Source of the DNA: Clostridia bacterium
GTDB lineage: Bacteria > Bacillota > Clostridia > Christensenellales > Aristaeellaceae
Reading direction: 5' to 3'
DNA length: 50,510 nt
NCBI GenBank assembly: GCA_017481825.1
Contig: JAFUOR010000030.1
Coordinates: forward strand, 1 to 50,510
Shown here: piece after piece, positions 1-50,510 of the stretch
Numbering within the stretch: the stretch's first letter is position 1
How the letters are laid out: every line of letters begins with the position of its first letter
Notes under the pieces: model-generated
What the model saw: the letters and a program-made list of their open reading frames with translations, nothing else
What the model was told of the DNA's origin: nothing
Databases searched by the model: none
Made by a program: the position numbers and the translations under genes

Positions 1-1298
1 ACGTCCCCGGCCTGCTGATGGCTGCGGCACGCCTGAATATCCCGACCATCTTCTGCTCCGGCGGCCCGATGCTGGCCGGTCACCTGAACGATGGCCGCCG
101 CACCTGCCTGAGCCACATGTTCGAGGCTGTCGGCGCCTACAAGGCCGGCACCCTGGATGAGGACGGCGTGCGCAACTACGAAGAGAACGCCTGCCCCTCC
201 TGCGGCAGCTGCTCCGGCATGTACACCGCCAACTCCATGAACTGCCTGTGCGAGGCCCTGGGCATGGCGCTGCCGGGCAACGGCACGATTCCCGCGCCGC
301 TGAGCGCCCGTCTGCGTCTGGCGAAGCACGCCGGCATGCAGATCATGCAGTTGGTGGAGAAGAACATCCGCCCCCGCGACATCATGACCCCCGCCGCCTT
401 CAACAACGCCGAGACCGTCGATATGGCCCTGGGCTGCTCCACCAACACGATGCTGCACCTGCCCGCCATCGCCCATGAGGCTGGCGTGACCATCGACCTC
501 GACCATGCCAATGATATCTCCGCCAACACCCCCAACCTGTGCCACCTGGCCCCGGCAGGCGACACCTTCATGGAGGATCTCGACCGCGCTGGCGGTGTCC
601 TGGCGGTGATGAAGGAGCTGACCAAGAAGAACCTGCTGGACACCTCCGTGCAGACCGTCACCGGCAAGACCATGGCGGAAAACCTGGAGGGCGTGGTCAA
701 CCGCGACACCACCATCATCCGGCCCATCGAGAATCCCTATTCCCTCAGCGGCGGCATCGCGGTGCTCAAGGGCAACCTGGCCAAGGACGGCTGCGTGGTC
801 AAGCAGAGCGCCGTGGCTCCCGAGATGATGAAGCACGAGGGCCCTGCCCGCGTGTTCGACTCCGAGGAAGAGGCCATTTCCGCCATCTACGCCCGCAAGA
901 TCGTCCCCGGTGATGTGGTGGTCATCCGCTACGAGGGCCCCAAGGGCGGCCCCGGCATGCGCGAGATGCTCAACCCCACCTCCGCCATCTGCGGCATGGG
1001 CCTGGGCGAGAGCGTTGCCCTGCTGACTGACGGACGCTTCTCCGGTGCAACCCGCGGCGCATCCATCGGCCACATCAGCCCCGAGGCAGCTGCGGGCGGC
1101 CTGATCGCCCTGGTGGAAGAGGGCGACCTGATCGCCATCGACATCCCGAACTGCTCCATTGAGCTGAAGGTGGATGATGCCACCCTGGCCGAGCGCCGTG
1201 CCAAGTGGGTCTGCCCCGAGCCCAAGGTTAAGACCGGCTACCTGGCCCGTTATGCCAAGCTGGTCAGCTCCGCGGACAAGGGCGCTATTCTGGAATAA
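1..1298 (+). CDS. ilvD: dihydroxy-acid dehydratase, 5'-truncated by window edge
   Basis: IlvD dehydrates 2,3-dihydroxy-3-methylbutanoate and 2,3-dihydroxy-3-methylpentanoate to the 2-oxo acids of the valine/leucine and isoleucine pathways, in the cytoplasm. The reading frame is open from base 3, and the first ATG at 18 lies inside the conserved segment [15 protein letters not shown], so it is not the true start; 431 residues are visible and roughly the first 120-150 are missing. Iron-sulfur ligand motifs are visible ([17 protein letters not shown] and LGCSTNT), as is the late motif [11 protein letters not shown]. It is the first visible gene of the leu/ilv operon, 44 bp before leuA. The identification is firm; any leader or T-box lies outside the window. 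Confidence 0.97.
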
Positions 1299-1314
1299 GC
1301 CAGGCTTGTTCCGC

Positions 1315-1324
1315 ATTCCGAATT
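1315..1324. repeat. ATTCCGAATT intergenic motif before leuA
   Basis: A single copy of the ATTCCGAATT motif lies in the 44-bp ilvD-leuA gap, just ahead of the leuA Shine-Dalgarno (CGGAGG). The same motif recurs at 5227, 5241, 7773, 39354 and inside the elements at 33815-33894 and 40176-40195. Confidence 0.6.
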
Positions 1325-1342
1325 TCAAGTACGGAGGTTGCC

Positions 1343-2881
1343 ATGAGCCAGATCAAGATTTTTGATACCACGCTGCGAGACGGCGAACAATCCCCCGGTT
1401 GTTCCATGAACCTCAAGGAGAAGATCGAGGTTGCGCGGTGCCTTGAAAGGCTGAAGGTCGACGTGATTGAGGCAGGCTTCGCCATCGCCTCCCCCGGCGA
1501 TTTCGAGTCCGTGCAGACCATCGCCAACACGGTGAAGGACTGCTCCGTGGCCTCCCTGGCGCGCGCAACTGCCAAGGATATCGACTGCGCGTGGGATGCC
1601 GTGAAGGGCGCTGCCGATCCCCGCATCCATCTGTTTATCGCCACCTCTCCCCTGCACATGGAGTACAAGCTCAAGATGACGCCCGAGCAGGTGCTGGAGC
1701 GCACATCGGCGATGGTGGCCCATGCGAAAAAGTATGTGAGCAACATTGAGTTCTCCTGCGAGGACGCGACCCGTTCGGATACGGAATTCCTCATCCGCGT
1801 GGTTGACGCCGCCATCAAGGCTGGTGCGACGGTCATCAACCTGCCCGACACCACGGGCTACACCACGCCCGATGAAATGCGCAGGCTGATTGAAGACGTG
1901 ATCGCGGGCGTGCCGGATTCCGACAAGGCCGAATTCTCCGTGCACTGCCACAACGACCTGGGCATGGCCGTGGCGAATTCCCTCGCGGGCGTGCTGGGCG
2001 GCGCACGGCAGATCGAGTGCACCATCAACGGCCTGGGCGAGCGCGCTGGCAACACCGCGCTGGAAGAGGTCGTGATGGCGATGCACACCCGCCCCGACAT
2101 CTTCACCGAGCATGACTGCCGCCTGGATACGACCCAGATCTTCCGCGCGTCGAAGACCGTATACAACATCATCGGCCAGAGCGCGCCGCTGAACAAGCCC
2201 ATTGTGGGCGTGAATGCCTTCCGTCACGAAAGCGGCATCCACCAGCATGGCGTGCTGGCCAACCGCAAGACCTATGAGATTCTCACCCCCGAAAGCGTCG
2301 GCGTGGTGATGGACAACATCGTCTTGGGCAAGCACTCGGGCAAGCACGCCCTGGCCTCCCGCCTCAAGGAAATGGGCTACGAGCTGGACGACACCGAGCT
2401 CCAGCGCTGCTTTGAGGAGTTCAAGGTGCTCTGCGACAAGAAGAAGTCCGTCACCAACGAGGATCTTGTCGCCATCGTGACCCATCAAACTGCCGCCTCC
2501 GATGACGAGGACGTGGATGGCTACAAGCTGGAGTGGTTCGCGGTGCATACCTCCAACATGACCACCTCCACCTCCGTGGTGCGCCTGTCCCTGGACGGTC
2601 AGATCTTCGAGGAGGTCTGCTCCGGCGACGGCCCGGTGGACGCTGCCTTTGAGGCCATCGACCGCATCGTCCGTCCGGTGGAACACACCTTCGACATCTA
2701 TCGCATCAACTCCATCTCCCCCGGCAAGGACACCATGGGCGATGTGACCGTGAAGCTCACCTGTGACGACCGCACCTTTACCGGCCGCGGGCTGCACACC
2801 AACATCGTTGAGGCCTCCGTGATCGCCTACCTGCGCGCGATGAACAAGATGCGCGCATATGCCGCCAGGCGCTCCAAATAA
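1343..2881 (+). CDS. leuA: 2-isopropylmalate synthase
   Basis: LeuA condenses acetyl-CoA with 2-oxoisovalerate, the first committed step to leucine. The 512-residue protein opens with the HMGL-like TIM-barrel signature IFDTTLRDGEQSPG (residues 5-18). It has the metal-binding HCHNDLGMAVANS around residue 200 and the glycine-rich NGLGERAGN shortly after. The last 130 or so residues match the leucine-sensing LeuA dimer domain (SVVRLSLDGQ, GDGPVDAAFEAI), so feedback inhibition by leucine is expected. Length is normal for the family. The start is set by CGGAGG eight bases upstream. It lies between ilvD and leuC in one operon. A citramalate or homocitrate synthase is less likely given leuCDB downstream. 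Confidence 0.97.
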   Translation: MSQIKIFDTTLRDGEQSPGCSMNLKEKIEVARCLERLKVDVIEAGFAIASPGDFESVQTIANTVKDCSVASLARATAKDIDCAWDAVKGAADPRIHLFIATSPLHMEYKLKMTPEQVLERTSAMVAHAKKYVSNIEFSCEDATRSDTEFLIRVVDAAIKAGATVINLPDTTGYTTPDEMRRLIEDVIAGVPDSDKAEFSVHCHNDLGMAVANSLAGVLGGARQIECTINGLGERAGNTALEEVVMAMHTRPDIFTEHDCRLDTTQIFRASKTVYNIIGQSAPLNKPIVGVNAFRHESGIHQHGVLANRKTYEILTPESVGVVMDNIVLGKHSGKHALASRLKEMGYELDDTELQRCFEEFKVLCDKKKSVTNEDLVAIVTHQTAASDDEDVDGYKLEWFAVHTSNMTTSTSVVRLSLDGQIFEEVCSGDGPVDAAFEAIDRIVRPVEHTFDIYRINSISPGKDTMGDVTVKLTCDDRTFTGRGLHTNIVEASVIAYLRAMNKMRAYAARRSK

Positions 2882-2972
2882 TCCCGAAATTTCCACAGGG
2901 GGCAGCCAGAGAAAAGGTTGAAAACCCGCTCCCGCCCTCTGCAAACTTCTCCAGGAAAGAAGGAAAAACATT

Positions 2973-4235
2973 ATGGGCATGACCATGACACAGAAAATCC
3001 TCGCCGCCCACGCAGGTCTTCCCTCCGTCAAGGCCGGCGACCTGATCGAGGCCAAGCTCGATCTCGTCCTGGGCAATGACGTGACCACCCCCGTGGCCGT
3101 CGACGTGTTTGACAAGGCCGGCTTCGACCGCGTGTTTGACAAGGACAAGATCGCCATCGTGCTGGATCATTACACCCCCTGCAAGGACATCAAGTCCGCC
3201 CAGCTGTGCAAAACCGCCCGTGATTTTGCCCGCCGCTTTGACATCACCCACTTCTACGATGTGGGCAACGTGGGCATTGAGCACGCGCTGCTGCCGGAGA
3301 AGGGCATCGTCGCCCCCGGCGAGGTCATCATCGGTGCGGACAGCCACACCTGCACCTACGGCGCCATCGGCGCGTTCTCCACGGGCGTGGGCTCCACCGA
3401 CATGGCTGCCGGTATGGCCGCTGGCGAGAACTGGTTCAAGGTGCCCAGCGCCATCAAGGTGGTGCTGACTGGCAAAATGAGCAAGTGGGTCTCCGGCAAG
3501 GACGTGATTCTCCACCTGATCGGCCTGATCGGCGTGGATGGCGCGCTGTACAAGTCCATTGAGTTCACCGGCCCCGGCGTCGCGGAACTGACCATGGACG
3601 ACCGCTTCACCATTGCCAACATGGCCATCGAGGCCGGCGGCAAGAACGGCATCTTCCCCGTGGATGAGAAGACCATCGAGTATGTCACAGGCCGTGTTGA
3701 CCGCGAGTGGAAGGCCTATGAGGCCGATCCCGATGCAGAATACGAACAGGTGGTGGAGATCAACCTGAGCGAGCTCAAGCCCACCGTGTCCCTGCCCCAC
3801 CTGCCCTCCAACACCAAGACCGTCGACCAGGTCGCAGGCCTGCCCATCGATCAGGTGGTCATCGGCTCCTGTACCAATGGCCGCATCTCCGATATGCGCA
3901 TTGCGGCGGAAATTCTCAAGGGCCGCAAGGTCGCCGATGGCGTGCGCTGCATCGTCATCCCCGCGACCCAGGATATCTACATGGAGTGCATCAAGCAGGG
4001 CTACACGCTGATCTTTATCGAGGCGGGCTGCGCGGTCAGCACCCCCACCTGCGGTCCCTGCCTGGGCGGCCACATGGGCTGCATGTGCGAGGGCGAGCGT
4101 GCCGTCGCCACCACCAACCGCAATTTCGTTGGCCGCATGGGTCACGTCAAGAGCGAGGTCATCCTGGCCTCCCCCGCCGTGGCAGCAGCGTCCGCTGTCA
4201 AGGGCTGCGTCGCCTGCCCCTGTGAGCTTGAATAA
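2973..4235 (+). CDS. leuC: 3-isopropylmalate dehydratase large subunit
   Basis: LeuC is the [4Fe-4S] subunit of isopropylmalate isomerase, which works with LeuD to convert 2- to 3-isopropylmalate. At 420 residues it belongs to the shorter LeuC class common in Clostridia and archaea rather than the longer enterobacterial form. Visible aconitase-family signatures are [20 protein letters not shown], the cluster motif VIGSCTNGR and the second Cys pair in [11 protein letters not shown]. The start follows an AGGAAAGAAGGA purine-rich stretch. A 91-bp gap separates it from leuA with no obvious terminator, and leuD follows after 15 bp. Confidence 0.96.
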
Positions 4236-4250
4236 GGAGGTACGACGAAT

Positions 4251-4748
4251 ATGGTTTCCGGCAAGGTATTCAAGTACGGTGACAACGTCGATACCGACGT
4301 GATCATCCCCGCCCGCTATCTGAACGCGCCCTCTCCCGAGGAGCTGGCCAAGCACTGCATGGAGGACATCGACGCCTCCTTCGCCACCACTGTCAAGCCT
4401 GGCGATATCATGGTCGGCGGCGCGAACTTCGGCTGCGGCTCCTCCCGTGAGCATGCACCCATCTCCATCCGGGCCTGCGGCGTGCGCTGCGTCATCGCGG
4501 CCAGCTTCGCCCGCATCTTCTACCGCAACAGCATCAACATCGGTTTCCCGATCCTGGAGTGCCCCGAGGCTGCCGCCGCCATCAACAACGGCGACACCGT
4601 CTCCGTGGACTTTGCCACCGGCAAGATCGTGGACGAGACCACCGGCGAGACCTTCCAGGCCGTTGCCCTGCCTCCCTTCATTGAGAAGATCGTGGAGCAC
4701 AATGGTCTTCTGCCCTATCTGAAGGCGCGGATGGATGCAAGCAAGTAA
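4251..4748 (+). CDS. leuD: 3-isopropylmalate dehydratase small subunit
   Basis: LeuD is the swivelling small subunit that completes the isopropylmalate isomerase active site with LeuC. The 165-residue protein begins with the typical [20 protein letters not shown] and holds the substrate-binding motif [14 protein letters not shown], as expected for the short LeuD type that pairs with a 420-residue LeuC. The ribosome-binding site AAGGAGG lies in the 15-bp gap after leuC, indicating tight co-expression. The following GNAT gene begins one base after this stop codon or slightly inside its 3' end. Confidence 0.96.
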
Positions 4749-4749
4749 C

Positions 4750-5214
4750 ATGGACATTATCAGACTCACGCTGGACACACTGACGGACTCCATCTTTGAG
4801 CAGATGGTTGACATTGAGGCCAACTGCGGCATCTTCTCCTATCCGCCAGATGTACTGCGGGAGTGCATCCGCATTGGCGATACCTACGCCTGCATGGATG
4901 ACGAAACCGTCGCAGGTTTTATCACCGTCGATCCTGCTGCTACGGATTATTTCGATACAAGCTTACACATTGTCAATGTGAATGTGGCAACAGCCTATCG
5001 CCGTCAGGGCCTGGCACAGATGATGATCCGTACCGTCTGCGGGTATTACGCCAATTCCCATGCAGGACTGATGGTCACGCTGGATGTGGAGAAAACCAAC
5101 GTCCCTGCCCGGAGCCTGTATGAGAAGCTGGGGTTCGTTGCATCCGACATGTCCAGCGAGAATGGGCCGACGGATTTGGTCATGGTCGTGGCGCTGGAGC
5201 AGCTGATCGCCTGA
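4750..5214 (+). CDS. GNAT-family N-acetyltransferase
   Basis: A 154-residue protein of the GCN5-related acetyltransferase fold, which transfers an acetyl group from acetyl-CoA to an amine. The acetyl-CoA pyrophosphate loop is visible as YRRQGLAQMMI, and the late motif NVPARSLYEKLGFV is typical. The overall look resembles RimI-like enzymes, but the substrate cannot be assigned. The chosen ATG is one base after the leuD stop; an in-frame ATG at 4735, inside leuD, would add five residues and overlap it. No clear Shine-Dalgarno exists, so translation probably depends on ribosomes finishing leuD. It separates leuD from leuB, which are usually adjacent. Confidence 0.85.
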   Translation: MDIIRLTLDTLTDSIFEQMVDIEANCGIFSYPPDVLRECIRIGDTYACMDDETVAGFITVDPAATDYFDTSLHIVNVNVATAYRRQGLAQMMIRTVCGYYANSHAGLMVTLDVEKTNVPARSLYEKLGFVASDMSSENGPTDLVMVVALEQLIA

Positions 5215-5226
5215 GCCACATATCCA

Positions 5227-5250
5227 ATTCCGAATTACGAATTCCGAATT
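5227..5250. repeat. paired ATTCCGAATT motifs before leuB
   Basis: Two direct copies of ATTCCGAATT, at 5227-5236 and 5241-5250, fill most of the 60-bp GNAT-leuB gap. They end 8-9 bases before the leuB Shine-Dalgarno AAAGGGAGG. Each motif is a near-palindrome that can form a small AT-rich hairpin with its neighbour. This is part of the repeat family also seen at 1315, 7773, 33815-33894, 39354 and 40176. Confidence 0.7.
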
Positions 5251-5274
5251 CACCTGAAAGGGAGGTACATCCCC

Positions 5275-6348
5275 ATGGAAAAGAATATCGCCCTTCTCCG
5301 CGGCGACGGCATCGGCCCGGAGATCGTAGACAGCGCCGTCAAGGTGCTGGAGGTGGTCGCTGAGAAGTTCGGCCACACGTTCAACTTCATGCCCTACCTG
5401 ATCGGCGGCGCGGCCATCGACGAGACCGGCAATCCCCTGCCCCAGGAAACCATCGACGGCTGTCTGGCTGCAGACAGCGTGCTGCTGGGCGCGGTGGGCG
5501 GTCCCAAGTGGGATACCATGCCCGCCAATCTTCGCCCGGAGAAAGGCCTGCTGGGCATCCGCGCGGCAATGGGCCTGTACACCAACCTGCGCCCCGCCAA
5601 GCTCTACCCTGCCCTAAAGGATGAATGCCCCCTGCGTGCCGATATCGTCGCCCAGGGCTTCGACCTGATGATGGTACGCGAGCTGACCGGCGGCATCTAC
5701 TTCGGTGAGCGGGGCCGCCGCGAGGGCAAACACGGCCCCGAGGCCTATGACACCGAAGCTTACAGCGTGATGGAAGTGGAGCGCATTGCCCGCGCAGCCT
5801 TCGAGTCCGCCCGCAAGCGCCGCAAGAACGTCATCTCCATCGACAAGGCCAACGTCCTGGAAACCAGCCGCCTGTGGCGCGAGACCATCCACCGCATCGC
5901 TGAGGAGTACCCGGACGTCACCTGCACCGATATGCTGGTGGACAACGCCGCCATGCAGCTGGTGCGCCGTCCGAGCCAGTTCGACGTGGTGGTAACCAGC
6001 AACATGTTCGGCGACATTCTCTCTGACGAGGCCAGCCAGATCACCGGTTCCATCGGCATGCTCCCCAGCGCATCCCTGGGGGCGACGAACCGCGGCCTTT
6101 ACGAGCCCATCCACGGCTCCGCTCCGGACATCGCCGGGCAGAACAAGGCCAACCCCATCGCCACCATCCTCTCCGCCGCCATGATGCTGCGCTACGCCTT
6201 CGACATGATGGATGAAGCCGACTGCATCGAAAAGGCCGTTGACGCCGTCCTGAACGACGGCATCCGCACTGCCGATATCGTGGGCAGCTCCGGCATTGCG
6301 CCCATCGGCTGCGTAGAGATGACCGAAGAGGTCATCAAGCGCCTCTGA
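5275..6348 (+). CDS. leuB: 3-isopropylmalate dehydrogenase
   Basis: LeuB oxidatively decarboxylates 3-isopropylmalate to 2-oxoisocaproate with NAD+, the last leucine-specific dehydrogenase step. The 357-residue protein begins with [13 protein letters not shown] and carries [14 protein letters not shown]. The iso(citrate/propylmalate) dehydrogenase signature follows as [20 protein letters not shown], then the nicotinamide and adenosine-binding [21 protein letters not shown]. Length is standard. The start is placed by AAAGGGAGG eleven bases upstream. It continues the leu operon after the inserted GNAT gene; a hairpin without a U-tract follows its stop. Confidence 0.97.
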
Positions 6349-6361
6349 TTGTACACTTTAT

Positions 6362-6390
6362 GCCTGCATGGCCGATTTTGCCATGCAGGC
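6362..6390 (+). terminator. hairpin after leuB, weak terminator or attenuator
   Basis: A perfect 11-bp stem (GCCTGCATGGC / GCCATGCAGGC) with a 7-base loop starts 13 bases after the leuB stop. No run of T follows, so complete termination is unlikely. It may protect the leu mRNA 3' end or reduce transcription into the DUF815 ATPase and ilvA genes. Confidence 0.5.
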
Positions 6391-6459
6391 TGCATTCCGT
6401 TTAGAAAGAAGACTCCTCCGTCAGCCGTCGCTGACAGCTCCTTTGGAAGGAAGTAACAC

Positions 6460-7770
6460 ATGTACCGCGAAACAGCGAATTTGCTCCTCTATTCAAATCT
6501 TGGTGCAGACAGCATCCTGGCGCAGCTGGCGGATATTTTCCGCGACTGGGAGCATGACCAGTGCGATAAGCTCCAGCTGGTCTCCCGCATTTATGCGCAG
6601 GTCAAGCGCCTGCTGGATCTGGCCACGGTGTATGGCTTTGACCGGAACCTCTGGCACAATTACCTGACCTTCGTGCTGATGACCAACGAGAACTCCTTTA
6701 CCCTGACCTGCGAGCGCCAGGGGGCGATTGCCAGTGACGGCAGCGTCAACCACTTTGCCAGGGCGGATTTTGACGTCTTCAAGCGCCTGTTCGACTTCGA
6801 TTTTTCGCCCATTGAGAGGGATCTGGGCATCGACTGCTTTACCGTCCTCACCCACTATCGCGCCATCCCCAAGAAGGCACACATGTACTACCGCAACGTG
6901 TCGGAGAAGGTGCAGCAGCTGAGTCTGGCCATCGACGCAGCATCCACGACGGAGGAGGTCTTTGACCTTGTCACGGCGCACTACCGGGACTGCGGCGTAG
7001 GCATGTTCGGACTGAACCGGGCGTTCCGTCTGGGTGATGACGGCGAGCTGCTGGCCATCAACAACATTGATCGCGTGGTGCTTGACGATCTGATCGGCTA
7101 CGAGTATCAGAAAAAGGAGCTGCGCGCCAACACAGAGGCCTTTGTCACCGGGCGCAGCTGCAACAACATGCTGCTCTATGGCGATGCAGGCACGGGCAAA
7201 TCCACCTCAGTCAAGGCCATCCTGAATGAGTATTATGATCAGGGGCTGCGCATGATTGAGATCTACAAGCACCAGTTCGGGCAGCTGAGCGACGTGATCG
7301 CACGGGTCAAGAACCGTAACTACCGCTTCATGATCTTCATCGACGATCTCTCCTTTGAGGAGCATGAGGTGGAATACAAGTTCCTCAAGGCCGTCATTGA
7401 GGGCGGCGTAGAGACCAGGCCTGGCAATGTCCTCATCGTGGCGACCTCCAACCGCCGCCATCTGGTCAAGGAGACTTGGAAGGACAAGAGCGACATGGAG
7501 TTTGAAAACGACATCCACCGCTCGGACACCATGGAGGAGAAGCTCTCCCTTGCGGCGCGCTTTGGCTGCTCCATCTGCTACAACAATCCCAACCGCCAGC
7601 AGTACCACAATATCGTCAGGGGTATCGCCGCGCGCCTCCCCGAAGGCGTGGACATGACCGAAGAGCAGCTTCTGCTGGAGGCCAACAAGTGGGAGATCCG
7701 CCACGGCGGCGTATCCGGACGCACGGCACAGCAGTTCATCAATTACATTTCAGGGCTGAAACGCCATTGA
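6460..7770 (+). CDS. DUF815-family AAA+ ATPase
   Basis: A 436-residue protein recognised as the DUF815 family, a group of AAA+ ATPases of unknown physiological role. The N-terminal 190 residues form a helical region (about NLLLYSNLGADSILAQLADI onwards). The ATPase core follows, with Walker A YGDAGTGKSTS near residue 248, Walker B FMIFIDDLSFEE near residue 290 and a sensor-like VLIVATSNRRHL near residue 325. Protein interaction or remodelling is the general expectation for such a core, but no target is known. It sits between leuB and ilvA, 31 bp before ilvA, with GGAAGGAAG as ribosome-binding site, so it is probably co-expressed with amino acid genes. Confidence 0.88.
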   Translation: MYRETANLLLYSNLGADSILAQLADIFRDWEHDQCDKLQLVSRIYAQVKRLLDLATVYGFDRNLWHNYLTFVLMTNENSFTLTCERQGAIASDGSVNHFARADFDVFKRLFDFDFSPIERDLGIDCFTVLTHYRAIPKKAHMYYRNVSEKVQQLSLAIDAASTTEEVFDLVTAHYRDCGVGMFGLNRAFRLGDDGELLAINNIDRVVLDDLIGYEYQKKELRANTEAFVTGRSCNNMLLYGDAGTGKSTSVKAILNEYYDQGLRMIEIYKHQFGQLSDVIARVKNRNYRFMIFIDDLSFEEHEVEYKFLKAVIEGGVETRPGNVLIVATSNRRHLVKETWKDKSDMEFENDIHRSDTMEEKLSLAARFGCSICYNNPNRQQYHNIVRGIAARLPEGVDMTEEQLLLEANKWEIRHGGVSGRTAQQFINYISGLKRH

Positions 7771-7772
7771 TC

Positions 7773-7782
7773 ATTCCGAATT
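7773..7782. repeat. ATTCCGAATT motif before ilvA
   Basis: One copy of the intergenic ATTCCGAATT motif lies in the 31-bp gap between the DUF815 gene and ilvA. It is four bases before the ilvA Shine-Dalgarno CAGGAGG, the same placement as at leuA and leuB. Confidence 0.6.
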
Positions 7783-7801
7783 ACTCAGGAGGTACCCTTC
7801 G

Positions 7802-8998
7802 ATGGTTACATTGGATAAGATCTACCATGCAGCATTCGTCCTCAAGCAGGTGGCGCGCAAGACGGATATGATCGAAGCGCCCAAGCTCTCCAGCGACTTC
7901 ACGATGTATTTGAAGACCGAGAATCTGCAGCTGACGGGCTCCTTCAAGCTGCGCGGCGCATATTACAAAATCAGTCAGCTGACGGATGCGCAGCGTGCAG
8001 CGGGTATCGTAGCATGCTCGGCGGGCAACCATGCCCAGGGTGTAGCCCTGGCGGCGACCCGCATGGGCGCAAAATCCATCGTCTGCATGCCCGACAGCGC
8101 GCCCATCTCCAAGGTTGAGGCCACCAAGGCCCTGGGCGCGGAAGTCAAGCTGGTCAAGGGCGCCTATGATGATGCCTACGCCTACGCCTGCAAGCTGCGG
8201 GATGAGACCGGCATGACCTTCATCCACCCTTTTGACGATGACGAGGTCATCGCGGGTCAGGGCACCATCGGTCTGGAGATCCTCAGCCAGCTGGAGGACG
8301 TGGATGTGGTGCTGTGCCCTGTGGGCGGCGGCGGCCTGGTCAGCGGCGTGGCCTTTGCCATCAAGTCCCTGAATCCCGACGTCAAGGTCTACGGCGTGCA
8401 GGCGGAGAATGCCGCCTCCATGGCGGAGTCCATCCGCCTGGGTGAGAAGATCACCCTCAAGTCCGTCAAGACCTTCGCCGACGGCATCGCCGTGAAGCAC
8501 CCCGGCGACACCACCTTTGACATGATCAGCCAGTATGTTGACGGTGTGGTGACCGTGTCCGAGGACGAGATTGCCGCGGCCATCCTGGCGCTGATGGAGA
8601 AGCAGAAGCTCGTCGCCGAGGGCGCGGGTGCGGTAGCCGTGGCAGCAGCAATGTTCCACAAGGTGGACATCAAGGGCAAGAAGGTCTGCTGTCTGGTTTC
8701 CGGCGGCAACATCGATGTAAACATCCTCAGCCGCGTCATCACCCGCGGCCTGGTCACCGCCGGACGCAACGCCACGCTGACCATCGCCCTGGAGGACAAG
8801 CCCGGTCAGCTGCTGGGCGTGAGCCAAATCATCAGCGACTGCGGCGCGAACGTCGTGGGCGTGACCCACGAGCGCAGCGATGCGAACATGCCTGTGGCCT
8901 CCTGCTTCCTCAAGGTCAGCATGGAGACCCGCGATTTCGAGCAGATCGCCCTCATCCGCGAGAAGCTGACCGAGGCGGGATTCAACATTGTGAATTGA
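7802..8998 (+). CDS. ilvA: threonine ammonia-lyase (threonine deaminase)
   Basis: IlvA deaminates threonine to 2-oxobutanoate, the entry to isoleucine synthesis. The 398-residue PLP enzyme has the Schiff-base lysine K49 in TGSFKLRGA, a phosphate-binding glycine loop PVGGGGLVSG, and the PLP-ring contact region CLVSGGNIDVN. A single C-terminal ACT-type domain (LTIALEDKPGQLLGVSQII) suggests allosteric control. This layout is the shorter single-ACT class, not the 500-residue two-domain enterobacterial IlvA. It closes the operon and is followed by a strong terminator. A catabolic TdcB role is possible in principle, but the operon points to biosynthesis. Confidence 0.94.
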   Translation: MVTLDKIYHAAFVLKQVARKTDMIEAPKLSSDFTMYLKTENLQLTGSFKLRGAYYKISQLTDAQRAAGIVACSAGNHAQGVALAATRMGAKSIVCMPDSAPISKVEATKALGAEVKLVKGAYDDAYAYACKLRDETGMTFIHPFDDDEVIAGQGTIGLEILSQLEDVDVVLCPVGGGGLVSGVAFAIKSLNPDVKVYGVQAENAASMAESIRLGEKITLKSVKTFADGIAVKHPGDTTFDMISQYVDGVVTVSEDEIAAAILALMEKQKLVAEGAGAVAVAAAMFHKVDIKGKKVCCLVSGGNIDVNILSRVITRGLVTAGRNATLTIALEDKPGQLLGVSQIISDCGANVVGVTHERSDANMPVASCFLKVSMETRDFEQIALIREKLTEAGFNIVN

Positions 8999-9022
8999 CC
9001 CATCGTTTTGATTGGTGTCCCA

Positions 9023-9056
9023 GGAACTGCTCTCTTGACGGGCAGTTCCCTTTTTT
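9023..9056 (+). terminator. rho-independent terminator of the leu/ilv operon
   Basis: Stem GGAACTGC / GCAGTTCC with an 11-base loop, followed by CTTTTTTG, begins 24 bases after the ilvA stop. This is a canonical intrinsic terminator and separates the amino acid operon from the sigma factor gene. Confidence 0.88.
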
Positions 9057-9078
9057 GTTATCATATTTTTAGAAAACA

Positions 9079-9105
9079 TGAAACATTTTGGTTCTCCATG
9101 TTGTA
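9079..9105 (+). promoter_or_regulatory. possible ECF-type autoregulated promoter
   Basis: TGAAAC (9079-9084) followed after 17 bases by TGTA (9102-9105) resembles the TGAAAC / CGTA-like elements used by several ECF sigma factors. An inverted repeat AACATG (9075) / CATGTT (9097) overlaps it. Because it directly precedes an ECF sigma gene, self-activation is plausible. This is pattern matching only; the -10 is not perfect. Confidence 0.35.
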
Positions 9106-9133
9106 TGAATAGGTGAAAGGAGGTCAGGCGCAC

Positions 9134-9652
9134 ATGACAAACGCCTTGGTACCGGGCGATGTTCGCGAAGCGATGCTGACGCGCATCATGGATGTATATG
9201 GCAGCAGCGTTCTTCGCGTGTGCTATCTTTACCTCCGGGATTACGCGCTGGCGCAGGATGCGGCTCAAACGACCTTCATGAAAGTCTGGCAGTCGCTGGA
9301 TACACTGCGCAGCGGTGCAACGGAGAAAGCCTGGGTGATGCGCATCGCGGTGAATACATGCAAAAATATGCTCAAAAGCCGCGATTACCGCCAATACGCA
9401 TATGCCGTAGACTTCTCCTCCCTGCCCGAGCCCGCCGCTGAGGCGGTACTGCCGGATGACACAGTGCTGCGCGCAGTGCTGGGTCTGCCGGAAAAGTACC
9501 GCATGCCTGTGGTGCTGCACTACTACCAGAGCCTGAGCCTGAAGGAAGCAGCGCAGGTGCTGGAGACGCCTCAGGTCACGGTGCGCACAAGACTGCACCG
9601 GGCGCGTCATCTACTGTATGAACAGCTGGAAGGATGGTATTTCGATGAGTGA
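9134..9652 (+). CDS. ECF-type RNA polymerase sigma factor
   Basis: A 172-residue sigma-70 family protein with only regions 2 and 4. Region 2 is seen in YLYLRDYALAQDAAQTTFMKVWQSL, split here as YLRDYALAQDAAQTTFM and KVWQSLDTLR. Region 4 is seen in LPEKYRMPVVLHYYQSLSLK and the helix-turn-helix ETPQVTVRTRLHRARHLL. The start is the ATG ten bases after AAAGGAGG; an in-frame GTG at 9113 lies upstream of that site and is rejected. Its stop overlaps the start of the next gene by 8 bases, the classic layout of an ECF sigma and its anti-sigma factor. The inducing signal is not evident. Confidence 0.93.
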   Translation: MTNALVPGDVREAMLTRIMDVYGSSVLRVCYLYLRDYALAQDAAQTTFMKVWQSLDTLRSGATEKAWVMRIAVNTCKNMLKSRDYRQYAYAVDFSSLPEPAAEAVLPDDTVLRAVLGLPEKYRMPVVLHYYQSLSLKEAAQVLETPQVTVRTRLHRARHLLYEQLEGWYFDE

Positions 9653-12242
9653 AAAATTGAAAAAAGCTCTGGATACCTCCCTGTCCGGTATGGTGTGGAG
9701 CGAGCGCGATCAGGCGGACGTGCTGCGCGCCATTAGACAACAGGAGGTGCCAGAAGTGAAACATACAAGAAGAATATCCCTGTTGACTGCCTTTGCGATG
9801 GTCACGCTGGTCATCGTGATGGGCGCAGCGCTGGCCGCTGGCCTGACCACCCATGAGGATGGCACGAACATCGCCGCTCAGCCATCGAGCGAGTCCTTCC
9901 TGCCTACCGTGACCAACACGCCCCTTGACCCCGACAGCATCCTCTTTGAGAACGACATCCTCACCGTGGCGGTGGACAGCGCCCTGTATGACGGCATTTC
10001 GGGCGAAATCACGCTGCGCATCCGCTCCCGGGACAACGCCCAATACGGCCTCGTCCGCAAGCACACGCTGGACGAAGAGATCCAGGAGAGCCCCAATACC
10101 ACCGCCGCAACCCGTTACATCATCGACCTGCTTTCCTATATGGGAGGCTACAATACTATTCCCACCACCCTCTCCTACGCTGCTGACGGTACCTGGGACG
10201 TGCTGGCCCATGTGACCTACGAGGAATACCGTGACGAGCCGGAGGATGAAAAGACCTTCCGCTTTGCCCTCTCCATCCTCAGCGGCGCAACGGGTTCCTA
10301 CGCGGAGGAAGCGTTCTACCTGACCCTGGACGGTGAAAGCGAGCGCACCCTCTATCCCCAGACACCCCCTGCCGCCACACAGGACGTGACCGTCCACGAA
10401 TGCAGCGTCATGGTAACCGACCACTTTGCCTACGTGGCTGTGCTGTTCAGCCACAGCGCTTCACGCTACTGGCCCGAGGTGGAGGTCATGAGCGATCAGG
10501 CGCAGCTGCTGGGCTCGGACAATGTGATGGGCACGACGGTCGAAAGTATGAACACCTTCCCCTGCCCTTTCTTCACCATGGAGGGCGATTACCCCGAGCG
10601 CATCAATTACGGCATCGTCCGCATTGATCGCTATGAGATGACGGATTCGATGTTCATAAACATCAACGGCGTTAACAGCGATGAGACCGTCCCCCTGATG
10701 ACCTTTGCCATCACCTCGCCCGAGCAGGCGACAGCCAAAAGCGTTGTGTACGAAAACGAGTATGCGAAAATCTACCTGCAGGATGGCTGGTACGACGGCA
10801 TGGGCGCGCAGATTAAGCTGCTTGTCCGCCAGAACGATCCGATCCGGCACCCTGTCAACCTGATCTCCGCCTGGTATGAGGTCGCACCGGAACCCGGCAG
10901 CGGCGAGGAGGGCTACGTCATCAGCCTTTCGGAGCACAGCGTGGACTTCCTGAACGCCGACCGCATCGAGACCCTGTCCGGTGCCTTCTTCGCCGGGAAG
11001 ATAGATGTGCTGCCCCTGACCGTCGAGCTGGGCATCGGGCAGGAGGACGGCACGTACAGGACGGAGAACTTCTCCATCGAGCTGGCAAGGGACACGCAAC
11101 CCCTTGAGGAGTACTACCTCGTCCCGCGCAGGGAAACCTCCTGCGTCACCGACGTGCGTTCCCGCATGTATGTTTCCTCCCGTGCCACCTACGCCGTCTT
11201 TGACTACGCCGCGGCGGAGGAGAACTATCGCTTCATCCTTGATGCGCTGAACGGTACCAGCAATTTCGCCGTCAGCTCAATCCTGCAGGACAAGTCCCTG
11301 AGCACCGGGCGCGTCATCTCCTACACCTGGACGGATGCGATGGTGGATGATCCGCAGACCGCCATCTTCGACCTCGTTCATGATCAGACGAACCACACGA
11401 CTGAAAAGCTGTTCTGCGACGTAATCAGCATTCCCCATGCTGCTGACGCCATTCTCTACGAGGACGATTACATCACCATCACCCTGACCGACGCAGGCTT
11501 TTCCAGCGTCAGCGCTGCTGCAGCGCTCACCGTTTCGGCGCGCGAGCCGGAAAAGTACACGCTGCGCCTGACCGACGATCACACCGACCAGTACCAGCAC
11601 ATTACCCCCTATTTCAAGAACGGGTACACGGTTGATCCTGAGGCCACCATGGACGGCGAGCGCAAGATCATCCTCATTGACCCCACAGTGAAAATCATCC
11701 TTCCCGATGATTCCGACATGACACTGCGTCTCTGCTACACCCAGCCCTCCAGTGACCGCCTTGAGTTCCTCGCTGCCAACAGCCTGGGCTACATTGAGGC
11801 CGAAGAGGTCAGCCTCCTCACTGATTTCAAGGTGCGTGACGTCAACGACGCCATCCTCAGCAGCGGAAAGGGCACCGCGATCCTCCCCCGCATCTCTGCG
11901 CGCCAGCTGAACCAAACCGGCGCGGTCCCGCAAGGCATGATCCACATCTCTGGCTTCCTGATGCCGATGGCCGGGCATACCTTCGTGCAGGTATCCTATT
12001 CCTACCGCCCCGAAAACCCGGAAATGACCGTCGCCATCGCCTACAATCCGCAGGGTAACACCGAGCAGACGCTGATGGCTTACAACAACCTCGCCGGTAC
12101 TGCCGACGATAACGGCCTGAAGCATGGCTACTATTCCGCTTTCCTGCCCACGCTGGATCAGCTGCCCAGGACGCTGCTCTTCGACCTCCAGGAGTTTGAG
12201 CAGGATAAGACACCCCTCGGCTCGACCTATCTGACCTACTGA
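9645..12242 (+). CDS. large single-pass membrane protein, probable anti-sigma factor with three-module ectodomain
   Basis: An 865-residue protein encoded in overlap with the ECF sigma gene (ATG 9645, sigma stop 9650-9652; GGAAGGA upstream). Residues 1-45 are cytoplasmic (KLKKALDTSLSGMVWSERDQ) and a single membrane helix follows (ISLLTAFAMVTLVIVMGAAL, about residues 45-68). The rest, about 790 residues, should lie outside the membrane. That part holds three related modules beginning with ILFENDILTVAVDSALYDG (residue 99), VVYENEYAKIYLQDGWYDG (367) and ILYEDDYITITLTDAGF (603). The short inner tail could hold the sigma factor; it is reminiscent of DUF4179-type anti-sigma proteins, but no zinc-binding motif is visible. 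Sensing by the ectodomain is inference. Confidence 0.75.
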   Translation: MSEKLKKALDTSLSGMVWSERDQADVLRAIRQQEVPEVKHTRRISLLTAFAMVTLVIVMGAALAAGLTTHEDGTNIAAQPSSESFLPTVTNTPLDPDSILFENDILTVAVDSALYDGISGEITLRIRSRDNAQYGLVRKHTLDEEIQESPNTTAATRYIIDLLSYMGGYNTIPTTLSYAADGTWDVLAHVTYEEYRDEPEDEKTFRFALSILSGATGSYAEEAFYLTLDGESERTLYPQTPPAATQDVTVHECSVMVTDHFAYVAVLFSHSASRYWPEVEVMSDQAQLLGSDNVMGTTVESMNTFPCPFFTMEGDYPERINYGIVRIDRYEMTDSMFININGVNSDETVPLMTFAITSPEQATAKSVVYENEYAKIYLQDGWYDGMGAQIKLLVRQNDPIRHPVNLISAWYEVAPEPGSGEEGYVISLSEHSVDFLNADRIETLSGAFFAGKIDVLPLTVELGIGQEDGTYRTENFSIELARDTQPLEEYYLVPRRETSCVTDVRSRMYVSSRATYAVFDYAAAEENYRFILDALNGTSNFAVSSILQDKSLSTGRVISYTWTDAMVDDPQTAIFDLVHDQTNHTTEKLFCDVISIPHAADAILYEDDYITITLTDAGFSSVSAAAALTVSAREPEKYTLRLTDDHTDQYQHITPYFKNGYTVDPEATMDGERKIILIDPTVKIILPDDSDMTLRLCYTQPSSDRLEFLAANSLGYIEAEEVSLLTDFKVRDVNDAILSSGKGTAILPRISARQLNQTGAVPQGMIHISGFLMPMAGHTFVQVSYSYRPENPEMTVAIAYNPQGNTEQTLMAYNNLAGTADDNGLKHGYYSAFLPTLDQLPRTLLFDLQEFEQDKTPLGSTYLTY

Positions 12243-12246
12243 TATC

Positions 12247-12277
12247 AAAGCGGCAGAGCTTCCCGCCCTGCCGCTTT
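12247..12277. terminator. bidirectional terminator between convergent genes
   Basis: Perfect 10-bp stem AAAGCGGCAG / CTGCCGCTTT with an 11-base loop in the 37-bp gap between two converging genes. A-rich and T-rich flanks on both sides let it serve the probable anti-sigma gene (+) and the winged-helix gene (-). Confidence 0.8.
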
Positions 12278-12279
12278 CC

Positions 12280-13332
12280 TTATACCCATATCAGCTTTTT
12301 GACCGTAAACAGGCGCTTGACCTCCCGCTCGATCAGCTTTTTGTCCTTCACTTTGATCGTTTCAAAGGCCGTCAGCTCGACCTTGCCATCCTTCTCCTTC
12401 CAGCGGCCCACGCCCCGCCCATACAGCAGGATCGCCGGGTGCACGATGCCTGCGAGATTGAAGATGCCCCGCAGATGCTCCGTGGGCAGGAAGGGATTAT
12501 CCTCCTTGCGGTAGCCCAGCATCAGCTGATCAAAGCCTGCCAGCAGAATGACGGGCGGCATATCCCGCACCGGTTCGCCATTTTCGATGGCGTAGTAGGT
12601 GCACCCATCGCAGAAGATAGTCTGCACAGGCAGCTTCGCCAGTTGTTCCCTGACCTCCTTCTGCGTCCAATGGAGGAAGTAAGCTGCATCCCGCAGCGTC
12701 GCAGGGCCAAAGTGGGTAAAATAGCGCCGGGCCAGCTCCAGCCGGGCTGCTTCCTCCGCCATGGGCTCGAACTTCGGCAGCAGGCAATAGCGCTTGGTCT
12801 CATCGGCATAGACGCCGTCCTTCATCTCCACACGGAAACCGATCACGCCCATCCCCGCCAGCTCGCTGATCAGCCCGCCCCAGCCGTTGAAGACATGACT
12901 CTCCTCGCCCTCGGTCATGCCCTTGTCCCGCAGCAGCGCGCGCAGGCCCTCGCGGGTGTCATTGCCCTGGGCGATGGCCTCCACGGCAAGGTTGGCGAAA
13001 TATCGTTCCCGCTCCGGGGTAGAGGTCGCATGTCCGCGCCCGCTGACCCACTGATACCAGCCAGATTCGCACACATCATCCGCTGTGCCGCAGCGGCGGA
13101 AGTAGAGGGGCAGATCGCTCCGGGGAAACAGGTGCACCGTGCCGCGCAGCGTCCAGCTCTTGATAAGGCCGTCGGTGTTGAGCTCATCCGTGCGCAGGCG
13201 CAGGGCATGCACGGCGTTGCGCAGGAACTGCGCCTGAAAGCCGCATAGGTCGCGCGCGGCCGTGAGGCTGTTCACCGGCGCGAGCAGATGCTGCGCGTGG
13301 AGGCGGCAGAGAAGGATGTCGTGGAGCTCCAT
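12280..13332 (-). CDS. winged-helix DNA-binding protein, AlkZ/YcaQ-like
   Basis: A 350-residue protein of the winged-helix HTH_42 / AlkZ-like family, whose studied members are DNA glycosylases that remove alkylated or crosslinked bases. The N-terminal part shows the conserved layout LHAQHLLAPVN, then GFQAQF with the Gln-X-Gln motif associated with catalysis in AlkZ (near residue 36), and WTLRGTVHLFPRSDL. The later half has YFTHFGPATLRDAAYFLHWT and the typical ILLAGFDQLMLGY. Start ATG 13332 follows AAAGGGG; an in-frame ATG at 13350 lies before that site. It is a stand-alone gene. Glycosylase activity is inferred from the family; substrate unknown. Confidence 0.82.
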   Translation of the reverse strand: MELHDILLCRLHAQHLLAPVNSLTAARDLCGFQAQFLRNAVHALRLRTDELNTDGLIKSWTLRGTVHLFPRSDLPLYFRRCGTADDVCESGWYQWVSGRGHATSTPERERYFANLAVEAIAQGNDTREGLRALLRDKGMTEGEESHVFNGWGGLISELAGMGVIGFRVEMKDGVYADETKRYCLLPKFEPMAEEAARLELARRYFTHFGPATLRDAAYFLHWTQKEVREQLAKLPVQTIFCDGCTYYAIENGEPVRDMPPVILLAGFDQLMLGYRKEDNPFLPTEHLRGIFNLAGIVHPAILLYGRGVGRWKEKDGKVELTAFETIKVKDKKLIEREVKRLFTVKKLIWV

Positions 13333-13426
13333 AGGTGCGTCCCCTTTCATGATGGGATGTTGATATTATAGCACATTTGTTCTCATTTTTCAAGTGGAAG
13401 GATACGCCACTCAGGGCGACCTCATT

Positions 13427-13575
13427 CGAGGGCCTCCGGCGGGCAGAGGCGCTGCTCCTGCACTCCGCCAAAGGGGCTTCGCTCCGACATCACTTGTCAC
13501 TTTTGCCTTCGGCGCCCCCCGCCGGGGAGGCGTTCCGGCACGATGTCCTCTGGACACCCTTTTCGCGATGCGGTT
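13427..13575. repeat. GC-rich nested-palindrome intergenic repeat, copy A
   Basis: The 573-bp gap 13333-13905 has no convincing gene. Its first part begins GAGGGCCTCCGGCGGGCAG, continues through GGCGCTGCTCCTGCACTCCG and CCGCCAAAGGGGC, and ends GGACACCCTTTTCGCGATG. It closely resembles 48334-48445 and, more weakly, 29210-29285. The sequence is a chain of short GC-rich inverted repeats, such as the CGGCGCCCCCCGCCG region, so it looks like a mobile palindromic repeat with no coding capacity. Confidence 0.6.
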
Positions 13576-13660
13576 GCGCAGCTTCGATTAAAGTTGCGCG
13601 CGCGTGATTGTTGGGGAAACGAAATTTTGTGTCCCTTGTTAGTCCCGCTTTGGCTCGGAT

Positions 13661-13678
13661 CCGTGAACAAGTTCACGG
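13661..13678. repeat. 18-bp perfect hairpin CCGTGAAC-AA-GTTCACGG
   Basis: A perfect inverted repeat, CCGTGAAC and GTTCACGG around AA, lies in the middle of the gene-free stretch 13333-13905. It could be an operator or part of the repeat element; nothing nearby decides this. Confidence 0.5.
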
Positions 13679-13790
13679 AGTCCTCGCATCGCACGTGGGT
13701 TGAGCATAAATGAGAGGCGGCATTGGAACGGGTCGAAGTCCCCTCCTGCAGAGGGGTGCAGGAGTAAGTGATGACCATTTCATGATGGGC

Positions 13791-13846
13791 GTATATTGAC
13801 CTTTTTCGCTATTGCAAAAAATATCATTTTGATTAGGGTCGCCCTG
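13791..13846. repeat. 56-bp dispersed repeat, copy matching 48449-48504
   Basis: This segment aligns without gaps to 48449-48504; by eye about 40 of 56 positions agree, including the shared end GTCGCCCTG and the shared ACCTTTTT block. In both places it lies beside a GC-rich nested-palindrome copy, so both pieces may belong to one element of several hundred bases. Confidence 0.55.
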
Positions 13847-13869
13847 TACGCCACTGTTGCCAAAAGCAT

Positions 13870-13900
13870 AAGGGGAAAGGACGCAAAGCCCTCTCCCCTT
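13870..13900 (-). terminator. terminator after the histidine kinase gene
   Basis: On the minus strand, an 11-bp stem AAGGGGAGAGG / CCTTTCCCCTT (one G-T pair) with a 9-base loop begins 6 bases after the kinase stop. The T-run behind it is short (ATGCTTTT), so strength is uncertain. Confidence 0.6.
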
Positions 13901-13905
13901 CTTCT

Positions 13906-15339
13906 TTACTCCTTCAGCGCCAGGGTAAACGAAAATGCTGCGCCGTCGTCGGCCTCCGCCAACCATATCCGCTGGCCGTGCATCTCCATGATCCGCTGAC
14001 AAATCGATAATCCCAACCCGGTTCCCTTGCCGCTGGTGTGCGCCCGATCCGCGGTGAAGAACCGCTCGAATACCCGCGGCCTGTCCTCCGGCAAAATGCC
14101 TACGCCGTTATCCTTCACCGTCACCACGCAGACTCCATCCTGCACCCGCACCATCAGGCGAATTTCGCCGCCATCCGGAGTGAATTTGATCGCGTTGTCC
14201 ACAAGGTTCACGGCCACCTGCTCGATGCGCGCTGCATCCGCATGCACATAGCAGGGCTCGGGCTGAAAATCGCAATCCACATCCATATGGCGGCTCTCCA
14301 GATCGCCCGTGCGGCGCAGGAAGACTCGCTCCAGCATGTCACAGATATCAAAATCCGTCATGTCCAGTGCCGCGTCGTCGCGCTCCAGACGGGAGAGGGC
14401 CAGCAGCTCTCCGATCAGCTTTGACAATCTCTTTGTCTCGTCGCTGACAATGGACAGGTACCGCCCGTAATCCTCCACAGGAATCACACCATCCACCATG
14501 CCCTCCACATAGCCGCTGATGGCCGTGATGGGGCTGCGCAGCTCATGGCTGACATTCGCCACGAATTCCCGGCGGCTGTTTTCCACGGCGCTGAGCTGAT
14601 CCGCCATACTGTTGAAGGCCACGGAGAGCTCCGCAACCTCCGGCGTGGCGTTGGGCGTATCCACACGCACGGCGAAATCCCCCTCCGCCATGGCGCGGGC
14701 CGCAACGGTGAGGGAATTGAGCGGCCGCAGCATGCGCCGCAGATACACCAGCAGCACCGCGCCGCTGAGGATGATCGCCAGCACTGCAATGCCCACGACG
14801 GGGGATATCAGCGCCCCTGCGCCGCCCTCGATCACCTGCGCGGGCGTCTGGATGAACACCGCGCCCAGCACCATGCTGCTTTGCACAAAGGGCACACCGA
14901 TGGTGAAATAGGTATTGCCGCTGCCATCCAACTGGACGTCGATCTCCTGGCCGCTGAGCACACGGGCAAGGGCCTCCATGATATCCCGGCCATTGAGGGT
15001 CTGGGCAAAATCCGGGTTGTCCGCATAGGCGGCGTTCATGTTGTCCATCATCCGCCCCGAGCGATCCACCACCAGAATGTATGCGCCATATTCATCGTAG
15101 ACGGCGTTGGCCTTCCACTGGATGTACTTTTGCATATCGCTGGAGGACGTGCCAAAAAAGCCGTAGCTGGTGCTGCGGCTCTGTGCGGCAAGGTAGGCGA
15201 TCTCCCGCGCCTCCTCCCGCAGCTCCTCCTTGATGGCCGTGATCTGCTGATTGCGCAGCGCCACCAGCCCGATGCCCGACAGCACCGTCGTCAGGAGCAA
15301 TATCACCGTCAGGACGACGGCCATGATGCGTGTGTACAT
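13906..15339 (-). CDS. two-component sensor histidine kinase, PhoR-like
   Basis: A 477-residue membrane kinase that should phosphorylate the regulator encoded just upstream. A first membrane helix (IMAVVLTVILLLTTVLSGI, residues 5-23) and a second near residues 170-195 (SPVVGIAVLAIILSGAVLLV) enclose an outer sensor domain of about 145 residues. A HAMP linker follows, then the HisKA phospho-acceptor box NVSHELRSPITAISG near residue 265. The ATPase part shows the N-box NLVDNAIKFTP, DNGVGILPEDRPRVFERFF and GTGLGLSICQRI. Its ATG is one base after the regulator stop, so the two are translated together. The stimulus is unknown. Confidence 0.94.
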   Translation of the reverse strand: MYTRIMAVVLTVILLLTTVLSGIGLVALRNQQITAIKEELREEAREIAYLAAQSRSTSYGFFGTSSSDMQKYIQWKANAVYDEYGAYILVVDRSGRMMDNMNAAYADNPDFAQTLNGRDIMEALARVLSGQEIDVQLDGSGNTYFTIGVPFVQSSMVLGAVFIQTPAQVIEGGAGALISPVVGIAVLAIILSGAVLLVYLRRMLRPLNSLTVAARAMAEGDFAVRVDTPNATPEVAELSVAFNSMADQLSAVENSRREFVANVSHELRSPITAISGYVEGMVDGVIPVEDYGRYLSIVSDETKRLSKLIGELLALSRLERDDAALDMTDFDICDMLERVFLRRTGDLESRHMDVDCDFQPEPCYVHADAARIEQVAVNLVDNAIKFTPDGGEIRLMVRVQDGVCVVTVKDNGVGILPEDRPRVFERFFTADRAHTSGKGTGLGLSICQRIMEMHGQRIWLAEADDGAAFSFTLALKE

Positions 15340-15340
15340 G

Positions 15341-16036
15341 TTACTTCATAACCTCAAACTTATACCCCCGCCGCCAGATGGTGGTGATGCCCCAGCCGTG
15401 TTTCTCACAGTCAGGGAGCTTGTCGCGCAGCCGCTTCACGTGCACATCCACCGTGCGGCTCTCACCCACAAAATCATAGCCCCATACCTGATCCAGCAGC
15501 TGCCCGCGGGTAAAGAGCTGGTTGGCATGGCTGGCAAGGAAATAGAGCACCTCCAGCTCCTTGGGGGGCATCTCAACCTTCTCGCCCTCGTAGAAGACCT
15601 CGTAGCGGCTCAGGCTGATCGTCAGCCCCGGAAAGGACAGGCTGTCGCTCTGTTCCTCCTCCGGGCCCTGGGTGCGGCGCAGCACCGCCTTCACCCGGGC
15701 CACCAGCTCCTTGGCGTCAAAGGGCTTGGTCACGGAATCGTCCGCGCCCAGTTCGAGCCCGAGCACCTTGTCAAAGGTCTCGTCCTTGGCGGTCAGCATG
15801 ACGATGGGAATGGTACTGGTTTTGCGCACTGCTTTGAGTACCTGCCAGCCGTCCATGCCGGGAAGCATCACGTCCAGCAGCATCAGATCGGGGGGCAGCT
15901 TGCGGAACTCCGTCATCGCATCGTCCCCGCGCCCGGCCACCTTCACCTCGAAGCCTTCCTTCTCCAGATAGAGCTGTACCAGATGGGCAATATTCGGATC
16001 ATCGTCAACGATGAGAATGTAGGGCTTGTCTTTCAT
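15341..16036 (-). CDS. OmpR/PhoB-family response regulator
   Basis: A 231-residue response regulator. The receiver domain (residues 1-120) has the acidic pocket ILIVDDDPN, the phospho-acceptor aspartate in LMLLDVMLPGMDGWQ, and the switch residues in MLTAKDE and VTKPFDAKEL. The C-terminal winged helix shows LEVLYFLASHANQLFTRGQL and SRTVDVHVKRLRDKL, typical of OmpR/PhoB DNA binding. ATG 16036 follows GGAGGTGT; a longer frame to 16072 lacks a site. The histidine kinase follows after one base. PhoP-box-like hexamers lie about 50-65 bp upstream, suggesting autoregulation. Confidence 0.95.
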   Translation of the reverse strand: MKDKPYILIVDDDPNIAHLVQLYLEKEGFEVKVAGRGDDAMTEFRKLPPDLMLLDVMLPGMDGWQVLKAVRKTSTIPIVMLTAKDETFDKVLGLELGADDSVTKPFDAKELVARVKAVLRRTQGPEEEQSDSLSFPGLTISLSRYEVFYEGEKVEMPPKELEVLYFLASHANQLFTRGQLLDQVWGYDFVGESRTVDVHVKRLRDKLPDCEKHGWGITTIWRRGYKFEVMK

Positions 16037-16073
16037 AGATGGGACACCTCCGGGACATAGGTTAGCATGCAAG

Positions 16074-16101
16074 TTTGACGCTGATGTTAAGGGAATGTAA
16101 A
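16074..16101 (-). promoter_or_regulatory. PhoP-box-like direct hexamer repeats
   Basis: Read on the minus strand: TTTACA, five bases, TTAACA, five bases, GTCAAA. The first two match the TT(A/C/T)A(C/T)A repeats with 5-base spacers bound by Bacillus PhoP; the third is weaker. They lie 40-65 bp before the regulator start, a sensible place for self-regulation by the PhoB/PhoP-like protein. No binding data support it. Confidence 0.4.
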
Positions 16102-16137
16102 CATCATCCAGCCAATCTGCCTGCCGGAATGTATGAT

Positions 16138-16659
16138 TCAGCTTGTGCGATCAGGAAGCTCCACGGCATATTCCTCGTCAATGAGGATGACCTCGCAGCC
16201 ATGCTCGCGGCATTTCGCCAGATTAGCCGCATTATCCCGGATGAGTTCTGACAGATCAAGCTCCGGCTCCTCTTCGCGGTTTTCCACCACGCTGGCATAA
16301 TGACGCACGTCAGAAAAATGGTTCCGCAGATATTCCTCAGTCATTACCAGACACACAAAACGGATATGCGGCAGATACTCCTCGTCGAAGTCCTTGCGCC
16401 AGTCAAAGGGCAGATAACATCCCTCGATGACCATGTGCTGCTCATTCTCGATGGCAGTTTTGATCATCTCCCGCACGATAGGCCACATCAGGGCAGTCAA
16501 TTCATCATCATCTTCAACCGTCAAATCGGTATAGCCTGAGCGGATTAACCCCATTTTCAGATGGTCAAGAGAAAGATAGGGCCAGCCGTGCTTCTCCAGC
16601 AGACGCTGGGCAAGGTTGGTCTTGCCAGTATGACTCGCACCGGCAATCAGCGTAATCAG
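16138..16659 (-). CDS. small P-loop kinase-like protein with non-ATG start
   Basis: About 173 residues, related by eye to adenylate-kinase or 2-phosphoglycerate-kinase-like P-loop proteins; substrate unknown. The first ATG in frame (16554) would remove the nucleotide-binding loop GASHTGKT, encoded at 16645-16618, so the gene must start upstream. The frame is open back to the mutS2 stop codon (16680-16678) and has no ATG, GTG or TTG there; CTG at 16659 or ATT at 16656 sits 8-11 bases behind AAAGGTGG. Downstream features are YLSLDHLKMGLIRSGY, MVIEGCYLPFDW and FVCLVMTEEYLRNHF. It is in the same frame as mutS2, so either a rare start codon or stop-codon readthrough makes the full protein. Confidence 0.75.
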   Translation of the reverse strand: MITLIAGASHTGKTNLAQRLLEKHGWPYLSLDHLKMGLIRSGYTDLTVEDDDELTALMWPIVREMIKTAIENEQHMVIEGCYLPFDWRKDFDEEYLPHIRFVCLVMTEEYLRNHFSDVRHYASVVENREEEPELDLSELIRDNAANLAKCREHGCEVILIDEEYAVELPDRTS

Positions 16660-16677
16660 AGCCGTCGACCACCTTTC

Positions 16678-19044
16678 TTATTTCAGCGTCACGATGGTCA
16701 CGCCGCTCTCGCCCTCGCCATACACGCCCAGGCGGCTGCTGGCCACGTGCATATGACGCTTCAAATGCTGAGTGATGCCCTGGCGCAGCACACCCGTACC
16801 CTTGCCGTGGATGATGCTCACCTCGCCCATACCGGCCAGAATTGCGTTGTCCAGGTACATGTCCACTGCCGCCAGCGCCTCGTCCAGGGTCATGCCGCGC
16901 ACATCGCACTCCATGCGCACGGTGCGCTCCATCGCGCCGGTATGCATGCGCACGCTGGTCTGCTTCGGCTTGGCGTTCGCCGCAGGCTTTTCCTTGATCA
17001 GGCGCAGCTGGGTGATATTCACCTTGAGCTTCATGATGCCTGCCTGCACCTCCACTTCGCCCTTGGCGTTGGGGGCGGCCAGCACCGTACCCTGGGAGCC
17101 GATGGTCAGGATATCCACCTTGTCGCCGGGCTTGACGGTCTTGGGAGGCATGGTGTTATCGACCTTCTGCAGGAGGCCCTCGGAGAGGTTATCGACGCTC
17201 TTCTCGATCTGCTTGCGCACGGCGTTGATGCCAGCCTCGGGGGAATTCTGCTCCTTCTTCATGCGCTTGAGCTCAGCAATGATGGATTCGGATTCCCTGC
17301 GCGTCTGCTCCATGATGCGGCGCGCATCCTCCTTGGCCTTGCGGATAGCGCTCTCGCGCTTCTCCTCGATTTCCTTGCGGAGACGCTCAGCCTCATCGCG
17401 AAGCTTGACCGTCTCCTCGCTGGCTGCACGGGCGATCTCCCTTTCGCGCTCGGCCACCTGGCGATGGTACTCCGCATTGGCAATCACGTCCTCAAAGCGG
17501 ATGGAATCGCTGGAAAGCAGCTTCTTGGCCGCATCGATGAGGTTCTCAGGGAGCCCCAGCTTGCGGCTGATTTCAAAAGCATTCGATTTGCCCGGCACGC
17601 CGATGGACAGCCGGTAGGTGGGCCGCAGCGTTTCCAGGCTGAACTCCACTGAGGCGTTTTCTACCCCGGGAGTGGAAAGCGCAAAGGCCTTCAGCTCGCT
17701 GTAATGGGTGGTGGCCATGGTGCGCACGTGGATGTTGCGCAGACGGGTCAGGATGGCCTGGGCCAACGCCGCGCCCTCGGTGGGATCGGTACCCGCGCCC
17801 AGCTCGTCAAAGAGCACCAGATCGCGTGGGGTCACCTCATGCATGATGGACACGATGTTGGTCATATGACTGGAGAAGGTCGAAAGGCTCTGCTCGATGG
17901 ACTGCTCATCGCCAATATCGGCAAAGACCTGCTCAAACACCGCCAGCTCCGTCCCCAGATCCGCAGGCACCTGCAATCCAGCCTGGGCCATGAGCGTAAA
18001 CAGGCCCACGGTTTTCAGCGTCACCGTCTTACCGCCGGTGTTGGGGCCGGTGATGATGAGGCTGGTGAAATCTCTGCCCAGCCAAAGGTTGGAGGGAACA
18101 ACCTTTTCCGGATCGATCAGCGGATGACGGCCGCGAATGATGTTCAGGTATCCATCCTGATTGAGCTTGGGTGTCACGCCGTACATCTCGCGGGAAAGAA
18201 GTCCCTTGGCAAAAATGAAGTCCAGCTCGGACAGGGTTTCAACCGTCTCGCGCATCTGATCGGCATAGGGGGCGACCTCCGCGCTCAAGGCTGCCAGAAT
18301 GCGCTCGATCTCCTGCTTCTCCTTGGCCTCCCACTGGCGCAGCTCGTTGCCCATCTCCACCGCCGCCATAGGCTCGATGAACAGCGTCGCTCCCGTGGCG
18401 CTCTGGTCATGCACCAGACCGGGCACGCTGCTGCGGCAGTCTGCGCGCACAGGGATGACGTAGCGGTCATTGCGCATGGTGATGATGGTGTCCGACAGGT
18501 ATTTCTGGAAATTCGGGTTATGCACCATCTGGTTGAGCTTCTCCTTGATGCGTTCCGTCGCCCCGCGCAGATGGCGGCGGATGTTCATCAGCTCATTGGA
18601 AGCCCGGTCGGCAATCTCATCCTCGGAGATAATCGCATCGGTGATATCCTGCTCGATATGGCGCAGGGACACGATGGCCTGGGCCTTTTGTTTGAGCAGG
18701 GGCGTATTCTCCCTCTCGGTATCCAGGGCATTGCGGGCATTTCGCGCCGCCGCCAGCATTGACGCGATGGTCAGCAGCACCCGGGGCGAGAGCGTCGCGC
18801 CCTTCTCCGCCAGAGAGAGCGCAGGACGCACATCATCAAAGGCCACCAGCGGTGTGCCGCCCAGATATTGCAGGATCACCGTAGCCTCCTCTGTTTCGGA
18901 CTGCCACATTTCGATCTCCGCCAGATTATCCGAGGGCGCCAGCGCCATGCAGCGCTCCGCACCCATGGGCGTGATAGCCTTCGAGGCCAGGCGCTCGCGT
19001 ATCTTTGTAAATTCAAGAACTCGCAGTGTTCTTTCTTTCATCAT
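16678..19044 (-). CDS. mutS2: endonuclease MutS2
   Basis: MutS2 is the MutS relative of Gram-positive bacteria and others; it limits recombination and in Bacillus also acts on collided ribosomes. The 788-residue protein has a MutS core and clamp region, the ATPase with Walker A IITGPNTGGKTVTL near residue 330 and DELGAGTDPTEGAALAQAIL near residue 410. A long coiled coil follows near residues 510-600, then a KOW-like segment (VKPGDKVDILTIGSQGTV). The C-terminal Smr nuclease domain has DVRGMTLDEAL and SIIHGKGTGVLR. Start ATG 19044 follows GAGGAAC; an upstream in-frame ATG at 19062 precedes that site. Confidence 0.96.
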   Translation of the reverse strand: MMKERTLRVLEFTKIRERLASKAITPMGAERCMALAPSDNLAEIEMWQSETEEATVILQYLGGTPLVAFDDVRPALSLAEKGATLSPRVLLTIASMLAAARNARNALDTERENTPLLKQKAQAIVSLRHIEQDITDAIISEDEIADRASNELMNIRRHLRGATERIKEKLNQMVHNPNFQKYLSDTIITMRNDRYVIPVRADCRSSVPGLVHDQSATGATLFIEPMAAVEMGNELRQWEAKEKQEIERILAALSAEVAPYADQMRETVETLSELDFIFAKGLLSREMYGVTPKLNQDGYLNIIRGRHPLIDPEKVVPSNLWLGRDFTSLIITGPNTGGKTVTLKTVGLFTLMAQAGLQVPADLGTELAVFEQVFADIGDEQSIEQSLSTFSSHMTNIVSIMHEVTPRDLVLFDELGAGTDPTEGAALAQAILTRLRNIHVRTMATTHYSELKAFALSTPGVENASVEFSLETLRPTYRLSIGVPGKSNAFEISRKLGLPENLIDAAKKLLSSDSIRFEDVIANAEYHRQVAEREREIARAASEETVKLRDEAERLRKEIEEKRESAIRKAKEDARRIMEQTRRESESIIAELKRMKKEQNSPEAGINAVRKQIEKSVDNLSEGLLQKVDNTMPPKTVKPGDKVDILTIGSQGTVLAAPNAKGEVEVQAGIMKLKVNITQLRLIKEKPAANAKPKQTSVRMHTGAMERTVRMECDVRGMTLDEALAAVDMYLDNAILAGMGEVSIIHGKGTGVLRQGITQHLKRHMHVASSRLGVYGEGESGVTIVTLK

Positions 19045-19131
19045 AATCAGTTCCTCATGCAAGAGGCGCCTTTACAGACCCCTCCCGCGATCTTCCCCGC
19101 ATGCCTTCCTCAAGGCACACGCAATTAACTC

Positions 19132-21444
19132 TCACTCCACCGGCCTGTTCCAGTGGCCTGCGTTGGTTTCGTGCTTCGCCCTGCCGCCGTTCCAAACGGC
19201 AATAGCCTCCTGCAGCTCCGAGCCGGTCTCGCCGCTTAGCGTCATCACCGGCGCATAGCCCGCCGCACGCACGCGCCCGATAACGTCCGTGGGCACGCTG
19301 TTCATCAGCCGGACGAGGCAGCCCTCCGGCAGCCGCTGGCGCAGCAGCGGGAAGGCCACGCTGCGCCGGTCAATCAGCACCGTACCCTCCAGCGCATCCG
19401 CCCTGTGCTCATCGCACATCCGGCACTGCGCATGCCCCTGCTTCAAGCCCAGATACGTCCGGGCAGGACAATGGTGCAGCAGCATCAGCTGCGCACGCCC
19501 GTAGGCAGGCGCAAGAATCGGCGCGCCCGTCTTCATCAGCGTTGCCAGCTCCGCGCCGGACAGTTCACCGGAGGCCGTGATAAACGCGCAGCCCTCGTCA
19601 AAGAGCACCTGCGCCGCGCGGCGGTTCATCACCGGCACGCCCTCGCCTGTGCCGTAGGGGATGGGCCAATCCAGCCCCAGCTGTCCGACGCTGCCCAGCA
19701 CCACGCCACCGAGCTTGTCCGCGTGGGCCGTAACGAACCGATGCAGATTCTGCAGCGTTTCCTCTTCGCACTTCATGGGCAGGTGGAACCACACGCCCGG
19801 CACAACATGGCAGATCGCCGCCTCCAGCACCTCTGTCCTGAAATCTTCGGGATACCACACAATCCGCGCATTCAGATCACGCACAGCCTCGTATTGCTCC
19901 AGGCTGCGCACGATGACCGTCTCCGGCACGCTGCCCTGAGGCAGGGTCAGCTCATCCGCCGAACATTCCCGGCCTGCCGGACGGGCAAAGTCTTCCGCAC
20001 GCTGGTTTTCCAGTGCGATCAGCGCATCCCTGCGCAGGGCGTTGAGCGCCGACACCGCAACGAAGGCGTTCTCCGTAAAGACTGTCAAATCCCGCAGGGC
20101 AAAGGGCGTATCGCCCATTTTGGACAATGATTTTCGGGCGTCCTCCTCGGACATGGCACGCTTCTGAGCCGCCGTGACCACATCGCCCGTGACCGTCACG
20201 GTGGATATGCCGTCCGTCGCCGTGAGGGACAGGGGCTCCCCAGGGAGCGCCACAAGGGTCATATCGCAATCAATCGGCGCGATGGTCAAACGGCGCGCCT
20301 GCTCCAGCTGCACGCTGCTGGTGAGACGGAACACCGCATCTCCGGCCTTCACGCGCATATCGGGGCGCAGGCGCAGCACCGCCACGCTGCCCGCGGGGGT
20401 ATCATGCCCAGCGTAGAGCATCTCTGCATCCGGATGCGCGCCGCGTATCTGCAAGCCGTCGCCGTCCGTCAGATCCCTGGTCAGCCGCAGACGGGCCATG
20501 CCGCCGGTGACGGCCTCAATCGTGCCGATCTCCACGCCGCCGTGGTTGACGCGATTCTCACAGATGACCTCCGCATCCTGCGCACCCATGGCGTACCCAC
20601 GCATAAAGCCGCCGCGCTGGAATATCTGCATGAGGCCCTCGCGCTCTGCGTCGTCAGCCCGGGCAAAGGCGCCGGCATCCATGAGGTCAATGCCGCGCCG
20701 GTAGCTTCCAGCCACCGCAGCCACGTACTCCGGGCGCTTGAGGCGGCCCTCCAGCTTCACCGAGCAGGCTCCGGCCTTGCGCAGCTCCGGCAGATAATCC
20801 CGCAGGCATACGTCACGCGGGCTGAGCCACGCCGCCGTCTGGCCCCGGTAGGTATACGCCAGGCGACAGGGCTGCGCACAGCGTCCGCGATTGCCGCTGC
20901 GTCCGCCGATCATGGAGGAAAACAGGCACTGGCCGCTGACCGCCACGCACTGCGCGCCGTGGCCAAAGACCTCAATCTCCAGACCTACATCCGCCGCCTT
21001 GCGAATTTCCGCCAGGGAGCATTCCCGTGCCAGCACCGTGCGGGTCATGCCCATCTTCCTGCACCATTTCACACCTGTGGCATTGTGGATGGCCATCTGC
21101 GTGCTGGCATGCACCGGCAGCTCGGGGAAGCACCTGCGCGCAAGGTGCAGCACACCCAGATCCTGCACCAGCACCGCATCCACGCGCACCTCGTCCAGCA
21201 GCCGCAGCACGTCCAGAACGCCCGCCAGCTCGCCATCCTTGATCAGCGTGTTCACCGTCACATGCACCCGCACATGATGCAGATGCGCAAAGTGCACGGC
21301 CTCCCGCAGCGCCGCCTCGTCAAAATTGCCCGCTCCCGCCCGCGCGGAAAAAGCGGCATAACCCAAATAAACCGCATCAGCACCTGCTGCTACAGCACGG
21401 TCAAGAGACTCCCGATTGCCCGCCGGGGCAAGATTTTCCATCAT
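19132..21444 (-). CDS. U32-family peptidase-like protein with DUF3656, probable RNA hydroxylase
   Basis: A 770-residue protein named by homology as a U32 peptidase. Studied relatives (TrhP, RlhA) hydroxylate tRNA or 23S rRNA using prephenate and an iron-sulfur cluster, so an RNA-modifying role is likelier than proteolysis. The N-terminal TIM-barrel part starts NLAPAGNRESLDRAVAAGAD and has the family signature EVFGHGAQCVAVSGQC followed by the Cys pattern GNRGRCAQPCRLAY. The middle and end fit the DUF3656 extension found in long clostridial forms, with a late Cys group in GHAQCRMCDEH. It lies between zapA and mutS2, 70 bp from the latter, and uses AGGAGA for translation. Confidence 0.92.
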   Translation of the reverse strand: MMENLAPAGNRESLDRAVAAGADAVYLGYAAFSARAGAGNFDEAALREAVHFAHLHHVRVHVTVNTLIKDGELAGVLDVLRLLDEVRVDAVLVQDLGVLHLARRCFPELPVHASTQMAIHNATGVKWCRKMGMTRTVLARECSLAEIRKAADVGLEIEVFGHGAQCVAVSGQCLFSSMIGGRSGNRGRCAQPCRLAYTYRGQTAAWLSPRDVCLRDYLPELRKAGACSVKLEGRLKRPEYVAAVAGSYRRGIDLMDAGAFARADDAEREGLMQIFQRGGFMRGYAMGAQDAEVICENRVNHGGVEIGTIEAVTGGMARLRLTRDLTDGDGLQIRGAHPDAEMLYAGHDTPAGSVAVLRLRPDMRVKAGDAVFRLTSSVQLEQARRLTIAPIDCDMTLVALPGEPLSLTATDGISTVTVTGDVVTAAQKRAMSEEDARKSLSKMGDTPFALRDLTVFTENAFVAVSALNALRRDALIALENQRAEDFARPAGRECSADELTLPQGSVPETVIVRSLEQYEAVRDLNARIVWYPEDFRTEVLEAAICHVVPGVWFHLPMKCEEETLQNLHRFVTAHADKLGGVVLGSVGQLGLDWPIPYGTGEGVPVMNRRAAQVLFDEGCAFITASGELSGAELATLMKTGAPILAPAYGRAQLMLLHHCPARTYLGLKQGHAQCRMCDEHRADALEGTVLIDRRSVAFPLLRQRLPEGCLVRLMNSVPTDVIGRVRAAGYAPVMTLSGETGSELQEAIAVWNGGRAKHETNAGHWNRPVE

Positions 21445-21466
21445 AAAGCATCTCCTGTAAGGCAGC

Positions 21467-21715
21467 TCAATTCCTAATCTCCTTCAGTTCTCTCCTCAGC
21501 CTTGCATTCTCATCATGGGCCTTCATGAGCTCATCGGCGATATTCAGCGACACCAGCACCGCCACATTGGCCGCCGGGAGCCGCGTTGCAAAGCTGGTCT
21601 CGGTCATCTGGCGATCCACATAGGCCGCCACGCGGTTCAGATGCTCCGGGCTGTCCGAGGACACCAGCGTATACTCCTTGCCTGCCACGCGTACGGTCAC
21701 TTTCTGCTTTTCCAT
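21467..21715 (-). CDS. zapA: cell division protein ZapA
   Basis: An 82-residue protein matching ZapA, which bundles FtsZ filaments at the division ring. It begins KQKVTVRVAGKEYTLVSSDS, the typical N-terminal globular part, then HLNRVAAYVDRQMTE and a C-terminal coiled coil ending in KAHDENARLRRELKEI. The ATG at 21715 is eight bases after GGAGG; the frame extends to a TTG at 21727 that is part of the ribosome-binding region. It lies just upstream of the U32 gene, as is usual in Clostridia. A terminator hairpin stands directly before its Shine-Dalgarno. Confidence 0.92.
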   Translation of the reverse strand: MEKQKVTVRVAGKEYTLVSSDSPEHLNRVAAYVDRQMTETSFATRLPAANVAVLVSLNIADELMKAHDENARLRRELKEIRN

Positions 21716-21726
21716 GAGATCCTCCA

Positions 21727-21771
21727 ATAAAAACCGGCGCAGACCGGCGTTCCTCCGCCAATTCTGCGCCG
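21727..21771 (-). terminator. intrinsic terminator between ppiB and zapA
   Basis: On the minus strand, stem CGGCGCAGA / TCTGCGCCG (9 bp) around a 19-base GC-rich loop is followed by GTTTTTATT. It begins 11 bases after the cyclophilin stop. The zapA Shine-Dalgarno overlaps the end of the T-tract, so no promoter fits between them. Confidence 0.8.
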
Positions 21772-21781
21772 ATACATGTTA

Positions 21782-22300
21782 TTACATCTGATCGAAGGGA
21801 TACACGTTGCCGAAGGTCTCCACGCGGATGGACTTCATGCGCTGATCAACCACGGGCTTGTCGCGCATATCGCGCTTGGTATTGACGATGGCATCCGCCA
21901 CCTCCATGCCCTCCAGCACCTTGCCAAAGGCGGCATACTGGCCGTCCAGGTGGGGGCTGTCAGAGGTCATGATGAAGAACTGGCTGCCAGCGGAATCAGG
22001 CATCATGCTGCGGGCCATGGACAGCACGCCATAGGTGTGCTTGAGGGGATTCGGCACGCCGTTCATGGCGAACTCGCCCTTGATGTGATAGCCGGGACCG
22101 CCGATGCCCACACCCTTGGGGTCGCCGCCCTGGATCATGAAGCCCGGGATGACGCGATGGAAAATCAGCCCATCGTAGAAGCCGGAGTTCGCCAGGGCGA
22201 TAAAGTTGCCCACGGATTGGGGCGCGATCTCAGGGTAGAGCTCACCCTTCATCTCGCGTCCATCCTCCATGGTAATGACAAAAGTAGGGTTCTGTGCCAT
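21782..22300 (-). CDS. ppiB: peptidyl-prolyl cis-trans isomerase, cyclophilin type
   Basis: A 172-residue cytoplasmic cyclophilin (no signal peptide) that accelerates proline isomerisation during protein folding. Family motifs are [19 protein letters not shown], with the catalytic arginine in [23 protein letters not shown] and [12 protein letters not shown]. Start ATG 22300 follows AAAGGAG; the frame begins with a GTG at 22318 upstream of that site. It has its own promoter and terminator, so it forms a single-gene unit. Confidence 0.95.
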
Positions 22301-22366
22301 GAATGACACTCCTTTCACATTTCCGGCGCACCTGCTTTGTTTGTGCGCATTCCTGCTAACAGGTCT

Positions 22367-22395
22367 ATTGTACCAGTTATTGAGGAGAAATGCAA
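22367..22395 (-). promoter_or_regulatory. sigma-A-type promoter of ppiB
   Basis: On the minus strand, -35 TTGCAT (22395-22390), a 17-bp spacer and -10 TACAAT (22372-22367), about 67 bp before the cyclophilin start. Confidence 0.75.
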
Positions 22396-22438
22396 GTTTT
22401 ACGGTAATTTTCGCGGGATTACGGCAAAAGAAGCGGTT

Positions 22439-23659
22439 TTACGCCTCCACTTCCAGCAGCCTGCCCATGATGAACCTGCCCTCCGGCAGCCAGACGCCCT
22501 GCTGGGCGGTTGCTTCATCCAGGCGGGAAGGCGTGCCGGGATTGCGGCTGTCGTAGATGGCGTAGGGCACGGGCTTGCCGTCGTGGGTGCGGGTAGACAT
22601 GAGCGTCTTGTGGTCGGACAGCAGCAGGATGCGGAAGTCCCCCAGCTCGGGCAGTTTCTCCAGGAGGGGCTTGATCACCCGCTGATCCAGGCGGCGGATG
22701 GCCTCCAGCTTTTCCTCCAGCTTGCCGGCATGAGTCATCTCATCCGGGGCCTCCACGTGGATGGCCGCGAAGTCGTCCCCTGCCTTCAGAGCCGCAATGG
22801 CTGCCTCCACCTTGCCCTCATAGTTCGTGTCCAGGTCGCCGTTCGCGCCGGGAACCTCCGGATGCTTCAAGCCTGCCAGCTCCGCAATGCCCCACACCAG
22901 CGGCACGGCGGAAATCACCGTACCCGTGCGGCCATACTTCTCGGTAAAGTTATTCAGCAGCATCGCGCGGCCTGCGCCCCAGGGCCAGATCATATTTGCC
23001 GGGAGCTTACCCGCTGCAACACGAGCCTTGTTGATCGGATGATCGCGCAGCACCTCATAGGAGTTCTTCATCAGCGCGGTAATCTCCTCTGCCATCGCGC
23101 CCGTGGGATAGTAAAGGCCCACGTCCTGCTCCAGCACGTTGTGAGGCTCGGTGGTCTTGAAGACGGCGGATTCGTCCACATCGCCAAACACGCCGATATG
23201 GCGGAAGGTACGGCTCACATGCACGGTGAGCTTTGCCTTTTGGGCGGCGGGGATAAAGCGCGGATCGGAGAGCAGATCGTTCATGAGGTTCTCGGCCTCG
23301 TCACCCTCGATGTTGCCGCCGTTGTGGCTGTGGATGATCAGCTTGCCGCCGATCTCTTCCACAGCACACAGGTTCACGCGCATGGAGACCTCGCCAGGTT
23401 TAAGGGTCACGCCCACGCCCGCCGCCTCCAGCACGCTGCGGCCAGTGTAGCTCCAGCGAGGGTCATAGCCAAAGATGTTGAGGATGGCGGTATCGCTGCC
23501 CGCAGGCACGCCTTCGGGGACGGTCTGACAGGTGCCGGTCTCGCTGCCTGCCAGCACACCGAAATAAGGCAGATCAAGGTATTCCAGGGGCGTTTTTCTG
23601 GAAAGCTCCGGAACTGCGTCGTCGCTCATGCCGTCGCCGATAACAAGGATGTACTTCAT
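22439..23659 (-). CDS. cofactor-independent phosphoglycerate mutase, archaeal type / proposed homoserine kinase
   Basis: A 406-residue alkaline-phosphatase-superfamily protein. It begins KYILVIGDGMSDDAVPELS with the metal-binding aspartate, and has the catalytic serine region GSDTAILNIFGYDP and late metal ligands in LLLSDHKTLMSTRTHDGKPV and HVEAPDEMTHAGK. This matches the archaeal-type phosphoglycerate mutase (ApgM). A subset of bacterial members is annotated as a proposed homoserine kinase in species that lack ThrB. The window also has lysC and ilvA, enzymes on either side of that step, but not nearby. The sequence alone cannot decide between the two roles. GAGGAGC precedes the start. Confidence 0.85.
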   Translation of the reverse strand: MKYILVIGDGMSDDAVPELSRKTPLEYLDLPYFGVLAGSETGTCQTVPEGVPAGSDTAILNIFGYDPRWSYTGRSVLEAAGVGVTLKPGEVSMRVNLCAVEEIGGKLIIHSHNGGNIEGDEAENLMNDLLSDPRFIPAAQKAKLTVHVSRTFRHIGVFGDVDESAVFKTTEPHNVLEQDVGLYYPTGAMAEEITALMKNSYEVLRDHPINKARVAAGKLPANMIWPWGAGRAMLLNNFTEKYGRTGTVISAVPLVWGIAELAGLKHPEVPGANGDLDTNYEGKVEAAIAALKAGDDFAAIHVEAPDEMTHAGKLEEKLEAIRRLDQRVIKPLLEKLPELGDFRILLLSDHKTLMSTRTHDGKPVPYAIYDSRNPGTPSRLDEATAQQGVWLPEGRFIMGRLLEVEA

Positions 23660-23704
23660 ATGTTCATGCTCCTCTCAAGCTTTATTACAGGAATGGCATA
23701 AACT

Positions 23705-23733
23705 ATTGTAATCCATTGGCGGCGGATTGTCGA
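23705..23733 (-). promoter_or_regulatory. promoter of the phosphoglycerate mutase-like gene
   Basis: On the minus strand, -35 TCGACA (23733-23728), 17-bp spacer, -10 TACAAT (23710-23705), about 46 bp before the ATG at 23659. Confidence 0.65.
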
Positions 23734-23766
23734 GGGGATGAACACCAAAAGGACAAACACAGGCTG

Positions 23767-24111
23767 TCACCTTTGCAGATACCGGGACAGTTCTTCGTTA
23801 GGAATCCATACACGCTCCTCCGACCAGCAGTGCGGCATCACTTCAACCACCGCATCTATGTTCAAAAGCCCGTATATGTGAGGAAAATCCCAGCCTTCGC
23901 TGTCTTCCCATCTGATCTCAGCATCTACTTTATCCGTGTCGATCACGAGTAAGAGGCGCTCTTCCATATCCTCTTTGAAGTTCGGCGCAACAAGGTAGTA
24001 CGTATCGATATCGGAGCAATGGATGAAGCCGCATCTTTGGATGCTGGTTTCACCATAGAATCTGGCGTCAGGATCGTAATCCTTTTTTCTGACACAATGT
24101 AGAATATACAT
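23767..24111 (-). CDS. DUF952-family protein
   Basis: A 114-residue protein of the DUF952 family, whose function is unknown. It starts MYILHCVRKKDYDPDARFYG and has the recurrent GFIHCSD motif and a hydrophobic strand LLLVIDTDKV followed by the WEDSEGWDFPHIYG segment; the final part is ALNI-type, here LLNIDAVVEVMP. Three ATG codons stand in a row (24117, 24114, 24111); the third gives proper spacing to AAAGGAGG, which is itself encoded in the last codons of the helicase gene. The start is therefore two bases after the helicase stop, so the pair should be translationally coupled. Confidence 0.8.
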   Translation of the reverse strand: MYILHCVRKKDYDPDARFYGETSIQRCGFIHCSDIDTYYLVAPNFKEDMEERLLLVIDTDKVDAEIRWEDSEGWDFPHIYGLLNIDAVVEVMPHCWSEERVWIPNEELSRYLQR

Positions 24112-24113
24112 CA

Positions 24114-26429
24114 TCATCCTCCTTTTATAACGTTATTCTGCTGCCAGAACTCCGCCAGCATCCGCGCCGCCTCGCCCCGCTGCACCACCCACTGCTCCGG
24201 ACAGAGCCGCCGGTAGGCACTTTGGCGGTAGCGGTCGTCCAGCAAAACCGCCGCGCCCCGATCCGTCTCTGTGCGGATGACTCGTCCTACAGCCTGGGCC
24301 ACCTTCTGCATGCCCGGAAGCATGTATGCGTAGAGGAAGCCGTCCCCCAGCGTGCGGTCGTAGTAGTCCCGCAGCGTCTCCTGGAACAGGTTCACCTGCG
24401 GCAGGCCCACGCCCACAATCACCACGCCGTCCAACGCGTCGCCGGGCAAGTCGATGCCCTCGGCAAACACGCCGCCCAACACGCACAGGGACAACACCGC
24501 CTCGCCGCCAGGAACATAGGGCGCCAGGAATTCCGCCCGCTCCGCGTCGGTCATGGCGCTGCGCTGGCACTGGTGCGCAAGATCGAGCATTTCGCTCACC
24601 TGGCGCAGATAGGCAAAGCTTGGGAAAAAGGCGATGTACCGCCCGGGCTTGGCCTCCACCATCGCACGGATGGCCGCTGCGATCTGCCCACAGGCCTGCT
24701 CGCGGAAGCGATAGCGGGTGTTCACGTCCTGCTGGAGAACAAGGAGGTTTTCTTTGGGGAAGGGCGATGGCATGGCGAAACATGCGTCATCCTCCTGACC
24801 GCCCAGGAGGCGCTTCATATCCTCCAGGGGATGCATCGTGGCGGAGAAGCACACCACGCCCCGCAGCAGGGTGGTGATCTGCTCAAAATAGCTTGCCACA
24901 TCCAGCGCAAAGGCCGTCACCGTGCGGCTTCGCCTCCCCTGCCAGAGCCAGGCGTACTCGGTGGTATCGCGCTTTCTGGCCCGCACGAAGGACAGTAGGG
25001 GCAAAAACGTGTCGCTGACCCGCTCACCGGCCTCTTCCCAGGGGAAGTATTCGTTCTGCGAGGCGGTGAAGGCATCTGCCAGCTCCATGCAGGCCCGATC
25101 AAGGGCTTGGGGCAGCTTCTCCAGCACGCCCTCCGTCGTGTCGTCTGAGGGAATGGGCAGATCATCAAGAACCTTGAGCACCTCGGTCATAGCCTTGTAC
25201 AGGGGATGCCTGCGCCCCGCCGCCTTGCCCACCACGGTACGCAGCTTGCGGATGCGTCCGCCGTCCACCGCGCCGGAGAGCATGTCACGTACGCGGGAGA
25301 GCAGGTTATGCGCCTCATCGATGAGCAGTGTAACATTTGCCGTCTGATCGAAGATGCGCTGGATGTGCACCGCCGGGTCGAGGGCGTAATTGTAGTCGCA
25401 GATGGTCAGATCGGCGATCTCCGCCAGACTCAGGCTGAACTCAAAGGGGCAGATGTTATGCTTGTCCGCCATGGCGCGGATGGCCTCCGGCGACCAGTCG
25501 TCGGTGTGCAGCATCTCGTCGATGGCCGCCGCATCCCGCAGAAAATGCCCCTTTGCCCGGGGACAATAATCCGGATGGCAGAGGGTCTTGGCGGGACACT
25601 GCTTGTCCCTGGCGTCCAGGGTGAGTGCCCAGAGATGGAGGGGCTGTGCCCGCATGCGGCGAAGGGCCTCCAGCGCTCCTTGACGCTGAGTGGTACGGGC
25701 CGTAAGATAGTATACCTGTCCCGTCAGACCTTCCCCCAGGGCCTTGAGGGCCGGGAACAGCGCCGCCACGGATTTGCCCGTCCCCGTGGGCATGGAGGCA
25801 AAGAGCCGCTTGCCCAGCTTCACGGCAGTGTACACCTGCACCGCCATCTCCCGCTGCCCGGGCCGGTAGCTGCCAAAGGGGAAGCGCAGATGCCGCAGGG
25901 AGGCGTCCCGCTCCCGCTGGTGCTGGCGCAGCACCCGCAGCCGACGCACATAGGGCTCCAGCACCGCCAGGAAGCGCGCATGGCATTCCTGCGATGTAAG
26001 GATGCTGTCAAACTGCCCGCGTATGCGCCCTTTCCTGTCCACGTAAGCCACGCGGATGCCGACCTTTTCATACCCGCGCTCCTGACACAGCATGTGCCCA
26101 TAGCAGACCGCCTGCATCTCATGGGCCGGGAAGGGCGCCTGAGGTGCGTCCCCGTGCTGCCAGAGCTTGATCTCCTCGATGATAGGCGTATCGCCATCGC
26201 AAAAGGCATCCATGCGCCCGGAGAGCAGGAGGGTGAAATCATCGCAGCATTCGATCAGAAGGGACAGCGGTACCTCTGCCTGCCACCCTTCGCCCAGCAG
26301 GGATTGGCGTGCCTTGTGCCCCAGCATGCCATCCTGCATATCGCGCAGCTGCCCGCCCAGGCGGCGGATATCCGTCCCATGGAGGGTGAATTCAACCAGG
26401 GTGCGGACAGCAAGCTTGATTTGCTCCAT
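24114..26429 (-). CDS. XPD/DinG-like DNA helicase with N-terminal nuclease-like domain
   Basis: A 771-residue superfamily 2 helicase. The first 170 residues resemble a PD-(D/E)XK domain, with the aspartate in SGRMDAF and the E-X-K in IIEEIKLWQ, as in the Cas4/AddB-like nuclease fold. The helicase core has Q-motif-like GSYRPGQREMA, Walker A SMPTGTGKSVAALF near residue 220, four cysteines (DKQCPAKTLCHPDYCPRAK) that fit an XPD-type iron-sulfur cluster, and the DEAH box LLIDEAHNLL. The C-terminal part has GVFAEGIDLPGDAL and QAVGRVIRTETDRG. Start follows GAAAGGAGG. A role in repair of unusual DNA structures is inferred from the family. Confidence 0.88.
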   Translation of the reverse strand: MEQIKLAVRTLVEFTLHGTDIRRLGGQLRDMQDGMLGHKARQSLLGEGWQAEVPLSLLIECCDDFTLLLSGRMDAFCDGDTPIIEEIKLWQHGDAPQAPFPAHEMQAVCYGHMLCQERGYEKVGIRVAYVDRKGRIRGQFDSILTSQECHARFLAVLEPYVRRLRVLRQHQRERDASLRHLRFPFGSYRPGQREMAVQVYTAVKLGKRLFASMPTGTGKSVAALFPALKALGEGLTGQVYYLTARTTQRQGALEALRRMRAQPLHLWALTLDARDKQCPAKTLCHPDYCPRAKGHFLRDAAAIDEMLHTDDWSPEAIRAMADKHNICPFEFSLSLAEIADLTICDYNYALDPAVHIQRIFDQTANVTLLIDEAHNLLSRVRDMLSGAVDGGRIRKLRTVVGKAAGRRHPLYKAMTEVLKVLDDLPIPSDDTTEGVLEKLPQALDRACMELADAFTASQNEYFPWEEAGERVSDTFLPLLSFVRARKRDTTEYAWLWQGRRSRTVTAFALDVASYFEQITTLLRGVVCFSATMHPLEDMKRLLGGQEDDACFAMPSPFPKENLLVLQQDVNTRYRFREQACGQIAAAIRAMVEAKPGRYIAFFPSFAYLRQVSEMLDLAHQCQRSAMTDAERAEFLAPYVPGGEAVLSLCVLGGVFAEGIDLPGDALDGVVIVGVGLPQVNLFQETLRDYYDRTLGDGFLYAYMLPGMQKVAQAVGRVIRTETDRGAAVLLDDRYRQSAYRRLCPEQWVVQRGEAARMLAEFWQQNNVIKGG

Positions 26430-26486
26430 GGGTGACCTCCTTTCGTGCCAGGACTGAGAGGGTTCCTACACAGCATGCTGCAAAAC

Positions 26487-26521
26487 AGAAAAGCGCGGCA
26501 AGCCCTGCAGCCTGCCGCGCT
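26487..26521 (-). terminator. terminator of the divIVA cluster
   Basis: On the minus strand, stem AGCGCGGCA / TGCCGCGCT (9 bp) followed by TTTTCTG, starting 9 bases after the divIVA stop. It ends the long minus-strand unit before the helicase gene. Confidence 0.82.
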
Positions 26522-26529
26522 GAAAAACC

Positions 26530-27039
26530 TTACAGATCGCCCGCCGCGTCGAGGCCTTCCTTGGCCAGCTCGATCAGCGCAGCAAACTTCTCTTTGTACT
26601 CCTTCGCAGAGGCCTTGAGGGTCTCGACGACCTTTTCGAGGTTCTCCTTCTCCTCGGCCAGGTTGCCAAGACGGGCCTTGGCCTCCTCCTGAGCGTTGGC
26701 GATGATATCCGCCGCCTTCGCCTCGGCGTCGGCAATGGTCTGCTCCTTGACCTTCTGGGCCATCTCGAGGATCTCGCGGAAGGTGCCGTCGGGAGTCGTC
26801 GCGGGCGCGGGAGCCGCTTCAGCGGGCTTCACGGCACCGGCTTCAGCCTCGGCCTTGCGGGCCTGCGCCTGCGCCATGTCGAGCTTCTGCTGCATGGCAG
26901 CCACTTCATTCTCCATGCGCTCAAATTCGTCGCAGATGCTGTCCAGGAATTCATCGACCTCCAGCTGATCGTAGCCCTTGGCCGCCACGCGGAACTGCTT
27001 GGTCTCGATGACCTCGATGGTGATCTTCTGATTCTCCAT
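26530..27039 (-). CDS. divIVA: DivIVA-family cell division protein
   Basis: A 169-residue protein of the DivIVA/GpsB family, which binds curved membrane at poles and septa and organises division or growth proteins. The N-terminal lipid-binding domain is clear: KQFRVAAKGYDQLEVDEFLD with the usual F/Y-D-XX-EVDEFLD pattern. A coiled coil follows (EFERMENEVAAMQQKLDMA), an Ala/Pro linker (KPAEAAPAPATTPDG) and a second coiled coil (KVKEQTIADAEAKAADII). Start ATG 27039 follows GGAAGGAG. It is the last gene of the ylmH cluster, 55 bp after ylmH, and is followed by a terminator. Confidence 0.93.
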   Translation of the reverse strand: MENQKITIEVIETKQFRVAAKGYDQLEVDEFLDSICDEFERMENEVAAMQQKLDMAQAQARKAEAEAGAVKPAEAAPAPATTPDGTFREILEMAQKVKEQTIADAEAKAADIIANAQEEAKARLGNLAEEKENLEKVVETLKASAKEYKEKFAALIELAKEGLDAAGDL

Positions 27040-27094
27040 GTTGATTGCTCCTTCCAGTACAGTTTGGTTCATCTTATTAACAGCGCACGAGCGC

Positions 27095-27841
27095 TTATGT
27101 ACGTTTGAATATCTCCAGCGTCACAGGCAGACGATCCTTGCGGGTTCTGTCCCCCACGCTGATCAGGCGGATGCGCCCAAAGCCGCGCACGCTCAGCAGC
27201 TGTCCGGGCTCAAGCTGGCGGTCGATACGCTCCTCTACCCCATGCTCCACCGCCACCAGGCCTGCGCGGATCATCTCCGCCGCCCGGGCGCGGGAGGTCT
27301 TCACGCCGCTGGCAAGAATGCTGTCCAGCCGCAGGGAGGCGACGGTGTCCCGCAGCTCCTCCCCCTTGGGCGGAGCGATGACGGGCGGCTCCTCCAGCAG
27401 CTTCACCTGCAGGGGGACGTTCCCGGCCTTGTCCCATTCGACGGGCAGCCGCGCGGCAACCTCCGGCAGAACCAGCAGATACGCATGATCCTCCAGGGCG
27501 ATCAGGTCGCCGAAGAAGCTGCGATCCATGCCCAGGGCCATGAGGCTTCCCAGCAGATCGCGGTGATCGGCCCTTGCAAACTTCGCCGCCCAGCGGATTT
27601 CCACCCACAGCGCGGTGAATTCCGCCTCCGCCCACGGGGGATGGAAGCAGACCTGCACGCGCTCAGCGTCAGGCCAGCCGCCGTCAAAGGAGACGTCAAC
27701 CTGGTTCTCCCGGGCCATGTGCACAGCCAGCGCCCGCTCCTCGCCGGTAACAAAGCGTCCTGGCACAGGGCAGTCAAGCTTATCCGCCCTTGCCGCCCCC
27801 TGACGGAGCCGCAGGGCGGCCTGCTCATCGGTTCGTGGCAT
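27095..27841 (-). CDS. ylmH: S4-domain RNA-binding protein YlmH
   Basis: A 248-residue YlmH-like protein. Family members bind RNA and in Bacillus YlmH takes part in rescue of stalled large ribosomal subunits. The first two thirds form the YlmH-specific part, with FHPPWAEAEF and HRDLLGSLMALGMDRSFFGD. The C-terminal S4 domain follows: LRLDSILASGVKTSRARAAE and GQLLSVRGFGRIRL. The ATG shares its first base with the yggT stop (TAATG), so it is translationally coupled; an upstream in-frame ATG inside yggT is rejected. Its place among yggT, sepF and divIVA is the conserved Gram-positive order. Confidence 0.92.
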   Translation of the reverse strand: MPRTDEQAALRLRQGAARADKLDCPVPGRFVTGEERALAVHMARENQVDVSFDGGWPDAERVQVCFHPPWAEAEFTALWVEIRWAAKFARADHRDLLGSLMALGMDRSFFGDLIALEDHAYLLVLPEVAARLPVEWDKAGNVPLQVKLLEEPPVIAPPKGEELRDTVASLRLDSILASGVKTSRARAAEMIRAGLVAVEHGVEERIDRQLEPGQLLSVRGFGRIRLISVGDRTRKDRLPVTLEIFKRT

Positions 27842-28086
27842 TACAGCAGCCACTGCACGATGCTGATCAGCACCCACAGCACCACGGGAGACCAGTCGAT
27901 CTTCTGCCAGTCAGTGGGCAGCTTCTGCGCCATGAACTTGCGGATGGGGTTCAGCACGGGCTCAATCACGCTGCGCAGGAGCTCCGTCCACTTGTTGGCG
28001 GAGACCTTCATCCAGGACAGCACAACGTAAACGATCAGCAGCAGCTTGTAAACGTCCAGAAGGGCGACGATAAGGTTGGTGATCAT
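27841..28086 (-). CDS. yggT: YggT-family membrane protein
   Basis: An 81-residue membrane protein of the YggT family with two hydrophobic helices: NLIVALLDVYKLLLIVYVVL near the start and IDWSPVVLWVLISIVQWLL at the end. Between them is the conserved RSVIEPVLNPIRKFM with the family's P-hydrophobic-N-P-IR motif. Its role is unclear but it is kept beside sepF and ylmH in many bacteria. AAGGAGG precedes the ATG, and the stop overlaps the ylmH start by one base. Confidence 0.92.
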   Translation of the reverse strand: MITNLIVALLDVYKLLLIVYVVLSWMKVSANKWTELLRSVIEPVLNPIRKFMAQKLPTDWQKIDWSPVVLWVLISIVQWLL

Positions 28087-28165
28087 GATTATTTCCTCCT
28101 TGGTCTGTATGCGGGCCGGCAGGCGCGTTCAGAGACCGTCAGCCTGGCCGGTTGATGACGTGTTG

Positions 28166-29188
28166 TCAACGCTTCATGCCGAAGCCGCCGTAATCGGTGT
28201 AGGCGCCGGCCTGATTGCCGCCGGACGCGCGCTGGCCAAAGCCGCCGACAAAATCGTCCTGGCGGGCATGCTGGCCAAAGCCGCGGGCGTAGGAACGGTT
28301 GCCGAAGCTACGCTCAGGATCGGGCCAGCGGCGGTCGATATCCTCCTCGCCAAAGCGGCGAAGGGCCTCGAAGGGCTGCACCTGCACCTGGGGCGGCGTG
28401 ATGAGGTAGATCTGCTTGCCCGAGACGCGGATGAAGTTCTGATTCATCGCGTAGGCCGCGCCGTAGAGCAGATCCATGCAGCGATCCGCTTCCATCACAT
28501 CGCTGATCTGCTCAGCGTTGACAATCATGGCCTCGTTGTTCTGCATGAACTCAATCAGCCGGTAGCAGTTAGAGATGCTGGTAATCTGCGCCACTCGCAG
28601 CACCAGCTTGTACACGCTGCCCTCCTCCGACACGAAGGAACCCGGCATGTAAGTAATGTTGCCCTCCTGGCGCAGGGGCTGCTGGGGCTGCGGCTGCTGC
28701 ATGGGCGGCTGATTCATCCGCACATAGCCCGTCTGCCCCATCGGCTGCGCGCCGTTCATCGGCGGCTGGAAGCCCTGCTGGGGCTGCACAGGGGGCATCT
28801 GCCGGAACTGGCTGGTATACTGCATGGGCTGCTGGGGCTGGTTGAACACAGGCTGATAGCCGGTCTGCATCGGCATCTGACCCATGGTCTGCTGGAAGAC
28901 GGGCGCGCCCTGCTGCTGGCGGGGCATAGGAGCCGTCTGGCCCCCGACCTGCTGGAACTGCATGCCGCCCATGTCCACGCCGCCGGGCATCATACCGGTG
29001 AAGCCATGCATCGGCTCCTGATATCCGGACGCACCCTGCATGGGCGTGGTATCCTGCGCCTTCTTCTTATTCACCTTCGGCTGATACCCGCTGAAACCGC
29101 CGTCCGCCCGGTTGCTCGGTACGCCCTGAGCTTCCTGCCTGGGCATCTTCGACTGCAGCCAGGACTGGGCCTTATCCCAAATTGCCAT
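28166..29188 (-). CDS. sepF: SepF-like cell division protein with long low-complexity linker
   Basis: A 340-residue protein whose C-terminal third is a SepF domain; SepF anchors FtsZ to the membrane and aids septum assembly. The N-terminus (MAIWDKAQSWLQSKM) can form the amphipathic membrane helix. A linker of about 150 residues rich in Gln, Pro, Met and Gly follows (for example QPQQPMQYTSQFRQMPPVQP). The SepF core starts near residue 180 with GSVYKLVLRVAQITSI and includes EAMIVNAEQISDVMEADRCM and the G-rich IRVSGKQIYLITP. A further G/R/F-rich tail ends GGFGMKR. Usual SepF is about 150 residues, so the linker and tail are exceptional. Start ATG 29188 follows GGAGG. Confidence 0.87.
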   Translation of the reverse strand: MAIWDKAQSWLQSKMPRQEAQGVPSNRADGGFSGYQPKVNKKKAQDTTPMQGASGYQEPMHGFTGMMPGGVDMGGMQFQQVGGQTAPMPRQQQGAPVFQQTMGQMPMQTGYQPVFNQPQQPMQYTSQFRQMPPVQPQQGFQPPMNGAQPMGQTGYVRMNQPPMQQPQPQQPLRQEGNITYMPGSFVSEEGSVYKLVLRVAQITSISNCYRLIEFMQNNEAMIVNAEQISDVMEADRCMDLLYGAAYAMNQNFIRVSGKQIYLITPPQVQVQPFEALRRFGEEDIDRRWPDPERSFGNRSYARGFGQHARQDDFVGGFGQRASGGNQAGAYTDYGGFGMKR

Positions 29189-29209
29189 GTGTATACCTCC
29201 AAACGTGGT

Positions 29210-29285
29210 GCCTGCGGGATAAAGAGGCGCTCCCTCATCCCCCGCCAAAGGGTCGTCACTGACCATCCGGACACCCTTCTCGCGA
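29210..29285. repeat. GC-rich nested-palindrome repeat, degraded copy B
   Basis: In the 187-bp yggS-sepF gap, a stretch with GAGGCGCTCCCTCATCCCC, CCGCCAAAGGG and CGGACACCCTTCTCGCGAT matches, in order, blocks of the copy at 13427-13575. It is shorter and more diverged. Confidence 0.45.
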
Positions 29286-29375
29286 TCTTTCTTATCTTAC
29301 TCTCTTACACTGCATGCTGAGGCAGGCGATCCATGCTCGCCCCTACGGCCTCGGTTCCCCGCACGCAACTTTGCA

Positions 29376-30062
29376 TCATCCCCGCGCGCCCATAAGCGCC
29401 GACCCTACGCGCACCATCGTCGCGCCATGTCTGGCAGCCAGCAGATAGTCGCCGGACATGCCCATGGAGAGTTCCTCCATGGCGACGCCGTCGATGGCTT
29501 CCTCGCGCAGCTGCTCAAAGAGGGTGCGCATGTCCGCAAAGAGTCCGCCGAGGTATGCTTCATCGGGGGTGTTGGGCATGATGGCCATCAGGCCCTTGAC
29601 GCGCAGGCCAGCCATGTGACGGACTTCCTGCAAAAAGTCCCGCACTGCCTGCGGAGGCATGCCGCCCTTCTGCTCCTCCCCTGCGGGAGAAACCTGAATA
29701 AGCACCGGCATGCATACGCCCAGCTTCTGCGCCTGGCGGTCGATCTCCAGCGCCAGATTCATCCGATCCAGCGACTGAATGAGACATACCTTATCTATTA
29801 TATACTTAACTTTGTTGGTTTGCAACCGCCCTATTTGATGAATTCGGAATTTTTTGCCGATTTCAGGCCATTTTTCGACGATCTCCTGCACGCGGTTCTC
29901 GCCGATATCGGTGACGCCGAGAGCGGTAAGGGGCAGAATATCCTCCGCAGGGTGGGTCTTGGTGACTGCGATCAGCTGCGGCGGGGCGTACAAGCCGCCG
30001 GAAGCCGCTGCCAGAGCGGTCTGAATGGCCTCGTGACGCTGGGCCAGGTCGGTGGGGAGCAT
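29376..30062 (-). CDS. yggS: YggS-family PLP homeostasis protein
   Basis: A 228-residue single-domain PLP-binding protein of the YggS/PLPBP family, which buffers pyridoxal phosphate rather than catalysing a known reaction. The PLP lysine lies in LIAVTKTHPAEDI near residue 35; GENRVQEI, HQIGRLQTNKVKYI and the phosphate-binding SMGMSGDYLLAARHGATMVR are typical. Start ATG 30062 follows AAGGAA; an in-frame GTG at 30071 overlaps that site. It lies upstream of sepF as in many Firmicutes. The coding DNA happens to contain the ATTCCGAATT motif near 29838, in the codons before HQIG. Confidence 0.94.
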   Translation of the reverse strand: MLPTDLAQRHEAIQTALAAASGGLYAPPQLIAVTKTHPAEDILPLTALGVTDIGENRVQEIVEKWPEIGKKFRIHQIGRLQTNKVKYIIDKVCLIQSLDRMNLALEIDRQAQKLGVCMPVLIQVSPAGEEQKGGMPPQAVRDFLQEVRHMAGLRVKGLMAIMPNTPDEAYLGGLFADMRTLFEQLREEAIDGVAMEELSMGMSGDYLLAARHGATMVRVGSALMGARG

Positions 30063-30131
30063 GGGGGTCACTTCCTTACGTTGGGTTGATGGGCAAGCAG
30101 GGGAACATCGCTCCCCGGAGGCGGCCCTTCC

Positions 30132-31820
30132 TCAGAACAGCCGCACCGTCATGTTCTCAAACAGCAGCCCCTGCTGGATGGCCTGGAAATAGGCGTTGCC
30201 GCTGTCGGTGTGGATCACGTTGACGGGAATGAAGGATTCCGTGCTGCCCTCGACCACCACCACGCCGGTCATGCCGTCCTGGGTGTAGATGGCACGCTCG
30301 GGCACCATGAGGGTATCCATCGATTCACCCAGCACAGCCTCGCAGGTGCGCATATAGAGCACGGGCTTGACGGAGCTGGTCACCTTCAGGCGCACCAGCA
30401 GCTCGCCGCCGGAGCGGGTGAAGTTCACCACCTCGGCGGAAACATGGGTGTTCTCAAATCGCTCCAGCTGCAATTCGTACACCTGGCCGTTAACGGGATT
30501 CCAGGTCGTATCCTTGGACAGGAAGAGGACGTACCACTCATTGTCCTTCACCATGCGGTAGATGGTAGTCTTGCCCTTCTGTGCCAGGGATAGCTCAGGC
30601 TTGGCGCCATTGATCATATTGCGCACGGCGATAGGATCGAAGGTCTGGTAGTTGTTGCTGGTCAATCCGTACTCATAGCCATCGGAGTAGAAGGACACGA
30701 TGGCCTCGCCCGTGGCAGTGTACTGCTTGGTCCAGCTGTCGATGCGCTGGGTCTGGCTGGTCTCGTCGTCGTAGAGGCGGGAGTAGCGCTGGTCAGCGGC
30801 GTACTTCTGCTTGAGGTACTGCTGGCGCGCCTCGATGGCGGTGGAGAGCAGCGCCTCCTGATTGGCAAGGCTGCCGCGGGCACCGGCGATCATGTCGCGG
30901 ACCTCCTTTGCGCGGGTCAGCACGTCGGAGTTCACGCGGGTCAGCTTCGCATCGTAGGTCGTTTCGCCCTCCAGCAGCTCTTTCTGATAATCGCGGATCT
31001 GCTCGCGGTATTCCAGCAGCGTGTTCATCTCACGGGTAGAATAACCGGAGGAATACACCTTGCAGATGTAGTCGCCGCGCACGATAGATGCACCCTCCTC
31101 CGCATCGTAGAGGACGGAGGTCACACCCTCCGCGTCATAGGGCGCCTCGTTGCGTACGATGAGGCAATCACCCGTATGGGTGGCGCTCAGACTGCCGGAA
31201 GCGATGGTGCCGTATTTGGCGGCCTCAGGGGCAAACTGGCTGTAAAGGTACCAGCCTGCAAAGCCCAGGGCCACCAGAATCACCGCCACATGAAAGAAGG
31301 TCAGCTTCAACCGGGGCTTAACGGGCTTGCGCTCCTGGGGCGGGAAGCCGGCAGGAGGCTGTTCCATCATCTGCTGCTCCTGATTGAACAGGTGCTGATA
31401 TCCCTCGTCGGAATAAGGCTGCTGCTGATAGGTAGCATAGCCCGGCTGCTGGGGATAGCCGCCATAGGGCTGCTGATAGGGCGGCATCTGCCCGGTGTAG
31501 CCATTCTGCGCGTCGCCATAGCCCTGGTGCATGCCGGAAACAGGCGAAGTTCCGGAAACAGACGAAGTTCCGGAAACAGACGAAGTCTGCTGTTGAGGGA
31601 TGTTCATCTGCGGAACATAACCCACCGGCGGGCGGAGCGAGCCCGTATTGGGTGACACCGGTTGCACCGGAGGCATCGGTTGCACCGGAGGCACCGGTTG
31701 CACCGGAGGCATCGGCTGCACCGGAGGCATCGGCTGCCCATACGGTTGCTGGCCATAATCCTGCTGCCCGGGCTGGCCATACGGCTGCTGCCCCTGCGGC
31801 GGATAGAACTGGTTATCCAT
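30132..31820 (-). CDS. HlyD-like membrane protein with proline/glutamine-rich N-terminus
   Basis: A 562-residue single-pass membrane protein. The first 165 residues are low complexity, rich in Pro, Gln, Gly and Tyr, with a MPPVQP hexapeptide repeat and an SVSGTS repeat. A membrane helix follows (LTFFHVAVILVALGFAGWYL). The outer part resembles HlyD-type adaptors: a barrel-sandwich half near SGSLSATHTGDCLIVRNEA, a coiled-coil hairpin near residues 260-340, and the second half with GQVYELQLERFENTHVSAEV and VPERAIYTQDGMTGVVVV. HlyD-like genes upstream of yggS and sepF are common in Clostridia; their partner is unknown. There is no transporter gene nearby. Confidence 0.78.
   Translation of the reverse strand: MDNQFYPPQGQQPYGQPGQQDYGQQPYGQPMPPVQPMPPVQPVPPVQPMPPVQPVSPNTGSLRPPVGYVPQMNIPQQQTSSVSGTSSVSGTSPVSGMHQGYGDAQNGYTGQMPPYQQPYGGYPQQPGYATYQQQPYSDEGYQHLFNQEQQMMEQPPAGFPPQERKPVKPRLKLTFFHVAVILVALGFAGWYLYSQFAPEAAKYGTIASGSLSATHTGDCLIVRNEAPYDAEGVTSVLYDAEEGASIVRGDYICKVYSSGYSTREMNTLLEYREQIRDYQKELLEGETTYDAKLTRVNSDVLTRAKEVRDMIAGARGSLANQEALLSTAIEARQQYLKQKYAADQRYSRLYDDETSQTQRIDSWTKQYTATGEAIVSFYSDGYEYGLTSNNYQTFDPIAVRNMINGAKPELSLAQKGKTTIYRMVKDNEWYVLFLSKDTTWNPVNGQVYELQLERFENTHVSAEVVNFTRSGGELLVRLKVTSSVKPVLYMRTCEAVLGESMDTLMVPERAIYTQDGMTGVVVVEGSTESFIPVNVIHTDSGNAYFQAIQQGLLFENMTVRLF
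31536..31589 (-). repeat. 18-bp tandem repeat in the HlyD-like gene (three units)
   Basis: Three units of GGAAACAGACGAAGTTCC (plus-strand reading), nearly identical, encode the repeated SVSGTS segment in the disordered N-terminal part. Such repeats can change copy number by slippage. Confidence 0.8.
31662..31733 (-). repeat. 18-bp tandem repeat in the HlyD-like gene (four units)
   Basis: Four units of TTGCACCGGAGGCATCGG or close variants (plus-strand reading) encode tandem MPPVQP/VPPVQP hexapeptides near residue 30-55 of the protein. Confidence 0.85.
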
Positions 31821-31844
31821 GAAAACTCCCCTTTTGTCTGTCCG

Positions 31845-32594
31845 TTAATGCACGGCCTGCCAGTGATCGGTCATGGCGCGCAGCCTCGTGAGGAGCTTGC
31901 GTTCCATGCGGCTGACCTGCATCTGGCTGAGGCCCAGGGCCCGTGCGGTGTCCCGCTGCCCCAGACGCTCGATGTATCGCTTCTCCAGCAGCGTCTTCTC
32001 CTGGGGAGTGACCTGCTGGAGGATCCATTGCATCCATTGCTTTTGTTCCACGGCCTCATAGCCGCTTTCCGCCACGCCCAGGCGTTCCTCCAGGCGCTGC
32101 GCATCCTCATCGGAGGACATCGGTGCGTCCATGGACAGGGTGTCCTGCGTGTCGCGGGCATCCAGCAGGCTCAGCAGCTCCTCGGGCGTGATCTGCATGT
32201 ACTCAGCAATCTCGCGCAGGGTAGGCTCGCGCCGCAGCTGCTGCTCCAAGGCGTCCGTGGCCCGCTTGAGCTGGTACAGGCGCGTGCGGGTATCCCGGCT
32301 GACGCGGATGGCGCTGCCCTTGTCCCGGATATAATTGCGTACCTCCCCCGCGATGGTGGGCATGGCAAAGGTGGAGAATTTGAAGCCTCTTTCCGGCTCG
32401 AAGCGCTCGATGGCTTTCATCAGCGCCATCGCAGCCACCTGCTCCAGATCCTCCCTCTCCACACCCTGCCCGATGAAACGCCGCGCAATCGACCGGCACA
32501 GGGGCAGATACCCCTCCACCAGCTGCGCCATGACGTCGGGGGCACGGTTGGCGGCATAATCCGCCAGAAGCGGAATCAGGCGTGCATCGTCCAT
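31845..32594 (-). CDS. SigB/SigF/SigG-type RNA polymerase sigma factor
   Basis: A 249-residue sigma factor with regions 2, 3 and 4. Region 2 is seen in FIGQGVEREDLEQVAAMALM and FKFSTFAMPTIAGEVRNYIR; region 3 in REPTLREIAEYMQITPEELL; region 4 in LLEKRYIERLGQRDTARALG and MQVSRMERKLL. It resembles the stress/sporulation group (SigB, SigF, SigG) but cannot be assigned to one. The ATG is two bases after the stop of an anti-sigma-like ATPase gene, the order seen in spoIIAB-sigF and rsbW-sigB. A separate anti-anti-sigma gene is absent. The HlyD-like gene follows after 24 bp. Confidence 0.9.
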   Translation of the reverse strand: MDDARLIPLLADYAANRAPDVMAQLVEGYLPLCRSIARRFIGQGVEREDLEQVAAMALMKAIERFEPERGFKFSTFAMPTIAGEVRNYIRDKGSAIRVSRDTRTRLYQLKRATDALEQQLRREPTLREIAEYMQITPEELLSLLDARDTQDTLSMDAPMSSDEDAQRLEERLGVAESGYEAVEQKQWMQWILQQVTPQEKTLLEKRYIERLGQRDTARALGLSQMQVSRMERKLLTRLRAMTDHWQAVH

Positions 32595-32596
32595 CG

Positions 32597-32995
32597 TCAC
32601 GCCCCCATGGCCACGGCCTTTGTCAGCGTCAGGGTGATGGCGGATACGCATCCGCATGCGGTGTGCTCCATCTCCACCCGGCTCACGAGGGTCTCCAGCA
32701 CGGCGCGGCTCACATCGTTCTCGTCCTCGTTGGGCGCGTCGCAGCTTTCGGCAAAATTCGCCGAAAGCCGGATATCCAGCGACGTGCCGCCGTCCAGCAC
32801 GGCCAGCTCAAGCCACTCGGCCCGGCAGCCCTGATGCAGCAGGCAGTCGCAGGCCTCGTCGGAGGCATTGCGCAGATCGTCGAGGGTACCCGCGTCCAGA
32901 TCCTTGAGGATCGCCACGCCGCCCAGCGCCGTTCGCAGCACCAGACCGTAGGCCTCTTGCCCCGGCACGCGAAGGATGATCTCCGGCTTCTTCAT
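32597..32995 (-). CDS. degenerate RsbW/SpoIIAB-like ATPase, putative anti-sigma factor
   Basis: A 132-residue protein directly upstream of a SigB/F/G-type sigma gene. Layout and the helix DLRNASDEACDCLLHQG resemble the N-box region of RsbW/SpoIIAB anti-sigma kinases. The usual asparagine is absent, and only a short GCGCVSAITLTLTK end resembles the last ATP-binding box. Kinase activity is therefore doubtful, while sigma binding remains plausible. ATG 32995 has GGAGG eleven bases upstream; an in-frame GTG at 33025 is an alternative. The recognition is based on weak similarity plus context. Confidence 0.6.
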   Translation of the reverse strand: MKKPEIILRVPGQEAYGLVLRTALGGVAILKDLDAGTLDDLRNASDEACDCLLHQGCRAEWLELAVLDGGTSLDIRLSANFAESCDAPNEDENDVSRAVLETLVSRVEMEHTACGCVSAITLTLTKAVAMGA

Positions 32996-33031
32996 ACGCC
33001 CACTCGCCTCCACCTGATTTCTCACATTACA

Positions 33032-33787
33032 CTATAACACATCCAGCACCATTTTGGCAAGCAGAAGCACCAGTACCACCAGCAGCATATAGCGGATGAA
33101 CCCCGCGCCGCGCTTCATGGTCAATCCCGCGCCCAGCCAGTTGCCCGCCATGCCGCACAGCGCTGCCGGGAGTCCCAGCATGACCGCCACATTCCCCGTG
33201 GAGAGCAGCGAAATCAGCGCCGCCACATTGCTGGTAAGGTTCACGACCTTCGCCGTGCCGCTGGCCATGACGGCCTCCATCCCCAGCAGCATGGTGAACA
33301 GCAGGATGAGGAAGGTTCCCGTCCCCGGGCCAATGAGGCCATCGTAGAAGCCCACCACCAGGCCGATCACAAAGGCCATGGGGCGCAGGCCCTTTTCCGG
33401 CACGAGGCAGCGGCCCGTCATCTCCCTTTTGCGCAGCACCACCGCCGCCACCAACGGGATGGCCACGATCATCAGCATACGCACCGTGTCCTCAGAGATG
33501 TGCTGCAAAAGCAGTGTCCCCAGCCAGCTGCCGGGGAATGCGCCCAGAGCCGCAAACAGGCCAGCACGCCAATCGACCTTCTTCCCCCGCACAAAGCGGG
33601 TGGTGGAGGCCACCGTCCCCAGGCAGGCGGAGAGCTTGTTCGTGCCCGCTGCCAGCACTGGCGGCAGTCCTGCCAGATAATACGCCGGAAGCGACACCAG
33701 TCCGCCGCCGCCCGCCACCGAGTCAATCAGCCCCGCCAGAAAAACCAGCGGACAAACGATCAGGTAAGTCGTTAGCGTCAATTCCAT
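33032..33787 (-). CDS. TSUP-family (TauE/SafE) membrane transporter
   Basis: A 251-residue membrane protein of the TauE/SafE family, associated with export or import of sulfite, sulfoacetate and similar small anions. The first repeat shows LIDSVAGGGGLVSLPAYYLA and GTNKLSACLGT; the second shows GFYDGLIGPGTGTFLILLFT and SGTAKVVNLTSNVAALI, both typical family signatures. About eight hydrophobic helices can be seen, ending VVLVLLLAKMVLDVL. GAAAGGAAG precedes the ATG. The substrate is unknown. Neighbours are lysC upstream and the anti-sigma-like gene downstream. Confidence 0.92.
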   Translation of the reverse strand: MELTLTTYLIVCPLVFLAGLIDSVAGGGGLVSLPAYYLAGLPPVLAAGTNKLSACLGTVASTTRFVRGKKVDWRAGLFAALGAFPGSWLGTLLLQHISEDTVRMLMIVAIPLVAAVVLRKREMTGRCLVPEKGLRPMAFVIGLVVGFYDGLIGPGTGTFLILLFTMLLGMEAVMASGTAKVVNLTSNVAALISLLSTGNVAVMLGLPAALCGMAGNWLGAGLTMKRGAGFIRYMLLVVLVLLLAKMVLDVL

Positions 33788-33814
33788 AAGAATACGCTTC
33801 CTTTCGCAATATAA

Positions 33815-33894
33815 ATTCGGAATTCAGAATTGACAGTCGCGGCCCTGCATGATCCGCAGATCAGCGCCGCAAACTGCAATTCCGAATTCCGAAT
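33815..33894. repeat. 80-bp element with ATTCGGAATTC terminal inverted repeats
   Basis: Left arm 33815-33837 (ATTCGGAATTCAGAATTG plus ACAGT) and right arm 33873-33894 (ACTGCAATTCCGAATTCCGAAT) are near-perfect inverted repeats around 35 bp of GC-rich sequence. The whole fills most of the lysC-TSUP gap and could fold into one long hairpin. The arms contain the same ATTCCGAATT core scattered elsewhere, so this may be the most complete copy of the family. Confidence 0.7.
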
Positions 33895-33908
33895 CGCAAA
33901 TAGCTCCT

Positions 33909-35231
33909 TTACTGGTTGACGAAGGCCTCGTAAATGGCCTTGATGGTCTCCGCATAGTCCGTGTCATCCACGCCGACAATGATGGAGAGCTCGCTGGAGC
34001 CCTGATCGATCATGCGGACGTTGATGCCCGCCCTGGACATGGCAGAGAACAGACGCGCAGCGGTACCGCAGTTATGCACCATGCCGCGGCCAACAGTGGC
34101 GATGATGGACATGTTGTCATGCACGGTGATGGTATCAGGGCTGGTGGTGGCAACGATGCGGCTGAGCACCTTCTCGCGCACAGGGGCAAGAGCCTCCTCG
34201 GAGACGACGACGCACATGGTATCGATGCCCGTAGGCAGATGCTCGATGGACACGCCGTATTCCTCAAAGGCACTGAGCACCTTGCGGGAGAAGCCCAGCT
34301 CCGTATTCATCATGGCCTTGGCAATGCTCACGACGCTGAAGCCCTTGCGGCCTGCCACGCCCGTGATGGTGGGGTGTGCCGCATCAAAGGGCGCATCCAG
34401 GCTGATAATGGTGCCGGGATGATTGGGATCGTTGGTGTTGCGGATGTTGGTGGGAATGCCCGCCTTGTGCACGGGGAACATCGCGTCCTCATGCAGGACG
34501 GAGGCGCCCATGTAGGACAGCTCGCGCAGCTCCTTGTAGGTGATGGAGCTGATCTCCCGGGGATTTTCCACAATGCGGGGATCGGCCATGAGGAAGCCGG
34601 ACACGTCCGTCCAGTTCTCATAGGTCGCCGCGTTGACCGCCCGGGCCACAATGGCGCCGGTGATATCCGAGCCGCCGCGGGAGAAGGTGTGCACGGTGCC
34701 GTCATAATAGGATCCGAAGAAGCCTGGCACCACGGTGGGAATCCCGTCGGCGAGGCGCTCGGACATGAGGCGGTTGGTCAGCTCTGCATCCAGCTGGCCG
34801 TGGGCGTCAAACTTGATGACCTCCGCGCTGTCCAGGAAGCGCCAGCCCATGTAATCTGCCATCAGCATGCCGTTGAGGTACTCGCCGCGGGAGGCACAGT
34901 AATCGGCATTGGCGCCTGCCGCGATCTTCTCGTTCACCTCATCCAGGGCAGCACCCAGATCCACCGTGAGCCCCAGTTCCTCGGCGATATCCATATAGCG
35001 GGCAGCGATCAGGTCGAAGGTCTCCTGGAAATCCTCGCCCATGGAGGCCAGGCGGTGGCACTTATAGAGCAGATCGGTGACTTTGTCATCCTCCTTGAAG
35101 CGGCGGCCGGGCGCGCTGGGCACAACATACTGGCGGTTCGGATCCAGCAGCAGGATGGCCTTGACCTTGGCAAACTGCCCCGCATCCGCCAGGGAGCTGC
35201 CGCCGAACTTGGTGACGATCTTCTTATTCAT
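33909..35231 (-). CDS. lysC: aspartate kinase
   Basis: Aspartate kinase phosphorylates aspartate, the first step to lysine, threonine and methionine. The 440-residue protein starts NKKIVTKFGGSSLADAGQF, the kinase signature. It has GFFGSYYDGTVHTFSRGGSD in the substrate site, and ends in two ACT domains (FSVVSIAKAMMNTELGFSRK; MSIIATVGRGMVHNCGTAAR), so feedback control by lysine or threonine is expected. ATG 35231 follows GGAGGG; a longer frame to 35312 runs back through the promoter and is rejected. The promoter lies only about 40 bp upstream, which leaves no room for a lysine riboswitch. Confidence 0.95.
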   Translation of the reverse strand: MNKKIVTKFGGSSLADAGQFAKVKAILLLDPNRQYVVPSAPGRRFKEDDKVTDLLYKCHRLASMGEDFQETFDLIAARYMDIAEELGLTVDLGAALDEVNEKIAAGANADYCASRGEYLNGMLMADYMGWRFLDSAEVIKFDAHGQLDAELTNRLMSERLADGIPTVVPGFFGSYYDGTVHTFSRGGSDITGAIVARAVNAATYENWTDVSGFLMADPRIVENPREISSITYKELRELSYMGASVLHEDAMFPVHKAGIPTNIRNTNDPNHPGTIISLDAPFDAAHPTITGVAGRKGFSVVSIAKAMMNTELGFSRKVLSAFEEYGVSIEHLPTGIDTMCVVVSEEALAPVREKVLSRIVATTSPDTITVHDNMSIIATVGRGMVHNCGTAARLFSAMSRAGINVRMIDQGSSELSIIVGVDDTDYAETIKAIYEAFVNQ

Positions 35232-35268
35232 CAAGGAATCCCTCCAGGTTTTTGAGAAATCGTTTTCC

Positions 35269-35297
35269 ATCATACAGGCAGTCGGCGCGCTTGTCAA
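35269..35297 (-). promoter_or_regulatory. strong sigma-A-type promoter of lysC
   Basis: On the minus strand, consensus -35 TTGACA (35297-35292), 17-bp spacer, -10 TATGAT (35274-35269), about 38 bp before the ATG. It probably also drives the genes downstream of lysC. Confidence 0.88.
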
Positions 35298-35330
35298 CGG
35301 TTTCGGCGTCAAAAAAACGTGAAAAAGCCA

Positions 35331-35382
35331 GAAAACAGCCCCGTCGCGCCCCTTCTTAGTCTAAACGGCACGCGGCAGGGCT
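35331..35382 (-). terminator. probable terminator after the PIG-L gene
   Basis: On the minus strand, AGCCC...CGCG pairs with CGCG...GGGCT across a long loop, followed by GTTTTCTGGCTTTTTC. The stem is interrupted, so confidence is modest. It lies between the PIG-L gene and the lysC promoter, where a terminator is expected. Confidence 0.4.
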
Positions 35383-35406
35383 ATGCTGATGGATGATCGC
35401 CAAAGG

Positions 35407-36561
35407 TTATTGGATGTTTTCAAACAGATCCTTCCCGACCGTATCGGACCCGACATTGGTGCGCCACAGGCCAAAGAGGGCGTTGTCGTACTCGCCGCCC
35501 TCCTCCACGCCCCACCACTTGCCGGCCTGGGTCTTGTGGCACAGGAAGGCCTCGCTGGCCACCTCAAAGGAGGTCTTGCCCCCAAAGGCGGTCAGCGGCT
35601 GGTGCCAGTCCATGCGGATCTGGTTCTCGCCCCAGAGGTGGATGTAGGTCTTCGGCACGTCCCACACGCCATACTGCTCACAGGAAGCGGCATGCTCGCT
35701 GGCATTGGCGGCACGCTCCACCCCCTGACGGCCCAGCCAGGAGAAGGTGATGTGGGCATTGTGGCCGTATTCGCCCTCCACGTCGTGGAGCACCACCACA
35801 TCGGGCTTGTACTGGCGGATGAGCGTCACGGCCTTATCCTCGGGCTGACGGTTCTTCAGCCCCCACTCCTTGAGAATCTCCGGCATCGAATCCTGCTGGT
35901 CAGGATAGCCCAGCAGCACGGGATAGATATCCACTCCGCAGGCCCACAGCGCATCGAGGAGCTCCTGACGGCGATAGTACCAGCCGTAAACGGCGTTGAT
36001 CACCAGCACATCCTTCTTCTGCTCGCCCGCATAGGTGGGAAGGAGGCCGCCGAACCAGAGAACCTCATCATCCGGGTGGGTGGAGAAGAGCATCATATCA
36101 ACCTTTTCCGGAGCGTCGCGCCACTGTTGGATGTAGGAGGGTGCTTCGCCGGGGGTGAGCACGGTAACCTTGCACAGTTCCAGTTTGCCGGAAATGGGCG
36201 TGAGGCGCACCGCGCTGGCGGGCGTATCCAGCACAAGGTACTGCGCGGCATACTTCGCCTCCTGGCGCATGACCTCCACCCACTTGCCGTTCTGGTTGAC
36301 CTTGACGATCACGCCCTTGGGGCTGATGGTGCGCCAGCGAATCTCAACGCTGCCGATGGTCTTGCCCTCAGGGGCGTTGATAGTCACCGCGCTGCCGGTG
36401 TAGAAGGTGATGTGATCGTCATCGCGCATGTCGTCGGGGGCATGGCGGTTGAACTCCTTGTTGTTGATCAAGCACTGCTCGGTGATGTCCTCCGCAGTAT
36501 CCGCCAGGGCCGCGGCAGGGAGCATCAGCAGGAGAAGGAACAGGATGAGGAGCTTTTTCAT
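35407..36561 (-). CDS. exported PIG-L/LmbE-family deacetylase
   Basis: A 384-residue protein with a clear signal peptide (KKLLILFLLLLMLPAAALA), so it should act outside the membrane. Residues 25-130 form a beta-rich region of unknown role (AVTINAPEGKTIGSVEIRW). The zinc-dependent PIG-L domain follows: metal motif FSTHPDDEVLWFGGLLP near residue 180 and the second ligand region HDVEGEYGHNAHI near residue 285. Family members remove N-acetyl groups from sugar derivatives; an extracellular form could act on glycans or wall sugars, which is inference. GGAGG precedes the ATG. It follows recD2 after 45 bp. Confidence 0.87.
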   Translation of the reverse strand: MKKLLILFLLLLMLPAAALADTAEDITEQCLINNKEFNRHAPDDMRDDDHITFYTGSAVTINAPEGKTIGSVEIRWRTISPKGVIVKVNQNGKWVEVMRQEAKYAAQYLVLDTPASAVRLTPISGKLELCKVTVLTPGEAPSYIQQWRDAPEKVDMMLFSTHPDDEVLWFGGLLPTYAGEQKKDVLVINAVYGWYYRRQELLDALWACGVDIYPVLLGYPDQQDSMPEILKEWGLKNRQPEDKAVTLIRQYKPDVVVLHDVEGEYGHNAHITFSWLGRQGVERAANASEHAASCEQYGVWDVPKTYIHLWGENQIRMDWHQPLTAFGGKTSFEVASEAFLCHKTQAGKWWGVEEGGEYDNALFGLWRTNVGSDTVGKDLFENIQ

Positions 36562-36606
36562 AGTCAGGATACCTCCAGAAAATTTCTGTGCAGGCGCATA
36601 CGCTGC

Positions 36607-38841
36607 TTACCCTTTCGGCAGCAGCAGAGACACCTGCTCAAGGCGCTCGCCAAGGGTCGTATAGCGCTTTAATATGTGATCGTTCTCCACCATCAGGCGC
36701 ACCACGTCCTCCCGCCCCACCAGCACCACCAGCGCGCGGGCGCGGGTGAGGGCGGTGTAGAACAGGTTGCGGGTCAGCAGCATCGGCGGGCCGCCGACCA
36801 CCGGCATCACCACCACGGGGAATTCGCTGCCCTGGCTCTTATGGACGGAGAGGCAGTAGGCCAGGTCAAGGTTCTCCAGCTGCTGGGAAGCATACACCGC
36901 CTCGCGCTCCTCGTCAAAGCGCACGGTGAGGGCATGCTCCTCCTCGTCCACGTCGACAATGAAGCCCACGTCGCCGTTAAAGACGCCCGTGCCGTCCTCC
37001 CAGCCGGAGGAGGTTTCGCGCCGCCATTCCAGCTGATAATCATTCTTGGTCTGCATCACCTTATCGCCCAGGCGGAAGATGGTCTCCCCATACTGGAGGG
37101 AGGGCTTATAGGGCGCGGGCGGGTTGAGGGCGGACTGCAGCATCTGATTGAGGGCAATCACGCCGCATTCTCCCTTTTTGGCAGGCGCCAGCACCTGAAT
37201 GTGGCGCACAGCCTGGGCGGCATAATCATCGGGGTCGTATTTCAGGAATTTGGGCAGCCTCTGGGTTACCAGGGACACGATGGTCTGCGCAGCGTCGTTG
37301 AACAGGTGCTTGCGCTCAAAGAAGAAATCCGTGCCCTTCTCGTTGAGCAGGGGCATCTCGCCATGGTTGATGCGATGGGCGTTGACGACGATACGGCTGG
37401 TTTCGCCCTGCCTGAAAATATCGGTGAGCATACAGGCCGGAACGATACCGCTTTGCAGGATATCCCCCAGCACATTGCCCGCACCGACGGAGGGCAGCTG
37501 ATCCGCGTCGCCTACAAGGATGAGGCGCGTTCCGGGCTCTACCGCCCGCAGGAGCGAACGCATCAGCAGCATGTCCACCATGGACACTTCATCCACGATC
37601 ACGCAGTCGCCCTCGATGGGGTTCTCCTGATTACGGGCGAACTGCCCTTCGTCGCCGCCGTATTCCAGCAGACGGTGGATGGTCTTGGCCTCCACACCCG
37701 TGGCCTCGGTCATGCGCTTGGCCGCACGTCCTGTGGGCGCGCACAGCACCACCTCGCCCTCGTGAGAGAGCAGATTGATGATGCAGTTGATGATGGTCGT
37801 TTTTCCCGTGCCGGGGCCGCCGGTGATGACCAGCACACCCTCGTCCAGGGCGGTCAATATGGCCTGGCGCTGCCGGGGGCTGAACTGAATCCCCCTCGTG
37901 CGCTCAAAATGGTCGATGTCCTTCTCCGCTCCTGCGGCATGACTGGGGCCGTGAGAGGCCATCAGCTCGCACAAGCGGGTGGCAACCTCCCTTTCCGCGC
38001 TGTCAAACTGGGGCAGATACACCCGCTCGCCGCCATCGGGGCCGGACTGCACCAGCTCCCGCAGGAGGGTCATGCGCATCAGGTAGTGTTCGATCAGTTC
38101 GCCCTCCACCCGCAGCAGCTGGGAGGCCCGCTGAATCAGCTCCCTGCGCGGCAGGTACACATGGCCCATCGACACAGAGACTTCCTTCAACACATATTTC
38201 AGCGCCGAGCAGATGCGCCCCTCGCTGTCAGGCGCGACGCCCAGGGCCGTGCCGATGCGGTCCGCCGTCAGGAAGCCCACGCCCTCCAGATCCTCGCACA
38301 GGCGGTAGGGATTCTCCCGGATGACCGCGGGGGTACGCTCGCCATATATCTTGCTGATCTTCACCGCCAGCGTCGCCGGGATGCCGTAGGACTGCAGGAA
38401 GACCATCGCCTCCCTCGCGCCCTGCTGCTCCCGGAAGGCCTCGGCGATCTGCTTCCAGCGCTTCTTGCCCATCTTGGGCACTTCCTGCAGCCGCTCCGGA
38501 TGCTCCGAGAGCACGGTCAGCGTCTCCTCGCCGAAGTGGTTGACGATCATCTTCGCCGTGCTGGGGCCGACGCCGTGGATGAGGCCGCTGCCCAGATAGC
38601 GCTCAATGCCCAGGAGCGTCGTAGGCATCTGCAATGTGCAGCCCGTGCATTTGAGCTGGCGGCCGTATTGGGGATGCTCCACCCATTCGCCGGTGAAGAT
38701 GGCCTGCTCGCCAGGTGTGAGCTCCGGCAGCGTCCCCACGATGGTGATCTCCCGCCGTCCCTCCCGGGCCATGAGGACGCTGTAACCGTTCTCATCGTTG
38801 CGGTACACCGTACCCAGCACGCTGGCTTCCACGCGCTCCAT
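36607..38841 (-). CDS. recD2: RecD2-like ATP-dependent 5'-3' DNA helicase
   Basis: A 744-residue superfamily 1B helicase of the RecD2 type, found in bacteria without a complete RecBCD and acting in replication and repair. The N-terminal extension begins EASVLGTVYRNDENGYSVLM with helix-hairpin-helix repeats such as LGSGLIHGVGPSTAKMIVNH and FLTADRIGTALGVAP. The core has Walker A VITGGPGTGKTTIINCI near residue 345, Walker B IVDEVSMVDMLLM and VGDADQLPSVGAGNVL. The last motifs DLAYCLSVHKSQGSEFPVVV and FYTALTRAR are typical. GGGGAGG precedes the ATG. Length matches the family. Confidence 0.95.
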   Translation of the reverse strand: MERVEASVLGTVYRNDENGYSVLMAREGRREITIVGTLPELTPGEQAIFTGEWVEHPQYGRQLKCTGCTLQMPTTLLGIERYLGSGLIHGVGPSTAKMIVNHFGEETLTVLSEHPERLQEVPKMGKKRWKQIAEAFREQQGAREAMVFLQSYGIPATLAVKISKIYGERTPAVIRENPYRLCEDLEGVGFLTADRIGTALGVAPDSEGRICSALKYVLKEVSVSMGHVYLPRRELIQRASQLLRVEGELIEHYLMRMTLLRELVQSGPDGGERVYLPQFDSAEREVATRLCELMASHGPSHAAGAEKDIDHFERTRGIQFSPRQRQAILTALDEGVLVITGGPGTGKTTIINCIINLLSHEGEVVLCAPTGRAAKRMTEATGVEAKTIHRLLEYGGDEGQFARNQENPIEGDCVIVDEVSMVDMLLMRSLLRAVEPGTRLILVGDADQLPSVGAGNVLGDILQSGIVPACMLTDIFRQGETSRIVVNAHRINHGEMPLLNEKGTDFFFERKHLFNDAAQTIVSLVTQRLPKFLKYDPDDYAAQAVRHIQVLAPAKKGECGVIALNQMLQSALNPPAPYKPSLQYGETIFRLGDKVMQTKNDYQLEWRRETSSGWEDGTGVFNGDVGFIVDVDEEEHALTVRFDEEREAVYASQQLENLDLAYCLSVHKSQGSEFPVVVMPVVGGPPMLLTRNLFYTALTRARALVVLVGREDVVRLMVENDHILKRYTTLGERLEQVSLLLPKG

Positions 38842-38876
38842 GCAGCATCCTCCCCTTCTGTGAAAAAATCTTATTT

Positions 38877-38882
38877 ATCATA
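38877..38882 (-). promoter_or_regulatory. extended -10 promoter of recD2
   Basis: On the minus strand, TGGTATGAT gives an extended -10 (TATGAT at 38882-38877), about 36 bp before the ATG. No good -35 is seen at the correct distance. Confidence 0.5.
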
Positions 38883-38961
38883 CCACAAAATCAACCAAAA
38901 GGGAATGCCCATTTTCCGTCCACCTTGCCCACAGTCCACGAAATTTCTTATTGGGAAATGC

Positions 38962-38990
38962 TTGCTTTTTTGTAAGGAAAATGGTACACT
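38962..38990 (+). promoter_or_regulatory. promoter of the HPr-like gene
   Basis: -35 TTGCTT (38962-38967), 17-bp spacer, -10 TACACT (38985-38990), 54 bp before the ATG at 39044. It is divergent from the recD2 promoter. Confidence 0.65.
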
Positions 38991-39043
38991 TGACCCGTAC
39001 CAAGGGAATCCCCCTTGAATGAATAAAGGAGGTGGCTTCTACA

Positions 39044-39271
39044 ATGAAGTCCGTGAACATCAAGCTGAATCTGATGACCGACGGCGCGAAGTTCGTGCAG
39101 ATCGTTGGTGCCTATCCCTACGACATGGATCTGCGCAGCGGCCGCCACGTTGTTGACGCGAAGTCCATTCTGGGCATCTTCTCCCTGGATTGGTCCAAGC
39201 CCGTGACCATGGAGATTTACTGCGACGATTGCGACGATCTGATCAACGACATCAAGCCCTTCATCGCGTAA
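39044..39271 (+). CDS. HPr-like protein lacking the phospho-histidine
   Basis: A 75-residue protein with the size and order of an HPr fold: strand KSVNIKLNL, helix DGAKFVQIVGAY, strand DMDLRSGRHVVDA, the turn KSILGIFSL, strand PVTMEIYCDD and C-terminal helix DLINDIKPFI. Ser41 in KSILGI corresponds to the regulatory Ser46 of HPr. The usual GLHARPA segment with the PTS phospho-histidine is missing, so it cannot carry PTS phosphate in the normal way. AAAGGAGG sets the ATG; a GTG at 39032 overlaps that site. It is a single-gene unit with its own promoter and terminator. A Crh-like regulatory role is inference. Confidence 0.78.
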   Translation: MKSVNIKLNLMTDGAKFVQIVGAYPYDMDLRSGRHVVDAKSILGIFSLDWSKPVTMEIYCDDCDDLINDIKPFIA

Positions 39272-39300
39272 GCGGAAGGCAGCCTTCAATGACGACATGT

Positions 39301-39332
39301 CCCTTCAGGCTTTGCTGCCTGGAGGGCTTTTT
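39301..39332 (+). terminator. terminator after the HPr-like gene
   Basis: Stem CCCTTCAGGC / GCCTGGAGGG (10 bp, one T-G pair) with a 6-base loop, followed by CTTTTTG. Confidence 0.85.
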
Positions 39333-39353
39333 GCGCTTGCCCCTCCAACCACA

Positions 39354-39363
39354 ATTCCGAATT
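39354..39363. repeat. ATTCCGAATT motif overlapping the DUF4364 promoter
   Basis: One copy of the intergenic motif. Its last bases run into the -35 hexamer TTTACA (39362-39367) of the next promoter, so here it contributes to a functional element. Confidence 0.55.
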
Positions 39364-39390
39364 TACAATCCCCTTTTTTTGTGGTATAAT
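39362..39390 (+). promoter_or_regulatory. promoter of the DUF4364 gene
   Basis: -35 TTTACA (39362-39367), 17-bp spacer, -10 TATAAT (39385-39390) with an extended TGG before it; the ATG follows 28 bases later. Confidence 0.8.
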
Positions 39391-39418
39391 CAACGCAAAC
39401 ACAAGTCAGGAGCAGTTC

Positions 39419-40174
39419 ATGATCGACCGCAAGCATATCCCGGAGACGGAAAACCGTCTCATTATCCTCTACACCCTCAAGCGTCTGGGGTCCGTCACCG
39501 CCATGCAGCTTTTGCAGGCCATGTCGGAGGCAGATCTGATGAATTACATCACCATGCAGCTGGCCCTTTCGGAAATGGAGCAGCAGGGGCAGATCAGCAT
39601 GCGCGCCCATCCGCTGGGGAATCTGATTGAGATCACCGGCGAGGGCGATTTCATCCTGCGCAGCTTTGAAAAGCGCATTCCCGCCAGCAGGCGCGCGCTG
39701 ATCGACCAGCACGCCAAGGCGTGGCAGGAGCGCTTCCAGGTGGAGCAGATGGCTCCGGCGGAGTCCTTCACGCTGCCAGACGGGCGCACCTGCCTCCACC
39801 TGCGCCTGCTGGAAAGCGCCGCGACGGTCATGGATCTCCTGCTCTACATGCCTGCCGGAACCACCATGACCTTCCTGGCCGAGCGCTGGCGCGCCTGCGT
39901 ACAGGTGGCCTACTCCACCGTGCTGGCGCACCTGACCGGCGGCTATGACCCGACGCTTCCGCTGCCCCAGGCGCCCGGCGCGGATACCGTGCGCCAGTGC
40001 GGACTGAACGAATGGCTCATGTCCCTGACCGACAGCGCCGAAAAGCCCACCATCAACCTCATCATGTCTCTGCCGGACGAACATCTGGCCAAATGCTGCG
40101 CCGTCAGATGGCTGGACGTATGCGCAGAAATCCGGCAGGAGGTGCTGACGGCACTGGAGGAAGTACAGCTTTGA
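39419..40174 (+). CDS. DUF4364-family protein
   Basis: A 251-residue protein of the DUF4364 family, a clostridial group with a winged-helix-like N-terminus and unknown role. The start ETENRLIILYTLKRLGSVTA and the following helix LLQAMSEADLMNYITMQLAL look like a small DNA-binding domain, followed by the wing-like QGQISMRAHPLGNLIEITGEG. The rest is mixed alpha/beta, with LPDGRTCLHLRLLESAATVM. A regulatory role is a reasonable guess only. CAGGAGC precedes the ATG. The promoter with TATAAT lies just upstream. Confidence 0.82.
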   Translation: MIDRKHIPETENRLIILYTLKRLGSVTAMQLLQAMSEADLMNYITMQLALSEMEQQGQISMRAHPLGNLIEITGEGDFILRSFEKRIPASRRALIDQHAKAWQERFQVEQMAPAESFTLPDGRTCLHLRLLESAATVMDLLLYMPAGTTMTFLAERWRACVQVAYSTVLAHLTGGYDPTLPLPQAPGADTVRQCGLNEWLMSLTDSAEKPTINLIMSLPDEHLAKCCAVRWLDVCAEIRQEVLTALEEVQL

Positions 40175-40175
40175 A

Positions 40176-40195
40176 AAATTCGGAATTCCGAATTT
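40176..40195. repeat. 20-bp perfect palindrome of the ATTCCGAATT family
   Basis: AAATTCGGAATTCCGAATTT reads the same on both strands. It lies in the 46-bp gap after DUF4364 and ends about 12 bases before the esterase ribosome-binding site AAAAAGGGGG. Confidence 0.75.
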
Positions 40196-40220
40196 GATAA
40201 AACAAAAAGGGGGTTTTTCC

Positions 40221-42245
40221 ATGAAGATCATCGCCGCTCTGCTCCTGCTTGCCCTTCTGCCGGTCTTTGCTGCGGCGGAGGAGCCTGCGCCCTTCACAGC
40301 TGTGTGGGGCACGCCCACCGTCGATGCTCAGGTCGATGAGGTCTGGGCTTCCACGCCTGCTTATCCGGTCAAGGCCGGCGATACCTCTGCCAGCGTCCGC
40401 GTCCTGTGGGATGACAAGGCCCTCTACGTCCTGGCGGAGATCACCGATCCCAACCTGGACAACACAGCAGCCGCACCCTACATGCAGGATTCCGTCGAGG
40501 TCTTCCTGGATGAGCGCTGCAACCGCACCACCTACTATCAGCAGGATGACATGCATACCCGCGTGTCCTACACCAACCACCGCAGCGTGGACAACGGCAG
40601 CGAGAGCCGCTGGTACACCGCCGCAGCGGTGACCGATACCGGCTACACCGTCGAATGTGCCTGGGAATGGGCGGTCATCACCCCCGCCAACGGACACATC
40701 GCCGGCTTTGACGTGCAGGTGAACGTCTGCAAGGGCGGCAACCGCTCTGCCACGCCCTGCCTGAATGATACGACAGGTCTGGCGTATCAGAACACATCCC
40801 TCTTTGGCACCCTGGAGCTGACCGGCAAGCCGGAGAACGCCGCGACGCCCGCCTACCCTTATGCCCTGCGTCTGGCGATTGAGAAGGCGGAAAGCCGCGA
40901 CCTTTCCCTGTATGTCAACGGCGAGAGCGTCGATGCACCCCTGAATGCCGCCAAGGCGCTGGCTTTCGACCCTGCCGCCACCCAGGAGCAGCTTGACAGC
41001 GCTGCCCTGGCCCTCTCCGACGCGCTGAACAACCTTGATGACGGCAGCCCCTACGATCCTCCGGAGCGCCTCGCCATGCAGTACCAGCTGCCCGACCTGA
41101 TGACCTTCCTGGACGGCACCAAGGTCGAGACCGCCGAGGACTGGGCCCTGCGCCGCGCCGAAATCAAGGGTCTGTACGAATACTACATGTACGGCTACAT
41201 GCCCGATACCTCCGGCGAAACGCTGACCTGGACGGCTCAAAACGACATGCTCGTCATCACCGTGGCAAACAATAGCAAGGAGGTTCAGCTCTACGTGCCC
41301 TACGTCCTGCCTGCGGGCGAGGCTCCCGAGGGCGGCTGGCCCTACTACGTCGAGTACAGCTGGTGGGGCACCAGCGATATTGTCAAGTACGCTGCCACCC
41401 GCGGTTACGCAGGCTTTGGCTACTCTCCCTACGCCGTGGCGGCGGATGATTCCTCCTACACCGGCGCGTTCTACACCCTGTATCCTTACGGCGAACACTA
41501 CAAGACCCAGACCGGCACGCTGGTGGCCTGGACCTGGGGCGTGAGCAAGATCATCGACGCCCTTGAACAGGGCGCAGGCGAGACGCTGGGCATCAACCCT
41601 GAATACAGCCTCGTGGGCGGTGTGAGTCGCTTTGGTAAGTCCGTGGCGGTGGCCGGTGCGTATGAGGAGCGCATCAAGGTCGTCATCCCCTCCTGTTCCG
41701 GTGCGGGCGGACTGGGCATGCTGCGCTACTCCAGCGCGGGCAAAACCTACGATCTGACCTCCCTTGGCTACACCAACAGCAGCGGCACCGGCCTGTGGAC
41801 CAACGGCACCTGCGAAAGCTGGGGCAACATGCGTGCCGAGGGTGCGTATCACTGGTACTGCGGCAACTTCCGCCGCTTCACCGCCCAGGAGCAGGTTCCC
41901 TTCGACCAGCACATGCTGGAGGCCCTCTCTGCCTCCCCCGACCGTCACATGGTGGTCATCACCGGCGTGCTGAGCGAGGAATGGAACAACGTCGAGGGTC
42001 AGACGATGGCCTTTGTGGGCGCGCAGCCCGCCTGGGACGTGCTGGGCGCAGGCGATCAGAACAACATGATCGTGCACCTGTCCGGCCATGCCATCCTCCA
42101 GAGCGACATGGAGCTGATCCTGGACTACTGCGACAAGGTGCTCTACGGTAAGGAGCCGACGCTTGATCTGTCCGTCATGAAGACCAACGTGTTCATGGAG
42201 GAGGGCAATGCCTCTGACCTGCTGAAGGAGCTGATGGGAAAGTAA
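40221..42245 (+). CDS. secreted CE15-type glucuronoyl esterase with N-terminal CBM9-like domain
   Basis: A 674-residue secreted protein that should cleave the ester between lignin alcohols and glucuronic acid on xylan. A signal peptide (KIIAALLLLALLPVFAAAEE) is followed by a CBM9-like beta-sandwich near residues 28-210 (SVRVLWDDKALYVLAEITDP; QDSVEVFLDERC). A helical linker leads to the esterase domain (LKGLYEYYMYGYMPD-type start, here EIKGLYEYYMYGYMPD). The nucleophile motif is GVSRFGK with Ser469, in place of the common GCSRLGK, and the catalytic histidine is probably His623 in LSGHAIL. ATG 40221 follows AAAAAGGGGG. It is the only clear polysaccharide-degrading enzyme in the window. Confidence 0.87.
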   Translation: MKIIAALLLLALLPVFAAAEEPAPFTAVWGTPTVDAQVDEVWASTPAYPVKAGDTSASVRVLWDDKALYVLAEITDPNLDNTAAAPYMQDSVEVFLDERCNRTTYYQQDDMHTRVSYTNHRSVDNGSESRWYTAAAVTDTGYTVECAWEWAVITPANGHIAGFDVQVNVCKGGNRSATPCLNDTTGLAYQNTSLFGTLELTGKPENAATPAYPYALRLAIEKAESRDLSLYVNGESVDAPLNAAKALAFDPAATQEQLDSAALALSDALNNLDDGSPYDPPERLAMQYQLPDLMTFLDGTKVETAEDWALRRAEIKGLYEYYMYGYMPDTSGETLTWTAQNDMLVITVANNSKEVQLYVPYVLPAGEAPEGGWPYYVEYSWWGTSDIVKYAATRGYAGFGYSPYAVAADDSSYTGAFYTLYPYGEHYKTQTGTLVAWTWGVSKIIDALEQGAGETLGINPEYSLVGGVSRFGKSVAVAGAYEERIKVVIPSCSGAGGLGMLRYSSAGKTYDLTSLGYTNSSGTGLWTNGTCESWGNMRAEGAYHWYCGNFRRFTAQEQVPFDQHMLEALSASPDRHMVVITGVLSEEWNNVEGQTMAFVGAQPAWDVLGAGDQNNMIVHLSGHAILQSDMELILDYCDKVLYGKEPTLDLSVMKTNVFMEEGNASDLLKELMGK

Positions 42246-42321
42246 GGGGCACTGAAACCGCAGCGGGCGAGCAGTGTCACCCCTTCGCCATCTCTGCACA
42301 AAAGCGCATCAAGTGCACAAA

Positions 42322-42366
42322 AAAGACGAACATTTTCCCATTTTAGGTATTCCAATATTCGCAGAG
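42322..42366 (+). promoter_or_regulatory. PurBox-like pair before purR
   Basis: AAAGACGAACATT (42322-42334) agrees with 11 of 13 positions of the Bacillus PurBox AWWWCCGAACWWT. A weaker inverted match AATATTCGCAGAG (42354-42366) follows after 19 bases, against the usual 16-17. They flank the -35 region, so autoregulation by PurR is plausible. Confidence 0.4.
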
Positions 42367-42378
42367 CTATGATATAAT
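42350..42378 (+). promoter_or_regulatory. promoter of purR
   Basis: Consensus -10 TATAAT (42373-42378) with a weak -35 TTCCAA (42350-42355) and a 17-bp spacer. A poor -35 beside operator-like boxes fits a regulated promoter. Confidence 0.65.
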
Positions 42379-42428
42379 GGGCAGGATTGATATGGTCAAT
42401 GGCCGTATCTGTCCTGCCCTATGTTTTT
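42379..42428 (+). terminator. large leader hairpin with T-tract between promoter and purR
   Basis: GGGCAGGA / TCCTGCCC (8 bp) and, inside it, GATATGG / CCGTATC (7 bp, one T-G pair) form one long hairpin with a 2x2 internal loop and 7-base apical loop, followed by TATGTTTTT. It begins right after the TATAAT box and ends about 27 bases before the purR start. It is built like an intrinsic terminator in a 5' leader. Alternatively it ends the esterase transcript. Confidence 0.7.
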
Positions 42429-42454
42429 GCAACCAATGATAAGGAGTATGCCCC

Positions 42455-43276
42455 GTGGAAAAGATCCGCCGCAATGAACGTATGAGCGCCATGATGAAGA
42501 TCCTCTCAGACGCTCCGAACCGAATCTTCACCCTGTCGCACTTCTGCGACCTCTTTGGCGCTGCCAAATCCACCATGAGCGAGGATATCGACATCCTGCG
42601 CGAGGTGGTGAGCCAGTTCGGCCTGGGCGAGCTGGAGACGGTGACGGGCGCAGCAGGCGGCGTACGCTATCGCACAAAGGTTCGCCGCACGGAATCCCGC
42701 GCGTTCATCGGCGATCTGTGCCAGCGGCTCTCCGGGACGGAGCGCGTGCTGCCCGGCGGCTTCCTGTATTACTCCGACATTCTGTCCACGCCTGACATCG
42801 TCAGCCGCATGGGCGAGATCATGGCAACGGAATACTACGCCCAGAGCCCTGATTTTGTGCTGACCATGGAAACCAAGGGCATCCCTGTGGCCTACGCCAC
42901 CGCCAACGCGCTGGGTGTCCCGCTGGTCATCGCCCGCCGCTCCTCGAAGGTGTACGAGGGCAGCGCGGTGAACATCAACTACGTCTCCGGCTCTGGCAGC
43001 ATCGAGACGATGAGTCTCTCCCGCCGCGCGGTGAAGGAAGGACAGAAGTGCCTGATCGTGGACGATTTCCTCAAGGGCGGCGGCACGGCCAAGGGCATGG
43101 TGGACCTGATGCATGAATTCGGCGTGACCGTTGTGGGCATGACCTTCGTGATGTCCACGGCCAAGCCCCTCAAGAAGCGTATCTCCGGCGAAAAGAGCCT
43201 GATGGTGCTGGACATCGACGCCGAAAACGAGGCCGCCAACGTCAAACCCGCCTTCTGGCTCAATGGTGATGCCTGA
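42455..43276 (+). CDS. purR: purine operon repressor PurR (Bacillus type)
   Basis: A 273-residue PurR of the Gram-positive type, in which a winged helix is joined to a phosphoribosyltransferase-like domain that senses PRPP. The N-terminal part RNERMSAMMKILSDAPNRIF and SHFCDLFGAAKSTMSEDIDI is the DNA-binding domain. The effector domain has TKGIPVAYATANALGVPLVI, RRSSKVYEGSAVNINY and the PRPP motif LIVDDFLKGGGTAKGM. The start is GTG 42455, eight bases after AAGGAG. It is expected to repress purine genes when PRPP is low. The leader hairpin and PurBox-like sites suggest it also controls itself. Confidence 0.94.
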   Translation: MEKIRRNERMSAMMKILSDAPNRIFTLSHFCDLFGAAKSTMSEDIDILREVVSQFGLGELETVTGAAGGVRYRTKVRRTESRAFIGDLCQRLSGTERVLPGGFLYYSDILSTPDIVSRMGEIMATEYYAQSPDFVLTMETKGIPVAYATANALGVPLVIARRSSKVYEGSAVNINYVSGSGSIETMSLSRRAVKEGQKCLIVDDFLKGGGTAKGMVDLMHEFGVTVVGMTFVMSTAKPLKKRISGEKSLMVLDIDAENEAANVKPAFWLNGDA

Positions 43277-43375
43277 TATTGTTATCCGAAAATTCACAAT
43301 TTATGCATGAAATCGTCACGATATCGCGTTTATGATAGTGACATACGTTTTATGCGATTGAAGGAGAGGTACCTT

Positions 43376-44029
43376 ATGGCTGATATGGAACTGGAGCAGA
43401 AGACCGCTGAGGTCGGCAAGAAGGAGCCCGAAGTCAAGCTGGACAAGAACGGCAAGCCCAAGAAGACCCTCAAGCGGGAGCTGCTGGAGTGGGTCGCGGC
43501 CCTCGCAGCAGCGGTGCTGATCACTTTTGTGATACGCACATTCATCTTTGAGCCCGTGCGCGTGGATGGCGACAGCATGTATCCCACGCTGCATCACGGC
43601 GAGATCATGTATGTATCCAAGACGAGCTACGGCACGTCGAACATCTTTGGCAAGTACGTGACCCTGGGCGGCAATCCGGAGCGCTTCGACGTGGTGGTCT
43701 GCCGCTATCCTGACCGCGGCAGCACGAATTTCGTCAAGCGCGTGGTGGGGCTGCCCGGCGATACCATCGAGATCAAGGGCGGATACCTCTATGTCAACGG
43801 CGAGCTGATCCCGGAGAAGTTTCTGCACGAGCGGATGAACTATGATTACGGCCCCTACACCGTGCCGGAGGGGAATTATTTCCTGATGGGCGATAACCGC
43901 AACAATTCCAACGACAGCCGTTCCAGCCGGGTCGGCCCGGTGCCCAGGGATATGATCGTGGGACACGTTGAGGCGGTTATCTGGCATGATATCCCCTCAA
44001 CCCTGGAAGACGCAAACATGAAGGATTAA
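43376..44029 (+). CDS. lepB: signal peptidase I
   Basis: A 217-residue membrane-bound type I signal peptidase, which removes signal peptides from exported proteins. A charged, Lys-rich cytoplasmic head of about 30 residues leads to one membrane helix (LLEWVAALAAAVLITFVIRT). The catalytic serine is in VDGDSMYPTLHHGE and the lysine base in FVKRVVGLPGDTIEIKGG. MGDNRNNSNDSRSSRVGPV is the last conserved box. ATG 43376 follows AAGGAGAGG; a longer frame to 43307 lacks such a site. A terminator follows the stop. Confidence 0.96.
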   Translation: MADMELEQKTAEVGKKEPEVKLDKNGKPKKTLKRELLEWVAALAAAVLITFVIRTFIFEPVRVDGDSMYPTLHHGEIMYVSKTSYGTSNIFGKYVTLGGNPERFDVVVCRYPDRGSTNFVKRVVGLPGDTIEIKGGYLYVNGELIPEKFLHERMNYDYGPYTVPEGNYFLMGDNRNNSNDSRSSRVGPVPRDMIVGHVEAVIWHDIPSTLEDANMKD

Positions 44030-44041
44030 GCCACGCATCAG

Positions 44042-44070
44042 GAGCGCAGTGAAACAGCTGCGCTCTTTTT
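44042..44070 (+). terminator. terminator after signal peptidase I
   Basis: Stem GAGCGCAG / CTGCGCTC (8 bp) with an 8-base loop followed by TTTTTATT, 12 bases after the stop. Confidence 0.9.
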
Positions 44071-44145
44071 ATTGGGGATGCCGCCATGTATCCACCGCAA
44101 GTATCTTTCTTCAATTTTCCTCTCGCCATTTCACGTTTTTTTTGC

Positions 44146-44151
44146 TACAAT
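44146..44151 (+). promoter_or_regulatory. -10 element of the YfbR-like gene
   Basis: TGCTACAAT gives an extended -10, 26 bases before the start at 44178. The -35 is not convincing. Confidence 0.5.
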
Positions 44152-44177
44152 GGTGTCGAAAGATCGGAGGTCTGTTT

Positions 44178-44759
44178 ATGCACCACTTTTTTGCCTATCT
44201 GTCCCGCCTGCGCTACATCCGCCGCTGGGGCCTGATGCGTTCCCTCATGCCGGAAAACGATGCGGAGCACTCCCTGCAAGTGGCGATGATCGCCCATGCC
44301 ATCGCCGTGATCGGGCGTGACCGCTATGGACGCGACTGCTCCCCGGAGACGATCGTGACCATGGCAGTCTACCACGATGCGTCGGAGGTCATCACCGGCG
44401 ATATGCCCACACCCGTCAAGTACCACTCGGACGAGCTGCGCGGCGCCTACCGCGATGTGGAGGCCATGGCGAACCAGCGCCTCCTGACCATGCTGCCCGA
44501 GGATATGCGCCCAGCCTTTGCGCCCTATTTCGCCAAGGGGAAAGACTATGCCCACCGGGTCGTGAAGGCGGCGGACTCCATCAGTGCCTACGCCAAGTGC
44601 ATCGAGGAAAAGCGCGCCGGCAACCGCGAATTCGACGCCGCAGGCGAGGCCATCCGCAAAGGTCTGGCGGAAATCGACATGCCCGAGGTCAGGGATTTTC
44701 TGCGCGAGTTCATGCCCTCGTTTGAGCTCTCGCTGGATGAATTGAATCAGGAAAAGTGA
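44178..44759 (+). CDS. YfbR-like HD-domain 5'-deoxynucleotidase
   Basis: A 193-residue metal-dependent HD phosphohydrolase similar to YfbR, which removes phosphate from deoxynucleoside 5'-monophosphates. Conserved pieces are YIRRWGLMRSLMPENDAEHS with the first His, MAVYHDASEVITGDMPTPVKY with the HD pair, and the late aspartate in VVKAADSISAYAKCIEEK. ATG 44178 follows CGGAGG; a frame extending to 44049 crosses the promoter and the upstream terminator tail. It stands alone between signal peptidase and the LCP gene. Substrate range is inferred from the family. Confidence 0.88.
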   Translation: MHHFFAYLSRLRYIRRWGLMRSLMPENDAEHSLQVAMIAHAIAVIGRDRYGRDCSPETIVTMAVYHDASEVITGDMPTPVKYHSDELRGAYRDVEAMANQRLLTMLPEDMRPAFAPYFAKGKDYAHRVVKAADSISAYAKCIEEKRAGNREFDAAGEAIRKGLAEIDMPEVRDFLREFMPSFELSLDELNQEK

Positions 44760-44777
44760 CAACGACGGGCAATGCAC

Positions 44778-44801
44778 GCCATTGCGGCATGTCGCAATGG
44801 C
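44778..44801. repeat. 9-bp stem hairpin between YfbR-like and LCP genes
   Basis: GCCATTGCG / CGCAATGGC around GCATGT. No T-run follows, so it is not a standard terminator; it may still limit readthrough after the YfbR-like gene. Confidence 0.5.
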
Positions 44802-44863
44802 ATCCGTGGAGGCGGCCGCTGGTCGCCCGTCTGCCGCCGCGTGTAACAATCCCCATCAAAAGG

Positions 44864-44892
44864 TTGCAATTTATCGGATATGCCATTATAAT
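44864..44892 (+). promoter_or_regulatory. promoter of the LCP gene
   Basis: -35 TTGCAA (44864-44869), 17-bp spacer, -10 TATAAT (44887-44892), 29 bases before the ATG at 44922. Confidence 0.85.
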
Positions 44893-44921
44893 AGTACCAA
44901 TCCACCAAGGAGGGAACGACC

Positions 44922-46043
44922 ATGATGAAGAGACTGACGGCGCTGCTGCTGGCGTTTTTGATGCTGTTTGGCTGCGTGGCCTTTGGCGAGGATACCATCG
45001 ACATGAACGCAGGGGAAACGGAAGAGGCGGAATCCGTGACGGAGGAGGCCGACACCAGCGAAGAGGAAGAGTTCTTTATCTCCGATGAAATGGAGGAGGA
45101 GATCGAAATCCTCGACGCGGAGATTGACGATACCGTCGATCCGGACAATCTCGACCTGAACGAGAATCTGCCGGACAACGTAGTCAACATCCTGCTCATC
45201 GGCATCGACAGCCGCGCACTGGATCTCACCAAGCACAACCAGCATGGCGACGTGCAGATCATCGTGTCCATCAACAAGGACACCGGCTCCATCAAGCTGA
45301 CCTCCGTCCTGCGCGACCTGTATGTCACCATCCCCGGCTACAAATCCAAGAACCGCATCAACGTATCCTACAAACGTGGCGGCGGCGAGCTGGCGATGCG
45401 CACGATCAACAAAAACTTCGAGCTGAACATTGAGAAGTATATCGTGATCAACTTCTACGGCCTGGCCTCCATCATCGACGCCCTGGGCGGCGTGGATATC
45501 GAGATGACCGCCAAGGAAGCGAACGCCATCAATGCCTACATCAAAAAGAATCCGCCCGCCTACGACAATCAGGATGACGATTATGAGCGCGTCCCCCTGG
45601 AGAAGATCGACGGCGTGCAGCATCTGGACGGCATCCAGGCGGTCATGTATGCCCGCGTGCGCTCCATCGACAACGATTTTGCCCGCACGGGCCGTCAGCG
45701 CAAGCTGATGGAGATTCTGCTGAACAAGGTGCTTGAAGACGGCATGAACTACGACAAGCTCCTTGATCTGCTGAGCACCTGCCTGCCCTACGCCAAGACC
45801 AATATGAGTGCCAGCGACATGTTCAGCCTGGCCCTGGGCGTTTTGCAGAGCGGCATCATGAACAAGATCGGCACCGGCGAGAGCCTGCTGGAGCAGAGCC
45901 GCATCCCACTGGACGACACGTGGAAATACGACGAAACCGAAAGCGGCGCAAGCGTCGTGGCTTTCCGCACCACCGCGAGGCTCAAGGAGAACATTCAGGC
46001 CCTGCATGAGTTTATTTATGGCGAATATATTCCTGCGGAGTAA
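44922..46043 (+). CDS. LCP-family (LytR-CpsA-Psr) protein
   Basis: A 373-residue exported protein of the LCP family, whose members attach teichoic acids or other polymers to peptidoglycan from undecaprenyl carriers. A signal sequence (RLTALLLAFLMLFGCVAFGE) holds a Cys that only loosely fits a lipobox. An acidic stretch of about 60 residues rich in Glu and Asp follows. The LCP domain begins NILLIGIDSRALD near residue 88 and includes the arginine/aspartate region SVLRDLYVTIPGYKSKNRIN, YIVINFYGLASIIDALGGVD and VMYARVRSIDNDFARTGRQR. AAGGAGG precedes ATG 44922. The acidic spacer is unusual but not unique. Confidence 0.92.
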   Translation: MMKRLTALLLAFLMLFGCVAFGEDTIDMNAGETEEAESVTEEADTSEEEEFFISDEMEEEIEILDAEIDDTVDPDNLDLNENLPDNVVNILLIGIDSRALDLTKHNQHGDVQIIVSINKDTGSIKLTSVLRDLYVTIPGYKSKNRINVSYKRGGGELAMRTINKNFELNIEKYIVINFYGLASIIDALGGVDIEMTAKEANAINAYIKKNPPAYDNQDDDYERVPLEKIDGVQHLDGIQAVMYARVRSIDNDFARTGRQRKLMEILLNKVLEDGMNYDKLLDLLSTCLPYAKTNMSASDMFSLALGVLQSGIMNKIGTGESLLEQSRIPLDDTWKYDETESGASVVAFRTTARLKENIQALHEFIYGEYIPAE

Positions 46044-46048
46044 AGCGC

Positions 46049-46083
46049 AAACTCCCGGACGCAAAAGCGTCCGGGAGTTTTTT
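46049..46083 (+). terminator. terminator between convergent LCP and uvrC genes
   Basis: AAACTCCCGGACGC / GCGTCCGGGAGTTT, a 14-bp perfect stem with an AAAA-type loop (here AAA A), followed by TTT. It can serve both strands; uvrC ends at 46098. Confidence 0.92.
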
Positions 46084-46097
46084 GAATTTGCAACTTC

Positions 46098-48272
46098 TCA
46101 TTCCTTCTTCGCTGCCCACGCCATCACCGCCTGCACGGCGGTCTTGTTCATGCCCGGCACGGCCATCAGCTGCTCCTCTGTGGCCTCGCGGATGGCTTTG
46201 AGGGAGCCGAGCCTGGTCAGCAGGGCCTTGCGGCGCTTGGGGCCGATGCCGGGAATGTCCTCCAGCTGACTGTGGATGCTCGCCTTACCGCGAAGCCCCC
46301 GGTGGTGCGTGATACAGAAGCGGTGCGCCTCGTCGCGGATGCGTTGGATCAGGTGCAGCTCCGGCGTGTGGTGATCCAGAAGGATGGGCTCCTCGCGATC
46401 AGGCAGGAATATCTCCTCCTGCTTTTTCGCCAGGCCGAACATGGCTACTTCGGCCTGCCCCACGCCTTCCGGCGCGTCGCAGGCTTCGCAAGCCGATTGC
46501 AAGCAATCTCCTTGCTCGTCGGGCTTGAGCCCGACCTTCAATTCGGCCTGCCCCACGCCTTCCGGCGCGTCGCAGGCTTCGCAAGCCGATTGCAAGCAAT
46601 CTCCTTGCTCGTCAGGCTTGAGCCCGACCTTCAATTCGGCCTGCCCCATGCCTTCCGGCGCGTCGCAGGCTTCGCAAGCCGATTGCAAGCAATCTCCTTG
46701 CTCGTTGGGCTTGAGCCCGACCTTCACTTTCACCCCCATATCCAGCAGTGCCTGCCGGGCAAAGCGCAGCTGCTGGGGGCCGCCGTCGATCAGAACCAGA
46801 TCGGGCAGATCACTGAATTTGCCGCCGATGGGGCTAAGCCCTGCGGCTTCACGTTCAGCCTTTTCGCGGAGGCCATGCTCAAAGCGCCGGCCCAGAACCT
46901 CGTTCAGGGAGGCAAAATCGTTCGCGCCCTCGACGGTTTTGATGCGGAAGCGGCGGTATTCCTTCTTCGCAGCCACGCCATCGATAAAAACCACCATGCT
47001 GGCAACGCTCAGCACACCCTGGGTGTTGGAGATGTCATAGCCCTCGATGCGCCGTGGCGGATTCGGCAGGCCAAGGGCGCGTCCCAGAGCTGCCGCAGCA
47101 CCGGTGGTGCGCTCCTCTCTGATGGATGCGCGGGCGTTACGCTTTTCCAGGGCGTCGGCAGCGTTCTTGGCAGCCAGCAGGATCAGGTCGTGCTTCTCGC
47201 CGCGCTTGGGCGTGGCCAGGCTCACAGCGCTCCCCTTCTGCTGACGCAGCCACAATTCAAGCTGGTCCTTCGTCCCCTCGGGCAAGGACTGAACCAGCAC
47301 ATGGCGCGGAATGAGGTTGCCGTCCTCGTAGTACTGGGTGATGAACTCAGCCATCACCTCGCCCGCATCCTCGCTGCCCTCGCGCGGGAGGGCGAAATGG
47401 TCGCCGCCGATCATGCGTCCGCCCCGGACGTAGAAAATATGCACCATCGCGTCCAGACCATCCTGGGCCAGGGCGATGATATCCTGCTCGCTCCTGTCGG
47501 TCTGGATGGCAATCTGGCGTTCCATCAGGCCCTCCACATCGCGGATCTTGTCGCGAAGGGCGGCGGCGCGCTCGTACTGCATTCTGGCAGCGCAGTCCAT
47601 CATGTCCTTGCGCAGCACCTTGAGCACCTGCTGGTAGTCTCCCCCCAGGAAGGCCAGCACACCGTCCATCATGTCCCAGTAGGCCTCTTCGGTACACTTG
47701 CCCGCACAGGGCGCCATGCACTTGCCAATCTCATAGTTGACGCAGGGCCGGGAGGGCGTCTTCAGCGGCAGTTCCTTGCGGCAGGTTCGCAGCGGAAACA
47801 CGCCGCGCACCGCCTCGATCACCTGCCTGACTGCCGTAGCGCCGATGTAGGGGCCGAAGTACTTCACACCGTCCTTCTGCCGTCCGGACTCCTGTTCTAT
47901 GCGCCGTGCCAGCTCCAGACGAGGAAAGGGCTCCTTCAAATTCACTCGCAGGTAGGGATAATGCTTGTCATCCTTCAGGAGGATGTTATAGTACGGCTTG
48001 TGCAGCTTGATGAGGTTGCACTCCAGGCACAGCGCCTCCAGATTGGAATCGCACAGGAGGATATCGAAATCGTCGATATGACTGATCATCGCCGCAACCT
48101 TGGGGGTGTGCTCCGTATCACGGAAATAGGAGCGCACGCGGTTCTTCAAATTGACCGCCTTGCCGACATAGATGATGGTGCCCTCCGCATCCTTCATCAG
48201 GTAGCAGCCAGGGCTTTCGGGGAGCATGCTGATCTTGGTTTCGAGCTTCTCACCCCAGTTGATTTTAGGCAT
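46098..48272 (-). CDS. uvrC: excinuclease ABC subunit C with an inserted repeat array
   Basis: UvrC makes both cuts in nucleotide excision repair. The 724-residue protein has the GIY-YIG nuclease (SPGCYLMKDAEGTIIYVGKA, from residue 18), the cysteine cluster CVNYEIGKCMAPCAGKC, the UVR motif RKDMMDCAARMQYERAAALR, the RNase H-like nuclease (GYDISNTQGVLSVASMVVFI; DLVLIDGGPQQLRFA) and C-terminal helix-hairpin-helix (LEDIPGIGPKRRKALLTRLG). Residues about 515-607 are three near-identical 31-residue repeats between VKVKVGLKP and AMFGLAKKQEEIFLP, inside the second nuclease domain. Without them the protein is 631 residues, a normal length. ATG 48272 is chosen by homology; AAAGGACGG lies upstream, and the frame continues upstream to 48476 through promoter and repeat DNA. 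Confidence 0.95.
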   Translation of the reverse strand: MPKINWGEKLETKISMLPESPGCYLMKDAEGTIIYVGKAVNLKNRVRSYFRDTEHTPKVAAMISHIDDFDILLCDSNLEALCLECNLIKLHKPYYNILLKDDKHYPYLRVNLKEPFPRLELARRIEQESGRQKDGVKYFGPYIGATAVRQVIEAVRGVFPLRTCRKELPLKTPSRPCVNYEIGKCMAPCAGKCTEEAYWDMMDGVLAFLGGDYQQVLKVLRKDMMDCAARMQYERAAALRDKIRDVEGLMERQIAIQTDRSEQDIIALAQDGLDAMVHIFYVRGGRMIGGDHFALPREGSEDAGEVMAEFITQYYEDGNLIPRHVLVQSLPEGTKDQLELWLRQQKGSAVSLATPKRGEKHDLILLAAKNAADALEKRNARASIREERTTGAAAALGRALGLPNPPRRIEGYDISNTQGVLSVASMVVFIDGVAAKKEYRRFRIKTVEGANDFASLNEVLGRRFEHGLREKAEREAAGLSPIGGKFSDLPDLVLIDGGPQQLRFARQALLDMGVKVKVGLKPNEQGDCLQSACEACDAPEGMGQAELKVGLKPDEQGDCLQSACEACDAPEGVGQAELKVGLKPDEQGDCLQSACEACDAPEGVGQAEVAMFGLAKKQEEIFLPDREEPILLDHHTPELHLIQRIRDEAHRFCITHHRGLRGKASIHSQLEDIPGIGPKRRKALLTRLGSLKAIREATEEQLMAVPGMNKTAVQAVMAWAAKKE
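46451..46729 (-). repeat. three 93-bp in-frame tandem palindromic repeats inside uvrC
   Basis: Units start at 46451, 46544 and 46637 and differ at only a few bases. Each holds three hairpins: GGCTT-CGC-AAGCC, GATTGC-AA-GCAATC and GTCGGGCT-TG-AGCCCGAC. Each codes for 31 residues including GDCLQSACEACDAPEG, three cysteines per unit. The changes GTCGGG, GTCAGG and GTTGGG in the last hairpin show the copies have begun to diverge. Confidence 0.93.
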
Positions 48273-48299
48273 GCGGAGATCACCGTCCTTTCTGTGGAT

Positions 48300-48328
48300 A
48301 TTATACCGGGATCGCTGTGGGAAGTCAA
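48300..48328 (-). promoter_or_regulatory. promoter of uvrC
   Basis: On the minus strand, -35 TTGACT (48328-48323), 17-bp spacer, -10 TATAAT (48305-48300), 28 bases before the ATG. It supports the start at 48272 rather than any upstream ATG. Confidence 0.88.
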
Positions 48329-48333
48329 TGCGC

Positions 48334-48445
48334 AACCTCGTCGAGGGCCTCCGGCGTGCGGGGGCGCCGCCCCTGCACCCCGGGAGGGCTCTGCCCTCCA
48401 CCCGCGAAGGGCTTTCAGCCCTATCGACACCCGTTTCGTGACCGG
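48334..48445. repeat. GC-rich nested-palindrome repeat, copy C
   Basis: The 332-bp gap 48273-48604 holds the uvrC promoter and this element, and no gene. It starts CGAGGGCCTCCGGCGTGCGG as copy A does, and contains GGGGCGCCGCCCC, GGAGGGCTCTGCCCTCC and GAAGGGCTTTCAGCCCTATC palindromes in series. It ends CGACACCCGTTTCGTGA. Confidence 0.65.
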
Positions 48446-48448
48446 TGT

Positions 48449-48504
48449 GTATGCCAACCTTTTTTTCCATTGTCAAAAATGGAAATTTGATTGAAGTCGC
48501 CCTG
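48449..48504. repeat. 56-bp dispersed repeat, copy matching 13791-13846
   Basis: Ungapped match to 13791-13846, about 70 percent by eye, ending in the shared GTCGCCCTG. It directly follows nested-palindrome copy C. Confidence 0.55.
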
Positions 48505-48604
48505 CGGTCGCCTCACGCCGCCCAAGCTTGTCTGTTCTCTTTCAGCCGTGAGAGGCGGCAGGATCATCAATATTCTGTATGCGCTTGCGCTTTTTGCCCC
48601 GTGG

Positions 48605-49255
48605 TTAAAAAGCCCCCTGTGTGTATGTCGTGTCCACCAGGTCGGCAATGCCTGCCAGCAGCATGATCACACCTTGAACGCGATGAGGCTGAATAATGTA
48701 GCTGCCGCGCTGCTTCTTGTCCTCAATGACCAGATCGGCCATGAGCAGAGGCTTCAGATGATGGTACACCTGCCCGGTAGAGGAAAAGCCGCAGTCGCTG
48801 ACCAGCTCTGCCACGGTGCGGGGCTTGCGGAGGATGGCCAGAAGCATGTTCAAGCGGTCATTGGAGCCGATGCAAGCCAGCATTTTCTCCGCCGTGCGGT
48901 TTTCGATCAGCGAGAGCAGTCCATCAGTGTTAAGGTCGTTCTTCACCCAGGTGGACTGCCGTCCGCCGGAGGCAAACACGCCGATGTAGGTAATGCGTCC
49001 GCTGGAGCCGGACTGACCGCAGCTGTCTTCCAGGTCGCTCAGGATAGCAGAGATTTCCGGATGGGGATGCATGTTTCCCATCTTTTCCACATGCCCAACG
49101 GTCGGGTTGGGGGCGTTCTGCCCACTGGCAAGCTGGGCGAGATTTTCGATGGTGTCAGCCTTGGTGATGCAGGGCAGATATTTCGTAAGCGTATCCTTCA
49201 CTTCAGCCATCTGTTGTTGCAGGGCGTCGATTTCTGCGGCATAATCGCGTTCCAT
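48605..49255 (-). CDS. ArsR-like helix-turn-helix regulator
   Basis: A 216-residue protein. The N-terminal 35 residues form a coiled coil (ERDYAAEIDALQQQMAEVKD), the middle is of unknown fold (SSGRITYIGVFASGG). The C-terminal 90 residues resemble an ArsR/HTH_20 winged helix: CIGSNDRLNMLLAILRKPRT, VAELVSDCGFSSTGQVYHHL and KPLLMADLVIEDKKQRGSYI. No metal-binding cysteine pair is evident. A ligand or target cannot be named. ATG 49255 follows GGAGG; an upstream ATG at 49300 lies in the promoter. It lies upstream of uvrC on the same strand, but the 332-bp gap with a separate promoter argues against co-transcription. Confidence 0.8.
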   Translation of the reverse strand: MERDYAAEIDALQQQMAEVKDTLTKYLPCITKADTIENLAQLASGQNAPNPTVGHVEKMGNMHPHPEISAILSDLEDSCGQSGSSGRITYIGVFASGGRQSTWVKNDLNTDGLLSLIENRTAEKMLACIGSNDRLNMLLAILRKPRTVAELVSDCGFSSTGQVYHHLKPLLMADLVIEDKKQRGSYIIQPHRVQGVIMLLAGIADLVDTTYTQGAF

Positions 49256-49298
49256 GGGATACCTCCTGATTTTTGTTGATTTGGAATTCCGTATTTCC

Positions 49299-49327
49299 AT
49301 ATTACCAAATCAAAGCTGATACGTCAA
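49299..49327 (-). promoter_or_regulatory. promoter of the ArsR-like regulator
   Basis: On the minus strand, -35 TTGACG (49327-49322), 17-bp spacer, -10 TAATAT (49304-49299) with TGG before it, 43 bases before the ATG. Confidence 0.75.
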
Positions 49328-49340
49328 GAGGTTTTGTAAG

Positions 49341-49356
49341 GTAATTTTGGAATTAC
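49341..49356. promoter_or_regulatory. possible operator upstream of the regulator
   Basis: GTAATTTTGGAATTAC is an inverted repeat (GTAATT / AATTAC around four bases), 14 bp upstream of the -35. A single-operator guess; binding protein unknown. Confidence 0.35.
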
Positions 49357-49396
49357 GAAAATATGAAATATCAGTATCTCGCAAAACTACATAAAA

Positions 49397-49430
49397 ACTC
49401 GCTCTCAGCCTTGCACTGAGAGCGAGCTTT
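49397..49430 (-). terminator. terminator of the feo operon
   Basis: On the minus strand, AGCTCGCTCTCAG pairs with CTGAGAGCGAGT (12 bp) around a 7-base loop, followed by TTTTATG. It starts just after the small Cys-rich gene. Confidence 0.88.
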
Positions 49431-49432
49431 AT

Positions 49433-49594
49433 TTACTTTTTGCCGCAGCTGCACTCACTCGTGCCGCTGTGGGGACAATGGGCGCCGTCCGGGCAGCCGA
49501 TGCACTTGCGGCCGCTCTTCTTGGCTTTAATCACATACCATGCTGCCAGGCCGATAATGACGGCCAGGATCAGAACGAGAATCACGTCCTGCAT
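49433..49594 (-). CDS. FeoB-associated Cys-rich membrane protein
   Basis: A 53-residue protein just behind feoB. One membrane helix (DVILVLILAVIIGLAAWYVI) is followed by a short tail with six cysteines and two histidines in KCIGCPDGAHCPHSGTSECSCGKK-type order, split as CIGCPDGAHCPHSG and TSECSC. This matches the small FeoB-associated Cys-rich proteins of Clostridia, thought to help ferrous iron transport, perhaps by binding iron at the membrane. AAAAGGAGG lies between the feoB stop and its ATG. It is the last gene before the terminator. Confidence 0.9.
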   Translation of the reverse strand: MQDVILVLILAVIIGLAAWYVIKAKKSGRKCIGCPDGAHCPHSGTSECSCGKK

Positions 49595-49612
49595 CAGACT
49601 TACCTCCTTTTA

Positions 49613-50510
49613 TCAGGCGTTGGCGCCCAGCTTGTATTCGTTCTTCAGCTCTCGGTTGGTCTTGCGGATCAGCGCAATCACGATGGCAACGAAGGCCGCC
49701 ACGGCGATCAGGCCGCCGATGAAGCCGGAACCCAGGGTGCCGCTGGTGATGAGGGTACCGATCTGATAGACCAGGAAGCCGATGGTATAGCCAGTAGCCA
49801 GCTGGAGCGCAATGCCGCCCCAGAGCCACTTCCTGTCCTTCATTTCGGAGTTCATTGCGCCGATCGCAGCGAAGCACGGAGGCGTATACAGGTTGAACAT
49901 CAGGCAGGCCAGAGCAGCCGCCTTGGTCAGGCCCAGGATCGCCGCGACCTCGGTTGCACCACCGGTCAGCGCCAGCTCATCCACATCGATGAAGTTGGTG
50001 ATGCCATAGCACACAGCGATGGTGCCCACAACGTTCTCCTTGGCGATGAAGCCGGTGATGGCCGCAGCCGCCAGCTGCCACACGCCAAAGCCCAGCGGGA
50101 TCAGCAGGAAGGCGAAGGGAGAAGCGATGCTGGCGAGGATGGAGGTATTCTCCATGCCTTCCTCCACCAGCTGGAAGGACCAGTTGAAGGACTGCATGAT
50201 CTGCACAGCCGTGTTGCACAGCAGGATGATAGTACCGGCCTTGACGATGTAAGCCCAGCCGCGGGAGCACATGGAGATGAAGGCGCGCTTGAGGGAGGGC
50301 AGCTTATACTCGGGCAGCTCCATGATGAAGAAGGACTTGCGGCTCTTATGACCGGCAATCTTGTTCACCAGCAGCGCGCCCAGGAAGATCAGCAGGATAC
50401 CCACGAAGTACATCAGCGTGCCAACCCAGGAGGCGTCACCAAAGAACACGCCGGCAAACAGAGCGATGACAGGCAGCTTCGCGCCGCAGGGCATGAAGGG
50501 CGTCAGCATG
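49613..50510 (-). CDS. feoB: ferrous iron transporter FeoB, C-terminal part (cut by window edge)
   Basis: FeoB carries Fe2+ across the inner membrane. Only the C-terminal 299 or so residues are inside the window; the frame continues past the right edge, so the ATG at 50509 is internal. Visible are the core motif PFMPCGAKLPVIALFAGVFF, the second gate helix region (SRGWAYIVKAGTIILLCNT), ITGFIAKENVVGTIAV and FNLYTPPCFAAIGAMNSEMK. The end AIVIALIRKTNRELKNEYK is a basic cytoplasmic tail. The N-terminal G-domain is outside the window. FeoA and the promoter would lie beyond the edge. Confidence 0.95.
   Translation of the reverse strand, partial: MLTPFMPCGAKLPVIALFAGVFFGDASWVGTLMYFVGILLIFLGALLVNKIAGHKSRKSFFIMELPEYKLPSLKRAFISMCSRGWAYIVKAGTIILLCNTAVQIMQSFNWSFQLVEEGMENTSILASIASPFAFLLIPLGFGVWQLAAAAITGFIAKENVVGTIAVCYGITNFIDVDELALTGGATEVAAILGLTKAAALACLMFNLYTPPCFAAIGAMNSEMKDRKWLWGGIALQLATGYTIGFLVYQIGTLITSGTLGSGFIGGLIAVAAFVAIVIALIRKTNRELKNEYKLGANA

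Follow-up and report, generated by a model that had tools for sequence, protein, structure and literature searches.

Evidence for an RPE-like palindromic element inserted in tandem and in frame into UvrC of a gut Clostridia bacterium

The UvrC protein of an uncultured gut Clostridia bacterium (GCA_017481825.1, contig JAFUOR010000030.1) carries 93 extra residues, and these very probably derive from three tandem copies of a dispersed non-coding palindromic element that entered uvrC in frame. The stretch of DNA analyzed as a whole, referred to as the window, is 50,510 nt long, and the genome that it belongs to is labelled G000. In it, uvrC (excinuclease subunit C, 724 aa, assigned from its ORF and Pfam matches) occupies positions 46098..48272 of the minus strand, and the insert, which consists of three tandem 93-bp units on the same strand, occupies 46449..46727; among the 18 genus genomes, 13 have no insert at this site. 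The explanation of this segment as a palindromic mobile repeat comparable to the Rickettsia palindromic element (RPE), put forward in the initial annotation, is supported by the recurrence of the element in and between genes of the genome and the genus, by the empty or variable state of the uvrC site, and by the covariation of its three-hairpin structure.

The ORF, the predicted fold, and the Pfam matches confirmed that three 93-bp units with three hairpins each extend the RNase H domain in frame by 93 residues; the initial annotation placed this insert correctly except that its coordinates (46451..46729) were wrong by 2 bases. The units lie head to tail at 46449-46541, 46542-46634, and 46635-46727, the second and third being 99% and 97% identical to the first, and each is read as 31 residues with three cysteines, in agreement with the claim that a unit of 31 codons keeps the frame. 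The minus strand of unit 46449-46541 folds into three hairpins at -52.1 kcal/mol versus -35.4 kcal/mol (sd 3.2) in 200 shuffles (z -5.1). The 88-position element model (R1) matched the minus strand three times, at 46636..46723 (copy 1 in gene order, 67.8 bits), 46543..46630 (copy 2, 71.8 bits), and 46450..46537 (copy 3, 75.3 bits). Within copy 3, the fold places hairpin 1 at 46518..46535 (7-bp stem, covarying helix 1), hairpin 2 at 46488..46515 (outer and inner stems of 5 bp each, covarying helices 3 and 4), and hairpin 3 at 46453..46484 (outer and inner stems of 6 bp each, helix 5), all on the minus strand.

The 724-aa protein produced Pfam matches to GIY-YIG, UVR, UvrC_RNaseH, UvrC_RNaseH_dom, and HHH, and the match to UvrC_RNaseH_dom (PF08459) was split in two by the insert. 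Without the 93 residues the protein is 631 aa long, exactly as the insert-free UvrC of the relative G001 (L028), which upholds the earlier statement that it is of normal size once the repeats are removed. In an alignment with 53 other UvrC sequences (A2), the window protein departed from none of the 52 columns that are invariant in the others and from 1 of the 123 columns with at least 90% conservation, and a search of the assembled genome revealed no other UvrC match. The C-terminal UvrC structures 3c65, 8b0q, and 2nrt showed no insertion at this point when compared with an insert-free relative, and the window protein aligned to 3c65 in two pieces, one on each side of the insert. Judged by its sequence, UvrC with the insert looks intact and is probably active, and the additional residues may be tolerated as a surface loop. 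The nearest UvrC relatives are recorded as Clostridia, Clostridiales, or Christensenellaceae, and those with an isolate label come mostly from the gut of goat, sheep, deer, or other ruminants.

Alignment to relatives, which the initial annotation had proposed as a check, showed that the uvrC site is variable and that the segment is not a conserved domain of all of them. The insert measures 279 bp in G000 and 93 bp in G007, the only 2 genomes with full units, 60 bp in G002, 30 bp in G010, and 9 bp in G011; it is absent from the 13 others, in which the site resembles that of the outgroups and shows no scar. All these length differences are multiples of 3. The pieces in G002 and G010 are in-frame remnants of the unit, since only 0-5 of 1000 shuffles aligned to it as well, while the 9 bp of G011 could not be assigned to the element (130 and 271 of 1000 shuffles were as good). 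In a uvrC tree from which the insert had been removed, all five genomes with extra sequence at the site (an insert, a piece, or an addition) fell into one nine-genome clade (support 100/99) that also holds four genomes without insert. Because full insert, pieces, and absence are mixed within one clade, the state of the site changes fast and does not follow the tree.

The same comparison bears on the concern that a repeat was misjoined into uvrC during assembly, or that the number of units is wrong. The window contig is one of 163 in a metagenome assembly (90.9% complete, 5.4% contaminated), on which the unit number rests, elements stand at several contig ends, and the units differ from one another at only 1-3 bases. 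However, the independently assembled G007 has a single unit at the identical base position that differs in its letters (90% identity to the window unit), diverged pieces occupy the same site in G002 and G010, the site lies within one large contig whose flanking sequence fits UvrC to either side, and every indel is a multiple of 3. We thus consider an assembly artefact very unlikely.

Codons were compared between G000 and G007 in the insert and in its flanks. Unit 3 of G000 differed from the G007 unit at 9 of 31 codons, 1 synonymously and 8 nonsynonymously, and units 1 and 2 had 1 of 10 and 2 of 10 synonymous differences, respectively. In the uvrC flanks, synonymous changes accounted for 166 of 235 differing codons on the 5' side and 32 of 44 on the 3' side (198 synonymous and 81 not in total), a share that differs from that of unit 3 with a Fisher p of 4e-4. 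Since changes are mostly nonsynonymous in the insert and mostly synonymous in the flanks, purifying selection acts on the enzyme and not on the inserted peptide. Corresponding comparisons of an insert in the queA gene gave 2/5, 2/6, and 2/4 synonymous changes, numbers too small to tell.

These data weigh heavily against the idea that UvrC acquired the insert as a functional module, such as a cysteine-rich loop that binds metal or DNA and is kept for the sake of the protein. The three cysteines per unit are shared by G000 and the lone G007 unit, the ORF is still open, and the conserved UvrC columns are retained, all of which a functional module would explain. Yet only 2 of the 18 genomes have full units, nonsynonymous changes make up 8 of the 9 codon differences in the insert but 81 of 279 in the flanks, the element is read in other genes in several frames and in either orientation as peptides that are not related, and the cysteine codons are made of hairpin bases that are conserved for pairing. 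We therefore regard this explanation as highly improbable. The cysteines of the uvrC insert are by-products of the hairpin sequence: the three per unit noted in the initial annotation are present, but its suggestion of metal binding is unsupported because most other genic copies read one cysteine only and because the uvrC insert shows no sign of protein-level constraint.

When the unit was searched for elsewhere, as the initial annotation had also advised, it was found to recur in G000 and across the genus, both between and inside genes. Relatives of the unit elsewhere in G000 are 75-80% identical to it. The element is approximately 88 bp long (88 columns) with three hairpins, and nearly all copies measure 77-91 bp. 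These dimensions come from a profile search over the fetched loci and from an alignment (A1) of 42 of 53 trimmed copies, which leaves out 11 near-duplicates or copies with odd ends and has four ends placed by hand. A covariance model detected 25 copies in G000 and matched 16 of the 18 genomes in the genus, among them G016 with at least 148 copies (150 candidates scored), G002 with 98, G017 with 50, G007 with 31, G012 with 25, and G006 with 20; the same search revealed no copy in G008 and G014. In a sample of the family, 16 of 150 genomes matched; 11 of these belong to 10 genera other than that of G000, and under stricter filters none of 290 other genomes sampled from the class did. An Rfam search with four element loci gave no match to the element. 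Elements are often located at contig ends (e.g., G002:C79, G017:C83, and G001:C52), so assembly probably breaks at them and their number is probably underestimated. Two loci of G000 (L217 and L218, on contigs C145 and C148) are identical over 3085 bases, a sign of a duplicated or strain-mixed assembly.

RNAalifold analysis of the 42 aligned copies predicted 20 base pairs, 14 of which display two-sided compensatory changes. Paired bases were found in 98.9% of 839 cells compared to 88.3% in shuffles, and none of 500 shuffles scored as high; the copies were collected by sequence alone and pairing was thus not built in, although the shuffle tests are inflated by the relatedness of the copies. Sliding the pair partners by 1-3 columns reduced the paired cells to 28-35%. 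The conserved feature of the element across the family is therefore its nucleic-acid hairpin structure. Within individual genes this is less uniform. In queA of G007 and G017, changes are mainly in loops (1 of 56 paired versus 5 of 29 unpaired positions), whereas in the uvrC unit 6 of 64 stem positions and 3 of 24 loop positions changed, with one clean compensatory pair only. Because uvrC stems changed about as often as loops, the structure is kept family-wide but not demonstrably within uvrC. The aligned copies form two subfamilies, with G and A (21/42) or T and T (18/42) at columns 25 and 58 and nearly no exceptions; columns 25-26 and 57-58 may form tandem G-A mismatches beside a helix, or the split may reflect descent only.

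To determine how the copies are placed relative to genes, we examined 135 copies, which remained from 149 model matches in the loci after removal of 14 that were duplicated, cut, or weak. Outside coding-like ORFs, or unproven, were 113 of them. The codon score placed 19 copies in coding-like ORFs, and three were added by hand, one in L159 on the basis of relatives with an empty site and two in L158 on the basis of an ORF with Pfam matches, resulting in 22 genic copies at 16 sites, in frame in 14 ORFs (uvrC and 13 others). These 22 are partly nonindependent (uvrC, queA, and a tandem pair), and because loci were chosen by match strength the genic fraction is not a census. Pfam matches at E 0.001 were obtained for 13 of the 14 ORFs, that of L161 being under the curated cut-off, and none for L184. 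The element lies within or splits a Pfam domain in eight ORFs, which encode UvrC, QueA (Queuosine_synth), a GltD-like enzyme (Pyr_redox_2), a response regulator, an ABC transporter ATPase, a radical SAM enzyme, a beta-lactamase-fold enzyme, and a glycoside hydrolase; the names queA and gltD were assigned from the Pfam domains. In G000 nearly all other copies are outside genes, the exceptions being a copy on C153 that overlaps an ABC transporter ORF at its end and a copy on C60 that overlaps an ORF at its start. The radical SAM/B12-binding ORF of L158 (623-2500, G016:C57) contains three elements, one of them inverted relative to the others.

Filled and empty sites were also found at three of these other genes. 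In queA, an insert of 87-90 bp occupies one site in 3 of the 16 genomes that have the gene (G007, G016, and G017); the 13 genes without it were matched in two pieces, and 8 of these 13 were empty when read letter by letter. The gltD-like gene contains 90 bp in 1 of 18 genomes, an empty site was read in 9 of the remaining 17, and the response regulator contains 93 bp in G016 only, directly after the phospho-acceptor loop residues DIMLP, with six orthologues empty and that of G005 lacking the motif. Insert lengths at the three genes are 87, 90, 90, 90, and 93 bp. The genomes with a filled queA site do not form one clade of the uvrC tree. Because presence at both uvrC and queA departs from this tree, several clean losses, recombination between lineages, or repeated hits must have occurred.

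Genic copies differ from the others in length, as 18 of 22 measure 3n+1 bp compared to 45 of 103 others (p 0.002). An intrinsic coding ability of the element was rejected, since non-genic copies are open in the commonest genic frame no more often (39/103) than shuffles (0.44). As part of the same well-favored explanation, genic copies are very probably those that passed a filter, having a length divisible by 3 and no stop in the frame read. A role as an RNA regulator acting from one strand was also dismissed: 14 copies share the strand of the genes and 8 have the opposite one, without clear bias, a count based on the 22 copies between co-directional genes that does not include 41 near a locus edge and 11 far from genes. 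In 6 of 60 loci scanned (L186, L194, L220, L174, L176, and L175) elements are present in tRNA gene clusters, in 5 of them on the tRNA strand, and L174 (G017), L176 (G007), and L220 (G000) have a common element between tRNA-His and tRNA-Arg.

Head-to-tail arrays of the element are common, occurring at 20 loci with spacings of 84-106. The spacing is 93, a multiple of 3, in both arrays inside ORFs (uvrC and L184) and also in several arrays not placed in an ORF. The element thus forms arrays generally, and those that grow in frame are a subset arising by chance. The history that we favor for uvrC would begin with the in-frame entry of one copy of the element, about 82-91 bp long, between two conserved RNase H blocks that tolerate extra residues, after which the element would have been present in the lineage of the nine-genome clade, presumably from a single origin. 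Unequal recombination or slippage between direct repeats may then have produced three units, and the frame would have been kept at each step because unit and joint together make 93 bp. Elsewhere in the clade, in-frame deletions would have left remnants or the segment would be absent, and translation of the element would be a by-product.

The closest comparison named in the initial annotation, the RPE, proved apt. According to PMC2229807 and PMC10969869, which relay Ogata et al. 2000, 2002, and 2005, RPEs are 105-146 or approximately 150 bp long and lie in frame in many genes, and a guanylate kinase carrying one is produced and active with altered substrate affinity; PMC2229807 also describes a single long stem-loop and terminal inverted repeats of 12 bp. 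As far as these accounts go, our element resembles RPEs in being short, palindromic, dispersed between genes, and in the host reading frame within unrelated conserved genes, and in its patchy distribution among relatives (25 copies in G000, and empty sites at uvrC, queA, the gltD-like gene, and the response regulator). It is set apart from RPEs proper, as these are described there, by its approximately 88 bp, its three separate hairpins, the lack of a visible terminal inverted repeat, its GC-rich gut Clostridia host, and its tandem amplification at uvrC. MITEs such as ERIC and Correia, as described in PMC2229807 and PMC10969869, are likewise small, non-autonomous, structured, and sometimes in frame in genes; at three filled/empty sites, which are diverged, no target-site duplication or terminal repeat of our element was discernible by eye.

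That palindromic repeats rarely enter essential repair genes, as the initial annotation held, is contradicted by PMC3733652, which reports that uvrA, uvrB, polymerase, and recBCD genes can contain GTAG and CGTC REPs, that elements of the CGTC class are present in repair genes including R. conorii uvrB, and that RPE-4 and RPE-6 are equivalent to CGTC REPs. Hairpin 1 of our element, read on the other strand, has a 7-8 bp stem and a short loop and starts with CGTC in 23 of 42 copies, as in that class. The tag is missing in 19 of 42, A-T is present at stem positions 1-2 in only 3 of 42, and the three-hairpin units are head to tail whereas CGTC elements are mostly head-head dimers (PMC3733652); by the definition given there (a CGTC, TGTC, or CCTC tag plus A-T at stem positions 1-2) the element falls outside the CGTC REPs. 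A second possibility is that it belongs to the GTAG class of REPs, BIMEs, and REPtrons and is moved by a RAYT-type Y1 transposase. In 19 of 42 copies GTAG is located at the base of hairpin 3, and REPs of this class are, according to PMC3733652, mostly intergenic with some inside genes, uvr genes among them. However, 21 of 42 copies have GAAG instead, far from the terminal GTAG in more than 90% of members that defines the class, the element is a three-hairpin composite, and no associated Y1 transposase was found: PF01797 has matches in 6 of the 18 genus genomes, but G000 and G016, the genome with most copies, gave none (the assemblies being incomplete), and no element lies within approximately 1.5 kb on each side of the 7 Y1 loci. 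Membership of this class is accordingly very improbable, and a Y1 transposase is unsupported as mobilizer.

The element is probably mobile. One copy used as a query at E 0.01 gave no match in plasmid and phage records. Three IMG/VR contigs carry the element (L325 at 3268-3354, L326 at 6310-6393, and L327 at both ends), which makes phage-borne transfer a candidate route; L325 is from a 46.6-kb contig in which phage DNA helicase and DNA polymerase genes adjoin the element. Phage-borne transfer and homologous recombination may account for the patchy sharing of sites. As L327 has elements at both ends, the repeat may be what closes it.

In-frame palindromic elements have been described mainly in intracellular Rickettsiales and in some Proteobacteria, and uncultured gut Clostridia show the same behavior here. 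The phenomenon is thus known in kind, and the element family, the host group, and the copy-number series at one repair gene appear to be new. Searches of the open-access literature for in-frame palindromic elements, uvrC, Firmicutes, and Christensenellales listed no description of the element, a weak negative because they covered open-access papers only. The natural uvrC series (three units, one unit, remnants, and none) offers a direct measure of the cost of an insertion to an enzyme, and of how an insertion grows and is lost. It is also a caution that inserts in metagenome-derived proteins can be repeats rather than domains. A broader and more speculative proposal, which we rate as possible but rather doubtful, is that a family-restricted three-hairpin composite, spreading without a Y1 transposase, again and again introduces, multiplies, and shortens in-frame segments of housekeeping enzymes in free-living gut Clostridia; if true, protein length would evolve there through copy-number change of a selfish nucleic-acid structure. 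Elsewhere in the window, tandem repeats of 9-24 bp at 31534-31793 encode a stretch rich in proline, valine, and serine near the start of a 570-residue minus-strand ORF.
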